The notes beneath the pieces were generated by a model that worked only from the letters and a program-made list of their open reading frames with translations, had not been told where the DNA came from and searched no databases. Both the position numbers and the translations under genes were made by a program. A DNA stretch of 64,000 bases from Volutella citrinella. Lineage: Eukaryota > Ascomycota > Sordariomycetes > Hypocreales > Nectriaceae. Location of the stretch: the NCBI GenBank assembly GCA_034401135.1, contig JAWZSP010000007.1, positions 4,216,001-4,280,000 on the forward strand, in the 5' to 3' direction. Positions 1 to 64,000 of this stretch are shown one piece after another; positions within the stretch are counted from its first letter, which is position 1, and each line of letters starts with the position of its first letter.

Positions 1-631
1 CTGCAGTTCGCGAAAAAATGAACCTCCCAATGAAGCACTGTTTTAGTCAACCACACAGCCAATGTGGCTAATAACCCATATATTGTAACATGTGAGACAT
101 AGGGTATCTTATGAGAACCGGAGAGAGGACAGTAGAGCAGGTGCTGGCCATGTCACGAGACTCCGTTGTGTAGTCGGGACACTACAGCACTACCGAGGAG
201 GCCGGGCACATCCGGAATAAACCCTTTTCTAGTCGGTCTTATTCCGGACAATGAGACTGGACCATCCTCAAACTCGAGCAGCCATTCGTCCAGTGGATCT
301 ATTCTGGGGCGATAAGCCCTTAGCGAGCATGCAGGCATTTTGAGTTTGGCAAGGGTCTAGGGACTATTGGCGCCACTTGCGGTGCCAAGACCTTGAGGTC
401 TTTTCGAAGCGACTTAGATTATCAGATCAAGCTTGAATTGTTCAGCTCTCGGTAAGAATGGGGAGATGGGGGCCAATATGATGTTCTAGAACGTCTCCGA
501 TACCGGTATGATGTGCTCGCATGCGCATGAAGAAATAAGTGCTGCACTTTCGTGGAATACAAGAAGCGGGAAGGTCCCTCAGGACGCTCCTTTTACTAAA
601 CGGGTCAATTGAGAACCTCAAGGTTTCTATC
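1..631. other. No gene recognised
   Basis: The open frames here are short and lack a recognisable domain or convincing splice signals. The last 100 bases are the likely promoter and 5' leader of the MFS gene that follows. Confidence 0.4.
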
Positions 632-2445
632 ATGGCGGTCAACACTCAAACCAAGGAGGATCCCTCTGTGAATGTGGATGAAGCCACCCTGGAAAGTCCT
701 CAGGACATCAAAGCACAGGCAGGTGTATCTCTCGATCCGAGGTCTGATGATGTCGACACCCGGCCGTTTATTCCATGGAAATGGAAACTCACATCGGTTC
801 TACTGATCTGCCTTATTAGCTTCGGTGCTTCCTGGTCTGCCAGACTGACCTCATCGCTGAAGAGCACGATCAAGAAGGAGCTGCGCATCAACAATACGCA
901 ATTTGCATTGTTAGAAGCCAGTGAAGAGTTCCTGGTTACTCTCTTGATTATGGCCTCTGGCATTGTGACGGACCAGATTGGCGGCGCTGGTACGTTGAAA
1001 CTCTCCTCTGCTATTGGGCACTTGGGATTAATGGGTGTCGTAGGAGCTATGCTCTACGGAAACTTGATCATGACCGCGGGAGCACTCATTGTAGCGGGCG
1101 CAGCGACTTGCAAATCCTATCCGCTCATGATCTTTGGAAAAGTTGCCGCAGCATTAGGCGACATTGCCACGCAAATTGCCTACTACAGGGTGTTTTCGGG
1201 ATGGTTTGCCCCTGGCGGAGGATTTGGAACCACCATTGGTCTTCAAATCGGCATCGCCAGAATTGGCGGCTTTGTTGGAAGCTCCACGGCCAATATCATC
1301 TCCAAGGTATTACCCCTTCCTGCCGTGTCCTTGATAGTAACAGCCTCGGTAACGTTTATTCAGAATACTAGAAACTTTGCCTGGGTTTTCTGGGTCGGTG
1401 CATGCGTCTCTGTCTTTACAAACGTGTGCACGCTTGTCTTTTTCGTCTTCACAAAGGTTGCCCACAGGCGCTTTCGGGCACCACCTGATCCCGCCACAGG
1501 CGAACCGCTCGCTGAGAAGAACAAGAACTTTGAGCTTCGCAAAATCCTCGAATTACCCTGGGTATATTGGGCCATTATGCTTTTCTCCATGGTGCAAACA
1601 AGTTGTTCCAATGTTTACGCTCAGAATGCCACCGAGCTTGCCGAGCACCGCTTCGGAGTGGATGCAGTTGCTGCTGGTTGGTATGCATCATTGTCGCAAT
1701 ATGCCGGTAGGTCATACGTGCTCTCATTGCTAGGTATCCAAAACCGTATTGGGCTAACCCGATTGTCATAGGCTTTTTCCTTAGTCCGTTCATCGGCGCT
1801 GTTATCGATGCCTACGGCCATCGTGTCACGCAAATGGCCATCTGCGGCACTGGAATGCTCTTGTCGATGGGTCTTATTAACTGGAGCACAACTACGAGCG
1901 GTGCCGCAGCTTCGTACGCATTCTACGCCATTTTCAAGACATTCGGCCCGGTGACGATTATCGAGGGAATTCGGACTAGTATGTGGCATCAAGATGTCTT
2001 TGGCACAGCCTACGCTGCCAAGGTGATGATGAACAATGCATATGTTTTGTCACAATCTCGATTCCCAGCGAAACTTGACACAACTAACTCCTACATCAGG
2101 ACCAACATCATCATCCGTATTATTACTGGCGTCATTCAGGATGCCGATGATAACTCGTATCGCCGGGTCACAATAGTCTACGTTTTCCTTGCCACTGCCT
2201 CCACCGTCGTCTCTTTGGCCATGTTGATCGGATGCTTTTGGGCTATCGACCTCCAGATCTTGCAGTTCACCCGAAAGCAAAGAATTCGCTTCGGAGACAT
2301 GATACTCGAAAGGAAGGCAAAGAGCCAGAGCCCCGATGGTAAGAGGAGTAGAGCGATCAGCAGAGCTTGCTTCAGCGCCCTGCTGGTGTATGTGATGGGT
2401 AGCTGGGCAGCCTGGATCTGGGGCGCGGTCACTGGAAACAACTAA
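632..2445 (+). CDS. MFS transporter, MFSD1-like
   Basis: Twelve-helix-type major facilitator, predicted to sit in a membrane and move an unknown small molecule. The frame runs from ATG 632. An upstream in-frame extension to 539 has no support. A hydrophilic head of about 50 residues precedes the first membrane segment, which follows PFIPWKWK. Two introns are clear: 1307-1363 (57 nt, in frame, before a NTRNFAWVFW-like segment) and 1707-1771 (65 nt, GTAGGT donor, GGCTAAC branch, CATAG acceptor), which joins QYAG to FFLSPFIGA. A third small intron of about 51 nt may lie near 2050-2105, where extra residues interrupt MNNA...NIIIRIITGV. The conserved C-terminal block ITGVIQDADDNSY is present. The substrate cannot be read from the sequence. 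No stop interrupts the spliced frame, so the gene looks functional. The family call is by similarity of segments and is moderately sure. Confidence 0.8.
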
Positions 2446-2574
2446 GTCAAGTTCCTGACAGCTCATGGGGCTACCCTGGCTGAACGGCAAATCAAGCGGC
2501 GGCGAGTAAAAACAGCGGGAACTAGACGTATCACAAGAATTAAGTAAACTATACAGCTTGCTCTAAGACAGCCT

Positions 2575-3480
2575 CTAGTTTAAAGCTTTCAAGCTTTGCA
2601 CACGGCTATTGATATCCGCATACGTCTTTCCGATCTGTTTCATACCAGCCTGTAATATAGCTCCGTCGCCGCCGCTCAGTCACCACGTCGCACCCCTTTG
2701 GAAGAAGCGTTCTAATAGATCAAGCCGGCCTCCAATCCCACCAATTCCTATCGGCTTGCCTGCCTTGACGCCGGCTTCGATGACGCGCTCAACCGAGTTC
2801 AGATACTCAGGCGTGTCGTATTTGTCAGGGATCCCCAGATCCGTGCAGAGATCGTTGGAACCGACCAAGATTCCGTCCACGCCCTCGATGGCAAGGAACT
2901 CGTCAGCCAGACCAACAGCGCCTGGGGTCTCAATCATGGGTATGACCATGGTGTGGCGATTGAGCAATTCGTTTTGTTGCAGGGTTGGCACATGTTGAAA
3001 GTTCAAGATGGGCCGGTTGTTTGAACAGCCACGGCGACCAATTGGTGCGAACTTGGCGTCCTTGACAATCTCCTGGACCTCAGCCACCGTCTCGCAATGG
3101 GGGATGACGACGGCCGCGGCCCCTGCGTCGAGGATGCGGCTGAGATGCCAGTGCGACTTGGATGGTAGACGCACAATCGGGCTGACGCCGACGTAGTTGC
3201 AGGCCAAGATCAACTGGGTGCGGGCGTAATCAGCATAGTACATGTTCTACCCTTGCAGTTCCAGGGCAAGTATAAAAAGATGGGGAGCCTAATACTGCTG
3301 GGCAAAGCCCTTCAGCTAGATGGTGGCCAAGGCCGCAACGCCCTTTCCAGACAGAAGCAGGGAAAATAATATCTAAACTATCATGGCTTCCATGGTGCTG
3401 CTGGGATATCTTGATTAGTACACTGATGCCATCCATACTTGACGCAATCGCCATGCCGTTCCATAAGCGTCGTGGCACAA
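2575..3480 (-). pseudogene. HpcH/HpaI-family aldolase, broken
   Basis: The second half reads as an HpcH/HpaI aldolase (class II, pyruvate-type, TIM barrel). It has YVGVSPIVRLPS, the LDAGAAAVVIPH strand, a metal-site region IPMIETPGAV, and GVDGILVGSNDL. The frame stops at 2680-2682 (TGA) directly after ...RGATW. The same frame then continues for 34 codons, SGGDGAILQAGMKQIGKTYA, to a natural stop at 2575-2577, so this is one nonsense change inside an otherwise good C-terminus. The 5' part (about 3245-3480) shows only a weak match (HHGSHDSLDI in place of an EHG...-type metal motif) and no clean start or splice, so the N-terminus is also decayed. It faces the MFS gene tail to tail. A second, intact member of the family lies at 54.1-55.3 kb. 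A sequencing error at the stop is the main alternative. Confidence 0.75.
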
Positions 3481-4124
3481 TGGTCCGATGTGAACAAGAC
3501 TATGTATTTGGAAATGTAGGCAACTCCTGCCCTGGGCTTTCCACAAGAAGGAAAAGAAAAAAATAACATAAGCGAATTGAAGCGCCACCGCGTCATTTTT
3601 CCAGGGTCGCATAAGGATGTCTCATTGCCCGCTACGGACACGCCCCCCCTGGCCTCCACCTGCTCCCACTATTGGTGCACTCAAGCCACAGAGTAGTTTT
3701 AGGCGCGTTATTGGTGTTCTGCACGTAGCGATGTGCCAAGTCATGCGCCTAAAGCAATCTAGCTGCCATTATTAATGCACTTTGGCCACAGAGTAGGCTA
3801 AACCCGTTTACGATCCGTAGCAAGAAACTCGATATGGGCTGCCCACACCACGTCATCCTAGCAACCTACCACACCAGTAAAGGCTGTAGCATGATGCGCA
3901 CCCACAAGGTGCCTAGAAGTTAGGGTGTTCCGACTTCCCATGCGTTGTTCCGAAGCTACGTCCCAATCCCATGCGCTATTCATCGAAACGAAGCACGCAG
4001 GCGGCGCGTCGAGCAGGCTGACCACTGCAAAGGCCATCGCTGAAGTTCATTTCAATCATGATCTCCTGTAAAGGTATGACGTGCTACAGGCGATCCTCTT
4101 CTCCCTCGTAAAATTCGTAGTACA
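3481..4124. other. Intergenic, with a diverged 26-bp direct repeat
   Basis: No gene is seen. A motif ending in GCCACAGAGTAG occurs at 3671-3696 and again at 3771-3796, exactly 100 bp apart and with scattered differences. It may be an old duplication or repeat-element remnant. Confidence 0.4.
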
Positions 4125-4874
4125 TCAGTCCAACATTGTATAGCGCCTAACCTTTCCCCAAAATTTCTTATAGACGGCGACAGCATGATGAAATCCTCTA
4201 GGAGGTTTAGGGATGGTCGACCCTGAAAGGAGTGAATCCTTCTCGCCATCTTCCATACAATCCTCATGTTCTATGGTTTGTTTCGACGGGAATGCCCGTG
4301 TTGTAATCCCACGGATTCTTGAATAGGGACCAATGCGGGCAGCTCGCAACTGCTCTTCAGACAGAGTAGTCGATTCGAGAAACGGAACGAGGAGGGACTC
4401 GTTCATAAGCTCGTAGATAATTCGGCGAGACTCATCAAGTTCGGAAGGGTGAGGTGGTTTAGGTTCAGTCGGAAAGTTCAAGAGGCGATCTCGCTCTTGA
4501 CCAGATATATTGACTTGTTTCGGTCCGTAGGGAGCAATATAAGCCCACATTATATTTTGCCACGACGTTGTTACACAATCAGCTTCATGTTGCGACGAAA
4601 AGCCATTGATAACTCTCTGGTTATAAAGAGACGCATAGCTTTCAGCGTCTAGGGCGAAATCAAGAATTTCCATGCAATGGTTCTGGGAGAGATAAGCCAT
4701 GAAGGCGCGTAGAGTCCATGGTGGGAAAGAGACATCTAAGAGAATCTCATTGAGGGTAGGATGCCACGGGCCCTCCTTGTCGATGTGGTTGTTAGCTGTT
4801 AACATTTCATGGTGTCTGCCGGATTTGAGTAGACTTGAGTTCTTCAAAACACGATGATGTTGCAGATAACTCAA
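4125..4874 (-). CDS. RGS-domain protein (regulator of G-protein signalling)
   Basis: Intronless frame of 249 residues. RGS proteins speed GTP hydrolysis by G-alpha subunits and so switch off heterotrimeric G-protein signals at the plasma membrane. Residues about 38-75 carry the fungal RGS start, with PTLNEILLD, PPWTLRAFMAYL and SQNHCMEILDF. The helix-rich remainder includes SRRIIYELMNESLLVPFLES, a normal RGS helix region. The length matches short fungal RGS proteins that are little more than the domain. ATG 4874 is the only sensible start in frame. The last 60 residues are basic and unassigned. No membrane segment is seen. Neighbours give no functional hint. The domain call is sure; which G-alpha it serves is unknown. 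Confidence 0.8.
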   Translation of the reverse strand: MSYLQHHRVLKNSSLLKSGRHHEMLTANNHIDKEGPWHPTLNEILLDVSFPPWTLRAFMAYLSQNHCMEILDFALDAESYASLYNQRVINGFSSQHEADCVTTSWQNIMWAYIAPYGPKQVNISGQERDRLLNFPTEPKPPHPSELDESRRIIYELMNESLLVPFLESTTLSEEQLRAARIGPYSRIRGITTRAFPSKQTIEHEDCMEDGEKDSLLSGSTIPKPPRGFHHAVAVYKKFWGKVRRYTMLD

Positions 4875-5461
4875 GACTGTGGGACCTCGAATTTAATAAA
4901 GGTGGAATTAAGGTGCCCAGCAGGATTTTCTGTGACGGAAGCGCCAGGTAACCGCAAAAGTCACCGCCACATCGGCCCCAATACAGGAGGTTACGGGACC
5001 CCAGTTTTCTCTTCCCCCTTCATGGGTGGGGTGCAAAACGCGATAACACCTCCCCATCATTATGACGCGATGACCTCGCCATCACATTGTCCCACAAGAC
5101 AGCGAGCAAGAACAGGTCTAGTCTGCCACACTTTCTGTGGTTCCATGGAACCACATGCTTCGGCCGCGCTCTCAACCTCCATCCATCCGTTTTGCCTAAC
5201 CCGCCACCTACCATGACCGATCTGGCGGGGGCGACACTGGGGGGTGGTGACAGACGGCAGCTAAATTTTTGGCAGATGACAGGAGCCGGCCGATTGACGA
5301 GCACCCGATTTAAAGCGGCTGTTACCTTTTTAAGCCGCCACTCCTTGGACGAATGTCACCTTTGTGCATGACCACGTACCCTTGATGACTCCTGGCTCAG
5401 TCAACCCCAGCGTCCACCCCACTCAACCAACTCCCCCTCCATAAGCCTGGTTTCCAGTTAC
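4875..5461. other. Intergenic, upstream region of the RGS gene
   Basis: It holds pyrimidine-rich and CCACC-rich stretches, as in fungal promoters. Open frames on both strands are short and look like chance. Confidence 0.35.
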
Positions 5462-5674
5462 TCATTCCTCACACCCCCAGTCGTATCCGAAGTTGAGCTC
5501 CTCATCCTGAGAACGCAGCTGAGGGGCTGAAGCCTGGTTTGGCATTTGGATGGCATTGAGTAGAACCATTATCTGGCTCTTCGTGTACTGGTACATGGAA
5601 TGGGAATAAGCTTGTAGGGCCGTTGATGGCTGTGTGAAGTGGGAGGTAGATGCCACCGGACTGTAGTGAGGCAT
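5462..5674 (-). CDS. Possible small protein, unknown
   Basis: A 70-residue frame, Ser/Gln/Tyr rich, with a tail of acidic residues (SQDEELNFGYDW). A TATA-like TTTATAAATA stretch lies 20-30 bases upstream on its strand, and it is divergent from the hypothetical gene at 5885. Nothing identifies a family. It could be chance. Confidence 0.3.
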   Translation of the reverse strand: MPHYSPVASTSHFTQPSTALQAYSHSMYQYTKSQIMVLLNAIQMPNQASAPQLRSQDEELNFGYDWGCEE

Positions 5675-5884
5675 GGCTGAGAAGTAGTTGGTATTTATAA
5701 AGTGGCCTGGCCGACAGGGTAAGCCAGGACTTATCTAATATTTAGGCAGAGCAAAAAAACGTGTCCTACAGAGGGGCCCAAGGGTGCCTAGTGGGGTCAC
5801 CGCGCACCCTTTGGTTGACAGGGCATACGTAGTACCTTCAACCCAAAACAAGTCTCATCAATCAAAACGCTTTCTCCCTACAAC

Positions 5885-6373
5885 ATGGACGACCCATCAT
5901 TGGCATGGCCAGCCTGGAAATTCGACATGAAGAGAGGAGACTTATTCACCAAGCTCCACGAACAGTACAATACCTATCCATGCCCCATTCAAGACGCCGA
6001 TGCCTTTCACCACGACATCTTCGAAATCTCTCACGAGGCGAACTCCACAGACGAATTTCATCGTTTAGCGAACAATCGCAGACAAAAGCGCCTCCACGAA
6101 CTAAACGACGCTCTTGAATCTGCGAGTTTCGAGATCATCGGAAACCCAAGTCTTATCGGTACGCCTCAATGGCAGCATGCTATCCAGCTGTTCCGTACAA
6201 ATTCTTTGGATTCCCTCGTTCGTTACTTCGCTTCTTATCTCCCCACCGACCACATTTGGCATCCATCATGTCACGCTTCTGTTCCTGTCACCCGCAACAC
6301 TGAGCTTACGTCCACTTCACCCAACAAGGAGGGCGAACGCACCGAAATGGACGACCCTAGCGGTTCAAAGTGA
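5885..6373 (+). CDS. Hypothetical protein, 162 aa
   Basis: One uninterrupted frame with a good fungal leader (CATCAATC...CTCCCTACAAC before ATG). The protein is hydrophilic, opens with PSLAWPAWKFDMKRGDLF, and has a charged helical middle (NNRRQKRLHELNDALESA) and a Ser/Thr-rich tail. No signal peptide, membrane segment or catalytic motif is seen. I do not know its function. The promoter context, AUG context and codon use make it a likely real gene. Confidence 0.55.
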   Translation: MDDPSLAWPAWKFDMKRGDLFTKLHEQYNTYPCPIQDADAFHHDIFEISHEANSTDEFHRLANNRRQKRLHELNDALESASFEIIGNPSLIGTPQWQHAIQLFRTNSLDSLVRYFASYLPTDHIWHPSCHASVPVTRNTELTSTSPNKEGERTEMDDPSGSK

Positions 6374-6622
6374 CAGGCCCTTTCGTCGTCCTCGTCATAC
6401 CCTCGCCGCTTGTCCGGCGCCCCGACGAGAGACAAGCCTATTGAAGGGAATAGTCCCGTGAACACCATGGCTCCTGTGGTCCCCTTTCAGTCATGTGTGC
6501 AGGTTATTGCGGGGTCTCACGAATTTGATGACGACATTCGCCACTTGATATATAAGCCTTGCCTCATCCCCACCTTTCCCACTCCAACCACCAACTTATA
6601 TATCACACATCAGATTGCGGAC

Positions 6623-7063
6623 ATGGACCCGCCAAAAAAAGCCGAACACCCTTCTGAGAGGGACAAGCACCTCCTGCGCATATATGGAAAGATACCAAGC
6701 AGAGGAAACCTCCTCCATCACCAGTTAGAGGTAAGTGAGTTTCTGCAGGGCACTCGTAGCCCGCTAGAATCAAGCTAATTCAGCCACCAATTAAAGGAAA
6801 GGAAATATTTCGATTCGGGTGATTTTGCCCTCTCGCAGGCTAAGATGTCTTCTGACATCGGCGCTGTGAGTACCGGCAGCGAACATCCCGTCCGGCGAGA
6901 TATATCAGACCCCTCATGCCCCGTACCGAGCTCCAGCAACGTTGGCGATGACGCTAATCAAGATCCACGAACCGAGAAGAAGACTGGCGAGTTGAGATCT
7001 ACCACCCACCTTCAACAGGAGACAGCAGATCAGGAACAGGGTGGGCCTGGAGAAGTGAAGTGA
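6623..7063 (+). CDS. Endosulfine/Igo1-like protein phosphatase inhibitor
   Basis: Two exons, 6623-6730 and 6797-7063, giving 124 residues. The intron 6731-6796 has a GTAAGT donor, a GCTAAT branch and an AAAG acceptor. Splicing joins the endosulfine core across the intron: residues 14-34 contain RIYGKIPSRGNLL, followed by ERKYFDSGDFALSQA. FDSGDF is the hallmark site: in Igo1/2 and ENSA/ARPP19 the serine is phosphorylated by Rim15/Greatwall kinase, and the protein then inhibits PP2A-B55. This controls quiescence entry, mRNA protection and mitosis. The family usually has Tyr after GD; here it is Phe. The tail of about 75 residues is hydrophilic and diverged. No single ATG frame covers the gene, so it is easily missed. 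Family assignment is strong. Whether it is the main genomic copy or a paralogue cannot be told. Confidence 0.85.
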
Positions 7064-8174
7064 GAAAACGACATGTAGAGGCTGGCCGCAATGATATAGC
7101 TAACCGGAGAATCTTGGCATAACTAATGTGCGACTACATGGTCTGGCATGACAGAAATCACGGAACGAAGGAATGTTCGCTTGGGAAATGTGTAATGCAT
7201 ATAAAGACATCCTGCTTCTTGCTTTCGTCAAAATCCCCTGTAGAAGAGAACTGGGCTGGCATGGGATCCATTCTCCCAGGTATAGGTCTGTGGATGTTTA
7301 TGAGAATGAATTAGTTGTGCATGCTAATTGTAGTGTTAGTTACGGCGACCTTGAGAGGCGTTATACTTAGTAACGACGCTGAATATACTCGGAAGATTAT
7401 TTCGATGAGTAAAGGATCAAACTGTAACGTACTGTGACTACGGACTGCGGTCTCAGGTGGAGAACCGATGCATACATGCCCTCCAGATCACCCGGCTGAC
7501 AATTCCGAACAATTGTGCACGGATGTGACCAGGGGCATGAAGGAACAATATGTATTATAGCACTCTTTGGGTAGTTTAAGATACATCCCAGCCATCTCAA
7601 AGTCCCTGACCTAGAAGAGCATGATTATATTAAGTTCTCCTGTGGTTCTTCCGTAGGTGGCGCTGGCGGTTTGTGGCTATGTTGCACCGTGCATCAGCGT
7701 CAGGTTCTGACACATACGATATATTAACTAACAGAACTGCGAGTAACACGACTAGACGCATACTCCCTGTTGGCAAGCACTACGCATATAGGTGTGGCCG
7801 GATCTAGTCATTACGTCACTAGCAACGCTATGAAAGTACCAGCCTAGTGGTCAGACCTTGCAGGTAATAAACAGTAGTATCGGCGACTTAGTTCCTACTT
7901 TGGAGCTGGGCCCGAACCCCCCCCCCACTAACTCTTTTATTTACCGAGCCACCAAGTCAAGTACCACACTTTTCATTAAACCCAAGTAGAAGATATAATT
8001 AAGCGGCCCATATTATGCTTGTTGGGGCCTTATCTAAGCGCCGCGCATTTTGTATTCTACAAAATCTTGTCTTTTCCCTACTTCGCCTTGTACAAACGTG
8101 CAACTGTAATATCAGTAAAGGCCAAATTGTCTTTAAAACTCTTATATTCATACACCGCCTTCTCGTCTTTAATC
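7064..8174. other. Intergenic; diverged LTR end near 7625-7712
   Basis: No gene is supported. The stretch ending GCACCGTGCATCAGCGTCAG and then GTTCTGACA at 7712 matches the 3' end of the family-2 LTR found intact at 31882-32329. It is an old, partial copy. A C-run lies near 7917-7926. Confidence 0.5.
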
Positions 8175-9201
8175 ATGTCCACCTTGGTTGCTACCTTGAC
8201 CAAACTCCTACAGTCTCTGTTATCTGCTTTTTCACGCCCGGAGCTCGCTGCCTCGGCCTTGGGACTGCTACAATACGGGCCAATGGACATTATCTCACGA
8301 ATCAAGATCTTCCCTATCAAGACTGGGATTATAGTCTACACACTGCAAGCCATTCTAGGGATCGGACTTGTAAAAGTCGCACATCACTACTGTGAATCCC
8401 GCGCCCTGAACAATTGGTCTTCCAGACATCAACCAGGATCGCAATGGGATCGGGAGATCGCGGTCGTGACGGGTGGCTGTAGCGGAATTGGCAAAGCCAT
8501 TGCTCAAGGCCTGGCCCAAAAAGGCGTGAAGGTGGCCATTATCGACATCCAAAGCCTTCCAGCAGACTTGATTGGTATTGGTGGCATCTATTACTGGAAA
8601 GCCGACATCACAGGCTGATATTCGCGAGGTTGCCATGAAAATTAGGGAAACCATATGTCACCCTTCCATCCTCGTCAACAATGCAGGAGTTGCCTACTGG
8701 GACCCAATCCTGAAAACCCCTGCAGAAAAGCTCGACAAGATCTTCCAGATCAATCTGTTGTCTTTGTGGACCCTTGCAAAGGAGTTTCTACCTGCCATGA
8801 TTATTCAAAACAAAGGCCATGTGGTGACTCTCTCCAGCTTATCAGGCTACTTGACAACCCCTGGCGCTGTCCATTATTCAGCCACTAAATCTAGAGCCTT
8901 GGCATTTCACGAGGGTCTGAGGACTGAGATCAAGGGAGTTTACAAGGCGCCAGATGTCATAACAACTGCTGTTATGCCAGGGTGGGTTGATACAGCCATG
9001 ACTAAAAACACGGCTGAAGCCCAAGATATGTCCCAGGGAAGATTTATGAGTGTCGATTATATATCAGGAGTGGTATTAAGACAGATCTTTAGTTGCCGTG
9101 GCGGACACCTAGTTATTCCCGACAAGGTGTCATGGCTTTCAGCAGTCAGAGGGTTCCCAAACTGGGTACAGGAAACGCTGAGGGATGCACAGGTCAAATG
9201 A
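8175..9201 (+). pseudogene. Short-chain dehydrogenase/reductase with a +1 frameshift
   Basis: An NAD(P)-dependent SDR of the membrane-anchored kind. About 85 residues with hydrophobic stretches precede the Rossmann motif TGGCSGIGKAIA. Then come NNAGVAYW, the catalytic serine strand VVTLSSLSG and YSATK (YxxxK). All classical SDR elements are present, but in two frames. The first frame runs to KADIT and stops at 8616. The second resumes as QADIREVAMKIRE. One extra base near 8610-8614 explains the switch. An intron does not: the only GT...AG span that fits is about 39 nt and would remove the conserved KADIT strand. It could be a sequencing slip, in which case the gene is intact at about 340 residues. 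It is the first gene of the metabolic block 8-22 kb. Confidence 0.75.
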
Positions 9202-9841
9202 AGGAAGATGACAGTAGAAGATGCCGGTGTACGAGGTGTTGTCCCTGTAACTAGTTGGAATTACTAAAAAGAGACGAATTACTCTATTCGTTCATACTCG
9301 CTCCTCGTCTCCGAACTCAATCGCTGTACCAGAGTGATACGTGTAAGCGGCAGTCGGCCAGCATGTACAGTGCCTTCTAAAAACCAGATAATAGGACCCC
9401 CCATTTCGCATCTGTCCTCGCAGCATGGCTTATGGTACGACAGTGAAAATGAATGCCGGGACTCCCTCCGTAATCTTCTCGTCGCCCCCGCATCCTCAGC
9501 ATCCGCGACATGGCTGGTCGGAGACATACTGCCGTTTTTGGAAACAAGCCAAGTAGTAGTTTGCTGGTTGGCGGCACTAGCCCCCCGCCCCCCAGCCGCT
9601 AATATTCCTCGGTTGCTTCTCGGTCGTCGGACATCACGAGCTGGCTGACCTTTGCTACATCCGGTCCAGGCCGCCATGAATTGACAGGAATATTGGATAT
9701 TTAAAAGCTTGGCTTCTTTCAACACTCTTTTCCATCCTATATGCACTTCCCAATTTACCAGTCCCAATTTCAGCTTCTCTCGTCCTTCCTCCGGATATAC
9801 AGGTGCCAAAAGACAATCAGACTCACTCTGGTAGCCGCCAA

Positions 9842-10323
9842 ATGGTTGATGTTCTCATCATCGGCGCTGGCATATCAGGAATTAATGCTGCCTACTTTCT
9901 TCAGACCCAGGGTCCGACTGGGATAACATATTCAATTGTCGAGAACCGAAATGCAATCGGTGGTACTTGGGATGTCTTTCGATACCCCGGCATCCGATCC
10001 GACTCAGATGTCTTCACCTACGGATTCTCATGGAACCCTTGGAAGGGCGACAAGCCCCTTGCAGGCGGCGGTCAAATAAAGGCCTATATTGAGAACTCCG
10101 CTGCCTGTGCCGGTATTACACAACACATCAAATTCAACCATCGCGTGGTTAAGCTGTCTTGGTCCTCTTAACAGTCTGTATAGACAGCTGATATCATAGT
10201 GGACGGGCTCACGGAGAAATCTATAGCTGCGCGGTTCTTGATACTGGGAACCGGCTTCTTTAATATAGATAAGGTAATACTATATAATATTCCTAGTCTT
10301 GAAAATTTTAATAGTTTAGGTTA
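9842..10323 (+). pseudogene. Flavin monooxygenase (Baeyer-Villiger/FMO type), truncated
   Basis: The N-terminal FAD domain is clear: GAGISG (GxGxxG), then GGTWDVFRYPGIRSDSD, as in class B flavoprotein monooxygenases. The frame meets TAA at 10169 and a TAG shortly after, in a context (V-stop-T) where related enzymes carry Trp, so TGG to TAG is likely. The same frame still reads ARFLILGTGFFN and then IPSLENF, the conserved strand after the first FAD half, before dissolving into AT-rich DNA at about 10320. The remaining two-thirds is missing or mutated beyond recognition. The start is ATG 9842; an in-frame ATG at 9803 is also possible. Its neighbours suggest it once oxidised a polyketide-type intermediate. 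Confidence 0.8.
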
Positions 10324-10648
10324 GAGTGGGGTTAGATTAGAGTTAGCTAGGCTATTCTACTTCTACTATATAAGATTAAGCTATAAGCTAAGCTTTTTAA
10401 TTATTTAAAATAAAAAACTTAGGAAATATATAAAAAAAAGTAAGATAAGTAATAAAGAAATAATAAAGAAAAGTAATAAGGCTTTAAATAAGAATAATAT
10501 TATTATAAAAAAGAAAGAGGTAAAATATTTAAAAAAAAGAAAAAAAAAGTTTTTTTAAAAGTTTTTATTTTTAAAAACTTTTTTAAATATAAAAGCAGCT
10601 ACTTAAGCTCTTACTTTAAATAAAGATAAAGCTAATAAACTAATTAAA

Positions 10649-11442
10649 TATAATAATTAAGTAGGTTCTAATTATATAAACTTAATATAATATACTAAGA
10701 GTTTATATTAATAGATTTAATATAATATATATTAAGCTTAACTAGTTTAATAGTAATTTTAAATATAATAACTATAATATTATATTAAGTAATAATTAAT
10801 TAAAATAATTAAAGTAACTAAGTTTATTAATAAGAATAATAAGCTTAAATAAATATTAATAATTATTAATATCTTTTATAAAAAACTATTATAAAGTAAC
10901 TAACTTTAAATAAAATATAAAAAATTATATAACTTTTAGTAAAAAAACTTTATAAAATAAACAAAATCTAAATTAATTATTAGTCTAATTAGATAGAAAG
11001 AAAGGAGTCTTTAAATAAAAAAAAGATAAAAGAAGGGGGAAAATTCTTATTAATTTAAAGCACTAAGCAAATATATCTCTTTTAAGCTACTGACCTAAAT
11101 GCCCTAAACTACTAATCCGGCCCAACTACTAATTGCCGCTAATATAATCCAGCTGCCACACACTAAGTTATATTAATAGCTAAAGAGCTACTTATATTAG
11201 AGATATACTCTTCACAGTCTATATAATTTATCTAATCCTTTATTATATAGCCTGATATCTGCGCGCTTGATATTCCCTTTATCAGTCGCGTGGGCTCGAC
11301 CGCCTGTGCTAGTGTCGGTCGCTTGTTCGACTGACCCTTCGTTTGTCAGTCGCGCTCTTGTTAGTCGCTAGGCCAAAAGTTTATCCATCCTATATGTTCC
11401 ATGCCGTGCGTCAGGGCCTATGTATTAGCGCGGGTCCTGACA
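10649..11442 (+). mobile_element. RIP-mutated family-2 LTR, split by a family-1 LTR
   Basis: 10649-10824 aligns with the first 180 bases of the intact LTR at 31882, with C-to-T and G-to-A changes throughout. 11163-11442 aligns with the rest and ends GGTCCTGACA. Between them lies the family-1 element (10825-11162). The last 170 bases are less mutated. No target duplication is obvious at the outer ends. The AT-rich 10324-10648 before it shows nothing recognisable. Confidence 0.75.
10825..11162 (+). mobile_element. Family-1 LTR, RIP-mutated copy
   Basis: About 338 bp that aligns end to end with the clean copy at 24575-24908. The differences are almost all C-to-T or G-to-A. It is flanked by CTAAGTT on both sides, matching the host LTR's CCAAGTT, so it inserted into the family-2 LTR with a 5-7 bp duplication. 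Confidence 0.7.
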
Positions 11443-11715
11443 CAGGGCTCAGCTCACGCCGTTGTTGAGGATGCCTACTAATGAAATGCCGAATTATAGT
11501 TTGTTGATGCAATGCAGCTCAAGGGCACTGTAGTAGTAAGTATCTAATCGTGAGTATAAGAAAACTGTAACTAAATACGTAAAATCGCTTTAGCTGAGCT
11601 GATGCCTCCCTGAGCCTTGTTTATTAGTGATACTAACTTTTCCGCAGTATTAGGCCCCAAAACCTCCCTGTCTTGCTAATGGAACCTCTTCCTGCATCTT
11701 TCACGACCGTACCCT

Positions 11716-14356
11716 TTAGTAGTCAACAGGTGCGACTGAGAAGTTAAAGCTTTCCAAGAGCTTGTTGGCTGCATCGTCGACAAGCCAATTCGGCCAGCCC
11801 ATCTTGCTACCCAGATCACCTCCATCTTGAGAGCCTAGGTCGACCTCGGTAGAAACAGCTGGGAACACGTCGTTGGGTTGCATCTCATTGCTGACGTCTA
11901 GACCATTCTGCGGCGTGTAGAAGTTGCGTCCAGGGTTGGGGAGCATTTCCGTCGGTTGTCCGTCTTGATTCTGCGGTGCCGAGATGGTGAATAGCAACTG
12001 TCGAATCGCCGACAGACTAAGCTTTCTCCATGACTGTCCACGGAGCTTCGCCAGAGAGCCTTGGTAAATTATTAGCAATTTATTCGGGGCGCTGGGGCTC
12101 TGTACTGACGCATAAGTCCAGTGGTAATACCCCACTCCTGCGAGAAGCTGTTGAGGCTGCACGTCAGAGCATCGGCAGCATTCAGGTTAGCCAGTCTCGC
12201 CGAGCTGTTAACGAGGGAAGCATTCATCGTCTCGATTATCAGAATGCAGATTGCTGTCCACGTTAGGGGAAACATTGTGGGATCCGCTGTCAGGTAGTGT
12301 TCCTTGGTCCAGCACTGCCACGCACGCGAAATGCTTATGGCGTGAGAGACGCAAAGGTTCCAGTTGCCAGGTGGACTGATGTTTGTCGACACTGGCCTGT
12401 TTGGCCTGTTTGGCCTGTTTGGCCTGTTTGGCCTGTTTGGCCTGTTTGGCCTGTTTGGCCTGTTTGGCCTGTTTGGCCTGTTTGGCAAGCGGAGACTCAG
12501 ATCTAGGGGCGGGAAGCAGGAGTGAGCTCCGACGCTGCACAACACATGTTAGTCTTCGCATTCAACTGCCGCGACAGAAGGAAACTCACATGTTGATCAT
12601 GTTGAGAGCCTCCAGGCGCTTGCAATATTGCGGTGTGCTTCCGTCCAACTCGTGACGCACAGGGTCAAAGAACCATGCCGGAACATTTTCAACAAGCGTT
12701 TCCCATCTCCTCTCCAGGCCCTTTCGCTTCTCGGTGGTATCGTATCTTGGATTTTCGTAGTGCAGGCGTCGCGCGGCGGCCATGTCTTTGGCAAAGCGAA
12801 CAACGTATAGCTGGATCGATTGAGGGCCAACTCCAGTCGATATATGGGCTTTCAGCCACGTCCAAAATTCCTCGTCTTCGTCCAGATATACTCTCGCCTG
12901 GTGAAGGGGGCCGAGTCCAACGGCGTCTGTTATGACTGATGATGGGAGATATGTAGCGATACTACTATCCTCGATGCTGGAGGGAATGAAGGAGGTGAGG
13001 CTAGAGAAGCAGTCCAACATGAAAATACCCCACCACAAGCGCCTGTCTTCCTCTCGGGCAAGTTCTTGAGCATCAGTCTCGTCTTTGGGCAACCCTAGAC
13101 TTGGCGTGTTGTCGATTTAATGTAAGCGACACATGTATGCCATTCTGACCAGCGATGCGCACTTCTGAACGCCTTCCGTCGTATATGTACATGTCAGGTC
13201 GTGGTAGGTGAGCAGGTAGAAGGCCTTGATCTGGACTTTGCATATGGGATGTCCGTCACGACTGATGTCTTCCAGCGCGCGGGAGGCTCTTTGGGCGAAC
13301 CGTTTCCCGACAAGATGAGGATGTCCAGTCGCGATGGAAGCGACTTCGGGGGCGTCGGAGAATCGAGCCGAGAGCGAGAAGATGGCCAGCAAGAGGAATT
13401 CCGGCACGAGGCCCATCTGGTAGTCGAGATGGAACTTGGCAGCACAAATGACAGGGACCGGCAAGGAGACTCTGCTGAAGAAGAGGGAGATGCTAATGGG
13501 GACAACTGTGAGCGATGCGATGGCATGTACAAAGTGGCGTGAAGATTAAGCTTACAGCTCAAGCTCCACGTGGGAGGGGAGAGTCAGGTCATTGGAGCAG
13601 CCGCTGACTGTCGATGGGGGAGACATGAGCGCGGGCGCAGAGGTGTCATTGTCGCCCTGAGCGTTCCAGCTGACACTCAAATGAAGTTCGCGCATGTGGC
13701 TGCCGGATACTTGTCGAGATGGTTCTTCTCCGGTACAGGGTTCAACGGTATGGGGAATTTCGGCGTAGGGAGGTTCGACATGGGCAAGACCTGTATTCGA
13801 GACGGGCTCCAGAGTTGCCCGATCCTCGCTTGGTCCGCGATTGAGGCGCAATGTATCGGTTGTCCCGCGCGGCTGGCCTTCTCTCGCCAATGCAGGTTGA
13901 TGCAGGAGGCTTTCGAGGTTTCCTGGAGTCCATTTGATAAGTCATGCTACTCTCTTGTCTTGCGTGAATTGGATCGTATGAAGCATACTGAGGCGCTGCT
14001 GGAACTGAATCGATTGCGCTTACCGCGAACCCCGTCGCGGCCCTGGCTTCCTTCGCACAAGAGAATACGAGCACGTCCAGCCCTGGATGGTGCACGAGGT
14101 GCAACATGGTCGCTTCATGTCGCCTGCCAGTGCATTTCCAGTGTTAGTTAGTCACGGCACATCTCGCGAGGTCGGCATCAAGGCAACATACACCTTGACT
14201 TCCGCCTGGAACCTGTCGCGTTAGAACGTGTTGAATACGTATTGGTGACAATCTGGATTCTGGAGACACTGACCTTCTACAGACATCGCAAGACGTCGGT
14301 TTGGGCGACAATCTCTCTTTATCTGCGTCCGGCAGCCCCGGATCTTGACGAGCCAT
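11716..14356 (-). pseudogene. Zn(II)2Cys6 transcription factor with one in-frame stop
   Basis: Fungal pathway-type regulator. The zinc cluster spans three exons: exon 1 (14274-14356) ends SCDVCRR, a 14-nt micro-exon (14192-14205) adds RKSR, and exon 3 starts at 14123 with the third Cys and DMKRPCCTSC. Joined, it reads C-x2-C-x6-C-x6-C-x2-C-x6-C. Both 68-nt introns have TAAC branch sites. The Fungal_trans domain follows, with VRMAYMCRLH and RRLWWGIFMLDCF. Between these two motifs the frame has TAA at 13117-13119 (RLH-stop-IDN); a CAA codon would fit. A 9-bp minisatellite lies in a downstream exon. The last exon ends at 11716. The exon 3/4 join near 13.95-14.05 kb is uncertain. It lies inside the metabolic block and was probably its regulator. 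If the stop is real the protein lacks its C-terminal half. Confidence 0.8.
12394..12483 (-). repeat. 9-bp coding minisatellite, 10 perfect copies
   Basis: Ten identical copies of GGCCTGTTT (plus strand) lie in the frame of the regulator pseudogene, where they encode (Asn-Arg-Pro)n. All six frames are open through the array because the unit is a multiple of three without stops. Confidence 0.95.
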
Positions 14357-14685
14357 GGTGGGAGAGTCGAAGCGGCGGATGGCGCCCCGGACATGACATG
14401 GAGGTGCACACTGAGAAACGCGGAGAAGTGGAGGGTGCGCTTCCTTTTTAAATGCCTCCCCGGGTAGTTGTGGGGCAATTGCATTAGTCCGTACAAGCCG
14501 GTGCATTCTAGATCGTCATCGTGGGGTAATCTGCCGCCGCCCAACCAGAACTGGCGGATTGAAACCATGTGTAATAAAGGGCGGCGGGTCATACGGCCAA
14601 ATTTTATGCATGCGTTCCCACAACGCCACATTCCTCCCCCCAAGGACTCGTCTGGTCCGCCCAACTCGATCTCAATTCAAGAGAC

Positions 14686-15139
14686 TCACGCCCCCACCTC
14701 GCTAACCTGCTTCACACTGCTATCGCCGTTCGTAAAAACGGTGACGATGGGCGCCTTGTGCACATAATCCGTCGCTAGAGAGACGAGTTCCTTGTGTACG
14801 GGATCCTCCTGGCTCCAAAATGCGACATCCGACGCGTTCTTGAAACCCAGCACCATTGTCACATTGTATCCTATCCGTGTCAGCTGTCGTCCGTCGGCCG
14901 CAGTATTTTCGACTCGGGATACCCGTACCTTGCGCTCGAGACGGGTTGCTTGTCAAGGGAGGCTTGGTTGCTCCGGCCTTGGCTTCTACAAGGTAGGGGC
15001 TGCCATCCTTCAAAGCCTTGTCCTTGATGGAACTGACAAACTCGATGATCTTGGATCCGGCAGTCGGTGACGTGAGGGACCAGAGAGCAACCAGGTAAGT
15101 TGTCTCACTAATGGCAGTGCCTGAACTTTGGGACACCAT
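14686..15139 (-). CDS. Dabb (stress-responsive A/B barrel)-like domain
   Basis: Small ferredoxin-like-fold domain, here in two exons (14929-15139 and 14686-14870; intron 14871-14928 with GTACGG and GATAG ends), 131 residues if translated alone. Typical features are TTYLVALWSLTSP at the start, a helix FVSSIKDKALK, and the strand VTMVLGFKNASDVAFW followed by DPVHKELVS. Dabb and EthD-type domains in fungal aromatic-polyketide clusters act as cyclases, decarboxylases or dehydratases, so a role on such an intermediate is an inference. Its ATG overlaps the stop of the preceding hydrolase (TGATG). A splice joining the two in frame is possible (see the hydrolase entry and findings). I cannot tell whether it is made as a separate protein. 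Confidence 0.65.
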
Positions 15140-16042
15140 CAGCTGCGAGGTTGACTACGATGTGAGTTTACGTACAGCTGACGGCTAAAGAAGTCGAGCA
15201 CCGTTTGATATCCCTTCTTGTACTTTGCCGATACATTGGCGTCTTCGAGATCCGCACGCGTGGCCATCCAGCCATGAATCTGGTCGCCAAATGTGTCCAC
15301 GTACTTTGGAACCTTGAGGTTTTCCTCAAAGGATGCCACATCCTTGGCATCCTCATCCCCGGAAGCCAGGACAGCCATTAGAATCGTGACATTCTTTGCA
15401 TCCTCTGGGTCGAGCATGGCCGGGTGAGCCTGCGCAACGGCCTTGAATGGGGTATCTGGGCCGCTGGTCAAAGTAATCACCTGTCGATTCGGGGTCAGAA
15501 GCGAAGTTATGGGAGTCTTTGCGTGGTCTCTCATACCTTTCCACCCCAGCACATCCCCAGAGCCAGGACGTTCTCGACATTGAGCCCATCCTTCTTGATG
15601 CCGTCCACGATACCGGGAATGCGCCCCACCGCCCTTGCAGGGTTCGCAGTAGAGGCAAAAAAGTTGCCCAGGGCCTGTTCGTGCTCCTTGGTCGTGGGAG
15701 GGTACCAGGAGACATCGGCGGCCTTGCCCTGGAAGAAGTCGGGTACGTAGACGCGGTAAGGGTGGTTCTTGTCGCTCAGGGCGAGAATGTCGGCGCCCTG
15801 CAGTGTCTGGGAGGAGAAGCCGAAGATGTCGAAGACGACAAGAATGGCATTCTTAGCGGACGGCGGGCCGGTTACATCTGTTGCGACGTATCAATCAGTG
15901 TCATGACCCACACTAACACACACCGTCGTCAAGACCCAAACTCACAAGTCTTCAACCCAGCCACGTCCTTGTAGCTCCCCTTTTCTGCATAGCCCTTGGA
16001 AATGATGGGCGGGATGGAGCAACAGGCGGCGGAGATGGACAT
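15139..16042 (-). CDS. Dienelactone hydrolase-family protein (possibly fused to Dabb domain)
   Basis: Alpha/beta hydrolase of the dienelactone hydrolase family. Exons 15946-16042, 15537-15877 and 15139-15480 give 259 residues without a stop. The nucleophile motif is GMCWGGK (Cys in G-x-C-x-G), and the catalytic His is in DQIHGW. The early strands ILVVFDIFGF and YRVYVPDFF and the acid-loop region HPAMLDPEDA are in order. A third splice option, donor GTACGT at 15175 and acceptor ATTAG at 15108 (68 nt), removes the stop and fuses the hydrolase to the downstream Dabb domain in frame, giving 368 residues in total. Members open lactones or cleave aryl/acyl C-O bonds. In this block it could act on a ring-cleaved polyketide lactone. 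It is divergent in position from the gene block around 17-20 kb only by intergenic DNA. Confidence 0.8.
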
Positions 16043-16647
16043 TGCGAAGAAGGTGTGCTTAATTGTCAGGGGGATTTTGGCTGTCTATATTTTCTCTGTA
16101 ATACACGGAGTGCTTTTTGACGCCTGTTATACATCCCATCAGGCATGTGGCTCAAGGCAAGCGCCCATCTAGTCTAGTGAGCATCCTAGCGGAGTAGTAA
16201 GATAACCCGCCTCCAATGGTCGGGGGCGGAGGAAAAAGATAGCCCGAAGCTTCCGACGGTTCCGATGGATCCGAAGGACCGGAGATGCCAGGCCAGTGGT
16301 CCATGAGAATTGAGCCAGCCAATCGGGATGTAAAGGGTCTATAGCGCATTGGCGTGACAGTCAATTCATTGCACATTGACGATTATTACAGCGAGCCCGA
16401 CAAAGGTCGCCTTGGACGCTATACCCTAGACAAGCCACAACCTTGCCAAACGAATCGCCATTTGAACAGGCACACGAACAGTATATAGGGTTGAGGAGAC
16501 GCAGATGGAACACAGAGTAAGTTCTATCAGAAGAAAAGATAATAATACAAGGTTGAATTAGAGTATATAGCACACAACTATGCAGACGATTCGGCTTAGG
16601 ACGAACCAACAACCCGCCATGATCTCAAGCAGCAATTCACACATATG
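16043..16647. other. Intergenic, promoter of the hydrolase gene
   Basis: No coding potential is seen. It includes short repeats of TCCGA-type (GGTTCCGATGGATCCGAAGG near 16258). Confidence 0.35.
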
Positions 16648-17754
16648 TCAGCTGTACGTGCTGGGGAGTAGAGACGCACAGCCTCCGTCTGCCATAAGGA
16701 CCGACCCGTTCGTGTATGCTCCAGCCAAGGAGGCCAGGTAGAGAATAGCTCCCGCAGCCTCCACCTCCCTACCAGCTCGCAGCACAGTGGAGAAGGCTGG
16801 TGGCAGTGAGCCTTCTTCCTCTGCCCTAGGGTGATTACTGAGATTGAAGAGCTGCATCTGCTCTGTGAGTTCGGAACGGAAGCCTGCAACATCTGTAATT
16901 AGCACCGCAGTCTTCTCCATGGCCATGTGGATCTTTGATCGCTTACCACCGAGAGCGAGGGCATTGAAGCGGATCTGCCACTTGGTGCAGATGGTCGCTA
17001 GACTCTGAGTAAGGTGACGGACACTCGTCTTGGTCAGAGCATATGCCAGAGATCCGTGCAGCCCCCGCGTGTATGCTCCAATGCTAGACATAGTGATGAC
17101 CTGGCTGTGTGCATGATAGTTCTTCTTCTTGTTGCCCTCATCGAGCAGCTCCAGGAAAGAGATGGCGGTGTAGAAGGAAGCCGTGACGTTGAGGTTGTAC
17201 GTGTCTGACCAGTCTCCCCTGTCCTGGTCGAGGAAGTACTTTTGGTAGTCCTGGAGCGTCTTGAGGACCGATTTATCGTCACCCATCCCAGGGCCGGCTC
17301 GGCCCGCGCAGAGGGCAAGCAGGTTGATGTAACCCTCCCTGGTCTGAATGTACGAAACGCAATCCTGAAGGGACTCCTTGGACGTTACATCGCCAGGCAA
17401 GGCAACGATGCGGCCATATTTCTATCGTTCTCATCAACAATGACCAGTATCGGGGCGTGACGAGACAAAATCGTAGAGAAACATACCGCCTGCTTTGCGG
17501 CATCTTCCAGCTGCTTCCAGCGGCGGCCAATGATGTACACCTTGGCAGCTCCATTGGCCTCGAGCGCCTTAGCAAACATCAGGCCGAGACCTGAGAAGAA
17601 TCGTTAGCATTGGATTGGACCCACGCGCAGTAACTGCGTCATCCTGCATTGCGTGCCATGACATACCTGATCCACCACCTGTAATCACAGCAACGAGACC
17701 GGTGACGTCAAAGACGTCCCACGCCGGCGCATTGGCTGGCACTGATTGAGACAT
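16648..17754 (-). CDS. Short-chain dehydrogenase/reductase
   Basis: NAD(P)-dependent oxidoreductase, cytosolic (no membrane segment). From ATG 17754 the first exon ends in ITGGGSG. An intron follows, and the frame continues GLGLMFAKAL, completing TGxxxGxG. A second intron separates AAKQA from KYGRIVALPGDV. Then come LCAGRAG in the NNAG position, TMSSIGAYTR with the catalytic Ser, and YALTK for YxxxK. A third in-frame intron of about 60 nt near 16.9 kb joins ALGG to FRSELTEQ. The tail YTNGSVLMADGG is the usual SDR end. No stop or frameshift is seen. It is one of two undamaged enzymes in the 8-22 kb block. The substrate is unknown; reduction of an aromatic polyketide carbonyl fits the neighbourhood. 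Confidence 0.85.
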
Positions 17755-18176
17755 GGCGACGGGGCGGAAAACTTTCAAAAGACGAACCAGACAGAGTGGC
17801 TCCGGGTGCACGGGGAAGAGAAGACCTAGCCCTACTACAGCTGAATGTGATTTATATGTACTAGTAGCCTTGGAAGAAAGGCACCCGTGCACACGTCCAG
17901 ACTATCTACTAGTAGCGTAGCTTACAATCTATTGTAGCGCTGCGGATACTGTGTCTCAACCGAGATACTCCGGTCAAGGATATCGGAGGATCTCATTGCC
18001 ACACCCTCCATGATTAACCAAAAGGGGAAATAGCAGACACGGCCTTGCTAGTTTGGGAGTCCTTGCAGGTCTACCACGGAAAACGGCGTGCGTGCGGCCT
18101 TATTTTCATAATGTCTCAACTTGCATGCTGCAACATCAATGTATGCATCGGATTTATCAAGTGCTACACAAATACG
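17755..18176. other. Intergenic between SDR and questin-oxidase-like gene
   Basis: No gene is supported. It contains the SDR promoter (minus strand). Confidence 0.35.
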
Positions 18177-19683
18177 CTACTGGCTGTTGCTGACAATCAA
18201 ATCGGGAACCTTGTCCCAAGCACTATCGAAGCCCGCGAACCTGACCCAAGCTTCAGCCTCGTCCATTCCAGCCTTGGAAACGAGATCGTTGGATATGAAG
18301 CTGCTTGCCACGGCAACGGCCGCCTTCTCGAAATCAGATCCCTTCATCCGGAACTCGGGCCGCCCTTGAAAAGGCCTGGAGACTTGCTCGGCGTGGATGA
18401 GCGCCCGAATCATCTTGCATCCGTGGCCATCATCGCGGTATTCCACGCCAACAGCGACCGCATCCTTCCAGGTCTTCAACCCAGCGGGGGAAGTGTAGTT
18501 GCGGACTACGCCGAGATCAAGCTTCGGACACCTGAGCACCATGTACAGTATGATGCAGTATCTCCCGTACACGTTCAGGAGACGGGCTTTGTCTGCCGCG
18601 CTGATCCAGGGTTTCCGAGCGATTGCATCAACCAGTATAGAGCTATTGGTCGTGTGCATGATAAAGAAGTCCATCCTAGGCTCCTTTCCCTTTCGTTGGG
18701 CGCCAGTCAGCATCCAAGCTAGAACCATGCGGGTCAGCATCGAGCTCATGGTCAATTTTGTCCAGACTTACAGGTAGCATTGCATAGCTCTGCTGATCGG
18801 AGTGCAACTTCATCCTCGGCAACGACCCAGCGACTAGCGTAGTCAATCACCTTGGCCCGCTGAGAGCCGAGGATCCCCTCCTTGTCCAACGCATGAAAGG
18901 GGTCGAGAGGGACCGAGTTAATCAACTCCTAATCCGAGGCGCAAAGATCAAGGATGTCGGCGAGCGCGGTTCCCTTCTGGCCGTTGGCAGCGGCAGCGTC
19001 GATGTCGGCCAGCGCCGCCACAATATCGGTGTCGGTCTGCGTGCATGCCATGGAGAGGCCTTCACAAAGCAGATAGGGCAGATCAAACTCCATTCCAAAT
19101 CCAAAGTTGAGGAAGGGGTGGAGAAAACCTGCACCTCCGTTAGTGCCAATGCTCAATATAGAGTCTCTTTGCTCTGTACTAACCGGTAAACAGCCGAGGG
19201 AGGATGTCATCGGAGACCGGCGCACAAGAAAAGAGAAAACGATTGACAGTGCTTTCAATTCCATCGCGTTTCATCTCTTGCTTGAAGAAGAGGAGAAAAT
19301 TGTGATACTCGTCCGGCTTTGCCAGATGTTCTTTGAAGCTGGTGTAGCTAGACAGCGAGCGTGTGACAGAGGGAGACGATGGAGGTATTTCTGCCTGATA
19401 CCAGGTGTGGTTGTTGAAGTGCGACTCGATTCGTTCCTTGCTAGCTCCCAACGAGAAGAGAGTCAGAGCGTGGTGTGGTAGGTGGTTCTATGACACATGT
19501 CAGGCTACGCAGCGGAACCTGTTTGGCGAGAATGGTCATTACATGCAAGAGAACGCCCGATACCTGGTTGAAGAAGACATGGTAAGTCTTGTTGTTGTAA
19601 GCCAGGAGCTCTTGGACAGTCTGCCAAGCTGGGTCGTTGGCGTGGCCAGAATAGCGCAACAGAGGCGGCGATGTCTCAGGCAT
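18177..19683 (-). pseudogene. Questin-oxidase-like (DUF4243) protein with one in-frame stop
   Basis: Fungal questin oxidases cleave an anthraquinone ring by a Baeyer-Villiger-like oxidation. Exon 1 starts at ATG 19683 and ends YHVFFNQ. After an intron closing with CATAG the frame reads HHALTLFSLGASKERIESHF. The next exon holds FLHPFLNFGFGMEFDLPY and LLCEGLSMACTQTD. At 18929-18931 TAG interrupts ...LCASD-stop-ELINSVPLDPFHALD, and the same frame continues to a good splice site and the last exon (SWMLTGAQRKG). CAG to TAG is the simplest explanation, a CpA-to-TpA change as RIP makes. Everything else is intact. Its presence is the main reason to see the 8-22 kb block as anthraquinone-related. A sequencing error or an unrecognised splice at the stop would restore it. 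Confidence 0.8.
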
Positions 19684-20293
19684 TGCAGTTGGTGATCGAG
19701 GTCAGAACTTCAGAGTGTTTCAGGTAGATGGAAGGGGCAAGTTGCGAGACTGGAATCAGCCCGCTGGTACGGCTTTGGAATGCTCCGTAGGGTAAGTGTA
19801 ATCGGTAGTCACTAGGAAGACGACTATTCTTTTATCACTTGCACTGACTGATCATGGGACTGAAATCCGAATGGAAGTCTGCTGATGCGTGTATGCCCAA
19901 TGTCGAACTACACGAACGCCGGCACATCCATTCATGCCGATGCAGCACGGTCATGGAGTCACCTGTCCATGGAGACCCCTGCAAAAGACCGGGGCGTCGG
20001 AGCATCAAGATAGTCCTATTGACCACGCGACGCATACCCGGAACAACAGTTGAACAGACCCGGAGTGCTGCACAGCAAGTGCAGTCAACATACGTAATCA
20101 GATACGACAATGGCTCTTGGCAAAAAGGCCTCAACGTACCCCCGTGTCTAGTGACTATAATTCCACGAGACTGGACTGCAACTGCGCCGCAAGTCTACCA
20201 ATCTGCAACCATCTCCCGATCTCAGCCAAGATCGATCGCAGCCACCAAAAATCCTGACCTCATTTAGGAACTCCTTCCACACACGCCGCAAAA
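19684..20293. other. Divergent promoter region
   Basis: It separates the questin-oxidase-like gene (-) from the FAD monooxygenase (+), and so may control both. Open frames here are shadows. Confidence 0.4.
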
Positions 20294-21878
20294 ATGTCCA
20301 GCAGCCTGCAAGAGCCCCTCGATGAAGGGTTCCAGACTGGGCTCGACATTCTGGTTGTCGGCGCCGGAGTCTCGGGGTTGCTCTTGGCTCTCGAATGCAA
20401 AAGGCTGGGCTTCAAGCCCACCATCCTCGAGAGGAGACCCAGAGTCGAAGTAGCCGGTTCGCCACCCATCACAATGTTTTCGCGTGCTCGTAGCAGCTGA
20501 CAGGCAAAAAGGCGATTTCGTCGTCGTCGGAGACAGTGCTGTCAAGGTCTTTCGGCACTGGCCGCAGCTGCAGGTCCTCTATGACAAGTACTCTTACAAG
20601 GTCGAGGCTCACTATCATCGCCACACTGGCGAGGCCGTCATTGGGCCGGTGCCCCTGAAGGCAACCACGGGGAGACCGCTCGTCCGTCGCCGTCTGATCG
20701 AGGCTCTCGAGGAAGCCGTGCAGCGTCAAGGAATTCCGATTGTCTTCAACAAGAAGGTCACGTCTTACTTTGAGAATGAGAAACACGCCGGCGTCGTCCT
20801 TGCCAACGATGAACGCATCACAGCTGACATTGTGGCGGCGTGTGATGGACTACAATCCACATCCTGGCAGATCATCACCAAGAAGAAGCACAACATTATC
20901 AGCAGCGGGTCCGCAGTGTACCGAACCTCCGTCAACGCAAGCGAGGCGTTTCGAAAGGACCCGAGCCTGAGGGCCATCTTCGATCTTCGGGATGGACAGC
21001 CCTATCTCAAATGGTTCAACGGACCGGGAATGCACGGGCTGGTCTTTTCCGACGGCGAGACCATCTGCTGGTCTGTTCACCATCCAGTCAGTATATGCAG
21101 CCCGAATTGGAAAGCTCAAATCACTTACACGGGCGGGTGTTATCCTCCAGGCCAACGAAAACACTTCCACCGAGTCGTGGTCCGCAACCATTGATGGTGA
21201 GCTCGTCGCCGAGCAGCTGCAGCAGGACTACCCCGACATGTCTCCTGCGTTCCTGTCTCTCATTAAGAACACCCCCAAGGGCACCATCAACGACTGGCTG
21301 CTGCTCTTCCGTGACCCCGAGCCCAACTGGGTTTCGAGCCAAGGCCGTGTGACTCAGTGCGGCGACAGCGCGCATCCTTTCCTGCCCACCTCGGCCAACG
21401 GGGCGACGCAGGCACTGGAAGACGCCGCGGCTCTGGCGGCGTCACTGCGCCAGGGCTTCGATGCTGGAGCCAGCGTCAAGCAGAGCCTTGAGGTGTACAA
21501 CATCCTACGGTGAGTTGTTGAAGGAGTCATCATGGCTGCCCGATCGACACTAATGCATGTGCTAGCTTTGAGAGAACATCCTGTGCACAGTTGATGGGTG
21601 CCGCGTTTCGACAGCTTCACCATGAGACAGACTGGGAACAGGTCAAGAAGACCCCAGAGCTTCTCACTAATGTCGGCCCTGGCAAATGGCTTTCCTACCA
21701 TGACCCAGAGCAGTATGTGATTGACAATTTCAAGGATTGTCTAGCAAGCCTGGGCGGTGGAAGTTTTAAGAACACTAACACGCCTCCGGGATTCGAGTAT
21801 GCACCTTGGAGTACGAGTGATTTCCTGCGCCGCCAAGAGGCTAAGGAACATATCACTCTTAAAGGAGACTGGAATTAA
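20294..21878 (+). CDS. FAD-dependent monooxygenase (group A, salicylate-hydroxylase-like)
   Basis: Aromatic-ring hydroxylase using FAD and NAD(P)H. Four exons (20294-20456, 20512-21086, 21151-21509, 21566-21878) sum to 1410 nt, 469 residues, with phases agreeing at every junction. The FAD motif is VVGAGVSGLLLALE, ending in the acidic ILERR. The DG motif is near VAACDGLQST, and the second FAD motif is CGDSAHPFLPTSANGATQAL. The first intron uses an AAG acceptor to join VEVAG to DFVVVGDS. The gene is intact, although RIP-mutated repeats begin right after its stop. Similar enzymes in anthraquinone/xanthone clusters hydroxylate the ring or trigger ring opening. With the questin-oxidase-like neighbour, an aromatic polyketide substrate is the best guess. 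Confidence 0.88.
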
Positions 21879-21949
21879 ATTATAATACTTAGTTAGTATT
21901 ATTATTAGTATATAAAATAAGATACTATCTAACTATAAGGCTAGTAGTT

Positions 21950-22280
21950 TATTAGTAAGAATAACAAGCTAAATAAATACTAGCTATTATTAGTATCTCT
22001 TATAGAAACCTGCTGTAAGGTAACTAAACTTAAGTAAAAAGCAAAAAATTATATAACTTTTAGTAAGAGAACTTTATAAGATAAATAAAATCTGAATTAA
22101 TTAGTAGTCTAATTAAATAAAAATAAAAAAGTCTTTAAATAGAAAAAGATTAAAGAGAGGAGAAATTCTTATTAATCTAAAGTACTAAGTAAACTTACTT
22201 TTTTTAAACTACTAACTTAAATACTTAATTAATTAATCTAGCTTAACTATTAAATATTAATATAATCTAGCTGCTATATA
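21950..22280 (+). mobile_element. Family-1 LTR, RIP-mutated copy
   Basis: It aligns over its whole length with the clean copy at 24575-24908. The changes are mostly C-to-T and G-to-A, with shared tracts such as GAAACCTG and AAAAAGATTAAAGAG. No clear target duplication is visible. It begins 71 bases after the FAD monooxygenase stop. Confidence 0.7.
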
Positions 22281-24301
22281 CTCTTTTTCTATAGTTTATA
22301 TTATATTTTTATAATTAGGTAAATTATATTTTAAATAAAAATATCTAAGCTAAGACTAACTATTATTTATTAATATTTTCTATTTTTATATCCTTATTTT
22401 TAATATCTTTTATATTCTTATTTTTATTTAATTCATATTTTATTATAACTTTTTATAATACTAGATTCTTTTTAATTAGATTGTAATTATAATACTACTT
22501 TACTTAGTTAAGCTAGGGCCTAGCTTTTTAGGTTATTTATAATTATATTACTTTATAAAGAATAAAGTCTTATTAATTAGAGTAAATTAGATTAAGTAGA
22601 ATAAATAGTACTTATATATATATTATAATACTAGAGACTAGAAACTTATAAATAGTTTACTTTTTAACTAAGTATAGTAATACTATTTTATTTAATAAGT
22701 ATATTATTACTTTAATAACCTAGCTAAAAGGCTAATCTTTTAAAACTTCCTTAGTCTTTTTAATATTATTAATAATATATAATAGTTTAAGTATTTTAGT
22801 AATCTTAAGTATAAAAATAGTAAGCTTTATTAAAAGTACTTAGTTAGTCTTAGAGTTAATTTACTGCCCCTTTTTATTTATTTTAATATAAAGTTTCTAT
22901 TTAACTTAAAAGCTTAAGCTTAATACTTATAAATTAAGTTATAAAGGTTTTAGTATTACTATTAATCTTTTTAAAGTTAATAATTATAATTATTTAAAAA
23001 AGCTATAAAAAGTACTATACTTTATAATACTTAATAGTAAAGGCTAATCTTATAAATTTAATTTAGTTTATAAAAGTATTAAGCTATATAATCTCTTTTT
23101 AAATTAATTATAATTCTTTTTAATACTTAATTATAAAGTAGCTTAATATATTTAAGTATTAAATATAGATATAAGTAGGGCAGTTTTTATATTAATAAGG
23201 GACTGCTAACTTATTAAATTTAATTATACTAAAGTAATTAATTATTAATAAAAAGGGTTAATTAAAATATAGCTAATTATAGCTTAGAATCTAAGTATTA
23301 AGTTATTAAGTATATCTTTTATTAAGAGTTAAAAAGTTAAGATTAATAGCTAACTATTTTTAAAAAGAGCTAGAGACTTTATAAAAAGTGTTTTAACTAG
23401 ATTAATTAAACTTATTATATTAGTATTAAATTCTAATTAAGGTTATTATAGTATAAAGCTTTTTTAAATAACTTTTTAATTCTTTTATATAATAAGCACT
23501 TTATTAAATATCTTAATATAGACTTGTACTTATTAAGTAGTTAATAAAATAAAAGACTATAAGAAATTAATATTACTTAGATTTAGTCTAATTAAATAAA
23601 GTAATATTAAAAAGAAAATATATTAAAGCTTATTAATTTTAAAATAGAAATAGCTATTAAAGCTAGTAAAAAAGTAATTATCTTTATAAATTTTAAAAAT
23701 ATTAATAAACTTAATAATATAGTATATATAAAAGATTAAGTAAGGAATCTACTTCTTAATAATTTTTAAAAGTATAAAGCTAAGATTTATAAAAGTTATA
23801 AAAATAAGCAGAGTATAAATAATATCAAGGTTCTTATTATAGTTTTTAATAAGGTAATTAATAGTAGTTAGGACTTAGTCTTAAAGTTAGAATTAAAATA
23901 TAAGCTTATATTTTAAGTAAGTATAATTAATTATTAAGATAGCCTTTTTTATATATTTATTAAAATCCTTTAAACTATAGCTTTATAAGTTATATAATAT
24001 TTAAAAAAAGTAAAAAATATTAAGAAATCTATACTTAAAATTATTAAGCTAATTATATAAAAGTAAAATAATTAGCTTAAAGTTAAAAAGTATTCTAAGA
24101 AAAGTAAGAGTCTTATATTAAATATAAATAAATTATATAATATAAGAGCGAATCTATTTTTATATAGTATTAAAAAAGTAAATATAACTAGCTATTTAAT
24201 TATATAGAAATAAACCTTAATAAGAATTAGTAAAGTTAATTAAATTAATAAAAAAAAGCTTGTCTTTTATAAAGTAGTAGATTTAGTTAAAAGTACTTAA
24301 A
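22281..24301. other. AT-rich, RIP-mutated DNA
   Basis: About 2 kb with very little G or C and stops in all frames. It is presumably a mutated transposon, but no domain can be read. Confidence 0.6.
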
Positions 24302-25068
24302 TATCAGAACCTAATACTAATATATAGTAATAAAAAAATCACTTAGTATAAAATAATATATACAGAGTTCTAAAATATAAGAAGTTATATATACTAATTA
24401 TATAAAAAGCACTTAAAGTACTAGCGCTCTTAGTGCTCTTAGTATAAAGAGTTAATAAGTACTTAGCAAGGAGTACTAGCGCTCTTAGTGACTTTAGAAA
24501 GGATAATCTAGTATAAGTAGAAGTCACTATAATATAATAAAAAGGACCAGCCTTTTTAGCTATTAATAACACTTTGTTGGTGAGAATGACAGGCCCAAAC
24601 AAACACCAATAATTGTCAGTGTCCCCTGCAGAAACCTGCCGTAGGGTAACTGAACTTGGGCGAAAAGCGAAATTTTGCGTGACCTCCAGCAAGAGAACCT
24701 CGCAAGATAAACAAAATCTGAATTGACCAGCGATCTGATCAGACAGAAATGAAGGAGTCCCTGAACAGAAAAAGATTGAAAGAGGGGGAAAATTCTTGTT
24801 GATCTCAAGTACTGAGCGAACCTGCCCCTTTTAAGCTACTGACCCAAACGCCCAATTGACCAATCCAGCCCAACCACCAAAATGCCAATGTGATCCAGCT
24901 GCCATACAACACTTAGTTACTATAATCCACTTACTTATTACTAGATATAATAATATATTTATCTTATATACTAATCAACGCTCAGTATTATGCCTTAGTA
25001 TAATTACTAATATAAACCCTAGTATAATTACTACTATTTATATAGTTAGAACCAGCCCAGTTATTATA
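24302..25068 (-). mobile_element. Family-2 LTR, RIP-mutated and split by a clean family-1 LTR
   Basis: 24302-24568 starts TATCAGAACC and matches the same end of the copy at 46092. 24909-25068 matches the remainder, including CAACGCTCAGTAT and AGTTAGAACC, and ends TTATTATA (TCGTCACA in the clean copy). Both parts are heavily C-to-T/G-to-A changed. The inserted family-1 LTR is not. Confidence 0.7.
24575..24908 (+). mobile_element. Solo family-1 LTR, not RIP-mutated
   Basis: A 334-bp GC-normal island inside AT-rich DNA. It begins TGTTGGTGAGAATGACAGG and ends CAGCTGCCATACA (TG...CA). ACACTT flanks it on both sides (24569-24574 and 24909-24914), which indicates insertion into DNA that had already been RIP-mutated. 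It has no coding capacity. Confidence 0.75.
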
Positions 25069-25529
25069 AATTAAATAGGTTTTTATTAAAGCACTCTTTT
25101 AAACTATTTACTATTATCTAGCTTATTATTAAGATCTTATTATAATCTTTTTTAATAATATTTATATACTAAATATTAATTAAATAGTCTTTTATACTTA
25201 GTAGTAATTATAGTTTTTATAAAGCTTTTAAGGCTCTTAATTAATAACAAGTTTACTTTTATATTCTTAATAAAAATTATAAAAAAGAGGCTTATAAAAA
25301 GATAGCTATTACTTTTTATAATAAGTATAATATTCCCCTTATCTAGGTTTTTAATAATAAGTAGCTTAAGTATTCTTTATTATAAAAGTAATACTTATAA
25401 AATTATTAACTATTTTTATATTATTATTAAAAATTAAAGTAAAGAGTTATAAGAGCGCTCTATCTTTTTAAACTATTTTTAAATTAAGTAGTAATATATA
25501 TATAAAAGGATAAAATAGTATTAAATATA

Positions 25530-26105
25530 AAAAGATTAAAAAGCACCCTTTTAATTAATTTGCTTTTATCTATCTTATTATTAAGATACTACTATACTCT
25601 TTTTTATTAATATCTATAACTTAGATATTAGTTAAATAGGTTCTTATTAAAGCACTCTCTTAATTAGTTTACTTTTATTTATCTTATTATTAAGGTACTA
25701 TTATACTCTCTTTTATTAATATTTATAACCTAGATATTAGCTAGATAGGTTCTTATTAAAGCACTCTTTTAATTAATTTACTTTTATCTATCTTATTATT
25801 AAAATACTATTATATTCTCCTTTACTAATATTTAAAACTTAGATATTAACTAGATAGGTTCTTATTAAAGCACTCTTTTAATTAATTTATTATTATCTAT
25901 CTTATTATTAAGATACTATTATACTCTCTTTTATTAATATCTAAGACCTAGATATTAGCTAAATAAGTTCTTATTAATATACTCTTTTAATCAGTTTACT
26001 ATTATCTATCTTATTACTAAGGTATTACTATACTCTTCTTTATTAATATCTAGGACTTAAATACTAACTAGATAGGTTCTTACTAAAGCACTCTCTTAAT
26101 CTATT
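25530..26105. repeat. 109-bp tandem array, about 5 copies, AT-rich
   Basis: The tract AGGTTCTTATTAAAGCACTC recurs at 25639, 25748, 25857, 25966 and 26075 (first G of the GG or AG), exactly 109 bp apart, with a degenerate unit starting near 25530. A related single unit lies at 25078-25190. Units differ by scattered C/T and G/A changes. Confidence 0.9.
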
Positions 26106-27226
26106 TATATAACAGGCTGCTTTTATAAACTATAATTCTAAAAAGCAGTATATACAGCTTGTATTTATAATGGGTATTATATAAGCAATTTACTAAAAGG
26201 TTAAAGTAGTTAGTATATTATTTATAACCCTACTATATAATAGAGTTAAAGCGCTAATATAATAAGAATTTATCTAATTAATACGAAATTTTAATATTAA
26301 TATATATATAGACTAATTATTCTATATATAAAGTTTGAGCTATTTTAAGCAAGGTTAAGTCTTTGAAACTAACCCCTTCTTAATATAGTGAAACTGATCC
26401 CTGTCTTTTTCAGGTTGGCTAACCCTAGTTAGGGAATTTTATTGAAACTGACCTCAATTTCACTGAAACTAGTAGTTAGACTTCAACCGCACTAGGTGCA
26501 GATCCAGTGATGCTGAGTCGGAGACCTCGGGGGCTGAGCCGGGATCGCCATTTGGAGCCGAGTGTCTGTCGTCTCAGGAGCTTCCATCGCGGCGCCATTC
26601 TCGTCGCAGATCCTCACAGGCATATGAAGTGCTGCAAGGTACCGGTACGACCAAGGCGCAGGCACCGAAATTTCTGGCAGTTCCTGTTATCGCGCCAAGG
26701 CTGACTTCAATATACAGCCAAAGACACCTAGAATCATTTCCAAGTCTTTGGGCTGCAGTTAGTTGAGAGGCATCCTTGTACTTGTTCGAGTATTTTTAAT
26801 GGGGGTGGTTCGATTGATGAGTTGAAGATTCCCGCGCACTTGGTTTCTGGCTAGAGCGTGACATTTATTTTGAGGTTCTGGGCAACCTGACTTGGGGCAT
26901 TGCTTATCACAAGGATCTTGGCCACCCTAAAGTTCGCAAGCCGCGAACTGAGATGAATCCCGAAGGGCACTACAGAAGGATTCCTTCTTCTCCTCGTCCA
27001 TCGTTAGCTATGAAGAATTGAGTGATAGCTGGACAGTCTGTTTGGTTTTACTTAATAGTGATTCTGCTATTGCGCATGTCTAGATAGATGGTGTTGCCAG
27101 TCATTAGAATGATGTCGGGAACAGATCCATATGAAACTGCGCAATCAGTTAGACGAGAAATTATTACCAAGCTAATTAAGTTTTTTCATAGCTTTGTTCT
27201 ATTAAGCGCCTGCCACAAATCGTTCG
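26106..27226. other. Edge of the AT-rich block; no gene
   Basis: AT-rich to about 26340, then normal composition. Four GAAACT(A/G) motifs occur between 26360 and 26475, and an inverted telomere-like CTAACCCTAGTTAGGG at 26419-26434. No coding frame is supported. Confidence 0.4.
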
Positions 27227-28001
27227 ATGGCGAGGCGACGGCGCCAACCTTGGCCATCAGATCATGGCAGGTGCTGCTATATCGCCGAGAACATAAGTAC
27301 GGTTTCGCTCGGCCGTGCCTCGTTTGTCGGGCAGCCGACACGCCTTGCCCCTCAACAAATGGCTGCAATAACCAACAACTTTCGATCCAATGTCCTTCCT
27401 AATGAGGGCGATACCTCATCACTTCCGGCTTTTGCCTGGCTTCCCGCCATGTTGCTGCCACTACTTATTATGATGGTAGTCTTGGCCATCCTTCTTGGTT
27501 CCGGGTACGCATTCACAATACCTGATGCTTGTCCCCTTGCTAAGTAAGGAATGCAAGACTACGCAAACTCATTACACACTTCTGGCCTATCGACTCTGAA
27601 GAACCCGCAGGTTCCGAGAGCTCTGGGTCATCGGCTGGCAACAGAGACGCGCCGCGACTGGATTTGGTTGCACCCCCCGAGTCCTGCAAGAAGATGAGGG
27701 AGCGGCTAGCAGCCAGGGGAATACTTCCTTCCTGGGCGACGTTGAGCTCGCTCGCGGTCTGGTACGCTCCTTGATTGGTAAGCAGCCGTCGTGCTCTGGA
27801 CTGACTGATCCATATAGCGCCATTTGCTTGGATTCTATCAAGGATGATGACCTGGTTCGCCATCTACCCTGCGAGCACACTTTTCATTCAAACTGCATTG
27901 CCCAGTGGTTCATGAGGAGGCATGACACCTGTCCTGTTTGCGCGATTCACTTCATGCCGCCTCAGCTTGCGCATTGTAGGTTGGCGCGGCAGCAAGCATG
28001 A
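27227..28001 (+). CDS. Membrane-anchored RING-H2 protein, atypical first ligand
   Basis: Two exons (27227-27543 and 27602-28001; GTAAGG donor, AAG acceptor) give 238 residues. One membrane segment lies at residues about 78-96 (LPAMLLPLLIMMVVLAIL). It is followed by a basic stretch RRFRELW, then GDVELARGLVRSL, and a C-terminal RING-H2: C-LDS...LPC-EHTFHSNC-IAQW...CPVC. This layout is that of fungal transmembrane RING E3 ligases, which pass ubiquitin from an E2 to membrane or cytosolic targets. The first zinc ligand, expected as CxIC, is Ser (YSAIC), so zinc binding may be weak. A GTAAGC...TATAG span overlaps that site but does not restore Cys in phase. The gene sits alone between a RIP block and the alcohol dehydrogenase. 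It could be a decaying gene. Confidence 0.65.
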
Positions 28002-29020
28002 GATTGAAAAATACGGAAGTAGGTGTTGGAACGAGACGGGCCAGTTAAGACTCCGACATTGCTGAGTGACTATGGTTCCATTCTGTGAGCTGATCGTTTG
28101 GTACTCAGAGGAGGTTGGTTTATACCTAGGTACTGAACACAAGCGGACCTATATGCAAGGCAGCGTGTTATTCAGGACAGCCATAGCCGGGTTTTTCTTC
28201 TTATGCAAACACTACATTCCTCACAGTCTTCGAGGTTTGGTCATTTGACTACATGCAAGAAAGCTAGACTGATCCTTACTGCGGTCCCCCACATCGCCTT
28301 GGACTCACCATGTGAATCTTGACGCCTAGTCAGCGACCTCGATGGAATTGTCTGCCCTGGGTGGCCGGCAGCGTGCTGCCTGGGATTATTATCAGGCACC
28401 CATACGCCTTCCATGCGCGTCCAGAACCAAAGATATGGGCCGGGATGCTCGAAGCCCACCATAGAGATTATCATAAGACTATCCTGGAAACCAAACGCGG
28501 CATATGGAGATCCGAGAGTAGCACTCGGCGGCTCCCATAGTACGTCAGGACCCTCGCAGCCACTGTTTTGGTGATGGCGGGGATAAAATAAGGGCATGTG
28601 TTGCATCAGGATCGCGTGATAGGAAAGCTTCTCGCTAGAGTAATGATGACCTCACCCACTTGGCCGCCCGCACCTTGCACCCAATTGTAAAAGGCTAGGG
28701 CCACCAACGATGCGTTCAGGCCAAACACGTCATTATAATTTATGTATAGAGCGGGTGTCAAATAAGTTCAAGCCAAGACGAATCCAGAAGGCTTCGTCAA
28801 TGTGGCATGATCTCGTGTTCGTGGCTAACCATCGATCATGTTAATCATGTGATAGCTGACATGCTTATTCCGTTCAGGCACTTGCATGGCACGTGATTTT
28901 CCGGCCATTTAGCTACTACATAGAAAAGGACAGGCAACGAAACGACTCTCTCGCATCTACCGGGCATCGGAGACAGGCACCATCAAATAACTCCCCAAGT
29001 CTCCTTCACGTGCTCATACC
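28002..29020. other. Intergenic, upstream of alcohol dehydrogenase
   Basis: Normal base composition, no supported gene. A minus-strand frame at 28241-28606 has no recognisable features. Confidence 0.35.
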
Positions 29021-30140
29021 ATGGCCACGCCCAATCTTCCCACCGAGCAGTGGGCTCAGGTTGTTGAAGCACCCGGAGGATGTAAGCGTTCCATCTCTCT
29101 AATCTGACTCTGAATGGTCACTCACCGCAAAAATCATAGCTGTAACCTACAAGAGAGTCCCTGTGCGCGCACCAGGCCCTGACGAGGTCCTGGTCAGCAT
29201 CAAGTTCTCTGGTGTTTGTCACACGGACTTGCATGCCATAATGGGTGACTGGCCGTTGGAGAGGAAGATGCCTCTCATCGGCGGCCACGAGGGCGCGGGC
29301 ATCGTTGTCGCTAAGGGCGGGCTAGTCTCCAACATCGAGATTGGTGACCATGTAGGCATCAAGTGGCTCAACGGGTCATGTCTCGACTGCGACTTTTGCC
29401 TTCAAGGAGACGAGCCGCTCTGCCCCAAGGCACTCCTGTCCGGTTACACCGTCGACGGCACGTTTCAGCAATATGGCATAGCCAAGGCTGCACACGTCAC
29501 CAGAATCCCTTCCGAGTGTGACCTTGAGGAGGTCTCCCCGATACTCTGTGCAGGACTCACCGTGTACAAGGGTCTCAAGGAGGCTGGCCTTCGCCCGGGG
29601 CAGTATGTTGCGATAGTCGGCGCAGGCGGCGGGCTTGGGTGCTTTGCTCTTCAGTTCGCCAAGGCCATGGGCATCCATAGCATCGCCGTTGACACGGGGG
29701 AGGACAAGCTCAAAGTCTGCAGAAGCCTGGGCGCATCGGCGACTGTCGATTTCAAAACTTCGTCCGACGTCGCCCGCGACGTGAGGGCGGCTGTCCCGGA
29801 CGGCTACGGGCCTCACGCGGTTCTCTTGCTTGCAACCCGCGATGAGCCATTCCAAGAGGCTCACAGCTATGTCAGGCCGCACGGTAGCATTGTTTGCATA
29901 GGAATGCCAGCCCAGGGGTTCCTTAAAGCACCGTTATTCGAAACTGTCGTGCGAATGGTCAACATCAAGGGCAGCTATGTTGGCAACCGGCAAGACGCAG
30001 CCGAGGCCATTGAATTCTTTCGACTCGGACTGATCAAGGTGCCGCACAAACTTATGGGCCTCAGCCAGCTCCAGGATGTATACAGCAAGATGCTGAAGGA
30101 CGAGGTGGTTGGCCGGTATGTAGTTGATACAAGCGGATGA
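29021..30140 (+). CDS. Zinc alcohol dehydrogenase (ADH1-type)
   Basis: Reduces acetaldehyde to ethanol with NADH (or the reverse) in the cytosol. Exons 29021-29081 and 29140-30140 (intron with GTAAGC and CATAG ends) give 353 residues, close to yeast ADH1. Catalytic zinc ligands are in GVCHTDLH and GGHEGAG. The structural zinc lobe has four Cys ([17 protein letters not shown]). The coenzyme motif is VGAGGGLG. The tail GRYVVDTSG is typical. There is no damage. It faces a pyruvate decarboxylase pseudogene 365 bases downstream; together they are the two steps from pyruvate to ethanol. It is the only intact gene of the four-enzyme pyruvate block, perhaps because it had no second copy similar enough to attract RIP. 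Substrate preference is inferred from family and neighbours. Confidence 0.93.
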
Positions 30141-30504
30141 TGTCTCATGTACTAGGTCTCAGTAAAGGACCCTAGTTTACTACAGAGTTCGGTTTGTTGC
30201 GATCTTGATGTAGGTCGTTTAGGGTTGCTATATGTATATTCAATTCAACAGTAAATGATCACGCCTGGTTGCATGGGTTGGCCTGAAGAATGAACACTCT
30301 AGTCCCTTAGTTACTTAATATTTATAAAGCCATAGGTTAGCTACCTGGACTTGTAAGGAGAACACGAAGATTGAAATTAAAATTAAAAAATCCTTTATAA
30401 ATTAAACAACAAGGCCTTCCAGGGTAAGCTAAGATCTCAAAGACTGAATCCCAACACCTGCAAGCAGCAGCAGGGGGCGACCCCTGTATAAACAATCTGG
30501 CTCG
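30141..30504. other. Convergent gap between ADH and PDC
   Basis: No gene. It carries the 3' ends of both genes. Confidence 0.4.
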
Positions 30505-32652
30505 TCAATTTTTGGCCGGACGCTGTGCATTAGACGCCGCAACAAAATGGCCCTAAGTAATCAACTCCCTGCTATAATCATCCTAGTAGAGATTGCACTT
30601 AATGAGGGTCAGCCCCTTAGTATGCGCAGTTGCTCTGTCAAGAGCGCGAGATAATTTATCAATAGTCTGGGCTTTAAGGCCAAGAGCATGCCCTCTGCCC
30701 TCCTTAAAGTTAAATATCTATATTAGCTGCGCATAGTCCTAGTTCTAAAGCCAGTTATATAGTCTATTATAGATCTCAACCTCGATTATATAGCCTTGGT
30801 TATTTATTAGAAGTATAATAATAGGTATATAGAACTGCACTATTTGCAAGATCTCTTAAATAGTTATTTAAAACGCATTGTTACTGACTATAATAACAGT
30901 CCTCCTTGCTAGTTTGGCCAGGGAATAGCTAAATAAGGCAGGAATTGTCTACCTAATATAGCCTTATTATATCTCGATCTTAAAATCTGCCCCCTTTAGA
31001 AAGCGTAGCTAGATGCTATTAAACTACGAATTGCTTATATTAGTAAACACTATTGTCTTTAAAGTCAGGAGGAGCTGGGTCTGCTTTATAAGCTCCCTTT
31101 TAATAAAGTTGCTATATTTATTAAAGCAGTATATTAAAAGAGAATCAGAGCACAGCTAGTTATACTTAACTATTATATAGTTATTCTAGCTAACTGCCTT
31201 AGCTAGAGTGGATAGAAAATCGCATAATTAGATATAGCTAAAATAGGCACTTAGTTTTATTATAGTTATACTATTAAAATTAATAACTAGCTATAAAATA
31301 CTAAGTAAAGCTATTTACTTAATAATACTATAGTTAGTAAAGATAGTACTAATATAGATAAGTATATCCGCCTAGTTAATAATAGTATTAGCTATAAGTA
31401 TACTAACCTAGCCCTAAAAGATACCTATAAACTAGGTATAGTCCTCTAAGAACAAGCTCTTTACTACTAGCTGTAGAACTATAGCACACCTAAAAGCCTC
31501 TGCTAGACAGAGCAGCTCCTTCTTAGCGCTAGCCCTTTATATCTTAGGCTTAATAAGAATAATAGGCTTCTTTATAATCCTTAAGTATATTAATACCTTA
31601 GCTATAGCAGCATCTAGGGTCGGCCTGTCAGTCGGGGTCAGCTTAAGAATAGCACTTATAGGCCTAGGTTATACATATAGCTCCCCGGACAGGTTTATAA
31701 GCAGCTCGAGATAGGCCAGCTTCTGCTTTAAGAGCGCTATCCAGATAGTCCAGTTAATAGCCTCTAGCGCTTAAGTAGTAGTATATATAGCTATAGCACT
31801 GCAGGTAATAGCCTTAGCTATCTCGAACTAGTAGTTTAAGTTATACTTACCTAGTATATAGTAGAGGAGATAGTAGCCTAGTGTGACGATCGGGTAGGTT
31901 CTAACTGTGTAAACCTAGTACAATGTACTGGGGGTTTATATTAGCAGTCCGACATGGCGTATACTGAGCTTTAAATGAGTTGGCTGTGATCCCAGGCGTG
32001 GCGATCACACTGTCACGTTAGGTAATAGTCAATCGAGGTGATTGAGGTAACCAAGTTGTATTGATAGCTGAAGAGCTGCTCATACTAGATGTGCACTCTT
32101 CACAGGTCTATATAGTTTGTCTAGTCCTTTGTTACGTGGCCTACTGCCTGTCCTTTGTTCACGGAGCGTGGTATGCCAGGGAGCGCAGCGCTCTAGGAGC
32201 GCCGTCGCTCCCTTGTTCATCGCTCCCATTCTGATTGGTCCGTAGTCACGTGGGTGGGGCGCTGGTTCTTCCGTTCCGAGCGGCTGTACCGCGGGTCCGG
32301 GCACCGTGCAGTAGCGTCAGGTCCTGACACCTAGGTTATTAGTATTAGGCGCTTTACTAATAAAGATAACAGGCAGGTTCTCTGTATAGGCACTCTTAAT
32401 ACTATTAAAAACTAAGAATACACCTATGCTATATATAATAATACAGGCAGCTGCTCTATAGGCGCGTGTATAGCCCTTGGAGGCAAGGGAGTAATTGAGT
32501 TTGTTTATGCAGCCCACCTTGGTTAGTAATGGGTGCGCCTTGAGCTTGTCAAGGAGAATAAGGTTGTAGTCTCCTAGGATAATAAAGTGATAGCGGATCC
32601 CGATCTAGGCAAGCCTCTTGGCGAGATAGTCGCTGACTGTGAACGAGGCCAT
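30505..32652 (-). pseudogene. Pyruvate decarboxylase, RIP-mutated, split by an LTR
   Basis: Thiamine-diphosphate enzyme that converts pyruvate to acetaldehyde. From ATG 32652 the frame reads ASFTVSDYLAKRL, a TAG where Gln or another residue stood, GDYNLILLDKLKAHPLL and SAYTENLPVIFIS, then a solo LTR (31882-32329). The same frame resumes with LGKYNLNY, ALLKQKLAYLE, CAIVLQLVVKSLFLEDY and LINNQGYIIEVEIYN, and ends GHFVAASNAQRP at 30505. The length equals a full PDC. The GDG...N motif has become SNN (GGN-GAN-GGN to AGT-AAC-AAT), so the cofactor site is lost. Many Gln and Trp codons are TAA or TAG. The changes are almost all G/C to A/T. The first 50 codons and the far 3' end are less mutated. RIP needs a duplicated target, so another copy probably exists or existed elsewhere. 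Confidence 0.93.
31882..32329 (+). mobile_element. Solo family-2 LTR with 5-bp target duplication
   Basis: 448 bp, from TGTGACGATCGGGTAGG to GTCAGGTCCTGACA. CCTAG flanks both sides (31877-31881 and 32330-32334). Composition is normal while the flanking PDC pseudogene is AT-shifted, so it landed after most RIP. Removing it and one CCTAG restores the PDC frame exactly. Confidence 0.93.
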
Positions 32653-33510
32653 GATTTGTATAGGCGAAGCTTTCACTGGTAACTGTAGAGGTGCTGCTGG
32701 GAGAAGCTGGAGCCACTGAGCTGCCTTTGGGTGATCGGTTGGCCATGCGGTCGTCATTTATGCCAGGCAGGAGAGGGCGAGCTTGTCGAGATGTTACGTG
32801 GATCGAGTGAGTCTGTGTACACTCATAGCTTTTCTCTGGCCACTGAGGATATACAGCCTTGGATGATATCACGATGCGCGACTAATTGTCTTAGGCAGAC
32901 TGGCAGAACACATGCAAGCGTCGCTATTAGAATGATGCGCGATGCAAATTGCCGACTCCGTAGCATGACAGAGGCATGATGATAAGGGCCACCAGCTGAT
33001 GGCATAAGATCCTAAAGGTGTTGCCATCATCTAGCCGACAGGACATGAATCACATCATGCCCTGGAACATGATATAATAACTCCCGACACTAGATGCAGA
33101 CGCGGCGCAAAGGCAAAGTTGATGGTGGGCCTCAGAGAGCCCTTATTAGTGAACATCGCTGACGGAAGTCAAAGTTACAACCTCTAAGATAGTCCCCGTC
33201 GGACAAGCGGAGAGCTCCGCGTTCCGGGTGGTGTCATTAATAGCCGACTAGCGAAATCCACCCCTGAGAGGTTCGCATATAGGCAATGCCCGAGGCTACT
33301 ATAAGTCCGTTTTTCTCTTAATTATGGCTTATAATTATTAGATACTGCTTTAAACTGCCCTTACTAGATATTATATACTATAGATTTAAATAACCTAGCT
33401 ATTTATACTATCAGCTTAGAGCTATAGAATAAGCAGGCTTTTTTAAACTAAGGATATATAAAAGCTAGCTTATATTAAATACTATAAATAATATAGAGAC
33501 TAAAGGACTA
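32653..33510. other. Divergent promoter region of PDC and PEP synthase
   Basis: Normal base composition to about 33300, then AT-shifted. Only short frames are present. It may also hold a mutated first exon or leader of the PEP synthase (an ATG at 33324 is out of frame with the main frame). Confidence 0.45.
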
Positions 33511-35877
33511 CTAGTCTATAACTTAGAGGACTTATTATATAATAATAGCCCCTAGGTTAGTAGTAAGAACTCTTCTCTAAGTAAGATAATTAGAGCCCTA
33601 GGCTTAAAAAGTATTATAGTACTGCCTAAGTTTATAACTATATTTAATATATACTAGCACTTTATTAATACTAACTATATTTAAGGTAAGATAGACACCC
33701 TTATTATATAGTAATAAGACGGGTATATTATGCTAGCTAAGGCAGGCTATATAGTATATAGTTTATTCTTTTATTATAGTAGCTAGCTAGTAGACACAGC
33801 TTATACTATTAAAGTAAGCTATTATAAGCTATTTATAAAGCTTAGTATTAAGAACCTAAGTATTACTATATACTTTAGTACTATAGTTAAAGACCTTTTA
33901 AATATAAGCTTTACTAACTAATAAGAGACATTCCTTAATATCTTAAGTAAGTAAGCTCTTCTAGATACTTACTAATACTATTATATATTACTTTTTACTA
34001 ATAGGGCTATTAGTTACTACTAGGTTAAAGGGTTTAATTATACTAATATTACCCTCTTAGTTAGTATCTAAGCTATAGTATACTCTGACTTAAGTAGCTT
34101 AAGAATTTTATTTTTTATTAATACTAAGAGCAGCTTTAATAAGGTAATACTTATTAATACTGCCTAAGGGCTTAATAAAAACATTATCTAGGGTACTATT
34201 AACTTAGATAAGTATTAGGTCTTTAAGCTATTACTTTTAGACTTTAACTTATTTTTTATCTTAAGTAAAAGATATAGTAATAAGGATATTAAGATAATTT
34301 ATAATAACTAGGATAAGTATATATAAAATATACTTATTTTAAAAGCTAAGAGGGCTGCCTTTATTCTTAGTAATAGTAAGATCTTCTAGCTAGCTTACTA
34401 AGAGTATATTATTAAGAATTATTATAGCTGCTTTATAAATATAGAGTGGGCTAAGAATAGTATTATAAGCCAGCTATTTATTATCTAGGCTTAGCTTAAG
34501 ATAGTGTACTTATACTATAATACTACTGTCTTTAAGACCTATTTAATAAGTAATAAAGGCTGCTTTTTAATCTTAAGCTTTTTAATTAGTAATAAGGCTG
34601 TCTTTAAGCAGCTCTACCTAATAGTATCTACTAAGAATATTAACTAGTTTATTAATAACTTAATTCTAATAACTAAGGCTATAGACTCTAATTAAGTGCT
34701 TATTATAAAATATACTACTATTATTATTACTAATTATAGCAGGCGCACTTTATATACTATTATTATTAGCTATAAGTTAAGTATTCTAGCTATAATAAGT
34801 ACTAAAAACACTATATACTTATTATATAGTAGCTAGAATATAATTATATCTTATACTAAAAGTAATATAAGCTTTATATATAAAGGTATCTTAGATATTA
34901 TAACTTAGATAGTAGACTTAGTTAACTTGTTTTAAGTATATACTAAGATTATACTTAACTTTATTAACTTAAGCACTGCTTTTTATTAATAGCGCCTCCT
35001 AGCTAATAATATCAGCTTTATCTATATAGAGTTTATTATAATTAATACTATCTAGGTCTACTTTATAGCTCTTATTTACTTTAACTAGCTTAGAAATACA
35101 GATATAAAGTAAAAGATATTATAGCTAATAGTTAGCTATAATATTAAGCCTAACTACTTTATTAATAAGCTATCTTATAGCCTTATAGCTCTTTATACTA
35201 TTATTTACTTAAAGCTAGTAATTATCTATATAAGTAACTTTAAGATAAATAAGTATATAGGGCTTATTAATAGTATATAGTTTAAGATTAAAAAGGATAA
35301 CTTTATATTAAGCTTTTATAATACTTTATACTATTACTTATTATTATATAAAAAAGGCTTTATACTTAAATATTATATAGTTAAGTAGCTTTATAAGAAA
35401 ATAGGCCTAATTAATACTATTATTATAATCCCTTTCTACTAGACTATTAATAAGGCTAAAAAGGTTATTAATATTATAATTAATAATAAGCTCTAGTATA
35501 GTAAGAACGGCCTGGAGGTCTATATTATATATAAGATTCCTTTTAATATTATTCTAGCCTTGAGCTTTATTAAGCACTTTAATAGCTTCTCTATTAGCTT
35601 TAATAACTTAATACAGCTAACTCTTAGTATTAATTACAACTTAAGTAAGCTAGCTAGCCTGTTTAATAAGCAGGATGAGGTTATTAAGTAGATAATTGCT
35701 TGTATTATCTCAGTTACTTATAAAAAGGGATATAAGATCGGACTCTACGGCTAGGCGCTAAGCGACTACCCTAAATTCGCAAAGTTCTTAGTTAATATAG
35801 GTATTAACTCTATCTTAGTAAGCCCTGATAGTTTTATTACTATTAAAAAGCATATAGTAGCTACTAAGTAGTTATAA
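33511..35877 (+). pseudogene. Phosphoenolpyruvate synthase (PpsA/PPDK family), RIP-mutated
   Basis: PEP synthase turns pyruvate and ATP into PEP, AMP and phosphate. A single frame of about 786 codons, riddled with TAA/TAG, spans the whole enzyme without an intron; E. coli PpsA has 792 residues. Readable blocks in order: the N-terminal ATP-grasp (SSKNSSLSKIIRALG, from GGKNASLGEMIRxLG), QVKGFNYT, FNLFFILSKRY and EWAKNSIISQLFIIQAQ; the phosphohistidine domain; and the C-terminal barrel EVYIIYKIPFNIILALSF, FSISFNNLIQLTL, then GYKIGLYGQALSDYPKFAKF and NSILVSPDSF. The catalytic His of the swivel domain is Tyr (RTLYT, codon 34753-34755), and the active-site Cys in GxCGQ is also Tyr. Both fit C-to-T/G-to-A. 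The family is common in bacteria and archaea and uncommon in fungi, and the intron-free reading fits a gene gained from bacteria. Confidence 0.93.
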
Positions 35878-36350
35878 ATACAAGGCGCGGGTTAGTGCAG
35901 GGCGATAAATAAAGCTATTGCAGTTATATTTTAAGTGTATTAATTAAAAAGTATCTGAGACTTATATAACTAGAGTTTTAAGTATTGCAGCTTTAATATT
36001 TATTCGTTAACGATTCTATACTATTCTCTTATATAAGAATGCTTTTTACTATATTAAAACATCTACTGTAATAGTGAATTGCTGTGTTCTGAATACCCCT
36101 CGTGGTGGCCCGCCAGAGTGAGATAAGGAGACGCTGTTACCGAAAACAAAGGACATGTTTCGACTCAAATATTATGCCAGAACCAAACTTATCGGTGCCT
36201 CCTACCTTTTGATATATAGCGCAACGGTTATCTTTAGTTCCACAATAGATCAGGTAAAATCAACTCTGAAGAATATTGCCATTAACTTAAGTAGACTCCC
36301 AACAAATACATAAACCTCAATCTGTTATACAGCGCCCTACCCCACCCTAC
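35878..36350. other. Convergent gap between PEP synthase and LDH
   Basis: AT-shifted to about 36060, then normal. No gene seen. Confidence 0.4.
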
Positions 36351-37386
36351 TCAGTAGCTATGATGGATCCTTTTAAGAGCCCTTTTCAGCTCCACAGCTG
36401 ACCGGGCTATGCTGGACTCTTCCTCGCTGTCCAGAGGTCTCCGCACGGTGCTGATAACTCCCTGTCGTCTGATGATAGCAGGAAGGCTGAAACAGCAATC
36501 GAGTTCTAGCTGGTAATAGCTGACAGGGCGAACGTCACCCTTATCCAGGAGAATAGATAAGCAGATACTAAAGATGATAGAGCCTAGCCTAAATAGAGTC
36601 GCACCCTTAGCTTAGATAATACTCTGCGACCGATTCTTATACTTATCCGCCAGCTTATCGCGTTTAAGAATGCTAGCTACGGCCGACTTATCTATAGGCA
36701 TCCTGCTGACTGTTGCAGTTAACTATGCTATAATCTGGGCATCACTGTGGACGCCTAGCACGGAGATATCTATTGTATCTGCTGCGACCTGGAGCTTGCT
36801 CAGTATATAAAGATCCCAGCGCATAAGCCCAGGGTGCACTTACTCCCGACTGCCCAGCTATTATTCCACAAAGCCGCACTGAGTCTAGATAGGTGCCCGA
36901 GCTAAAGACCTGCGAAACCGGGAGATTGGAAAGCTCATGGGCGATAGACGTGAGAAGGTCGACGGGGTTTGCCACGATGAGTAGAATGGTGTCCTGCCTG
37001 AACGGCTTCATAGACTCGACCACCTCGCGGACAATCGATATATTCCGCGATGTGTAGTCGAGGCTGGTCTGACCTGGGGGGAATTCGAGTAAGTTAGCGC
37101 TCTCAACCACTGCTTCTCATCCGCTTACCTAGGGTGTGCTTGGATCCGGCCGTCACCACTACTATGTCAGCCTTGGCTGCCTCGTTGTGAGAGGCCGCTC
37201 GCACGCGCGTGCCGTTGTTGTAACCGTAGGCGATATCGCAGAGGTCCCGGACCTGGCCGTTCCTACGATGATATTTGTGTCAACTAGCAGCAACTTACTT
37301 GCGAGGGAGCTGAGGATGAGTGCGTAGGCTGCTGCGCTACCGACTTGACCTACGCCAATAATCGCGATCTGGAATCTCGAAATCAT
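36351..37386 (-). pseudogene. L-lactate dehydrogenase, mutated
   Basis: NAD-dependent reduction of pyruvate to lactate. From ATG 37386: QIAIIGVGQVGSAAAYAL (Rossmann GxGxxG), then LLLVDTN. One base is missing near 37257-37265, after which the next frame reads RNGQVRDLCDIAYG. An intron ending in CCCCAG (GTAAGC donor) leads to QTSLDYTSRNISIVREVV, LLIVANPVDLL, GTYLDSVRLCGIIAG (substrate-binding Arg) and, after another intron, LQVAADTIDISVLGVHSDAQIIA. A TAG stands where Trp is expected, a TAA follows in ...RSQSII-stop-AKGA, then ICLSILLDKGDVRPVS to a stop at 36351. Mutations are milder than in PDC and PEP synthase and concentrate in the 3' half. Malate dehydrogenase is the alternative family, but VANPVDLLT and LDSVRLC favour LDH. 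Confidence 0.9.
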
Positions 37387-40300
37387 GGTCGATTACAGTA
37401 TGATACTTTGCTATGGTCTCATCCAGCTTGTGCTCTCGATAAGAATCCGGTGCGGGTTACGACCCTTACTTAATAGGGTCGGCACCAGGTCAGCGACTGG
37501 TCAATCTCGAAGAGACGCACTCAAGCTAAGTTGTGTCATCGCAGAGGCAGAGCACGGTCGGTGGCTTGGTTTGAGTGGTGTTGTTTAGCCTTTGCATCAG
37601 ATCATGGAGCCACGACAGACTGTGTGGCTGAACCTTGAGGCCAGTGTCACCCACAAGTTCTGGCTTCCAGACTGCTCCATGTTAAGTAAGGGTTTTCATG
37701 CTATCAGGTTTGGCTGAAGCCATGCGGTAAGCTCAGCGACGTGAATTCGGCGGCTCCCGGGTGAATCACACCAGAACTCTCGATCATACCCACAACATCG
37801 TGACACCACCAACACAGTGTGATTTGATGGCTTTGGCTGCTTGAGTACGCACCTAACTCTATTGCCTGCCGCCAAGACGAAAGGTCTAGTTGTAGGTGTT
37901 GTCGGTAGCTAGTGTTGCTGCCTTATCCTATCCAGGGTCCTCTAGCATTCAACGACTATCGAGCGCGAACCTGTTAGGACAGCTGCAAAGTTGATAGCTT
38001 CATTCTATGCAGCTGTCTATTTGATACCCTTCCTTTCTTTCAGATGGAAGTACGGATGACTATACTCGGTGAATGCATCATTCTGAAATTCCCCTTTGAT
38101 CATCGTCGTCATGGTATTCCACAGGGTTCGATTGCTCAACTGGGCTGGTGTCGACCGTTTTCTGAACTTTTTGCTATATTGGCCTGGCCTTTACGATAGA
38201 TTCTCCATTTGGCTTTGGAATCCGTGTCAATGGTAGTGTTCTTGATATCGATCACACCGTCGTCGTACCATAGGCGGATTCTTGATAGCATTCCACGAAC
38301 GCCAGCCGGCGTTGGGGATCGACAGTGCAAGATTATTTACATAGCATGATCAATATGGAACCATAGGCTTTTTATTAACTGGGATAATCTATGCTTCTTC
38401 GTGCGGCTCACTAAGCTGAGTCGTTTTCATAGTCATGAAACTTTGGCAACACCACACGCAGCCTAGGTCGGTAGCTTCTGAGTTAAGCCTCGAGATAATG
38501 GATGGACCGAGCCTCCCATCCGGGTGTTGGGTCTTCTACCAGCCCTCTCTAGGGCGGAGTTTACATAGCTCGCTGCACCTAACCACGATACATGTGCAAC
38601 CTGTTGGAGAGTTGTTCAGTGCGGTCACACCACACTCGCTGGTCTGGTCTGGCTACATGCCAAATGCTCTCCCGAACTAATTTTTTGTCATTGCTTGAGC
38701 CTTTCGACTCCTATACCGACGTCGGATAGCTCGATAGCACAGAGTCCGCAGAGTCGCCAGGTGATGCTGTTTGATAGCACCTTGGTACAAAGTGGTCGGC
38801 CGGCATCGGCGTAAGAAAATAGGGGGCATTGCGAATTCGTAACAGTGGCCACCATTAGTTCAGCACCTGTAGAGTGCTAGGTCCCTTCCCCGTAGAGCTC
38901 AATTACTCTCCTTTTGTTACCAAGGTGAATTCTAGATCTAGTGTTCTCGATACAGACGATGTGCTCCCTTTTGCCTTGTCTAATCGCTGCGGCCACTGCA
39001 TGGCTCTCCTAAGGTCTTTTGAATTGTATTGATATCAAGTAGAATCAGGCCTTCTCGGAAGATGTTAATATTATGTTAAAACTATCTTAACCTGGCGGAA
39101 GCTTGTAGTTGAAAAACACAGAGGCTCTATGGAAAGTGCCTGTTATTGCCCTGGGTATACACTTTGATAGCTCCGTCTTGGGGTCTCACATGCTGGGCAT
39201 GGATATTGGAGATAGGTTATGGGAATTTAAGTCAAAATTTTACCAGCGGTAACTCTACCATTGTTACCTAGTAGTCTCTGGCGGCATTCACTATGTTGGA
39301 TATCTGGAAGACCTTGGCGGGGAGTCCCGCAGTACCAAGGGTATCAGTCTTGCATCTGGAGCGGCGGTGATACGCCTTGTAGGAGCTTCTCTGCCGCTCT
39401 TATTACATCCCGTGGGAGACGTTTCTGCCATCTCCGCGAGAGCATGCATATGTGGGCTTTGTTAAGCTCGCAGTCAACTCTGGTCGTACGTACTTACTGA
39501 GGACTTCCCTTCGCTCTCAATATGATCACCCCTGGAAGACCATAGGGTGATTGACGCATTCGAGTAAGCTACTTTGAGAATTTCAAGGGATGGCTAGCTC
39601 TTTCGCATGTCGCATACTCTTTGTCGATGCTGAGCCTCGGCCTCGTACACGCTGCGCCTTGACATCCACGATCTGGTCATCCAGGAGAGGAATGTTGAAT
39701 TCCGTGGCTTGGTGAAGCGGTGCCGTAGGTCACATATAATGACCCTTAAAACGACAGTCATGGAGCTTATTAAGCAGGGGAAACTTATTCTGCTGATCGG
39801 CTGGGCAGTGTATCACATCGGATGCGACGCTAGATACACTATATAAGCTGCTTCTTGCTCCTTCAAGGGCAAGTTGCTTCCACGATGATAAAGAACACTC
39901 TTTTTTGTTTTTTTCCACATCTTTGACATCATGGCCCGATATCAGCACAGCCGCCTAGCAATAAGCTTCCTTGCCGAGGCTTGATACACGCCGGGGGTTG
40001 TCTCACCGCATGTGCATGCAGAATGTCACCCCTTGGTAGAATGGAAACCTTGGATCTATATGTTGCTGAACTTGTATAATTATTGGTATTAAGAATAGAG
40101 GAGACGACGAATTCCTGGCCCTGGCTACTGCATAGACAATCTGAACTACGTGGTCTTGTAGCTTCGAATGCCCACCACAGTTGCTCGCCGTTGCTTGGGC
40201 TACGACTGAATTTGAGTCATGGAATTAATAACTCTACTCACTCACTTAGCAGACCGAATCGATACTATGATATCTAGGTACTATAATATCTAGGTCCCTA

Positions 40301-42027
40301 CCCTCGTGTACTATAGCCGTCTTCCTTTAGGTCTCCAATGGCTTACAAGGAGAAGCACAATGAGATCCGTCACGCGGGAATGCCTCACTACCTCTTGTCC
40401 GGTGACAGCTGGGGACACGTCTCGACTGCCACGAGGATTGCTCTTCGCCGCTCCTTCTCAAACCGGGTACTCAATGCCTGGCCATTATATGTCAACTCTT
40501 GGTCCTCGATAATGATGAGGGGGATGAAATGACTTGGCTACCCAGGGGTTGGTAATCTCTAAAGATCAGGAGTTGCCGACATGTTGGGTTCTCTCGATAG
40601 ATGGTGGCTGGGTGTAGTTGTGATGAAGAGCCTTGGTTGTTTGCGATGCTGCGACGTCGGCTGTCGGCGGGGACTGGCAGCCAGGACCAGGCCTGGAACC
40701 GACAAAGTCGATAAACATCTCGACTGCACCCAAGAGTCTAGGGCAGTCGGACGGCGCCGCCCGGAGACATATTGACGTATGGTGTGATGGGAAACAGCAA
40801 GGTGGTCTGTCCTCTCTTGCACGCCAGATAAAACGACTCCTCGAAATCAACGAAACTATCGGCCCAGGTCCAGACAAGTGTTCGAATGGGGAGATTGTGG
40901 CTCCAACTAACCTTTCCCCTTGGGGCTGCGTGTAAGGAACCGTACTTACTATTACGCCTAGTCCCCAACTGAGGCAAAAGGTAAATCAATAATTGCAATG
41001 CTTGCAATTACAGGTACGGTTCACAGCTCTCATAAGGCATCCTGCCTTCTGTATTAGGGGGCTCTGTTCGCCTGACAGCACAGGTCGTAAACCTGTGGTA
41101 AGACAATTAATTCTTTATAATTGGCTCGGGAGCCATGTTTATTGAGAGAAAACGGAGGCTCCTCCAACTGCTCCCGTCCACAACGTATGCTGTTTAGTGC
41201 ACACTGGTTCTTGTCATGCCTTCGTGATATTAGGAAAGCTGCGGGCTAGCCAGGCTATTACTGCAACGCCAGATTGATCCGCCGCGCACACCGTCCCAGA
41301 ACGGCGTGACATCCAACCCCTTCCCCCGATGCACGGTTGAATATCCTCCTGCAGCCTCTTCTTCACCAATCTCCTTGGGCTGGCGCCCCCAAAGGTACCG
41401 CGAAGTCCTGCTGATCTGATTGTTGCGGCACCAACGGCACCATAATCATGTCTGTTGCTGGGACTGTTGGCTCTCTGCTACATGTGACATCGGCGAAAAC
41501 TGTGTTCTGAGGAGGTGCATCAGATCAGTTTCGGCTACTGATGACGGTGGCTGGAGTGCCGGCCGCTGCACGAAACCTCGTCTGTCGTATTGGGCGCGGG
41601 TGTTGATCACACCTTCACCCAGCGGCGCGGCCGGTGGCCCGGTGGTAACGCGATCTGCCGTATCTCGAGGACCGAGGGTTCATATTGATATCCTTGAACC
41701 ACCATGTGTTCTTACAGCTTCAAGGGCCAGATTCCAAGCTATTTGGGCTTCAGCCAGTTGACATAAGACGTCCCCAAGAACGTCCTTGATGTTGTGCATG
41801 CCACTCGCCCCGATCTTCGTTATACACCCCACAGCGCTTCGAAGGCTCATGAGCACTGCCTTGCTTGATTGATCTAACCACCACCGCATGTCTCCTTGCC
41901 TTCATCGATGCTGAGCAAGAGACCGGGACTCCCAAGCCTGAAGTCAACATCTCGACGCCAATATCCAGCTCCCTCACCAGCAACAGCTTTCCAGCTGCAG
42001 ACCAAGGCAGAGGGCTGCACCACCACC
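37387..42027. other. 4.6 kb without a recognisable gene
   Basis: Base composition is normal, so this is not a RIP block, yet no frame over 120 codons carries a known domain. A few stretches look protein-like but are cut by stops: around 39120-39470 (frames with GIHYVGYLEDLGG and ASGAAVIRLVGASLP), 40338-40530 (a 64-residue frame containing SGDSWGHVSTATRIALRRSF) and, on the minus strand, 40738-41007 (FVDFEESFYLACKRGQTT). They may be fragments of dead genes. I cannot name them. Confidence 0.4.
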
Positions 42028-42874
42028 ATGACCGCCACGGAGATAATAATGGAAGCCGACCTTGTGGTTGGTCGATTAGCTAGTTCCCATGCATACATGG
42101 ACGACGAGCAGCCGTTTGGTCCCCGCCCGTTTTGGCTCCCTTACTGCACCCCTGGCAATTGGGTGCTTTCCTCTGCCCCATGCTTCACGATAAGCTCCTT
42201 CGCGTCATCTCCGCTGCCGTGGGACTCGAGCCAAAGCCCTGAAGTCTTTATCGACAACGCGGCCGTCAACAAATTTTCCAACAATATGGTTTTGGAGCGT
42301 CGATTGCCCACACCTACCGACTCCGACTTTCAACAAGCCGTGGAGATCCCTAAGCTCGCACTGAGTGCTTCTTCAATTGATCACAAAGAGGATAAAGAGC
42401 CAAGGCACGTCCACAGCTCGCGTAGCAAGAAGCAACAGCGAGAACTCGCCTCGTTACAAAAACCCACCGGCTTGAAGCCGCCCAAAGTAAAGCAGGGCGC
42501 GCGGAAATCAACGGCCACGCCGCAGAAGGGCAGCAAAGGGGCATCCAAAGGCGGTCGCAGGGGTGCAACGGCTTCTGGGGACGAGATCTGTCGAAAACGT
42601 CTTGAAAGAAACCGCCATGCGGCCGAAGGGTGCCGCCGCCGCAAGCAGGATGAGGCGCGGGCCTTGGCCGCGAAGGAGGAAGCTCTGCAGAGCCAGCCAC
42701 CATGGGAAGACAAGGGGGGTGACAAGTCACGGGGAAGGCAGGGAGTGTAATGGGAGCCCAGTCGACATTTCAGATTCCGCCAGAGACATGTCACCAGACG
42801 GTATTGCCGAGCTGCTATTGGAGCAGCTCTTTGAGCAAGACACGGCCCGGGAATCGCTCCAAGCTCTTCTGTGA
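42028..42874 (+). CDS. bZIP-type transcription factor, weak zipper
   Basis: The basic region lies near residue 180: RKRLERNRHAAEGCRRRKQD has the N-x7-R of bZIP DNA-binding helices. Upstream are Pro/Ser-rich sequence (PTPTDSDFQQA) and a Lys-rich stretch (KQGARKSTATPQKGSKGASK). The leucine zipper is poor: only LAAKEEAL follows before the sequence changes. A plausible 54-55 nt intron (donor GTGACA after DKG, acceptor TTTCAG) joins the frame to SARDMSPDGIAELLLEQL, ending at 42874. Without it the frame stops at 42750. The start at 42028 has CACCACC before ATG; ATG 41908 is an in-frame alternative. Dimerisation may be lost or atypical. A gene target is not evident. It could be a decaying member of the AP-1-like group. 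Confidence 0.6.
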
Positions 42875-43934
42875 CCAGGGTTTGAATTTTGGAGGTTGGA
42901 AGGGCGATCCCAGAAAGCAACATTCTTCTTTCTCTCTTGAGGTTTTCTTTGTGTTTTCTTCTTTCTTTTCCCTCAGAATGCCCCAAACGAGTCATTCACA
43001 TCCTTCAGCTCCAGTCTGAACTTGATGATGACATGGTCCTGGGCTTACGTAGACTTTCCAGGTAATCGAGATACGCATGCTAATTCCAAGCAATCCCAAG
43101 TCCGTCATTATAACCTGTTCCACCAATTGCGGGAGAGCCGCAAATCACGATAGGGCCAAGAGGCGGCAATCGAATGAAGCGCACGTCATTCCCTATCGGC
43201 TATTGGCTACTGCAAGCTCGACCCACTAGTTCGCGGATCCCGGGCAGTAGATGGAGGCGATCGGGTAGTGATGAGCTCGTAATTCGCTCGATGTCCCCCC
43301 CCAGGACGCTTCCCCATGCAGGCTGACCATTACAATGCTTGCAATTGGACTAGGCTCCAAAATCGATTCAAATCTCGAGAAGCTAGACCAGGACGACACG
43401 CAGTCCAGAAATAGGAGGAGTCAGTCATATCCTGACACCTGTCTGCCACGTATGGAGGGTCATGAATTAGTTTACTATGTAAACCCCCCCTTTTTAAAAA
43501 AAAAAAAAAATATTGAAGAGAAAAAAGGACCTCTACGGCGCAGTGGTCCAGTGCCAAGGGACCTGTGGGGGCTGGTTTGTTGCCAGTCCTCGCGGATTCG
43601 TAGCCTCCTTCCCGTTGTCCGGCAACCTGCTCAAACCCATGGCGCCTTGTCAATTGATCTCACAGTCTTAACCACGTTGATGACGCAGCCAGTCACAGTA
43701 GCTCCCCTAGCCAAATACAGACAAGGAATTGCACTGACGCAACTCGTTGATTATTCAACAAAAGGTAACCAGTGATACATTGCATGAGCATCCATTATAT
43801 CCATCGGATTTGCCCTTATTCCCGCCGTCACTAAGCAGCAGTAGAACCAAGCTAAAGTGCCGCGCTAAATACACATATCATTGCAAGCCAGTCCAAAATT
43901 ATCCCCAGAAGCAGTTTTGACGCAGAGCAACATC
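42875..43934. other. Intergenic between bZIP and bHLH genes
   Basis: No gene seen. It contains a T/A homopolymer tract at about 43491-43510 (T6 then A15). Confidence 0.4.
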
Positions 43935-44920
43935 TCAATTTGGGCCTCTGTGCATGGCCCGTTCCAAGGTTGCCAAGTCCCTTGCCAGCTGGTCACGTCC
44001 TGCAGTCAGTGTTTCAATTTCGTTTTGCTGTCTCAAGATGGTCTCCCTCGCAGCGTCCAGCACCTGGCCTCTACTGAAGCACTGGCCTGGATTCACCACG
44101 GCAATCTGGTCGATATGGTCGAGGGGCTGTGCCACCGGCAGCACGGCCAGCAGGGACTCGAACTGTGCCTTGAGTCGACTTCGGTACTGCTTCTCGACCA
44201 TGTTGTGGCACTCCCGGGTGTTGGCCTCCTCCCTTGTCGGACTAGCTGGTCTGCGGCGGCGAGCAGAGTTCTTTGGCTTCCTGGAACCGGACCTGAGCGT
44301 GATATCTGGGCGAGCGGGGCGTCTGGAGCCCTCACCTGATGGGCTTTCCGGTGTGCCGTGGTCTGCCGGATGAGGGCTGCCATCTAGGCGAGTCTGCTCC
44401 GGGCTGAGACTGCAGCTAGCGTTGCTCGAGTCGCCTTCTGGGCCGGCCCCGGAGATAGGAGAGTAATTGGCCGTAAGGATATTAGATAGCGCATAAGCCA
44501 AGAGAGCATCTTGGTTGAAGTACTCAGACCCTGATGATCCATCCGCATCCCAGATTCCCGGGGGAGAAGGCCCTGCGCGGATAAGCTGCGTGAGCACCTG
44601 TTGGATGTGCTATCTGAGGGACGATGTAGGGGATTACCTTGCTCCCACAGTGTTGATTCAAGTGTCATCCGCTGCAGTTGATGTAAGTCTGCTGAATGGT
44701 GGCAGCGCACCAGGAAACAAGGGATCAAGACAGTCCGAGTGACATTCTTTCGGGGAGGGGGGTTGGGTGGCGTGGTGGCGTGCAGTGGCTGACATCAAAA
44801 CGTACCAAAGGCGCTCACCTGAAGCTGGTCCTGACCCCAGTAGAGGATTCCAAAGTCGTTGTCACTGTCGATGGGGCCTGTCCAGGGTTTCGAGGTCGGT
44901 GACATGTCGAGTGAACCCAT
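43935..44920 (-). CDS. bHLH transcription factor
   Basis: The C-terminal exon encodes a basic helix-loop-helix domain: RECHNMVEKQYRSRLKAQFE (basic part with H-E-R type contacts, helix 1), LLAVLP, a loop with DHIDQIAVV, then helix 2 SRGQVLDAARETI running into a coiled extension (LRQQNEIETL). Such proteins bind E-boxes as dimers. Upstream exons read MGSLDMSPTSKPWTGPIDSD (44819-44920) and RMTLESTLWEQ (44638-44671), then TQLIRAGPSPPG. The exon 2/3 junction does not keep phase with the most obvious sites, so either a less obvious acceptor is used or the gene has a defect there. A Ser/Pro-rich stretch between residues 90 and 130 is probably an activation or linker region. Its target genes are unknown. 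Confidence 0.72.
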
Positions 44921-46091
44921 TCTGCGGTTTCGTGCAAAGATAAGGAATCGACTTGTTGCAAAAAAAGCTGGGACGCGCCAAGAAGCTCGTAAGATGGGCC
45001 CGCATCATTATATCTATCGACGCCGTCCGTGAATGGTGCGACAATGAGATAGATCGATGAACATCGGTTGATGAGGCTGAGACCGGGCCAATGAATCCCG
45101 GACCGGTCGCCTAAGAGATGCTCCCGAAGACTGCCGATCATCCCACCAAGCATATGGGGCCACCCTCCTCCTTCACGAGAGGCGGGTAGGCTAAAGTTGT
45201 GCTTGGCCGTTGTATGGGCGGCCGGGGGCGACCTCGACGAGTCCCGCTTTTTAGGCACGGTGTGCGAGGGCCTCTTATGAGGGGTTCGAAGCCCCAGGGC
45301 CAGACCCCGCGACGCAGCAAGATGTGGAGCACCAAGTGCCGGGTGTGCGCGCGCCACCGGATGACACATGGGTCGATTTACGAAGCAAGATGTGATGATG
45401 TGGAGCATAGCACGATGGGAATAATAACCCTTTGTGAGTGGGAGTGCATTAGCCGGCCTTACGCGTGAACGACGGGGAGAGTGGAGGAGAGGATCGCAGG
45501 GTTCGTCAGTGCCGGAGGGGTCTGGACCCCGGCCCTGTGCATCCCCCCCCCCAGCAAACCAGGATTAAGCCACCATCAGACCACCCATCATCATGACGTC
45601 TGCAAATCAACCCCCCGGCAACGCCCGACTCACGCTCGACCAATGTTGGGTGACAGCTTGTAGGTCAACGTCTGGGTTTCTGAGCTCGCGACCAAGGCAT
45701 TGAGGAGACGAGGACGACAAAAGTTTTCCTCTGCAAGAAGAGACCACCAGCCGCCGACATTATACCAGAGGAATGGTGTCCTTCATGATTTAAGGCATAG
45801 GGATGATTCTACTTGATTTGAACTATATACTAAATAAGCCACGGCCCCCATGATATAACGGCTGAAATGGAAGAGCCCTTACGGCTTCTGGTCCTCCGAC
45901 CGTAGCACCACCACGCCCATCTCGTTGTAAAAAAGGACTAGAAGTGACCTCATGAAGGGTCTGGACCGGTAGAGAGAGAACCGATCGTGCATGCACGTAT
46001 AATTACTGCATATTATGGTTTGTGGCGTCGTTTTGCGTGTGTAGAACGGCCACTGCCCTGGTGCGCCATCCTAGAAGTGCCGGGAGGGAGA
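44921..46091. other. Intergenic
   Basis: GC-normal, no supported gene. The stem-like GGGGTTCGAAGCCCC at 45281-45295 resembles a tRNA T-arm, but no tRNA fits around it. Confidence 0.35.
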
Positions 46092-46536
46092 TATCAGGAC
46101 CCACGCTAATGCACCGTGCCCTGACGTGCGCACAGCCGCACGGACTCGGAAGAACTACACACCGAGCCCCACGCATCAAGCATGCGACCGACAGACAAAG
46201 GATCGGTCGGGCACTCGACCGAACCTCTTGGAGGCGGTCGTAGCAAACGACCGACGAACACAAAGGCGGTCGACGAAAGGAAGAGGAAGTACAGGTACAA
46301 CAGCTAGTAGTATATAGACCCCCGAAGAGTGCACATTTAGTATGAGCAGCTCTTCAGCTATCAATACAACTTGGTTACCTCAAATACCTATTTGACTATT
46401 ACCAGACGTGACCAGAGATCTTCCACGAAGATCGACCCCCAGCAACGCTCAGTATACGCCACGTCAGTTCTGCTAACATAAACCCCCCAGTGCATCGCAC
46501 TAGGTTTACTCAGTTAGAACCTACCCGATCGTCACA
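46092..46536 (-). mobile_element. Family-2 LTR, lightly mutated
   Basis: The reverse complement starts TGTGACGATCGGGTAGG and closely follows the copy at 31882, with a divergent central part (GTCGATCTTCGTGGAAGATC in place of other sequence). The end is TCCTGATA rather than TCCTGACA. The flanks (GGAGA and ATAAT) do not match, so it is a fragment or an old solo LTR. Confidence 0.8.
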
Positions 46537-48408
46537 ATAATAAGTAGTATTTATCTAGCCTCAGCTCTATATCTTATAAGTGCTGTCTATATATATATTC
46601 TTTCACCCCTTTTTATTTACTTTTAGCAGGGTATAGCTGCCCTAATAGTACCTAACGCACTCTAGCCTACTAGCTAACCTTACCTCTTACTTTACTAGTT
46701 GTCTTTTCTACGCATCTCGGTGCCGGCCCGTGATTGATAACCGCCTGGCCCCGAACCGGCTCGTGGCTGCCGCCATGTCTAACCCTGCCCTGCGATTTGG
46801 GTTTACTTAATTAGGTAATTTCACGTCTATTAGCTTGCCTCGCTAGACCCACTTTCGACTATAATAATAGATAACCCTGAAAAACAACAACCCGGGCGCA
46901 ACGGCGCAATACTAGTTAAAAACGGCTGAAATAACGATAGCGGTTGCGCCTCTTTATAATGAATTGATGCATCTTTATTTCAGCATTTTACCTTACTTTT
47001 AGGCGAGTTTGAGTAGAGCTGAATGGCCATTCGGATGCACCCCCTGTCTTCAATAGCGCGGTTTGAATTTGTATGGGATTCCCATTCGGATGCACTGCAT
47101 CCCTCGTCGCAGCTAGGATAGGCTCTAACCACACAGTCCGCATCAATCAGTTGGGCTCCACCAAGCGCAACACGTACTGCAACCTCTGGACTTGCGCACC
47201 GTGCCGTGCCCGAAACGCAGCAAAGTAGGTGTCCGACTCGGCTCGATGCCAAGTCGAGGTCGCTTACATGTCGTCAACATCATCAGCTAGGTTTTTTGGT
47301 TCCGTTGACACCTCGACATGGATAATCCGACGGAGGAACATAATATTGGCGGGATTGCCCAATGTGGTCTAGCGAATACTGATGTAGTACACTTCGCCTC
47401 GCTACCGACGAGTATGTGTAGCCCAGTGCTCTCCCCAGCTTCCCCGTGCTCGAGCCTTCTTCTTCGTCTCTGTCCCCTCAACATGCCAGTTGCGATCACG
47501 GCAGCATATCCTGTGACGCCCATCCTTTCCAGATAAGTAATGTTTGGAAGACCAGGTCGAAATTGGTCAGGGATTCGGAGGTCGGGGCAGGCCTCCATGC
47601 CTCCAAGTTGTTCAAAAAACCCGTCATAGAAGATGGTACGCTCATATTCACCACAGGTAATAGGTCGGATCGAGAGGTCTAGCTGCTTCTTGACAGCGTG
47701 GGCAATCGACGCAGACGTTGTTGCAGCTAGATCCTCGGACACCGTTTCCGCATCGTAGTAGCCCAACGTACGTTATTAAATTATTTGGAACGCCCAGACG
47801 CGGGATGTATAGCTTTTACTAGACCTTGTGCAGGGTACTAAGTATTTTATAGACTCCTGTGTCTAGATTCGGCTCCTTTTTTCACCTACTTATAGCCCGA
47901 TCCACTTTTTCTGCCCCGGTATATACTATTCGGGTTAGTGAGAAATGTCGGGGTCGGGAGTCGGATATAGCACGGTGTCGGCTCCGTGCGGCTCGATTCC
48001 GACGCTGCGTCCACCAATATGAACATTCCCGGCTACAAGAACCAATTGTTTCCACTACCACTATTGTCATAAGAGTCAGAGACAAACGCCCACAGCCGGC
48101 GAGATCTGCGCCATGTATACTGGTGGTGCATGGCCCAAAATAATCTCGTAGAGAGAGGACGGAGAGAACCATGGCGCAATATGCTTCTTTAATGCAGACT
48201 TGGGCCTTGTCCCTTCCCTTATCCGACCCGCCAGCCGTCCATGCCCGCCCAAGTCACGTTTGAGTTGGCACCATCTTTCGTCTCCGTTGTTTCTCCCACC
48301 TCCATCCTCTTGTTCTACCTCGCCAGCATGGCCTAGAGTCCCTTCTCGCTCAGTGCAGACATCTTTTTTGCCGTAGGCTTGTCCAGTTCGTCTTCTCCCA
48401 GTCCTAAA
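46537..48408. other. Intergenic; one unassigned frame at 47287-47766 (-)
   Basis: The 159-residue minus-strand frame contains YDAETVSEDLAATTSAS and ERTIFYDGFFEQLGG, which looks protein-like, but I recognise no family and the second half is a basic, low-quality sequence. The start of this stretch (46537-46950) may be interior sequence of a retroelement next to the LTR. Nothing else is supported. Confidence 0.35.
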
Positions 48409-51075
48409 ATGAGCGCCACGACCGAGTTTGGCCCCTTGGTGCCCTTTGAAGTCACAACCCTGGATGCGCAGCACCACACGACCCCAGACAGACCCAATCG
48501 TGCTTGTTCGGCATGCAGAAGGTAGAGCCGCACAAACACAATCCACCACCGCCACCACCACAAATTGAGGCTTAGGTGAATCAATCTTGCTGACCCGTCA
48601 TTGCAGAAAAAAGACCAAGTGTCAGTTGTTCCATTGCCTGGAGCAGGCTGGAGACGTCCTTCATCACAAAGCTGTCTGCGGCTAGCTGACCAGCAAAACA
48701 GGCGATATGAAGCGACCGAAATGCACTCTGTGTGCCCGAGTCGGTAGTCATTGCACCTTCCCAACAAGACGCCAGTACGCGGCACGGAAACGCTTGTCTG
48801 CGTGCGCATCGGCCGGGCCCGATGGTCTGGTGAGCCATGGTCTGTTGCCCGCTCTTTTACCTGTGTCTTGCCCACCCGCCAGCGATACATTACTGACTCC
48901 GCTTGCCCACAGGTCAGGTTATGGACTTCTCCGACCCGGAAGATACGCATGGAGCGCCTTGCCAATCTATAGCGCCTAGTGCAGTATCGATAAACTCAAG
49001 CCCGAGTCAAGCAGCTACCGAAACAATCGCCGACACCGGCACGGCGAACTCGTCGTGGCCCACAGATTTTGACAGCTCCTGTGGCCAGCTGTCCTCTAAT
49101 GGCGAGGTGCACCTAACAGTCGAGGACGTAATTCTGGGATCCCAATCTTGGGACTTTCTCCAAGACATCAACCCCTCGTTCCCGCTCCTTGATCCTGACT
49201 TCGAGCTCGGTTTGGATGCCTATGTCGACCTCCCTCCGGCCTGTACAGTTCCGTCTGTACCACAGGAGCACATCCCGTTTTTAAACTTCGAAAGCGCGAT
49301 TAATACTGTCATACCTGTGTCTGTACGAAGAAGCACCACTGTGGCCGAACTTGAGCTGCCCCGGCCAGGAGCCTATGTAATTCAAGTTGCCTCGGACGTC
49401 CTACTGGAGCTGTGAGTTGATCGCCGAGGACATGTACTTTGCTGAGGGCTTGGCTTACCAGATGAGTATAGCATTGGCGTCTTCTTTGACAAGGTCAGCG
49501 CCTCGTTCCCGATTTTCCACAGGCACAAATTCTACGACAAGTATGCTCCACGTCAGGATCATGACACAGCCTCGGCCTCGAGAGTAGAGCCACGCGAAAC
49601 AGCACTGATTCTATATGGCGTCATGGCGTTGGCTGCCCGATTTTCAAACACTCCGTCCCTTGCTGCTATAGATCCGCTACGCAGAGGTGACAAGTTCGCA
49701 AGGGAAGCGCAGCTCATCTACGGCGACACAACTGCGGTACAGGAAGACGAGCCGCCAACACTGGCCCATCTTCAGGGGTCTTTGCTACTTGCGTACTACC
49801 ACTACTCAAATCGTTACACTTCTTTCGGATGGACCTTGACTGGGGTTTGTGTTCGAATCGCTTACGATCTATCGATTGATACCTTGGACCAAGATCAGAA
49901 GATTGACATGTTGGCCTTCAAACGGCAAACCCCTGAGGAGTGGGTGGTGAAGGAAGAGTATCGTCGGGCTTGGTGGGCAGTTTGGGAGATCGACACATTC
50001 GCCGCAATGGCCACGCGCCGGCCCGGCACCTTACGCTCCGCCAACCACAGCGTGCTGCTCCCCGTATCTGACGAGGATTGGTATACCGGCCTACCAGTTG
50101 AATCTGCTTTTTTGGACCATGGTCCCGCAATCGCCTGGAGGTCTCTCCAGACGTGCCGAGGACAATGTGAAAGGGCCTGGTACCTTGTGACCATGTATCT
50201 CCTCGCCGCTGCTTACGATCTTCGGTTGCAAAAGGGTTGCACAGTGACCGCAAAGGAAGATATTGAAAGCGCCCTTGTTTGCTTCAGTTACAGCCTTCCA
50301 GAGCGATTCATACTGCCAATGAGTGGCCTGACATTCACTGACAGCAACTTTCCCAGAAGCAATTGGGTTATCGCTACACACCTCTTTCTACAGACGTAGG
50401 TGTCAGCGTGGTTGCGTTGTGCTCGTTTCATTCTTGCCACTAACAACCAGAGTAGTGCATTGATCCATGCCGCCCTCATATTACCATCCAGTAATACGGA
50501 TAGTACACAGGTTTCGACACAGGATGGTCTTCATAACTTCAGCACACCGCAAAGCCAACGCGAGGTTTCCATTTCAACACTAACAAGAACCACCCGTGAA
50601 TCAATACAGGCATTAAAACTATGGCCGCCGCAGTATGCCGTATATGCTTCGCCACTCGTGGTGTGCTCCCTGGTTGGCACGGCATGTATCGGCATCAGTA
50701 AACGCCAGGAGGTTCAGAATAATGGACCAACTGCCCTGGATTTGGAACTTGTTACGGCCATAATGCAGCGATTTTCCCGGTTTTGGGGTCTCGCTGGCTT
50801 GATGCTAGGTTTGTACGCGACTGTGCTACATGAATCTTACGAGGCTCTGACAATTTCATACAGACTTGTGCGCTTGCCTACGAAAACTTGCCAGCAATCC
50901 CGACGGGGCGTTGTCTTCATTTACCCTTGAAGAGCGCCACATTTTGTCCCGGTATCTAGGAATTGCACCGAATATTCGCGACAAACTCGCCATGGATGGC
51001 GAGGGTGCGTCAGGAAGCTCTCACGATGAAGAAAGCCTCTTGGATCTTTATCCGATTCGGGCGAAGGGAGCCTAA
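48409..51075 (+). CDS. Zn(II)2Cys6 transcription factor
   Basis: Nuclear regulator, probably for the neighbouring enzymes at 51-60 kb. The zinc cluster is split by two introns: exon 1 ends ACSACRR, exon 2 gives KKTK and the first base of the third Cys codon, and exon 3 completes it with DMKRPKCTLCARVGSHC. The splice inside the Cys-Asp-Met junction is the same as in the dead regulator at 14.2 kb, so the two may be related. After a linker with acidic runs the Fungal_trans domain follows: FFDKVSASFPIFHRHKF, ILYGVMALAARFS, QGSLLLAYYHYSN and EEYRRAWWAVWEIDTFAAM. The C-terminal exons end at 51075 with DLYPIRAKGA. Several exon borders are approximate. No in-frame stop is forced by the reading, so it looks functional. 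Direct control of the esterase/P450 genes is inference from position. Confidence 0.82.
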
Positions 51076-51408
51076 GCCTTGTGATAGATGTCTGAGTCTC
51101 GCTTTATAAATACAACATTGTACAGTACTCTTGGGGATTATTAGTTGCATGATTTTGCAGAACACGGCCGTTTAACCACACCTACCAAGCGCACCTGCTT
51201 TGATCGATACGTGAAAACAACAAAGTTAAAAAAGATCTTGACTTTTACGTCTTCACTCTTGTGTCAAGCGTCGTGTCATTGAATGCGGGGTATTGGGAGG
51301 GCCATTGTCGGTTTTAATAGAAGCGCAAGAAAAATCTTTCAAAGTGTATATATTACTCACTCCTTCTATTGAATGGTCAATGGAAATTCTTGACACATAT
51401 CCCCGTCC

Positions 51409-53646
51409 TCAGGTTCTACCCTTATAGTTTGCTTCTACTAGCGGATACCAAAATGCGCATTCAGCTTGGCGGAACTCGAGAGGGGAGAAAGGATGTAAAG
51501 AACCGTTGCCTCGTATCGCAACTGCGCTAGGCTTGGACGGTGTAGATTCTTGCCACCCTATAATGCGCCAAAGGTTAGTTTTGATGCTAGATTCGGCGAC
51601 TAGTGATAAATTACCTGGATTCCCAGAAAGTGCAAAGTCGGCCCAGAAATTTCCAACGGCACGAGCGGTCTTGGCATCGGTGGACTCTTCGTTATATGAC
51701 CACAGGGCAGCATAATTGAATACTAGAGGAATCTCTCCCGTGTGGAGAACGCCCAGGTACTCAAGATTTTCCTCCAGCCGGCTTACGATGTACTCAAAGT
51801 GGCATACGTAAACCTTTGTCGTCCTCCCGCTATATATATTAGGCACTACTGGAAGTGTCTTGAGAATCTGACTCAAGGGAACGATGAATGCGGTATCATC
51901 TAGCATTGTTGCCAAAGAGGGTCAGTACATAATCTTAGAAGTAGCTATTTGATGCTCCAACTTACAAAGAAACCTCGTTGAGGCAACCTCTCTTATGTTA
52001 GATTTATCATCCAACACTTCCTTTGATGGATAGAGGGTTGCAAGTTCGTCCTCCCTTCCCTCGGGATAGACGCCGCGAGCTTTGAGAATATGAGATAGTT
52101 TGTCGCCTTCCCACCACTGCTCAACCGTTAGCTTACAAGCTCCTTGTAAAATACCATATGATACTCATACTGCTCCTCGATTGCTGAAGAAGGTGCCCTC
52201 GTCCTCATTGATGCTAACGAGAATAGATTCAATCCAGGGGTCGTATTTCCCTACGACTCGCAGTCAGCTTTGTATTATTTTGGGAAGACAGCGTTCAGAA
52301 GAGATTGGACAAAACCTTCTTCAAGTTGGTCCCAAACGGAAGTGGCCCATCCCAGCTCAGAGGGGTCTGACGTTACGCCCCATGAATCAGGAATAAAGAC
52401 GCGAGCAGCAGCGTCACGTAAGACTTCCATGGGAACACTCCTCATTGCCTTTACGCGTGCTTCGGGCTGAAGACTAGAATCTATACCCAGGATCCCCAAC
52501 AGCTTCGCATAGGGTGGATATGAAGGCTTAGGTTTGAAAGACTGCAGGCATGTCAGCATTATGAATGAAACCTCATTGGCCAAGGCAATGGGAATTTTTA
52601 CCATGGCAGCGTGGCTTCCAGATTGCATTATTGCTTTCTTATACAGCTTTCGGCCTGAATGTAGAAGTGTACCGATAATGAAGGCACCGGCTGATTCACC
52701 CATGGCTGTGACATTTTCTGGATCCCCGCCGAATGATGCAATATTTGACCTCGTCCATTCCAGTAACTTGATGGCGTCGTGAAGGCCTAGTTGAAAACTT
52801 GTGAGGAATAATTTCAAATAAGCTCACAATGTACAGCCATACCGAAATTGCCAACGTTGCCATTGACTTCGACCAGATCATTCATGCTCAGCCACCCAAA
52901 TATCCCGACCCTAGGACACGATTACAAGGTTAACACTTGACTGAATTCTGCCTTGGATTTGGTGGCGTAGCTAGTATACCTGTAGTTGCCAGTAACGACG
53001 ATGCAAGGTCTCCCAAGATCGCATTGCTCACGCACAAACTCGCTTGGGTCGTAGACGGGGAAGTTGGAACCTCCAGAGTTGAGGTTTCCACCGCTTTGAC
53101 GGCCAGTTAGCGCCGTGGTGTTGCACTCAACTAGGTTTGACTTACTAAAACCATACCTAGACAAGATAATGCGCTTCAGCTTCACATGTCACGTCATGTG
53201 GGAGGGATTTAAATGGTGCTTACCAGTACAGGAAGTTTAGTCGAATCGGGTACGTCGGGAGCGAATACATTGGCTGAGAAGGCATTCTCCGACTGTCCCA
53301 GGAATTCGCGAGTGAACCAGCCTTGTTTGCCTTCATAGAGGGCGTCAAATGGATTGCCCATCTGTGGAAATACAGGACCAAACTCAAAGCACTCCAGCGG
53401 GGTGCTCCAAGCAGCAGGGCCAGTGGGCCTCTCCCAACGGCCGGCCTGGGCATAGGGGCTGCATCACGGTTATTGTCACTTCATGTCAAATAATGACAAT
53501 TCAACTTACACCCCAAGCCATTTACGAATCGGCTTGCGATCGCCCTTTTCCTTGGTCGTAGCATGTGAGTGCTGAGATAGCCGCGCAGTATCGACGAAGC
53601 CGATGACGGGTCCGGCAGTTGTTTGGGCCTCCACTGTTTGTGCCAT
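51409..53646 (-). CDS. Type-B carboxylesterase/lipase
   Basis: Serine hydrolase of the cholinesterase-like alpha/beta family. Start ATG 53646; several short introns. The nucleophile elbow GESAG lies in ENVTAMGESAGAFIIG (about 52.69 kb), preceded by LHDAIKLLEWTRSNIASFGG, the usual type-B lead-in. The oxyanion region is GGNLNSGGSNFP. The catalytic His is in GVLHTGEIPLVFN, and the C-terminal block NFWADFALSGNPG is standard. No signal peptide is seen at the N-terminus (MAQTVEAQTTAGPVIGF), so it is probably intracellular. It lies next to the regulator and opposite an aldolase gene (divergent gap about 480 bases). Ester or lactone hydrolysis in a catabolic route is plausible. The substrate cannot be told. 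Confidence 0.82.
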
Positions 53647-54129
53647 GGTCACGATGATGGAATTTCAATCTGTAAATGGGGATCAATTAGGAATGGCTAG
53701 GTAGTAAACCGATGTAGCGTTCAGATTCAGCTGACCAGCTGTATTTGATAATTGCCAGCAGCACGCCAGGCCCGAGTCCGGCAAACACTGGTCGGCAGTA
53801 TCCCACCCGCTTCGGCAGCCACCCACCCACATCGGCAGCCACCCACCAGCTTTCGGCATTGGCACCCATTCTTTGGCCACCGTTCCAACCCCTGTCACCT
53901 CCGAGGTCACAGCTGGAAGCGCAGCAAACGGCCCCACACTGCCTACTTGGCAGCTTCCCGCGGATTCCGTGCGTTGCGCTTGTGCTGATGCTCCCGACAC
54001 TGTAGTCAGCTGCTTTTCGACTACATAAGGCTAACTTCGCCGGGTCCAGGGGGTACATGACGATTCAGTATTATCTATGGAATAATTTAGAACCATCCTT
54101 CTGCTCGCACTAGTCTCGAAATATTGGCC

Positions 54130-55346
54130 ATGTCATTCAGTACCGCCATCAATAAAGCCATCAGCCAGCAGGGGACAGCCTACGGTATCTGGCTCACGCA
54201 AGTCTATCTTTCCCACGCCATCAGGAATCGGATTAAGCATTGTCACATGATGACTCGCAGCTAATATGTACTCGGTGTGTTTAGGTATCCTACTGTCGCA
54301 TTGGCCAAGACGCTGCTCCGTTCTACTGCCACACAGTCGACAGGACAACTGACAGCTGGCTTTCAATGGGCAGTAGTGGATGGGGAACACGGCCTAATAT
54401 CAGATTCACACTATTATGAAGTACTTCTGACCCCGCTTCCCATCATATCTGTTGCCTCCATCTCTGTTCAACTGCCCTTCCTTTCGTTATCCCTGTCCGT
54501 GCTTGATCCGCGGGCCTGGACTAACGCATGAAGCAGATTTGTTCGGCTGTAGCGGCAGAAAATACCAGCCCAGTGATACGAATTCCAGTGGGAGAGGAAT
54601 GGTTAATTAAGCGTGCTCTGGATTCTGGAGCTCATGGCATCATGTCACCCATGTGCCACAGTGCCGTGAGAATAAGCCTCTTCAAGTCCCTATCAGAAAA
54701 AAAAGCCTAACTGTCCTCCAGGAGCAAGCCAGAAAGATTGTGAGCTACACAAAGTACCCTCCAGCAGGAACTAGAGGCTATGGGCCACTGTTTGCCCCCC
54801 ATTCCTTCCCGGATATGCCACAAGCAGGGCACTACGAAAAGGGGGCCGATTCTTCATTGATAGTCGTTTTACAAATCGAGTCGCGCCAGGGAGTTGATGA
54901 GGTTGAAAAGATTGCTCGAGTGGACGGGGTGGACGTTTTACTCATCGGTAAGCACAAGCAGGTTCTCCCATCGTACCTTTGAGTGATTAATAAGTCGAAA
55001 GGGCCCTTTGATCTTGCAAACCAATTGGGCGTCACCCGGGGCAGCCCAGAGCATGAGAGCGCTATTAAACGCATCATGGATGCGGCTCACGCAGCTAATA
55101 AAAAGGCTGGCATATTTTGTATGCATCCCCTCTGACCACTTCTTCATCTCTCGTGCATGTATCCCAAGCTAATACTATGACGTTCCGGCAGGCTCCGGTG
55201 GCAGTGAAGCACGACGGCGTGCAGAACAAGGATTTGACCTGGTGGCCGTTACAACCGACGTTGGACTCATCAGCGGCGCCGTTGTGAATGAGTTGGCCAT
55301 GGCTTCAGGAGTCAAACCTGCGGCGAACAGAAAGAGTGGATACTAG
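54130..55346 (+). CDS. HpcH/HpaI-family aldolase (class II, pyruvate-type)
   Basis: Metal-dependent aldolase that splits or joins 2-keto-3-hydroxy acids, releasing pyruvate or a related keto acid. From ATG 54130 the first exon ends GTAYGIWLT. The first intron has a GC donor (GCAAGT) and a TTTAG acceptor, giving YPTVALAKTL. Then WAVVDGEHG (metal Glu/His motif), an intron, VIRIPVGEEWLIKRALDSGAHGIM, an intron, YPPAGTRGYGPLF, LQIESRQGVDEV (metal Glu), GVDVLLIG, an intron, PFDLANQLGV, and a last intron before GSGGSEARRRAEQGFD. It ends ...SGY at 55346. All phases agree, so the gene appears intact. It is divergent from the esterase and convergent with the P450. The broken homologue at 2.6-3.5 kb is distant in sequence. 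Confidence 0.88.
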
Positions 55347-55943
55347 AATCTGTCTGTTAACGCAGGTAAAATACTAGCTCACCATGCTAAATTACAAAAT
55401 GACCATCTCTACAATGTTGAAAACGTCACGCGAATGCAACATCATGAAGTCGCAACCATGAAAATAAAACTCCCCCCGTCTCTATAACCCGAACAGAGTC
55501 TAGAATCTAGTAACATTTGGGTTGACGCTGACTTCAGTTGTGCGTTGTTAAGGCCAGTGTCAACTCCCTACGCTTTTCATGTACGTAGTAAAGGCACGAA
55601 GATTCATACGGTTATTGGTTACCTCATCCTCCGCCATAGCGTAGTCTGTCTAGGCTTGTCCTAAGAAACTCTATGTAACACTGCAAAGTTGAAGGGCATT
55701 CGAATGTGCAATTTATCGAAAAGTTGGTACTAACAGAGCAATGTAGAATGTATGGAGGATTTCTATTCACGCAATAGAATAGTTTGTCTTTTAAAATATT
55801 TGAAAAAATAACATACGCCATTGCCAGAGGCCATACAGACCGGTTCCAGTACAGCAACCTATCCCTCTGCCTTGAGCCTTGATGTCTGACATTGGGCCGG
55901 ACCCCCGGATGGCCACAGGCTCCCAGGACGCCAAACGCTTCGA
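55347..55943. other. Convergent gap, aldolase and P450 3' ends
   Basis: No gene. Only terminator/3'UTR sequence is expected. Confidence 0.35.
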
Positions 55944-57944
55944 TCACTCAAACTCCTTCATAAACTGCAACGAATCTTGGTATTCCCTCTGAAGTGTCTC
56001 CCTGTGGGCCTCGCTTCGAATCTTGAACTGCGCTTTGAAGGCAAGAGGGGCGTTGACGGCGCCAACGCAGAACTCAGTATCCTTGAGCGGGACTGTCTTG
56101 CCCGTGGCAGCGTCGATAGGCTCAGTCACCTCGAAAGCCCACAGGAGCTTGGAAACAATGCGCCACATGCTGCGTTCGGCCAGATGGATGCCAGGACAGA
56201 TACGTCGGCCCGCACCATACACGTAGTGATCGCGGTTCTCATAGTCTGAGCTTGCCGCGTAAGCGCTAGCCAGCTCCGGCTTATCGAGAAACCTGTCCGG
56301 GTTGTATTGATGAATATCATCGTATCTACCCTCTTCATGGTGCATGGCTGCAATCGGCAGGAAGATTGTGGAGCCTTTAGGGATCAGCATGCCCTCGTAC
56401 GTGGTGTCTAGCGCACAAGAGTCAGAATGCGATACTGTGTTTCCATGAAGTGACCATGGAATTCTGATCTACATACCTTCACGAGCGGTGTGCGGCAAGT
56501 TAATCATACCACTAAGGACATGTTAATTACCAAGTCCCTTGGAACCAGATGCTGTCCGACCTACCTGGGCTGCCATCGAACCGCCTCCTTGATGAGACAG
56601 TTCACATAGGGGATCTTATTAAAGTCAGGGAAGTCGGGAGATCTTTCAGTGCCGCATACAGCATCAATCTCCCGTCTGGCACGTTCCTGAAACTGCGGGT
56701 GGCAAGCCAAAGCCAAGATGATGGTTTGCAACTGCGCGCTTGTCGTGTCAGAGCCACCCTCGATGATCTCGCCCATGAGGTTGTTCAGGGCGTGTTCAGA
56801 TAGACCCTCAGGCCAACCCTTGGCCTCGAATCCGTCAAGGACAGTGTCAATGATGCTGTTCCTCTTGTCACCAGCCGCACGACGCACGTCTACCTGAGCT
56901 CGGCACCATCCCCAGGTTTCGTCCATCTGTGCTCTAAGCCGAAGGGCTCTGCGCTTCCAGGAGGCCAGGGGAGCAGGAACCCAGGCTAGGATAGGGAAAG
57001 CATCGATAGGCGGGTTGGCACCGTTTTCAGTCGCAACCATCCACTAAATACCAAATTAGATATCATTAATGCAGAGATGGCGAAACTATGCGAGCATACC
57101 TTGTCCAAAAGGTCATATGGCTTCTGTATCGCATTGCAGTCAGCAAAACCTTGTTACAAGAAGTCATCCAACGTAGCGCTTAGTACCTTGTACCAGGGGG
57201 ATTCAGTATCGGGCACGCGATGGCCCCAAGTAATGGACGAGACGACTGAGATGGTGTAGCGACGCATCTCGCCATACCACCCATCCGGGTTTCTGAGAAT
57301 GTTGGTCATCAAGATAGTAGCCCTTATGATTGTCAGCTAATCTCGACACACCATTCTGCCAATAGTCCAACTCACTCCGCATTCTGAGTTGAGCTGTGTC
57401 GGTTGTCGACCTCGGTTGCCGAGTAGTTGGAAGTGATGATCTTGCGCTTCAAGCGAACCAATGGAGTGAGATTTTCCAGGATCACATGGTTTCCGCGGGT
57501 GATGAAGTTGCTGACATAATTGGGAGGACGATCAGACATGATGCTGCCTTTCTCAACGAGCAGCTTCTGGATGGCCTTGCGGTCGCACAGGACAATGATG
57601 GTTCCCGCCCCAACCTTCAGACTGAAGATCTTGCCATACTTTTTGGCCCATTCCGGGAATCTATGTCACATTGGAAAATAAAGTAAGCTATTGCGCGCTA
57701 GCCATGTCCAATCCAGTGCCACTCACTTGTTGTGAATGCCCGACTTGGGGATGAGATGGGCATTCCCGATAATGGGGAGCGTCGCAGGGCCACCGGGCAG
57801 TCGAGGGTCACGGCTACCAATCCGGAGCACTGACCAGGCCACGGCAGTTATTGCTAGCACCAGCAATGTAGCTGGCAGGGAGGCGAGTGCCACCTCCACC
57901 AGCTGTGCTGCCGGTGACGGCGGCGGCGACGACGACGATGACAT
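55944..57944 (-). CDS. Cytochrome P450 monooxygenase
   Basis: ER-anchored heme oxygenase. Start ATG 57944; a membrane anchor at residues about 15-40 (LVEVALASLPATLLVLAITA) is followed by the proline-rich hinge DPRLPGGPATLPIIGNAHL. Then FPEWAKKYGKIFSLKVG, an I-helix GEIIEGGSDTTS, the ExxR helix IKEAVRWQPR, PDRFLDKPE, and the heme loop YGAGRRICPGIHLAE with the axial Cys. About five introns of 50-70 nt. No stop interrupts the reading. The first residue of the heme loop is Tyr rather than Phe, which occurs in fungal families. It is close to CYP enzymes with O-demethylase or hydroxylase roles, but no substrate can be given. The esterase, aldolase and pump around it suggest a degradative or modifying pathway. 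Confidence 0.88.
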
Positions 57945-58787
57945 TTTGTTGGGTTGGCTAATGAGTCTCTGTGTTTCTTACACACCTTAACAATGTGAGG
58001 GAGTAGCCTAAACGTGAGAGTTATTCTCTAGTAGTGCAAGACTGGCTTTCTGGCATTTTTTATCTTCGTCAACCTCGATTACGGCACTTGAAGGCCAGGG
58101 AAGCTACCGCCAGTAGCTTGGCCGCACGGACATTCGCAAATGCCGAGCAGAGCGCCTTCGTTTGGCGCCAAGTGGGGACGGCAATTGATGCCAATAAGAG
58201 AACAGTATAGATAAGCGAAGAAGGACCCACGCTGTGGGTGTGGGATAAAGCCGACTAAGTGCGTGTCACCACCCCGACTATATCAACCATGCCTTGAGGG
58301 GTTGGAGAGGTACAATACTAACCAGAAACAGAAGTCTAACACAGGTTAATCTTAACCGAATCCTAGCCGGCCTCTCTCACACTAGTAGCTCAAGGCCCGG
58401 AATTTTTCTTATTCTCTCTTATTACAGTTTCACTTTCATCTGCCTTATGAAGTCATCAACGCAAAAATATGTGTAATTCTTCTGCAGTATGTTTCACTTA
58501 AGCCGCTGTCAATTAAGCACGTACACAAGTTATTAGAGATACTAGTCTAGTCTAGGGTAGCGTACTAAGCTGCTGTAGTATCGGGCCAACTTTGGAGAGA
58601 CTAGGAGTGGAATCCAGAGCACAGCACAAGATGAGGGAGTATCAATGAGGATGCGAAATGATTTATTCTCAAACTCTATAAAAATAGTCAACGATTTATT
58701 ATAGAGTGAAATGTTGCGCTGGCGCCCACGAAGAGGTCGTAACGAGGCTTCTCCCCTCTTTTCAGCAGACAAGTGCTCCCTACGTTA
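57945..58787. other. Intergenic, P450 promoter region
   Basis: No gene supported. The T-rich stretch at 58400-58450 is near the MFS gene 3' end. Confidence 0.35.
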
Positions 58788-60648
58788 TCAGGCCTTTTCG
58801 GATAAGACTGCAGCAGAGACGGCAGGGCTCTCTACTGGAGACGCTGCGGCTTCAATCTCCTCCGGCCTTTGACTAACCGGGGCATCCACAGTGTCGCTGA
58901 ATTCTTCTTGGGGATTCTTTACAAAGAAACTCGCTAATCAACCGTCAGCGAAATTGGGTATTTTGGAGGCTTTCAGCTAGGACTTACCAATGACAGACAG
59001 ACAAATGATGCAAGCAGCCGCAGTCCAGGCGTTTCGGAAAGCAATGACGTAGCTAGCCTTTACACCCAGCAGTCCAGCCTCGGCGATGCTGGGGGTCACC
59101 CCTGGTAGACTCTCAATCCGGATTCTATCCCTGGACATCAAGGCCGGGATCAGAGTCTTTAGGGAGGAGGCTGGAAGGCCTAGCGGCAAGACGGCGTCTG
59201 CAACTTTGGCGGGAATGTTGGAATCCAAGGCGCCGTTGAGGATGGCGTTGTTTACGGCGAGGCCCACGGCGGCCCCCAAGCTGCGGGTGGCTATGGTTAT
59301 GGCAGAGGCGGTTGCAATGAGCTTGGGAGGCGTGCTCATTTGAGCACAGGCCACGGTGGTGGAAACCAAGCAGCCGACACCCAGACCAGCGAAGATGGGG
59401 TAAGCCCAGAAAACGTCGGGTGTCGTCTCCATTTTGACTGTAGCCATCAAGACATTGAACAGGACCAGAGAGAGGCAGCCGACGACCATGGGCCATTTCA
59501 GATCTTTTCGCAAAGTTGAGTAGAGCCCAAACACAATGCTGGAGACCATGCCTGTGAGAAGAGAAATCATGAAGCGGAGACCAGCGTCAAAGGGCTCGAG
59601 GCCGTGTAGGATCGACGCCTCCATAGAGAGGAAGCTATTCGCTGCGAAGAAGGAAAGGCCCTCACAGAAGAGGACGGTACCTGCGAGGATGAAGTTTCGC
59701 GTGAACAGGCCTTTGTAAAGCGGGCTGTTCGTTGAATTGCGCCACTTGAGCCAGGCAAACACGCCGACCAGCGCGAAGCTGAGGACGAAGGGTGCCAGGA
59801 TTTGTGGCTGGTTCCAGCGATACGGATTGTTGGACCAGGTCAAGGACACACAAAAGAGCGTCAGCGCGGCCGGAAGCACAGTCATGCCAGACCAATCCAG
59901 CATCTTCAACTTTTGCATCAAGGTCAAGGAAAGTTGCTCCTCTCGCGGGGCGGGATCGTAGAATAAAATGCAGCCAAGTGTCGACAAGGCATATAGCCCG
60001 GCCACCAGATACCAGAAGTTGCGGAATCCACCCGGATTGCCGGCCGAGACCATTTTGCCAGCTGCAAGCAGAGCAACGATGCCGCCCACCTGGCCAGAGG
60101 CATTCATGACCGCTTGTGACATGGCTCTGTGCTTTCGAGGCAGGACTTCGGATGCGACGGCCATTGCCAAGGACGAGTTGGCCACAGACAGGCCGAGCAC
60201 ACAGAACCCACCCAGGAGGACGCCAATATTTTGGGATCGGGACTCGATGATGGCCCCAACCGCCCCGAGGCCAGTGGTTATCGTGATGACCCATTTGCGA
60301 CCCCAGAGGTCGGCTGCTTGGGACAGCGGGAGGATCAAGGACACTATGAAAATGTTGGGAATGGTGCTGAACCAGATCGTCTGGTTGGTGCCGCCCAACA
60401 GCCCGGTGACGGTACCGGCCAGCAGTGGCCCGCCAACGAAGACGAACAGAGAAACAAAATAAAGCAGGTTGAGCGCCTGCCGCGATCAAAGTTAATATCC
60501 ATAGCCTCAGTCGTGGAACGGGAAAAGGCAGTCTTCAACTCACGATGACAACCATCACGGCTTTGGCGGTGACGCCACCATGTTTGTTCTCCATCTCGAT
60601 CGTTTGACCGGCGCTCGCAAGCGAAGAGGACATCTTCAGATTGGGCAT
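58788..60648 (-). CDS. MFS efflux pump, TRI12-like
   Basis: Fourteen-helix-type drug/toxin exporter. The first exon (from ATG 60648, PNLKMSSSLASAG) ends AVMVVI. An intron of about 60 nt leads to ALNLLYFVSLFVFVG. Motifs in order: LPLSQAADLWGRKW (motif A-like), LGLSVANSSLAMAVASEVLP (motif C-like region), RHRAM-type KHRAMSQAVMN, DWSGM, YKGLFTRNFILAGTVLF, and a last intron before a cytosolic tail rich in Glu/Pro (DTVDAPVSQRPEEIEAA) ending at 58788. The long middle frame (473 codons) has no stops. It is transcribed in the same direction as the P450, about 0.8 kb upstream of that gene's start. Export of a toxic substrate or product of the pathway is the likely role. Confidence 0.87.
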
Positions 60649-61245
60649 CGTAGGCAAAGTCTAGTGCGGATACTCTTCAGACGGTGACAAAGCAGGAGGC
60701 ATCCGTCTCCATAAATAGCTGCGACAGTAGGAACACTCGCGACAGTGTCCTTCGATCTCGCAAGGCTCGTTGACCCAACAATTCACAACTCTGGACAAGG
60801 GTCCTGCGGGCGCGCGCACACGTACGTGGCGGTGCCAAAAGCAGCCCGGAATTCACCCACAACGAAGCGTTCTATAGATTGAGGGTCAGTTCCGAAGTGG
60901 CTTGTGGCCGCAGGCCCCAGATGTTAGGGCGTTGCTGTCTACTGCGAGTTACTATGCATGTAGGTTCGTGAAGTGTGCCTGGGGACCGACATAGCGATCT
61001 TATCCTGAGGATCGTAATGTCCTGTCAGGCTGGCACGAAAGCGGAGTGGCAGTGGTGTGGAGATGATGGATCTCAGCGAGATGCGGGCAAGGCTTATTGC
61101 ATTTATCACCGTGCCCGAGATAGGGCATGCAGTGAGGATGGATGCGAAACGACGGATGACGGGTGAGGCTCGGATCCCGGGTTCATGGGTTGCGATTTAT
61201 TCACTATCTAGTGAGCTACGACCGCCATGTCCGTCATGACACTGT
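60649..61245. other. Intergenic, MFS promoter region
   Basis: Only short frames on either strand. No features recognised. Confidence 0.35.
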
Positions 61246-62730
61246 TCAAATTTTCCTGAGCCAATCACCCTTGATCTCCCGGGACCTATACGCCACGGCG
61301 AGGTTGGCTCGCGTCGACTTCTCGCTGGCGATCAGGAAGTCACGAATCTCCTCGGGCGTCATGCCAGGTGGCAGATCGGCCAGGTTAGCGTTGATGCGCT
61401 TGAGAGCCTCCTCGGTCTTGGCACGGATCTTGGCGCGGTCGTAATCCATCAGGCGCCCGTTGCGCTTACGGATGTGGCCGTCGACAATGACGGTGTCGAC
61501 GTCAGCCGCGGAGGAGTACAGGACGGCGGTGCCCAACGGGTTAGCGGACGGAGTCAAGGCGCGCGCGGTGGAGATGAAGACGACGTCGGCGCGCTTGCCA
61601 GGCGTCAGGGTGCCAATCTCGTCTGACATGCCAACGGCGTCGGCGCCGTTCTTGGTCGCCCAGGCCATGGCGTCGCGGACCGTCAGGGAGACGGCCTCGG
61701 GCATCTTGCGCTTGTCGTGCTGAGCCTCGTTATCCAGGCAACGCTGGAATTGGAGGCCCAGGCGCATCTGGCCCAGTAGCTCGGGCGAGGCCGCGCTCGA
61801 CGTATCGAGGCTGAGCGACGGACTGATACCGTGGTCGATGCAGGCCCGGAAGGGAGGGAAACCCATGCCCATCTGCATCTCCGTCTCGGGGGCAATGGAC
61901 ACCTTGCCGCCGGTCTTGGCAATCAGGCCGAGCTCCTGGTCGCTGAGGTTGGTGCAGTGGATGTAGACGTGGCCCGGCAACATCAGGTCGTTGTCGGCCC
62001 GCTCCATGATGCCGTAGCACAGGTTGGTGCTTTTGACGGCAGCCGAGTGCGAGCAGCAGAGCATGCCCCGCTCGTCCGCAAACTTGATCTCGGCCTCGGT
62101 CTTGTCAAAGGGCACCGTCCCGGGGTGGCTCAACGAGAGCCCGACATGGACGAGCCCCTTACCGTTGGCTAGGTTAGCCTTGTGCATGGCGTCGAGGTGG
62201 GCGAGGCGAGCGCCGTGGCCCTCATCACCCTGGGCGGCGTCGTCGTACTGGTCGTCACTCATGCCAAAGCAGAAAAAGCCGCGTACGCCCGCGTCCTGGA
62301 GGCCGCGCAGGGCTTCCTCGGAGTGCGCATGGGAGCGGCAGCAGTCGGCCGGGTCCAGGATGGTAGTGACACCACTGTCGATGGCCTCGAGAGCACCAAC
62401 GAGCGCAGCCAGGTAGATGTCTTCTGCCTCATTGGCCGGGAGGTACCTGACAAAGCAGTTGGCGAGGTACTCTAGCAGAGACTGGTCGGAACCAATGCCT
62501 CGCATCAGAGACATGCAGGTGTGACGGTGGGTGTCAATCATTCCAGGCATGACGACACCCCCTGTAGTATCAATGACCTCGTCGACAGCAGTATTGGCCA
62601 GGTCCTCGGCCTTGCCCACTGCAGTAATGCGTCCATGCTCGACCAAGACAGCTCCGTTGGGAAAATCACCGATGGCGTCGTCCATAGTGGCGACGTAGCC
62701 TCCAGTCAGCAGGTACTTGCCGGTGGCCAT
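61246..62730 (-). CDS. Amidohydrolase of the ATZ/TRZ (cytosine/SAH-deaminase-like) group
   Basis: Metal-dependent deaminase or dechlorinase-type hydrolase. It is intronless: from ATG 62730, YLLTGGYVATMDDAIGDFPN, then GVVMPGMIDTHRHTC (HxH metal ligands), the barrel His in CCSHSAAVKS, another His in VYIHCTNLSDQE, and the metal Asp in SLSLDTSSAAS. The C-terminal composite-domain strand is LTPGKRADVVFISTARAL. The length of 494 residues fits the family. The frame stays open upstream for another 149 codons to 63177. An in-frame ATG at 62973 opens with MRALGRIPSRTATLCRNQAF, an Arg-rich stretch like a mitochondrial presequence, so a longer, targeted form is possible. Substrates of relatives are guanine-, cytosine-, adenosyl- or triazine-type amines. 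It is a plausible part of a nitrogen-heterocycle catabolic set with its neighbours. Confidence 0.88.
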   Translation of the reverse strand: MATGKYLLTGGYVATMDDAIGDFPNGAVLVEHGRITAVGKAEDLANTAVDEVIDTTGGVVMPGMIDTHRHTCMSLMRGIGSDQSLLEYLANCFVRYLPANEAEDIYLAALVGALEAIDSGVTTILDPADCCRSHAHSEEALRGLQDAGVRGFFCFGMSDDQYDDAAQGDEGHGARLAHLDAMHKANLANGKGLVHVGLSLSHPGTVPFDKTEAEIKFADERGMLCCSHSAAVKSTNLCYGIMERADNDLMLPGHVYIHCTNLSDQELGLIAKTGGKVSIAPETEMQMGMGFPPFRACIDHGISPSLSLDTSSAASPELLGQMRLGLQFQRCLDNEAQHDKRKMPEAVSLTVRDAMAWATKNGADAVGMSDEIGTLTPGKRADVVFISTARALTPSANPLGTAVLYSSAADVDTVIVDGHIRKRNGRLMDYDRAKIRAKTEEALKRINANLADLPPGMTPEEIRDFLIASEKSTRANLAVAYRSREIKGDWLRKI

Positions 62731-63719
62731 GGTGCTGGATGTCGGGGCTGGTGCGTGGGTGGCTAGGCCGCGATGAGGGACAAGGGGAAGGATTGGGGGA
62801 GATGGGTGGCAGCAGTGATGGTGCTGGCGTGTTTGAGTCGTTGTCTGTGTCGGTGTCGAGGCGATCAACGAGCTCATGTAGCCTGGCACAGATATACCCG
62901 ACATCCGACGGGCAAAGGCCTGGTTCCGACAGAGGGTGGCCGTCCGGCTCGGGATTCGGCCAAGGGCGCGCATGACAGGGCCGTTTAGCTCGACGAGCAG
63001 GGTGCTTATTATCCGTTGCGTTGGTGCTCTTAGGAATGGGAACAGCCAAGGGGGGGGAGCATCTGTCAAGAGCACATTGGCGGTGGGTCTGATCTCTGGG
63101 GTACGGGTTCTCGGGGCGTAATGGCATTCCCGTCCTTGCTGGGCCTGGCCAATGGAGATTGCAAGCGGGCCCTTCACTCACCGTGGCGTGGTGGATACAG
63201 CATGGGTCTCGGATGCGGCACCAAGATACGGACCAGACACGATCTAGGGCTGCTCCAATGCTCCAACCCAGCCTGCAGCGCAGGGTGACGGTGCGGCGAG
63301 ATGGCTATCAGTGGGACCCTTGGCTTCCCCGCGTTCTCCCCTCTCCCCGCCTCCGCTTGTGGATTTCAGCTTGAGCCTTATCGGTGCGCACGCTATCTCT
63401 GTGGCCACACGTTGTACCAGACTAGCTAGACTAATCTCTCAGGCGGGATTAACCCACACGATTGTTGGTACGGGGCACTAGCTGGAGGCCAGCCACCCAC
63501 GAGACCGACCTAGGTCAGGCGAGTAGTCGAGCCATCCATCATCCATGCCGAGCAGATAGCACAGACTACTCTCCTATCCGACGCTTGCTCTTGATGGTCA
63601 CTACCCGACAGGTTATAACACAAGCTCCTTGGCCTCAATAACTCGCCCATTGCTAGCATCAACAGTCGAGCCAGGACCGACACAGGGCATCACAGGCAAC
63701 ACACATCACCGTCTACACC

Positions 63720-64000
63720 ATGAACCAGCCAAGCAAGGTCGCGCAGGGCTCTCCTCAAGCCCAGCAGCCACAGCCACAGTATGAGCAAGTCAAGCTCAAC
63801 TCCTTCAAGGGCGAGTACGCTGCGTCCATTGCCACGGCCCAAGGCACCGACGTCGAAGATGGCCAGACTTCCACCACAATCCACGCCAAAACCTGGGTTG
63901 TCCTCATCGTAAGTGTTTCGCCCCAGCCCTGCGTTGGCCCGCCGCGGAGGCCTCTAATTCGACTCTCTGCCGTCTCTAGTCCATCAATTTCCTCTACGCC
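63720..64000 (+). CDS. 5' end of a probable membrane transporter (partial)
   Basis: ATG 63720 opens a frame rich in Gln/Pro (SKVAQGSPQAQQPQPQ) and ends exon 1 with TTIHAKTWVVLI. An intron (GTAAGT donor at about 63909, TCTAG acceptor at 63980) leads to SINFLYA as the window ends. A hydrophilic head followed by a hydrophobic start is typical of MFS siderophore/drug transporters, but too little is present for a firm call. Confidence 0.5.
   Translation, partial: MNQPSKVAQGSPQAQQPQPQYEQVKLNSFKGEYAASIATAQGTDVEDGQTSTTIHAKTWVVLIVSVSPQPCVGPPRRPLIRLSAVSSPSISST

Follow-up and report, generated by a model that had tools for sequence, protein, structure and literature searches.

A decayed subtelomeric copy of a putative pyruvate-branch gene cluster in Volutella citrinella and its intact counterpart in the same genome

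The carbon metabolism of Aspergillus is said to have been reviewed by Flipphi in 2009. Gene pairs resembling the locus described here have been reported from Aspergillus and Fusarium. In the S morphotype of Aspergillus flavus, genes annotated as “pyruvate phosphate dikinase” and lactate dehydrogenase (LDH) are adjacent, and the passage concerned reads them as serving gluconeogenesis from lactate (PMC6288828). In A. nidulans, ldhA is AN5842 (PMC4684279) and pdkA is AN5843 (PMC3641053); these consecutive numbers, each taken from a passage in a separate paper, we read as adjacency. Putative counterparts in Fusarium pseudograminearum carry consecutive locus tags, i.e., FPSE_09735 for pyruvate decarboxylase (PDC) and FPSE_09736 for the PEP synthase (PPS) gene ppsA (PMC10057576), and HYE68_008620 for LDH and HYE68_008621 for PPS (PMC10791928). 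Within each Fusarium pair expression runs in parallel; in the passages on these genes the linkage goes unremarked and a link with ADH is absent.

Pyraclostrobin blocks respiration. In F. pseudograminearum exposed to it, PDC (log2 3.83) and ppsA (3.69) were up to nearly the same extent, in a gene group that according to the section on these genes also includes hexokinase and pyruvate kinase, and with tebuconazole ppsA was up by 2.25 while PDC is absent from the list given there (PMC10057576). In another experiment, as far as the relevant passage goes, PPS and LDH were down together with PEPCK and FBPase (PMC10791928), which favours the view that the two genes lead from lactate to sugar. The Aspergillus pairs, as described in the passages on them, resemble the present locus in that the same two gene families lie side by side. 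The present locus differs in that PDC and ADH also belong to the cluster, that two diverged copies, one of them dead, occur in one genome, and that the LDH family is without key LDH residues. Loci of this kind, i.e., metabolic gene clusters accompanied by a RIP-damaged paralog, are already known, and part of this cluster is in print. The statement in the preliminary description that no fungal cluster of this composition had been described is overstated, since the adjacency of PPS and LDH is reported in the A. flavus passage (PMC6288828). In the literature searched, which covered the broad topics in part, we found no account of the four-gene form, of the dead subtelomeric copy or of RIP confined to coding sequence, and no description of the non-canonical LDH.

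The window, i.e., the whole stretch of 64,000 nucleotides that was analysed (G000:C7:4216001-4280000), belongs to a genome of 45.1 Mb in 26 contigs. It contains the four genes in the order ADH> <PDC PPS> <LDH (Table 1), which confirms their places, the two convergent pairs and the divergent region shared by PDC and PPS as they had been described; the divergent spacer measures 834 bp from match end to match end. ADH had been called intact and is so. Its best NCBIfam model is AdhP, with a score under the equivalog cut-off of that model, and its differences from the paralog on contig C9 (see below) lie mostly at third codon positions (193, as against 56 at position 1 and 36 at position 2), which is the pattern of a constrained gene. 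Contig C7 terminates in TTAGGG repeats (20 units within the last 300 bases before its end at G000:C7:4305428); the cluster therefore lies approximately 52 kb from a telomere, and the window is subtelomeric.

Table 1. Features of the window copy of the cluster (positions are those of the window).
Feature	Position	Strand	Remarks
ADH, zinc MDR family, 353 aa, intact	29021-30140	+	splice and open frame
ADH exons	29021-29081 and 29140-30140	+	one intron
Pyruvate decarboxylase (PDC) pseudogene	30511-32652	-	split by repeat at 31882-32329
448-bp dispersed repeat, solo-LTR-like, inside PDC	31882-32329	.	TG...CA ends, CCTAG both sides
Divergent PDC/PPS region, without RIP signature, between two RIP islands	32653-33300	.	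composite index
PEP synthase (PPS) pseudogene, GC ~25%, 39 in-frame stops	33487-35868	+	
LDH-family pseudogene	~36357-37386	-	one-base gap versus C9, two last-exon stops, light RIP

The intact paralogous copy that had been postulated for this genome was found: searches of the genome located all four genes, intact, in ~9 kb at one place on contig C9, as ADH (-), the LDH family (+, two introns), PPS (-, 796 aa) and PDC (+, 565 aa), with ADH/LDH forming one divergent pair and PPS/PDC the other. The PDC-PPS-LDH core is collinear in the two copies, but ADH adjoins PDC in the window and LDH on C9, i.e., it flanks the core on opposite sides, and the linked four-gene module is to that extent not borne out as described. 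The search for ADH relics beside the window LDH or the C9 PDC gave only weak matches (E values not better than 0.78), and these lay in the C9 stretch. AT-rich stretches are the sole sequence common to the flanks of the two clusters, and their promoters have common matches of just 9-15 bp. The C9 PPS scores 1097.4 bits against the PEP synthase equivalog TIGR01418 (cut-off 739.75) and contains GGRTSHA and GLCGQ, presumably the motifs with the active-site histidine and cysteine. The C9 PDC is 94% identical to a Dactylonectria protein and, across 96% of its own length, 67% identical to a Neurospora crassa PDC. It has NELN, HHTLG, GDGAF and NN, which we take to be the thiamine and catalytic motifs by which a PDC is recognized; among the NCBIfam matches listed for it there was no fungal PDC model, and the model for indolepyruvate decarboxylase gave 360.6 against a cut-off of 946. 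Genome-wide, PPS matched at two places only, the window and C9. Outside both clusters the best near-full-length PDC match was 30% identical, other PDC matches were partial (24-48%), and LDH-type genes gave partial matches only (30-32%). Two further ADH relatives occur at G000:C9:819880-820848 (70%) and G000:C1:6400540-6401331 (66%), the latter with two internal stop codons, and no PPS, PDC or LDH-type match was found near either of them.

With the intact C9 copy as reference, C>T plus G>A changes, T>C plus A>G changes and transversions number 392, 85 and 156 in the window PDC, 765, 92 and 250 in PPS, 98, 103 and 145 in LDH and 54, 115 and 116 in ADH. The C>T/G>A changes fall in the RIP context (CpA/TpG) in 262 of 392 cases for PDC and 565 of 765 for PPS, and in 42 of 98 and 9 of 54 for LDH and ADH, respectively. 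PDC and PPS thus bear the signature of a RIP-inactivated duplicate, i.e., an excess of such changes together with depleted CpA/TpG, and LDH bears it weakly. Similarity is retained over the full length of both PDC and PPS. The former has 26 in-frame stops in the 563 codons compared, and its motif set is broken (HHTLG to YYILG, GDGAF to SNNAF). The stops of the latter comprise 24 TAG and 15 TAA, and its PEP synthase motifs now read SRRTLYT and GLYG followed by a stop, yet it still scores over the PF01326 cut-off. Of the three genes held to have been killed by RIP, PDC and PPS indeed were; LDH is dead as well, but with light RIP, two stops and the one-base gap, and RIP was not the main cause of its death. 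Two RIP islands, at ~30.65-32.55 kb (PDC) and 33.3-36.0 kb (PPS), leave a clean gap of ~700 bp over the divergent promoter, where the composite index is about -0.8 to -2.0 (32601-33100) before coming near 0 by 33300. RIP extends ~190 bp upstream of PPS, and at either end of PDC it halts ~100-150 bp short of the border. Heavy RIP also marks AT-rich blocks at 22001-26500 and 10501-11000 of the window (GC mostly 12-26%); in the former, the region around 24501-25000 is less affected.

The repeat inside PDC, with the 5-bp flanks and the ends expected of a solo LTR, matches the genome at least 47 times, its own position among them, and many of these matches are partial; one partial copy lies at ~46311-46536 (-) of the window. 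CpA/TpG is undepleted in the repeat (though the composite index is mildly positive, 0.27-0.94), so that it probably inserted later than the RIP of PDC.

The preliminary description had envisaged a duplication followed by RIP. A recent duplication is not borne out: the un-RIPed ADH genes of the two copies share 71.4% of their bases (77% of residues), and LDH and PDC fall on separate branches, so that the two clusters are old. In trees built from the first 60 of the 120 listed matches per gene together with the C9 and window sequences, the window LDH pairs with Fusarium nematophilum (support 0.96) within a F. solani/falciforme clade (1.0) and the C9 LDH clusters with Dactylonectria and two unnamed proteins (0.99). 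For PDC, the window copy joins two proteins from metagenomes (1.0) and the C9 copy joins Dactylonectria and Ilyonectria (1.0), while the window PPS falls at the midpoint root and is thus unplaced. Among the matches listed, the closest relatives of the C9 PPS and PDC are likewise Dactylonectria and Ilyonectria proteins (92-94% identical). The trees place the window copy in another lineage than C9, one that resembles Fusarium solani/nematophilum, and the two copies may be either old paralogs or the outcome of transfer.

For linkage in other fungi, 119 of the 120 rows in each of the match lists for PPS, PDC and LDH were used, and contigs were equated by equal size. Among the matches listed, 30 contigs recur between the three lists: five carry all three genes (Dactylonectria macrodidyma, Truncatella, Thozetella, Fusarium redolens, and Mariannaea), 18 carry PPS and LDH, four PPS and PDC, and three PDC and LDH. 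Long shared contigs indicate co-residence only, and one match, of 6,981 bases, could be due to chance. Consecutive locus tags are stronger evidence of linkage, and they were found for LDH/PPS in four cases (ACJ41O_005689/005690, ATERTT37_003769/003770, N7477_004655/004656, and VTI74DRAFT_2022/2023) and for PPS/PDC in one (FOBRF1_007282/007283). Neighbours in other fungi, as had been anticipated, were thus found for PPS, LDH and PDC; linkage of ADH is known from the present genome. Genes on separate contigs occur in Trichoderma cf. simile (PPS, PDC), in F. falciforme, Pseudogymnoascus australis and Cephalotrichum (PPS, LDH), in Triangularia (PDC versus PPS with LDH) and in A. granulosus (PPS versus PDC with LDH), although these lists mix paralogs and strains and do not settle the matter for the species concerned. 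Since PPS, LDH and PDC share contigs or consecutive tags in other ascomycetes, their adjacency is no accident, and for these three genes chance was rejected on that evidence. That all four unrelated genes came together by chance is hardly credible; the different placement of ADH in the two copies and the restriction of its observed linkage to this genome would speak for it, but the same four families stand at two places of one genome.

The nature of the LDH-like protein bears directly on what such a cluster may do. In its family, here the C9 protein and 120 relatives (P0241-P0360, the best matches listed; n = 121), D168 is present in 115, R171 in all 121 and H195 in 99 members, but Q102 in only one and R109 in six, i.e., the latter is lost in 115 of 121. 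We assume these to be the LDH residues by numbering and role, Q102 being the lactate-type glutamine and R109 the loop arginine. The C9 protein itself has H and T at the Q102 and R109 positions and retains the other three residues. Bacterial L-LDH shares the fold family and the NAD-binding part, and D168, R171 and mostly H195 are retained in the fungal proteins; in the best 80 of 403 confirmed bacterial relatives (32-37% identical, found with search patterns outside the loop), in contrast, Q102 occurs in 79 and R109, D168, R171 and H195 in all 80. H195 is lost in 22 family members (19 Q, 2 R, 1 E), for example in A. fumigatus P0345. The relatives P0242 (271.4) and P0258 (259.2) miss the cut-off of the L-LDH equivalog TIGR01771 (303.55). 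With the loop residues lost the substrate is uncertain, and the claim that all four genes act at pyruvate or acetaldehyde is unproven for this family. Conservation across an alignment of 11 members is high (mean column identity 71%), so that the protein is probably functional, perhaps on another substrate. Among the family members is A. nidulans LdhA (P0315, with the name ldhA). In A. niger, LDH activity was absent both from a protein for which A. nidulans LdhA had served as one of the queries and from the R174H mutant of that protein, according to the passage on it (PMC4684279); the protein is probably a member of this family.

We consider it fairly probable that the locus represents a second copy, now decayed, of a pyruvate-branch cluster conserved in ascomycetes, with the function and the RIP trigger outlined in what follows. 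The reading that we favour for its function is a putative pyruvate-branch unit, fermentation included, whose genes are switched jointly: PDC and ADH would convert pyruvate to ethanol with NADH re-oxidised, PPS would interconvert PEP and pyruvate, the LDH-family protein would work on some 2-oxo acid, and the shared region may switch PPS and PDC on together upon respiratory failure. The parallel rise of PDC and ppsA in F. pseudograminearum under pyraclostrobin speaks for such joint switching; the listing of ppsA without PDC under tebuconazole and the decrease of PPS and LDH with gluconeogenic genes speak against it. A search for sequence words common to the promoters found not a single 7-mer present in each of the five regions, nor any 8- or 9-mer shared by four of them, and shuffled sequences likewise gave about none. 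A competing function, which seems unlikely though it deserves weight, would be a lactate-to-sugar module in which LDH would supply pyruvate from lactate and PPS would carry it on to PEP, so that the mitochondrion is bypassed, with PDC and ADH as later or incidental neighbours. It has been proposed in print, in the passage on the adjacent A. flavus genes (PMC6288828), it agrees with the joint decrease of the consecutively tagged F. pseudograminearum LDH and PPS with PEPCK and FBPase in the passage concerned (PMC10791928), and PPS with LDH is the commonest shared pair among the matches listed (18 of 30). The near-complete loss of the loop arginine and the lactate-type glutamine relative to the bacterial enzymes argues against it, as do the inactive A. 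niger relative (PMC4684279, in the passage cited above) and the five organisms, among the matches listed, in which PDC shares contigs with both PPS and LDH. A more specific combination appears improbable: PPS as a fermentation enzyme head to head with PDC, co-induced when respiration is blocked, running from PEP to pyruvate with ATP made from AMP and phosphate, as partner of ethanol formation; the “LDH” as a different 2-oxo-acid reductase; and RIP that sensed ~75% coding similarity to a paralog and inactivated PDC and PPS individually while leaving the promoter between them untouched.

As to what set off RIP, the pattern fits guidance by coding similarity to a C9-like copy: the two islands spare the promoter, for which the copies have little in common. 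RIP usually mutates both partners, and in Neurospora ~80% identity is commonly quoted as needed. No RIP is seen in the C9 cluster (its composite index runs from -0.44 to -1.05 across ten 1-kb bins), and the pre-RIP identity of the window genes to it, estimated by scaling transversions by the ADH transition/transversion ratio, was ~77% for PDC and ~75% for PPS, which lies under the Neurospora figure (observed, 71% for ADH and 66% for LDH); the island ends, moreover, are off the coding ends by 100-190 bp. Of the intact copy said to have triggered RIP, its existence thus stands, while its role as trigger, at ~71-77% identity, is an inference. A trigger other than C9, either a since-lost copy nearly identical to PDC and PPS or RIP that spread in from repeats nearby, is a real though less probable option, for which the unmutated state of C9, its limited similarity and the large RIPed blocks close by (22.0-26.5 kb) speak. 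A third PPS copy as RIP partner was rejected, as none was found in a genome search that did detect the window PPS with its 39 stops; moreover, a lost copy that included the promoter should have subjected the promoter to RIP, and spread from the 22-26.5 kb block must first cross the clean ADH. In designed tests in N. crassa, as the relevant part of that paper describes them, interspersed homology was recognized at low overall identity (PMC4858203), whereas the putative target in the present case consists of two naturally occurring, diverged clusters, of which only one is mutated in the assembly. With a C9-type partner as the favoured trigger, RIP would have been set off before meiosis by the coding similarity of the window genes to diverged C9-type genes and would have struck PDC and PPS, the two genes with the closest similarity to that partner. 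The repeat would have inserted in PDC afterwards, LDH would have decayed via light RIP and the one-base change, and the intact C9 cluster may have come from the other parent or been retained by selection.

The linkage described here would bring ethanol formation and PEP synthesis together in a gene cluster that recurs among ascomycetes. That the protein annotated as lactate dehydrogenase in many of these fungi is without the LDH catalytic loop puts lactate-based readings in question, and the loss of this loop may explain why the A. niger homologue failed as an LDH. The window and C9 copies, finally, may serve as a natural test of the gene divergence that is still able to trigger RIP.
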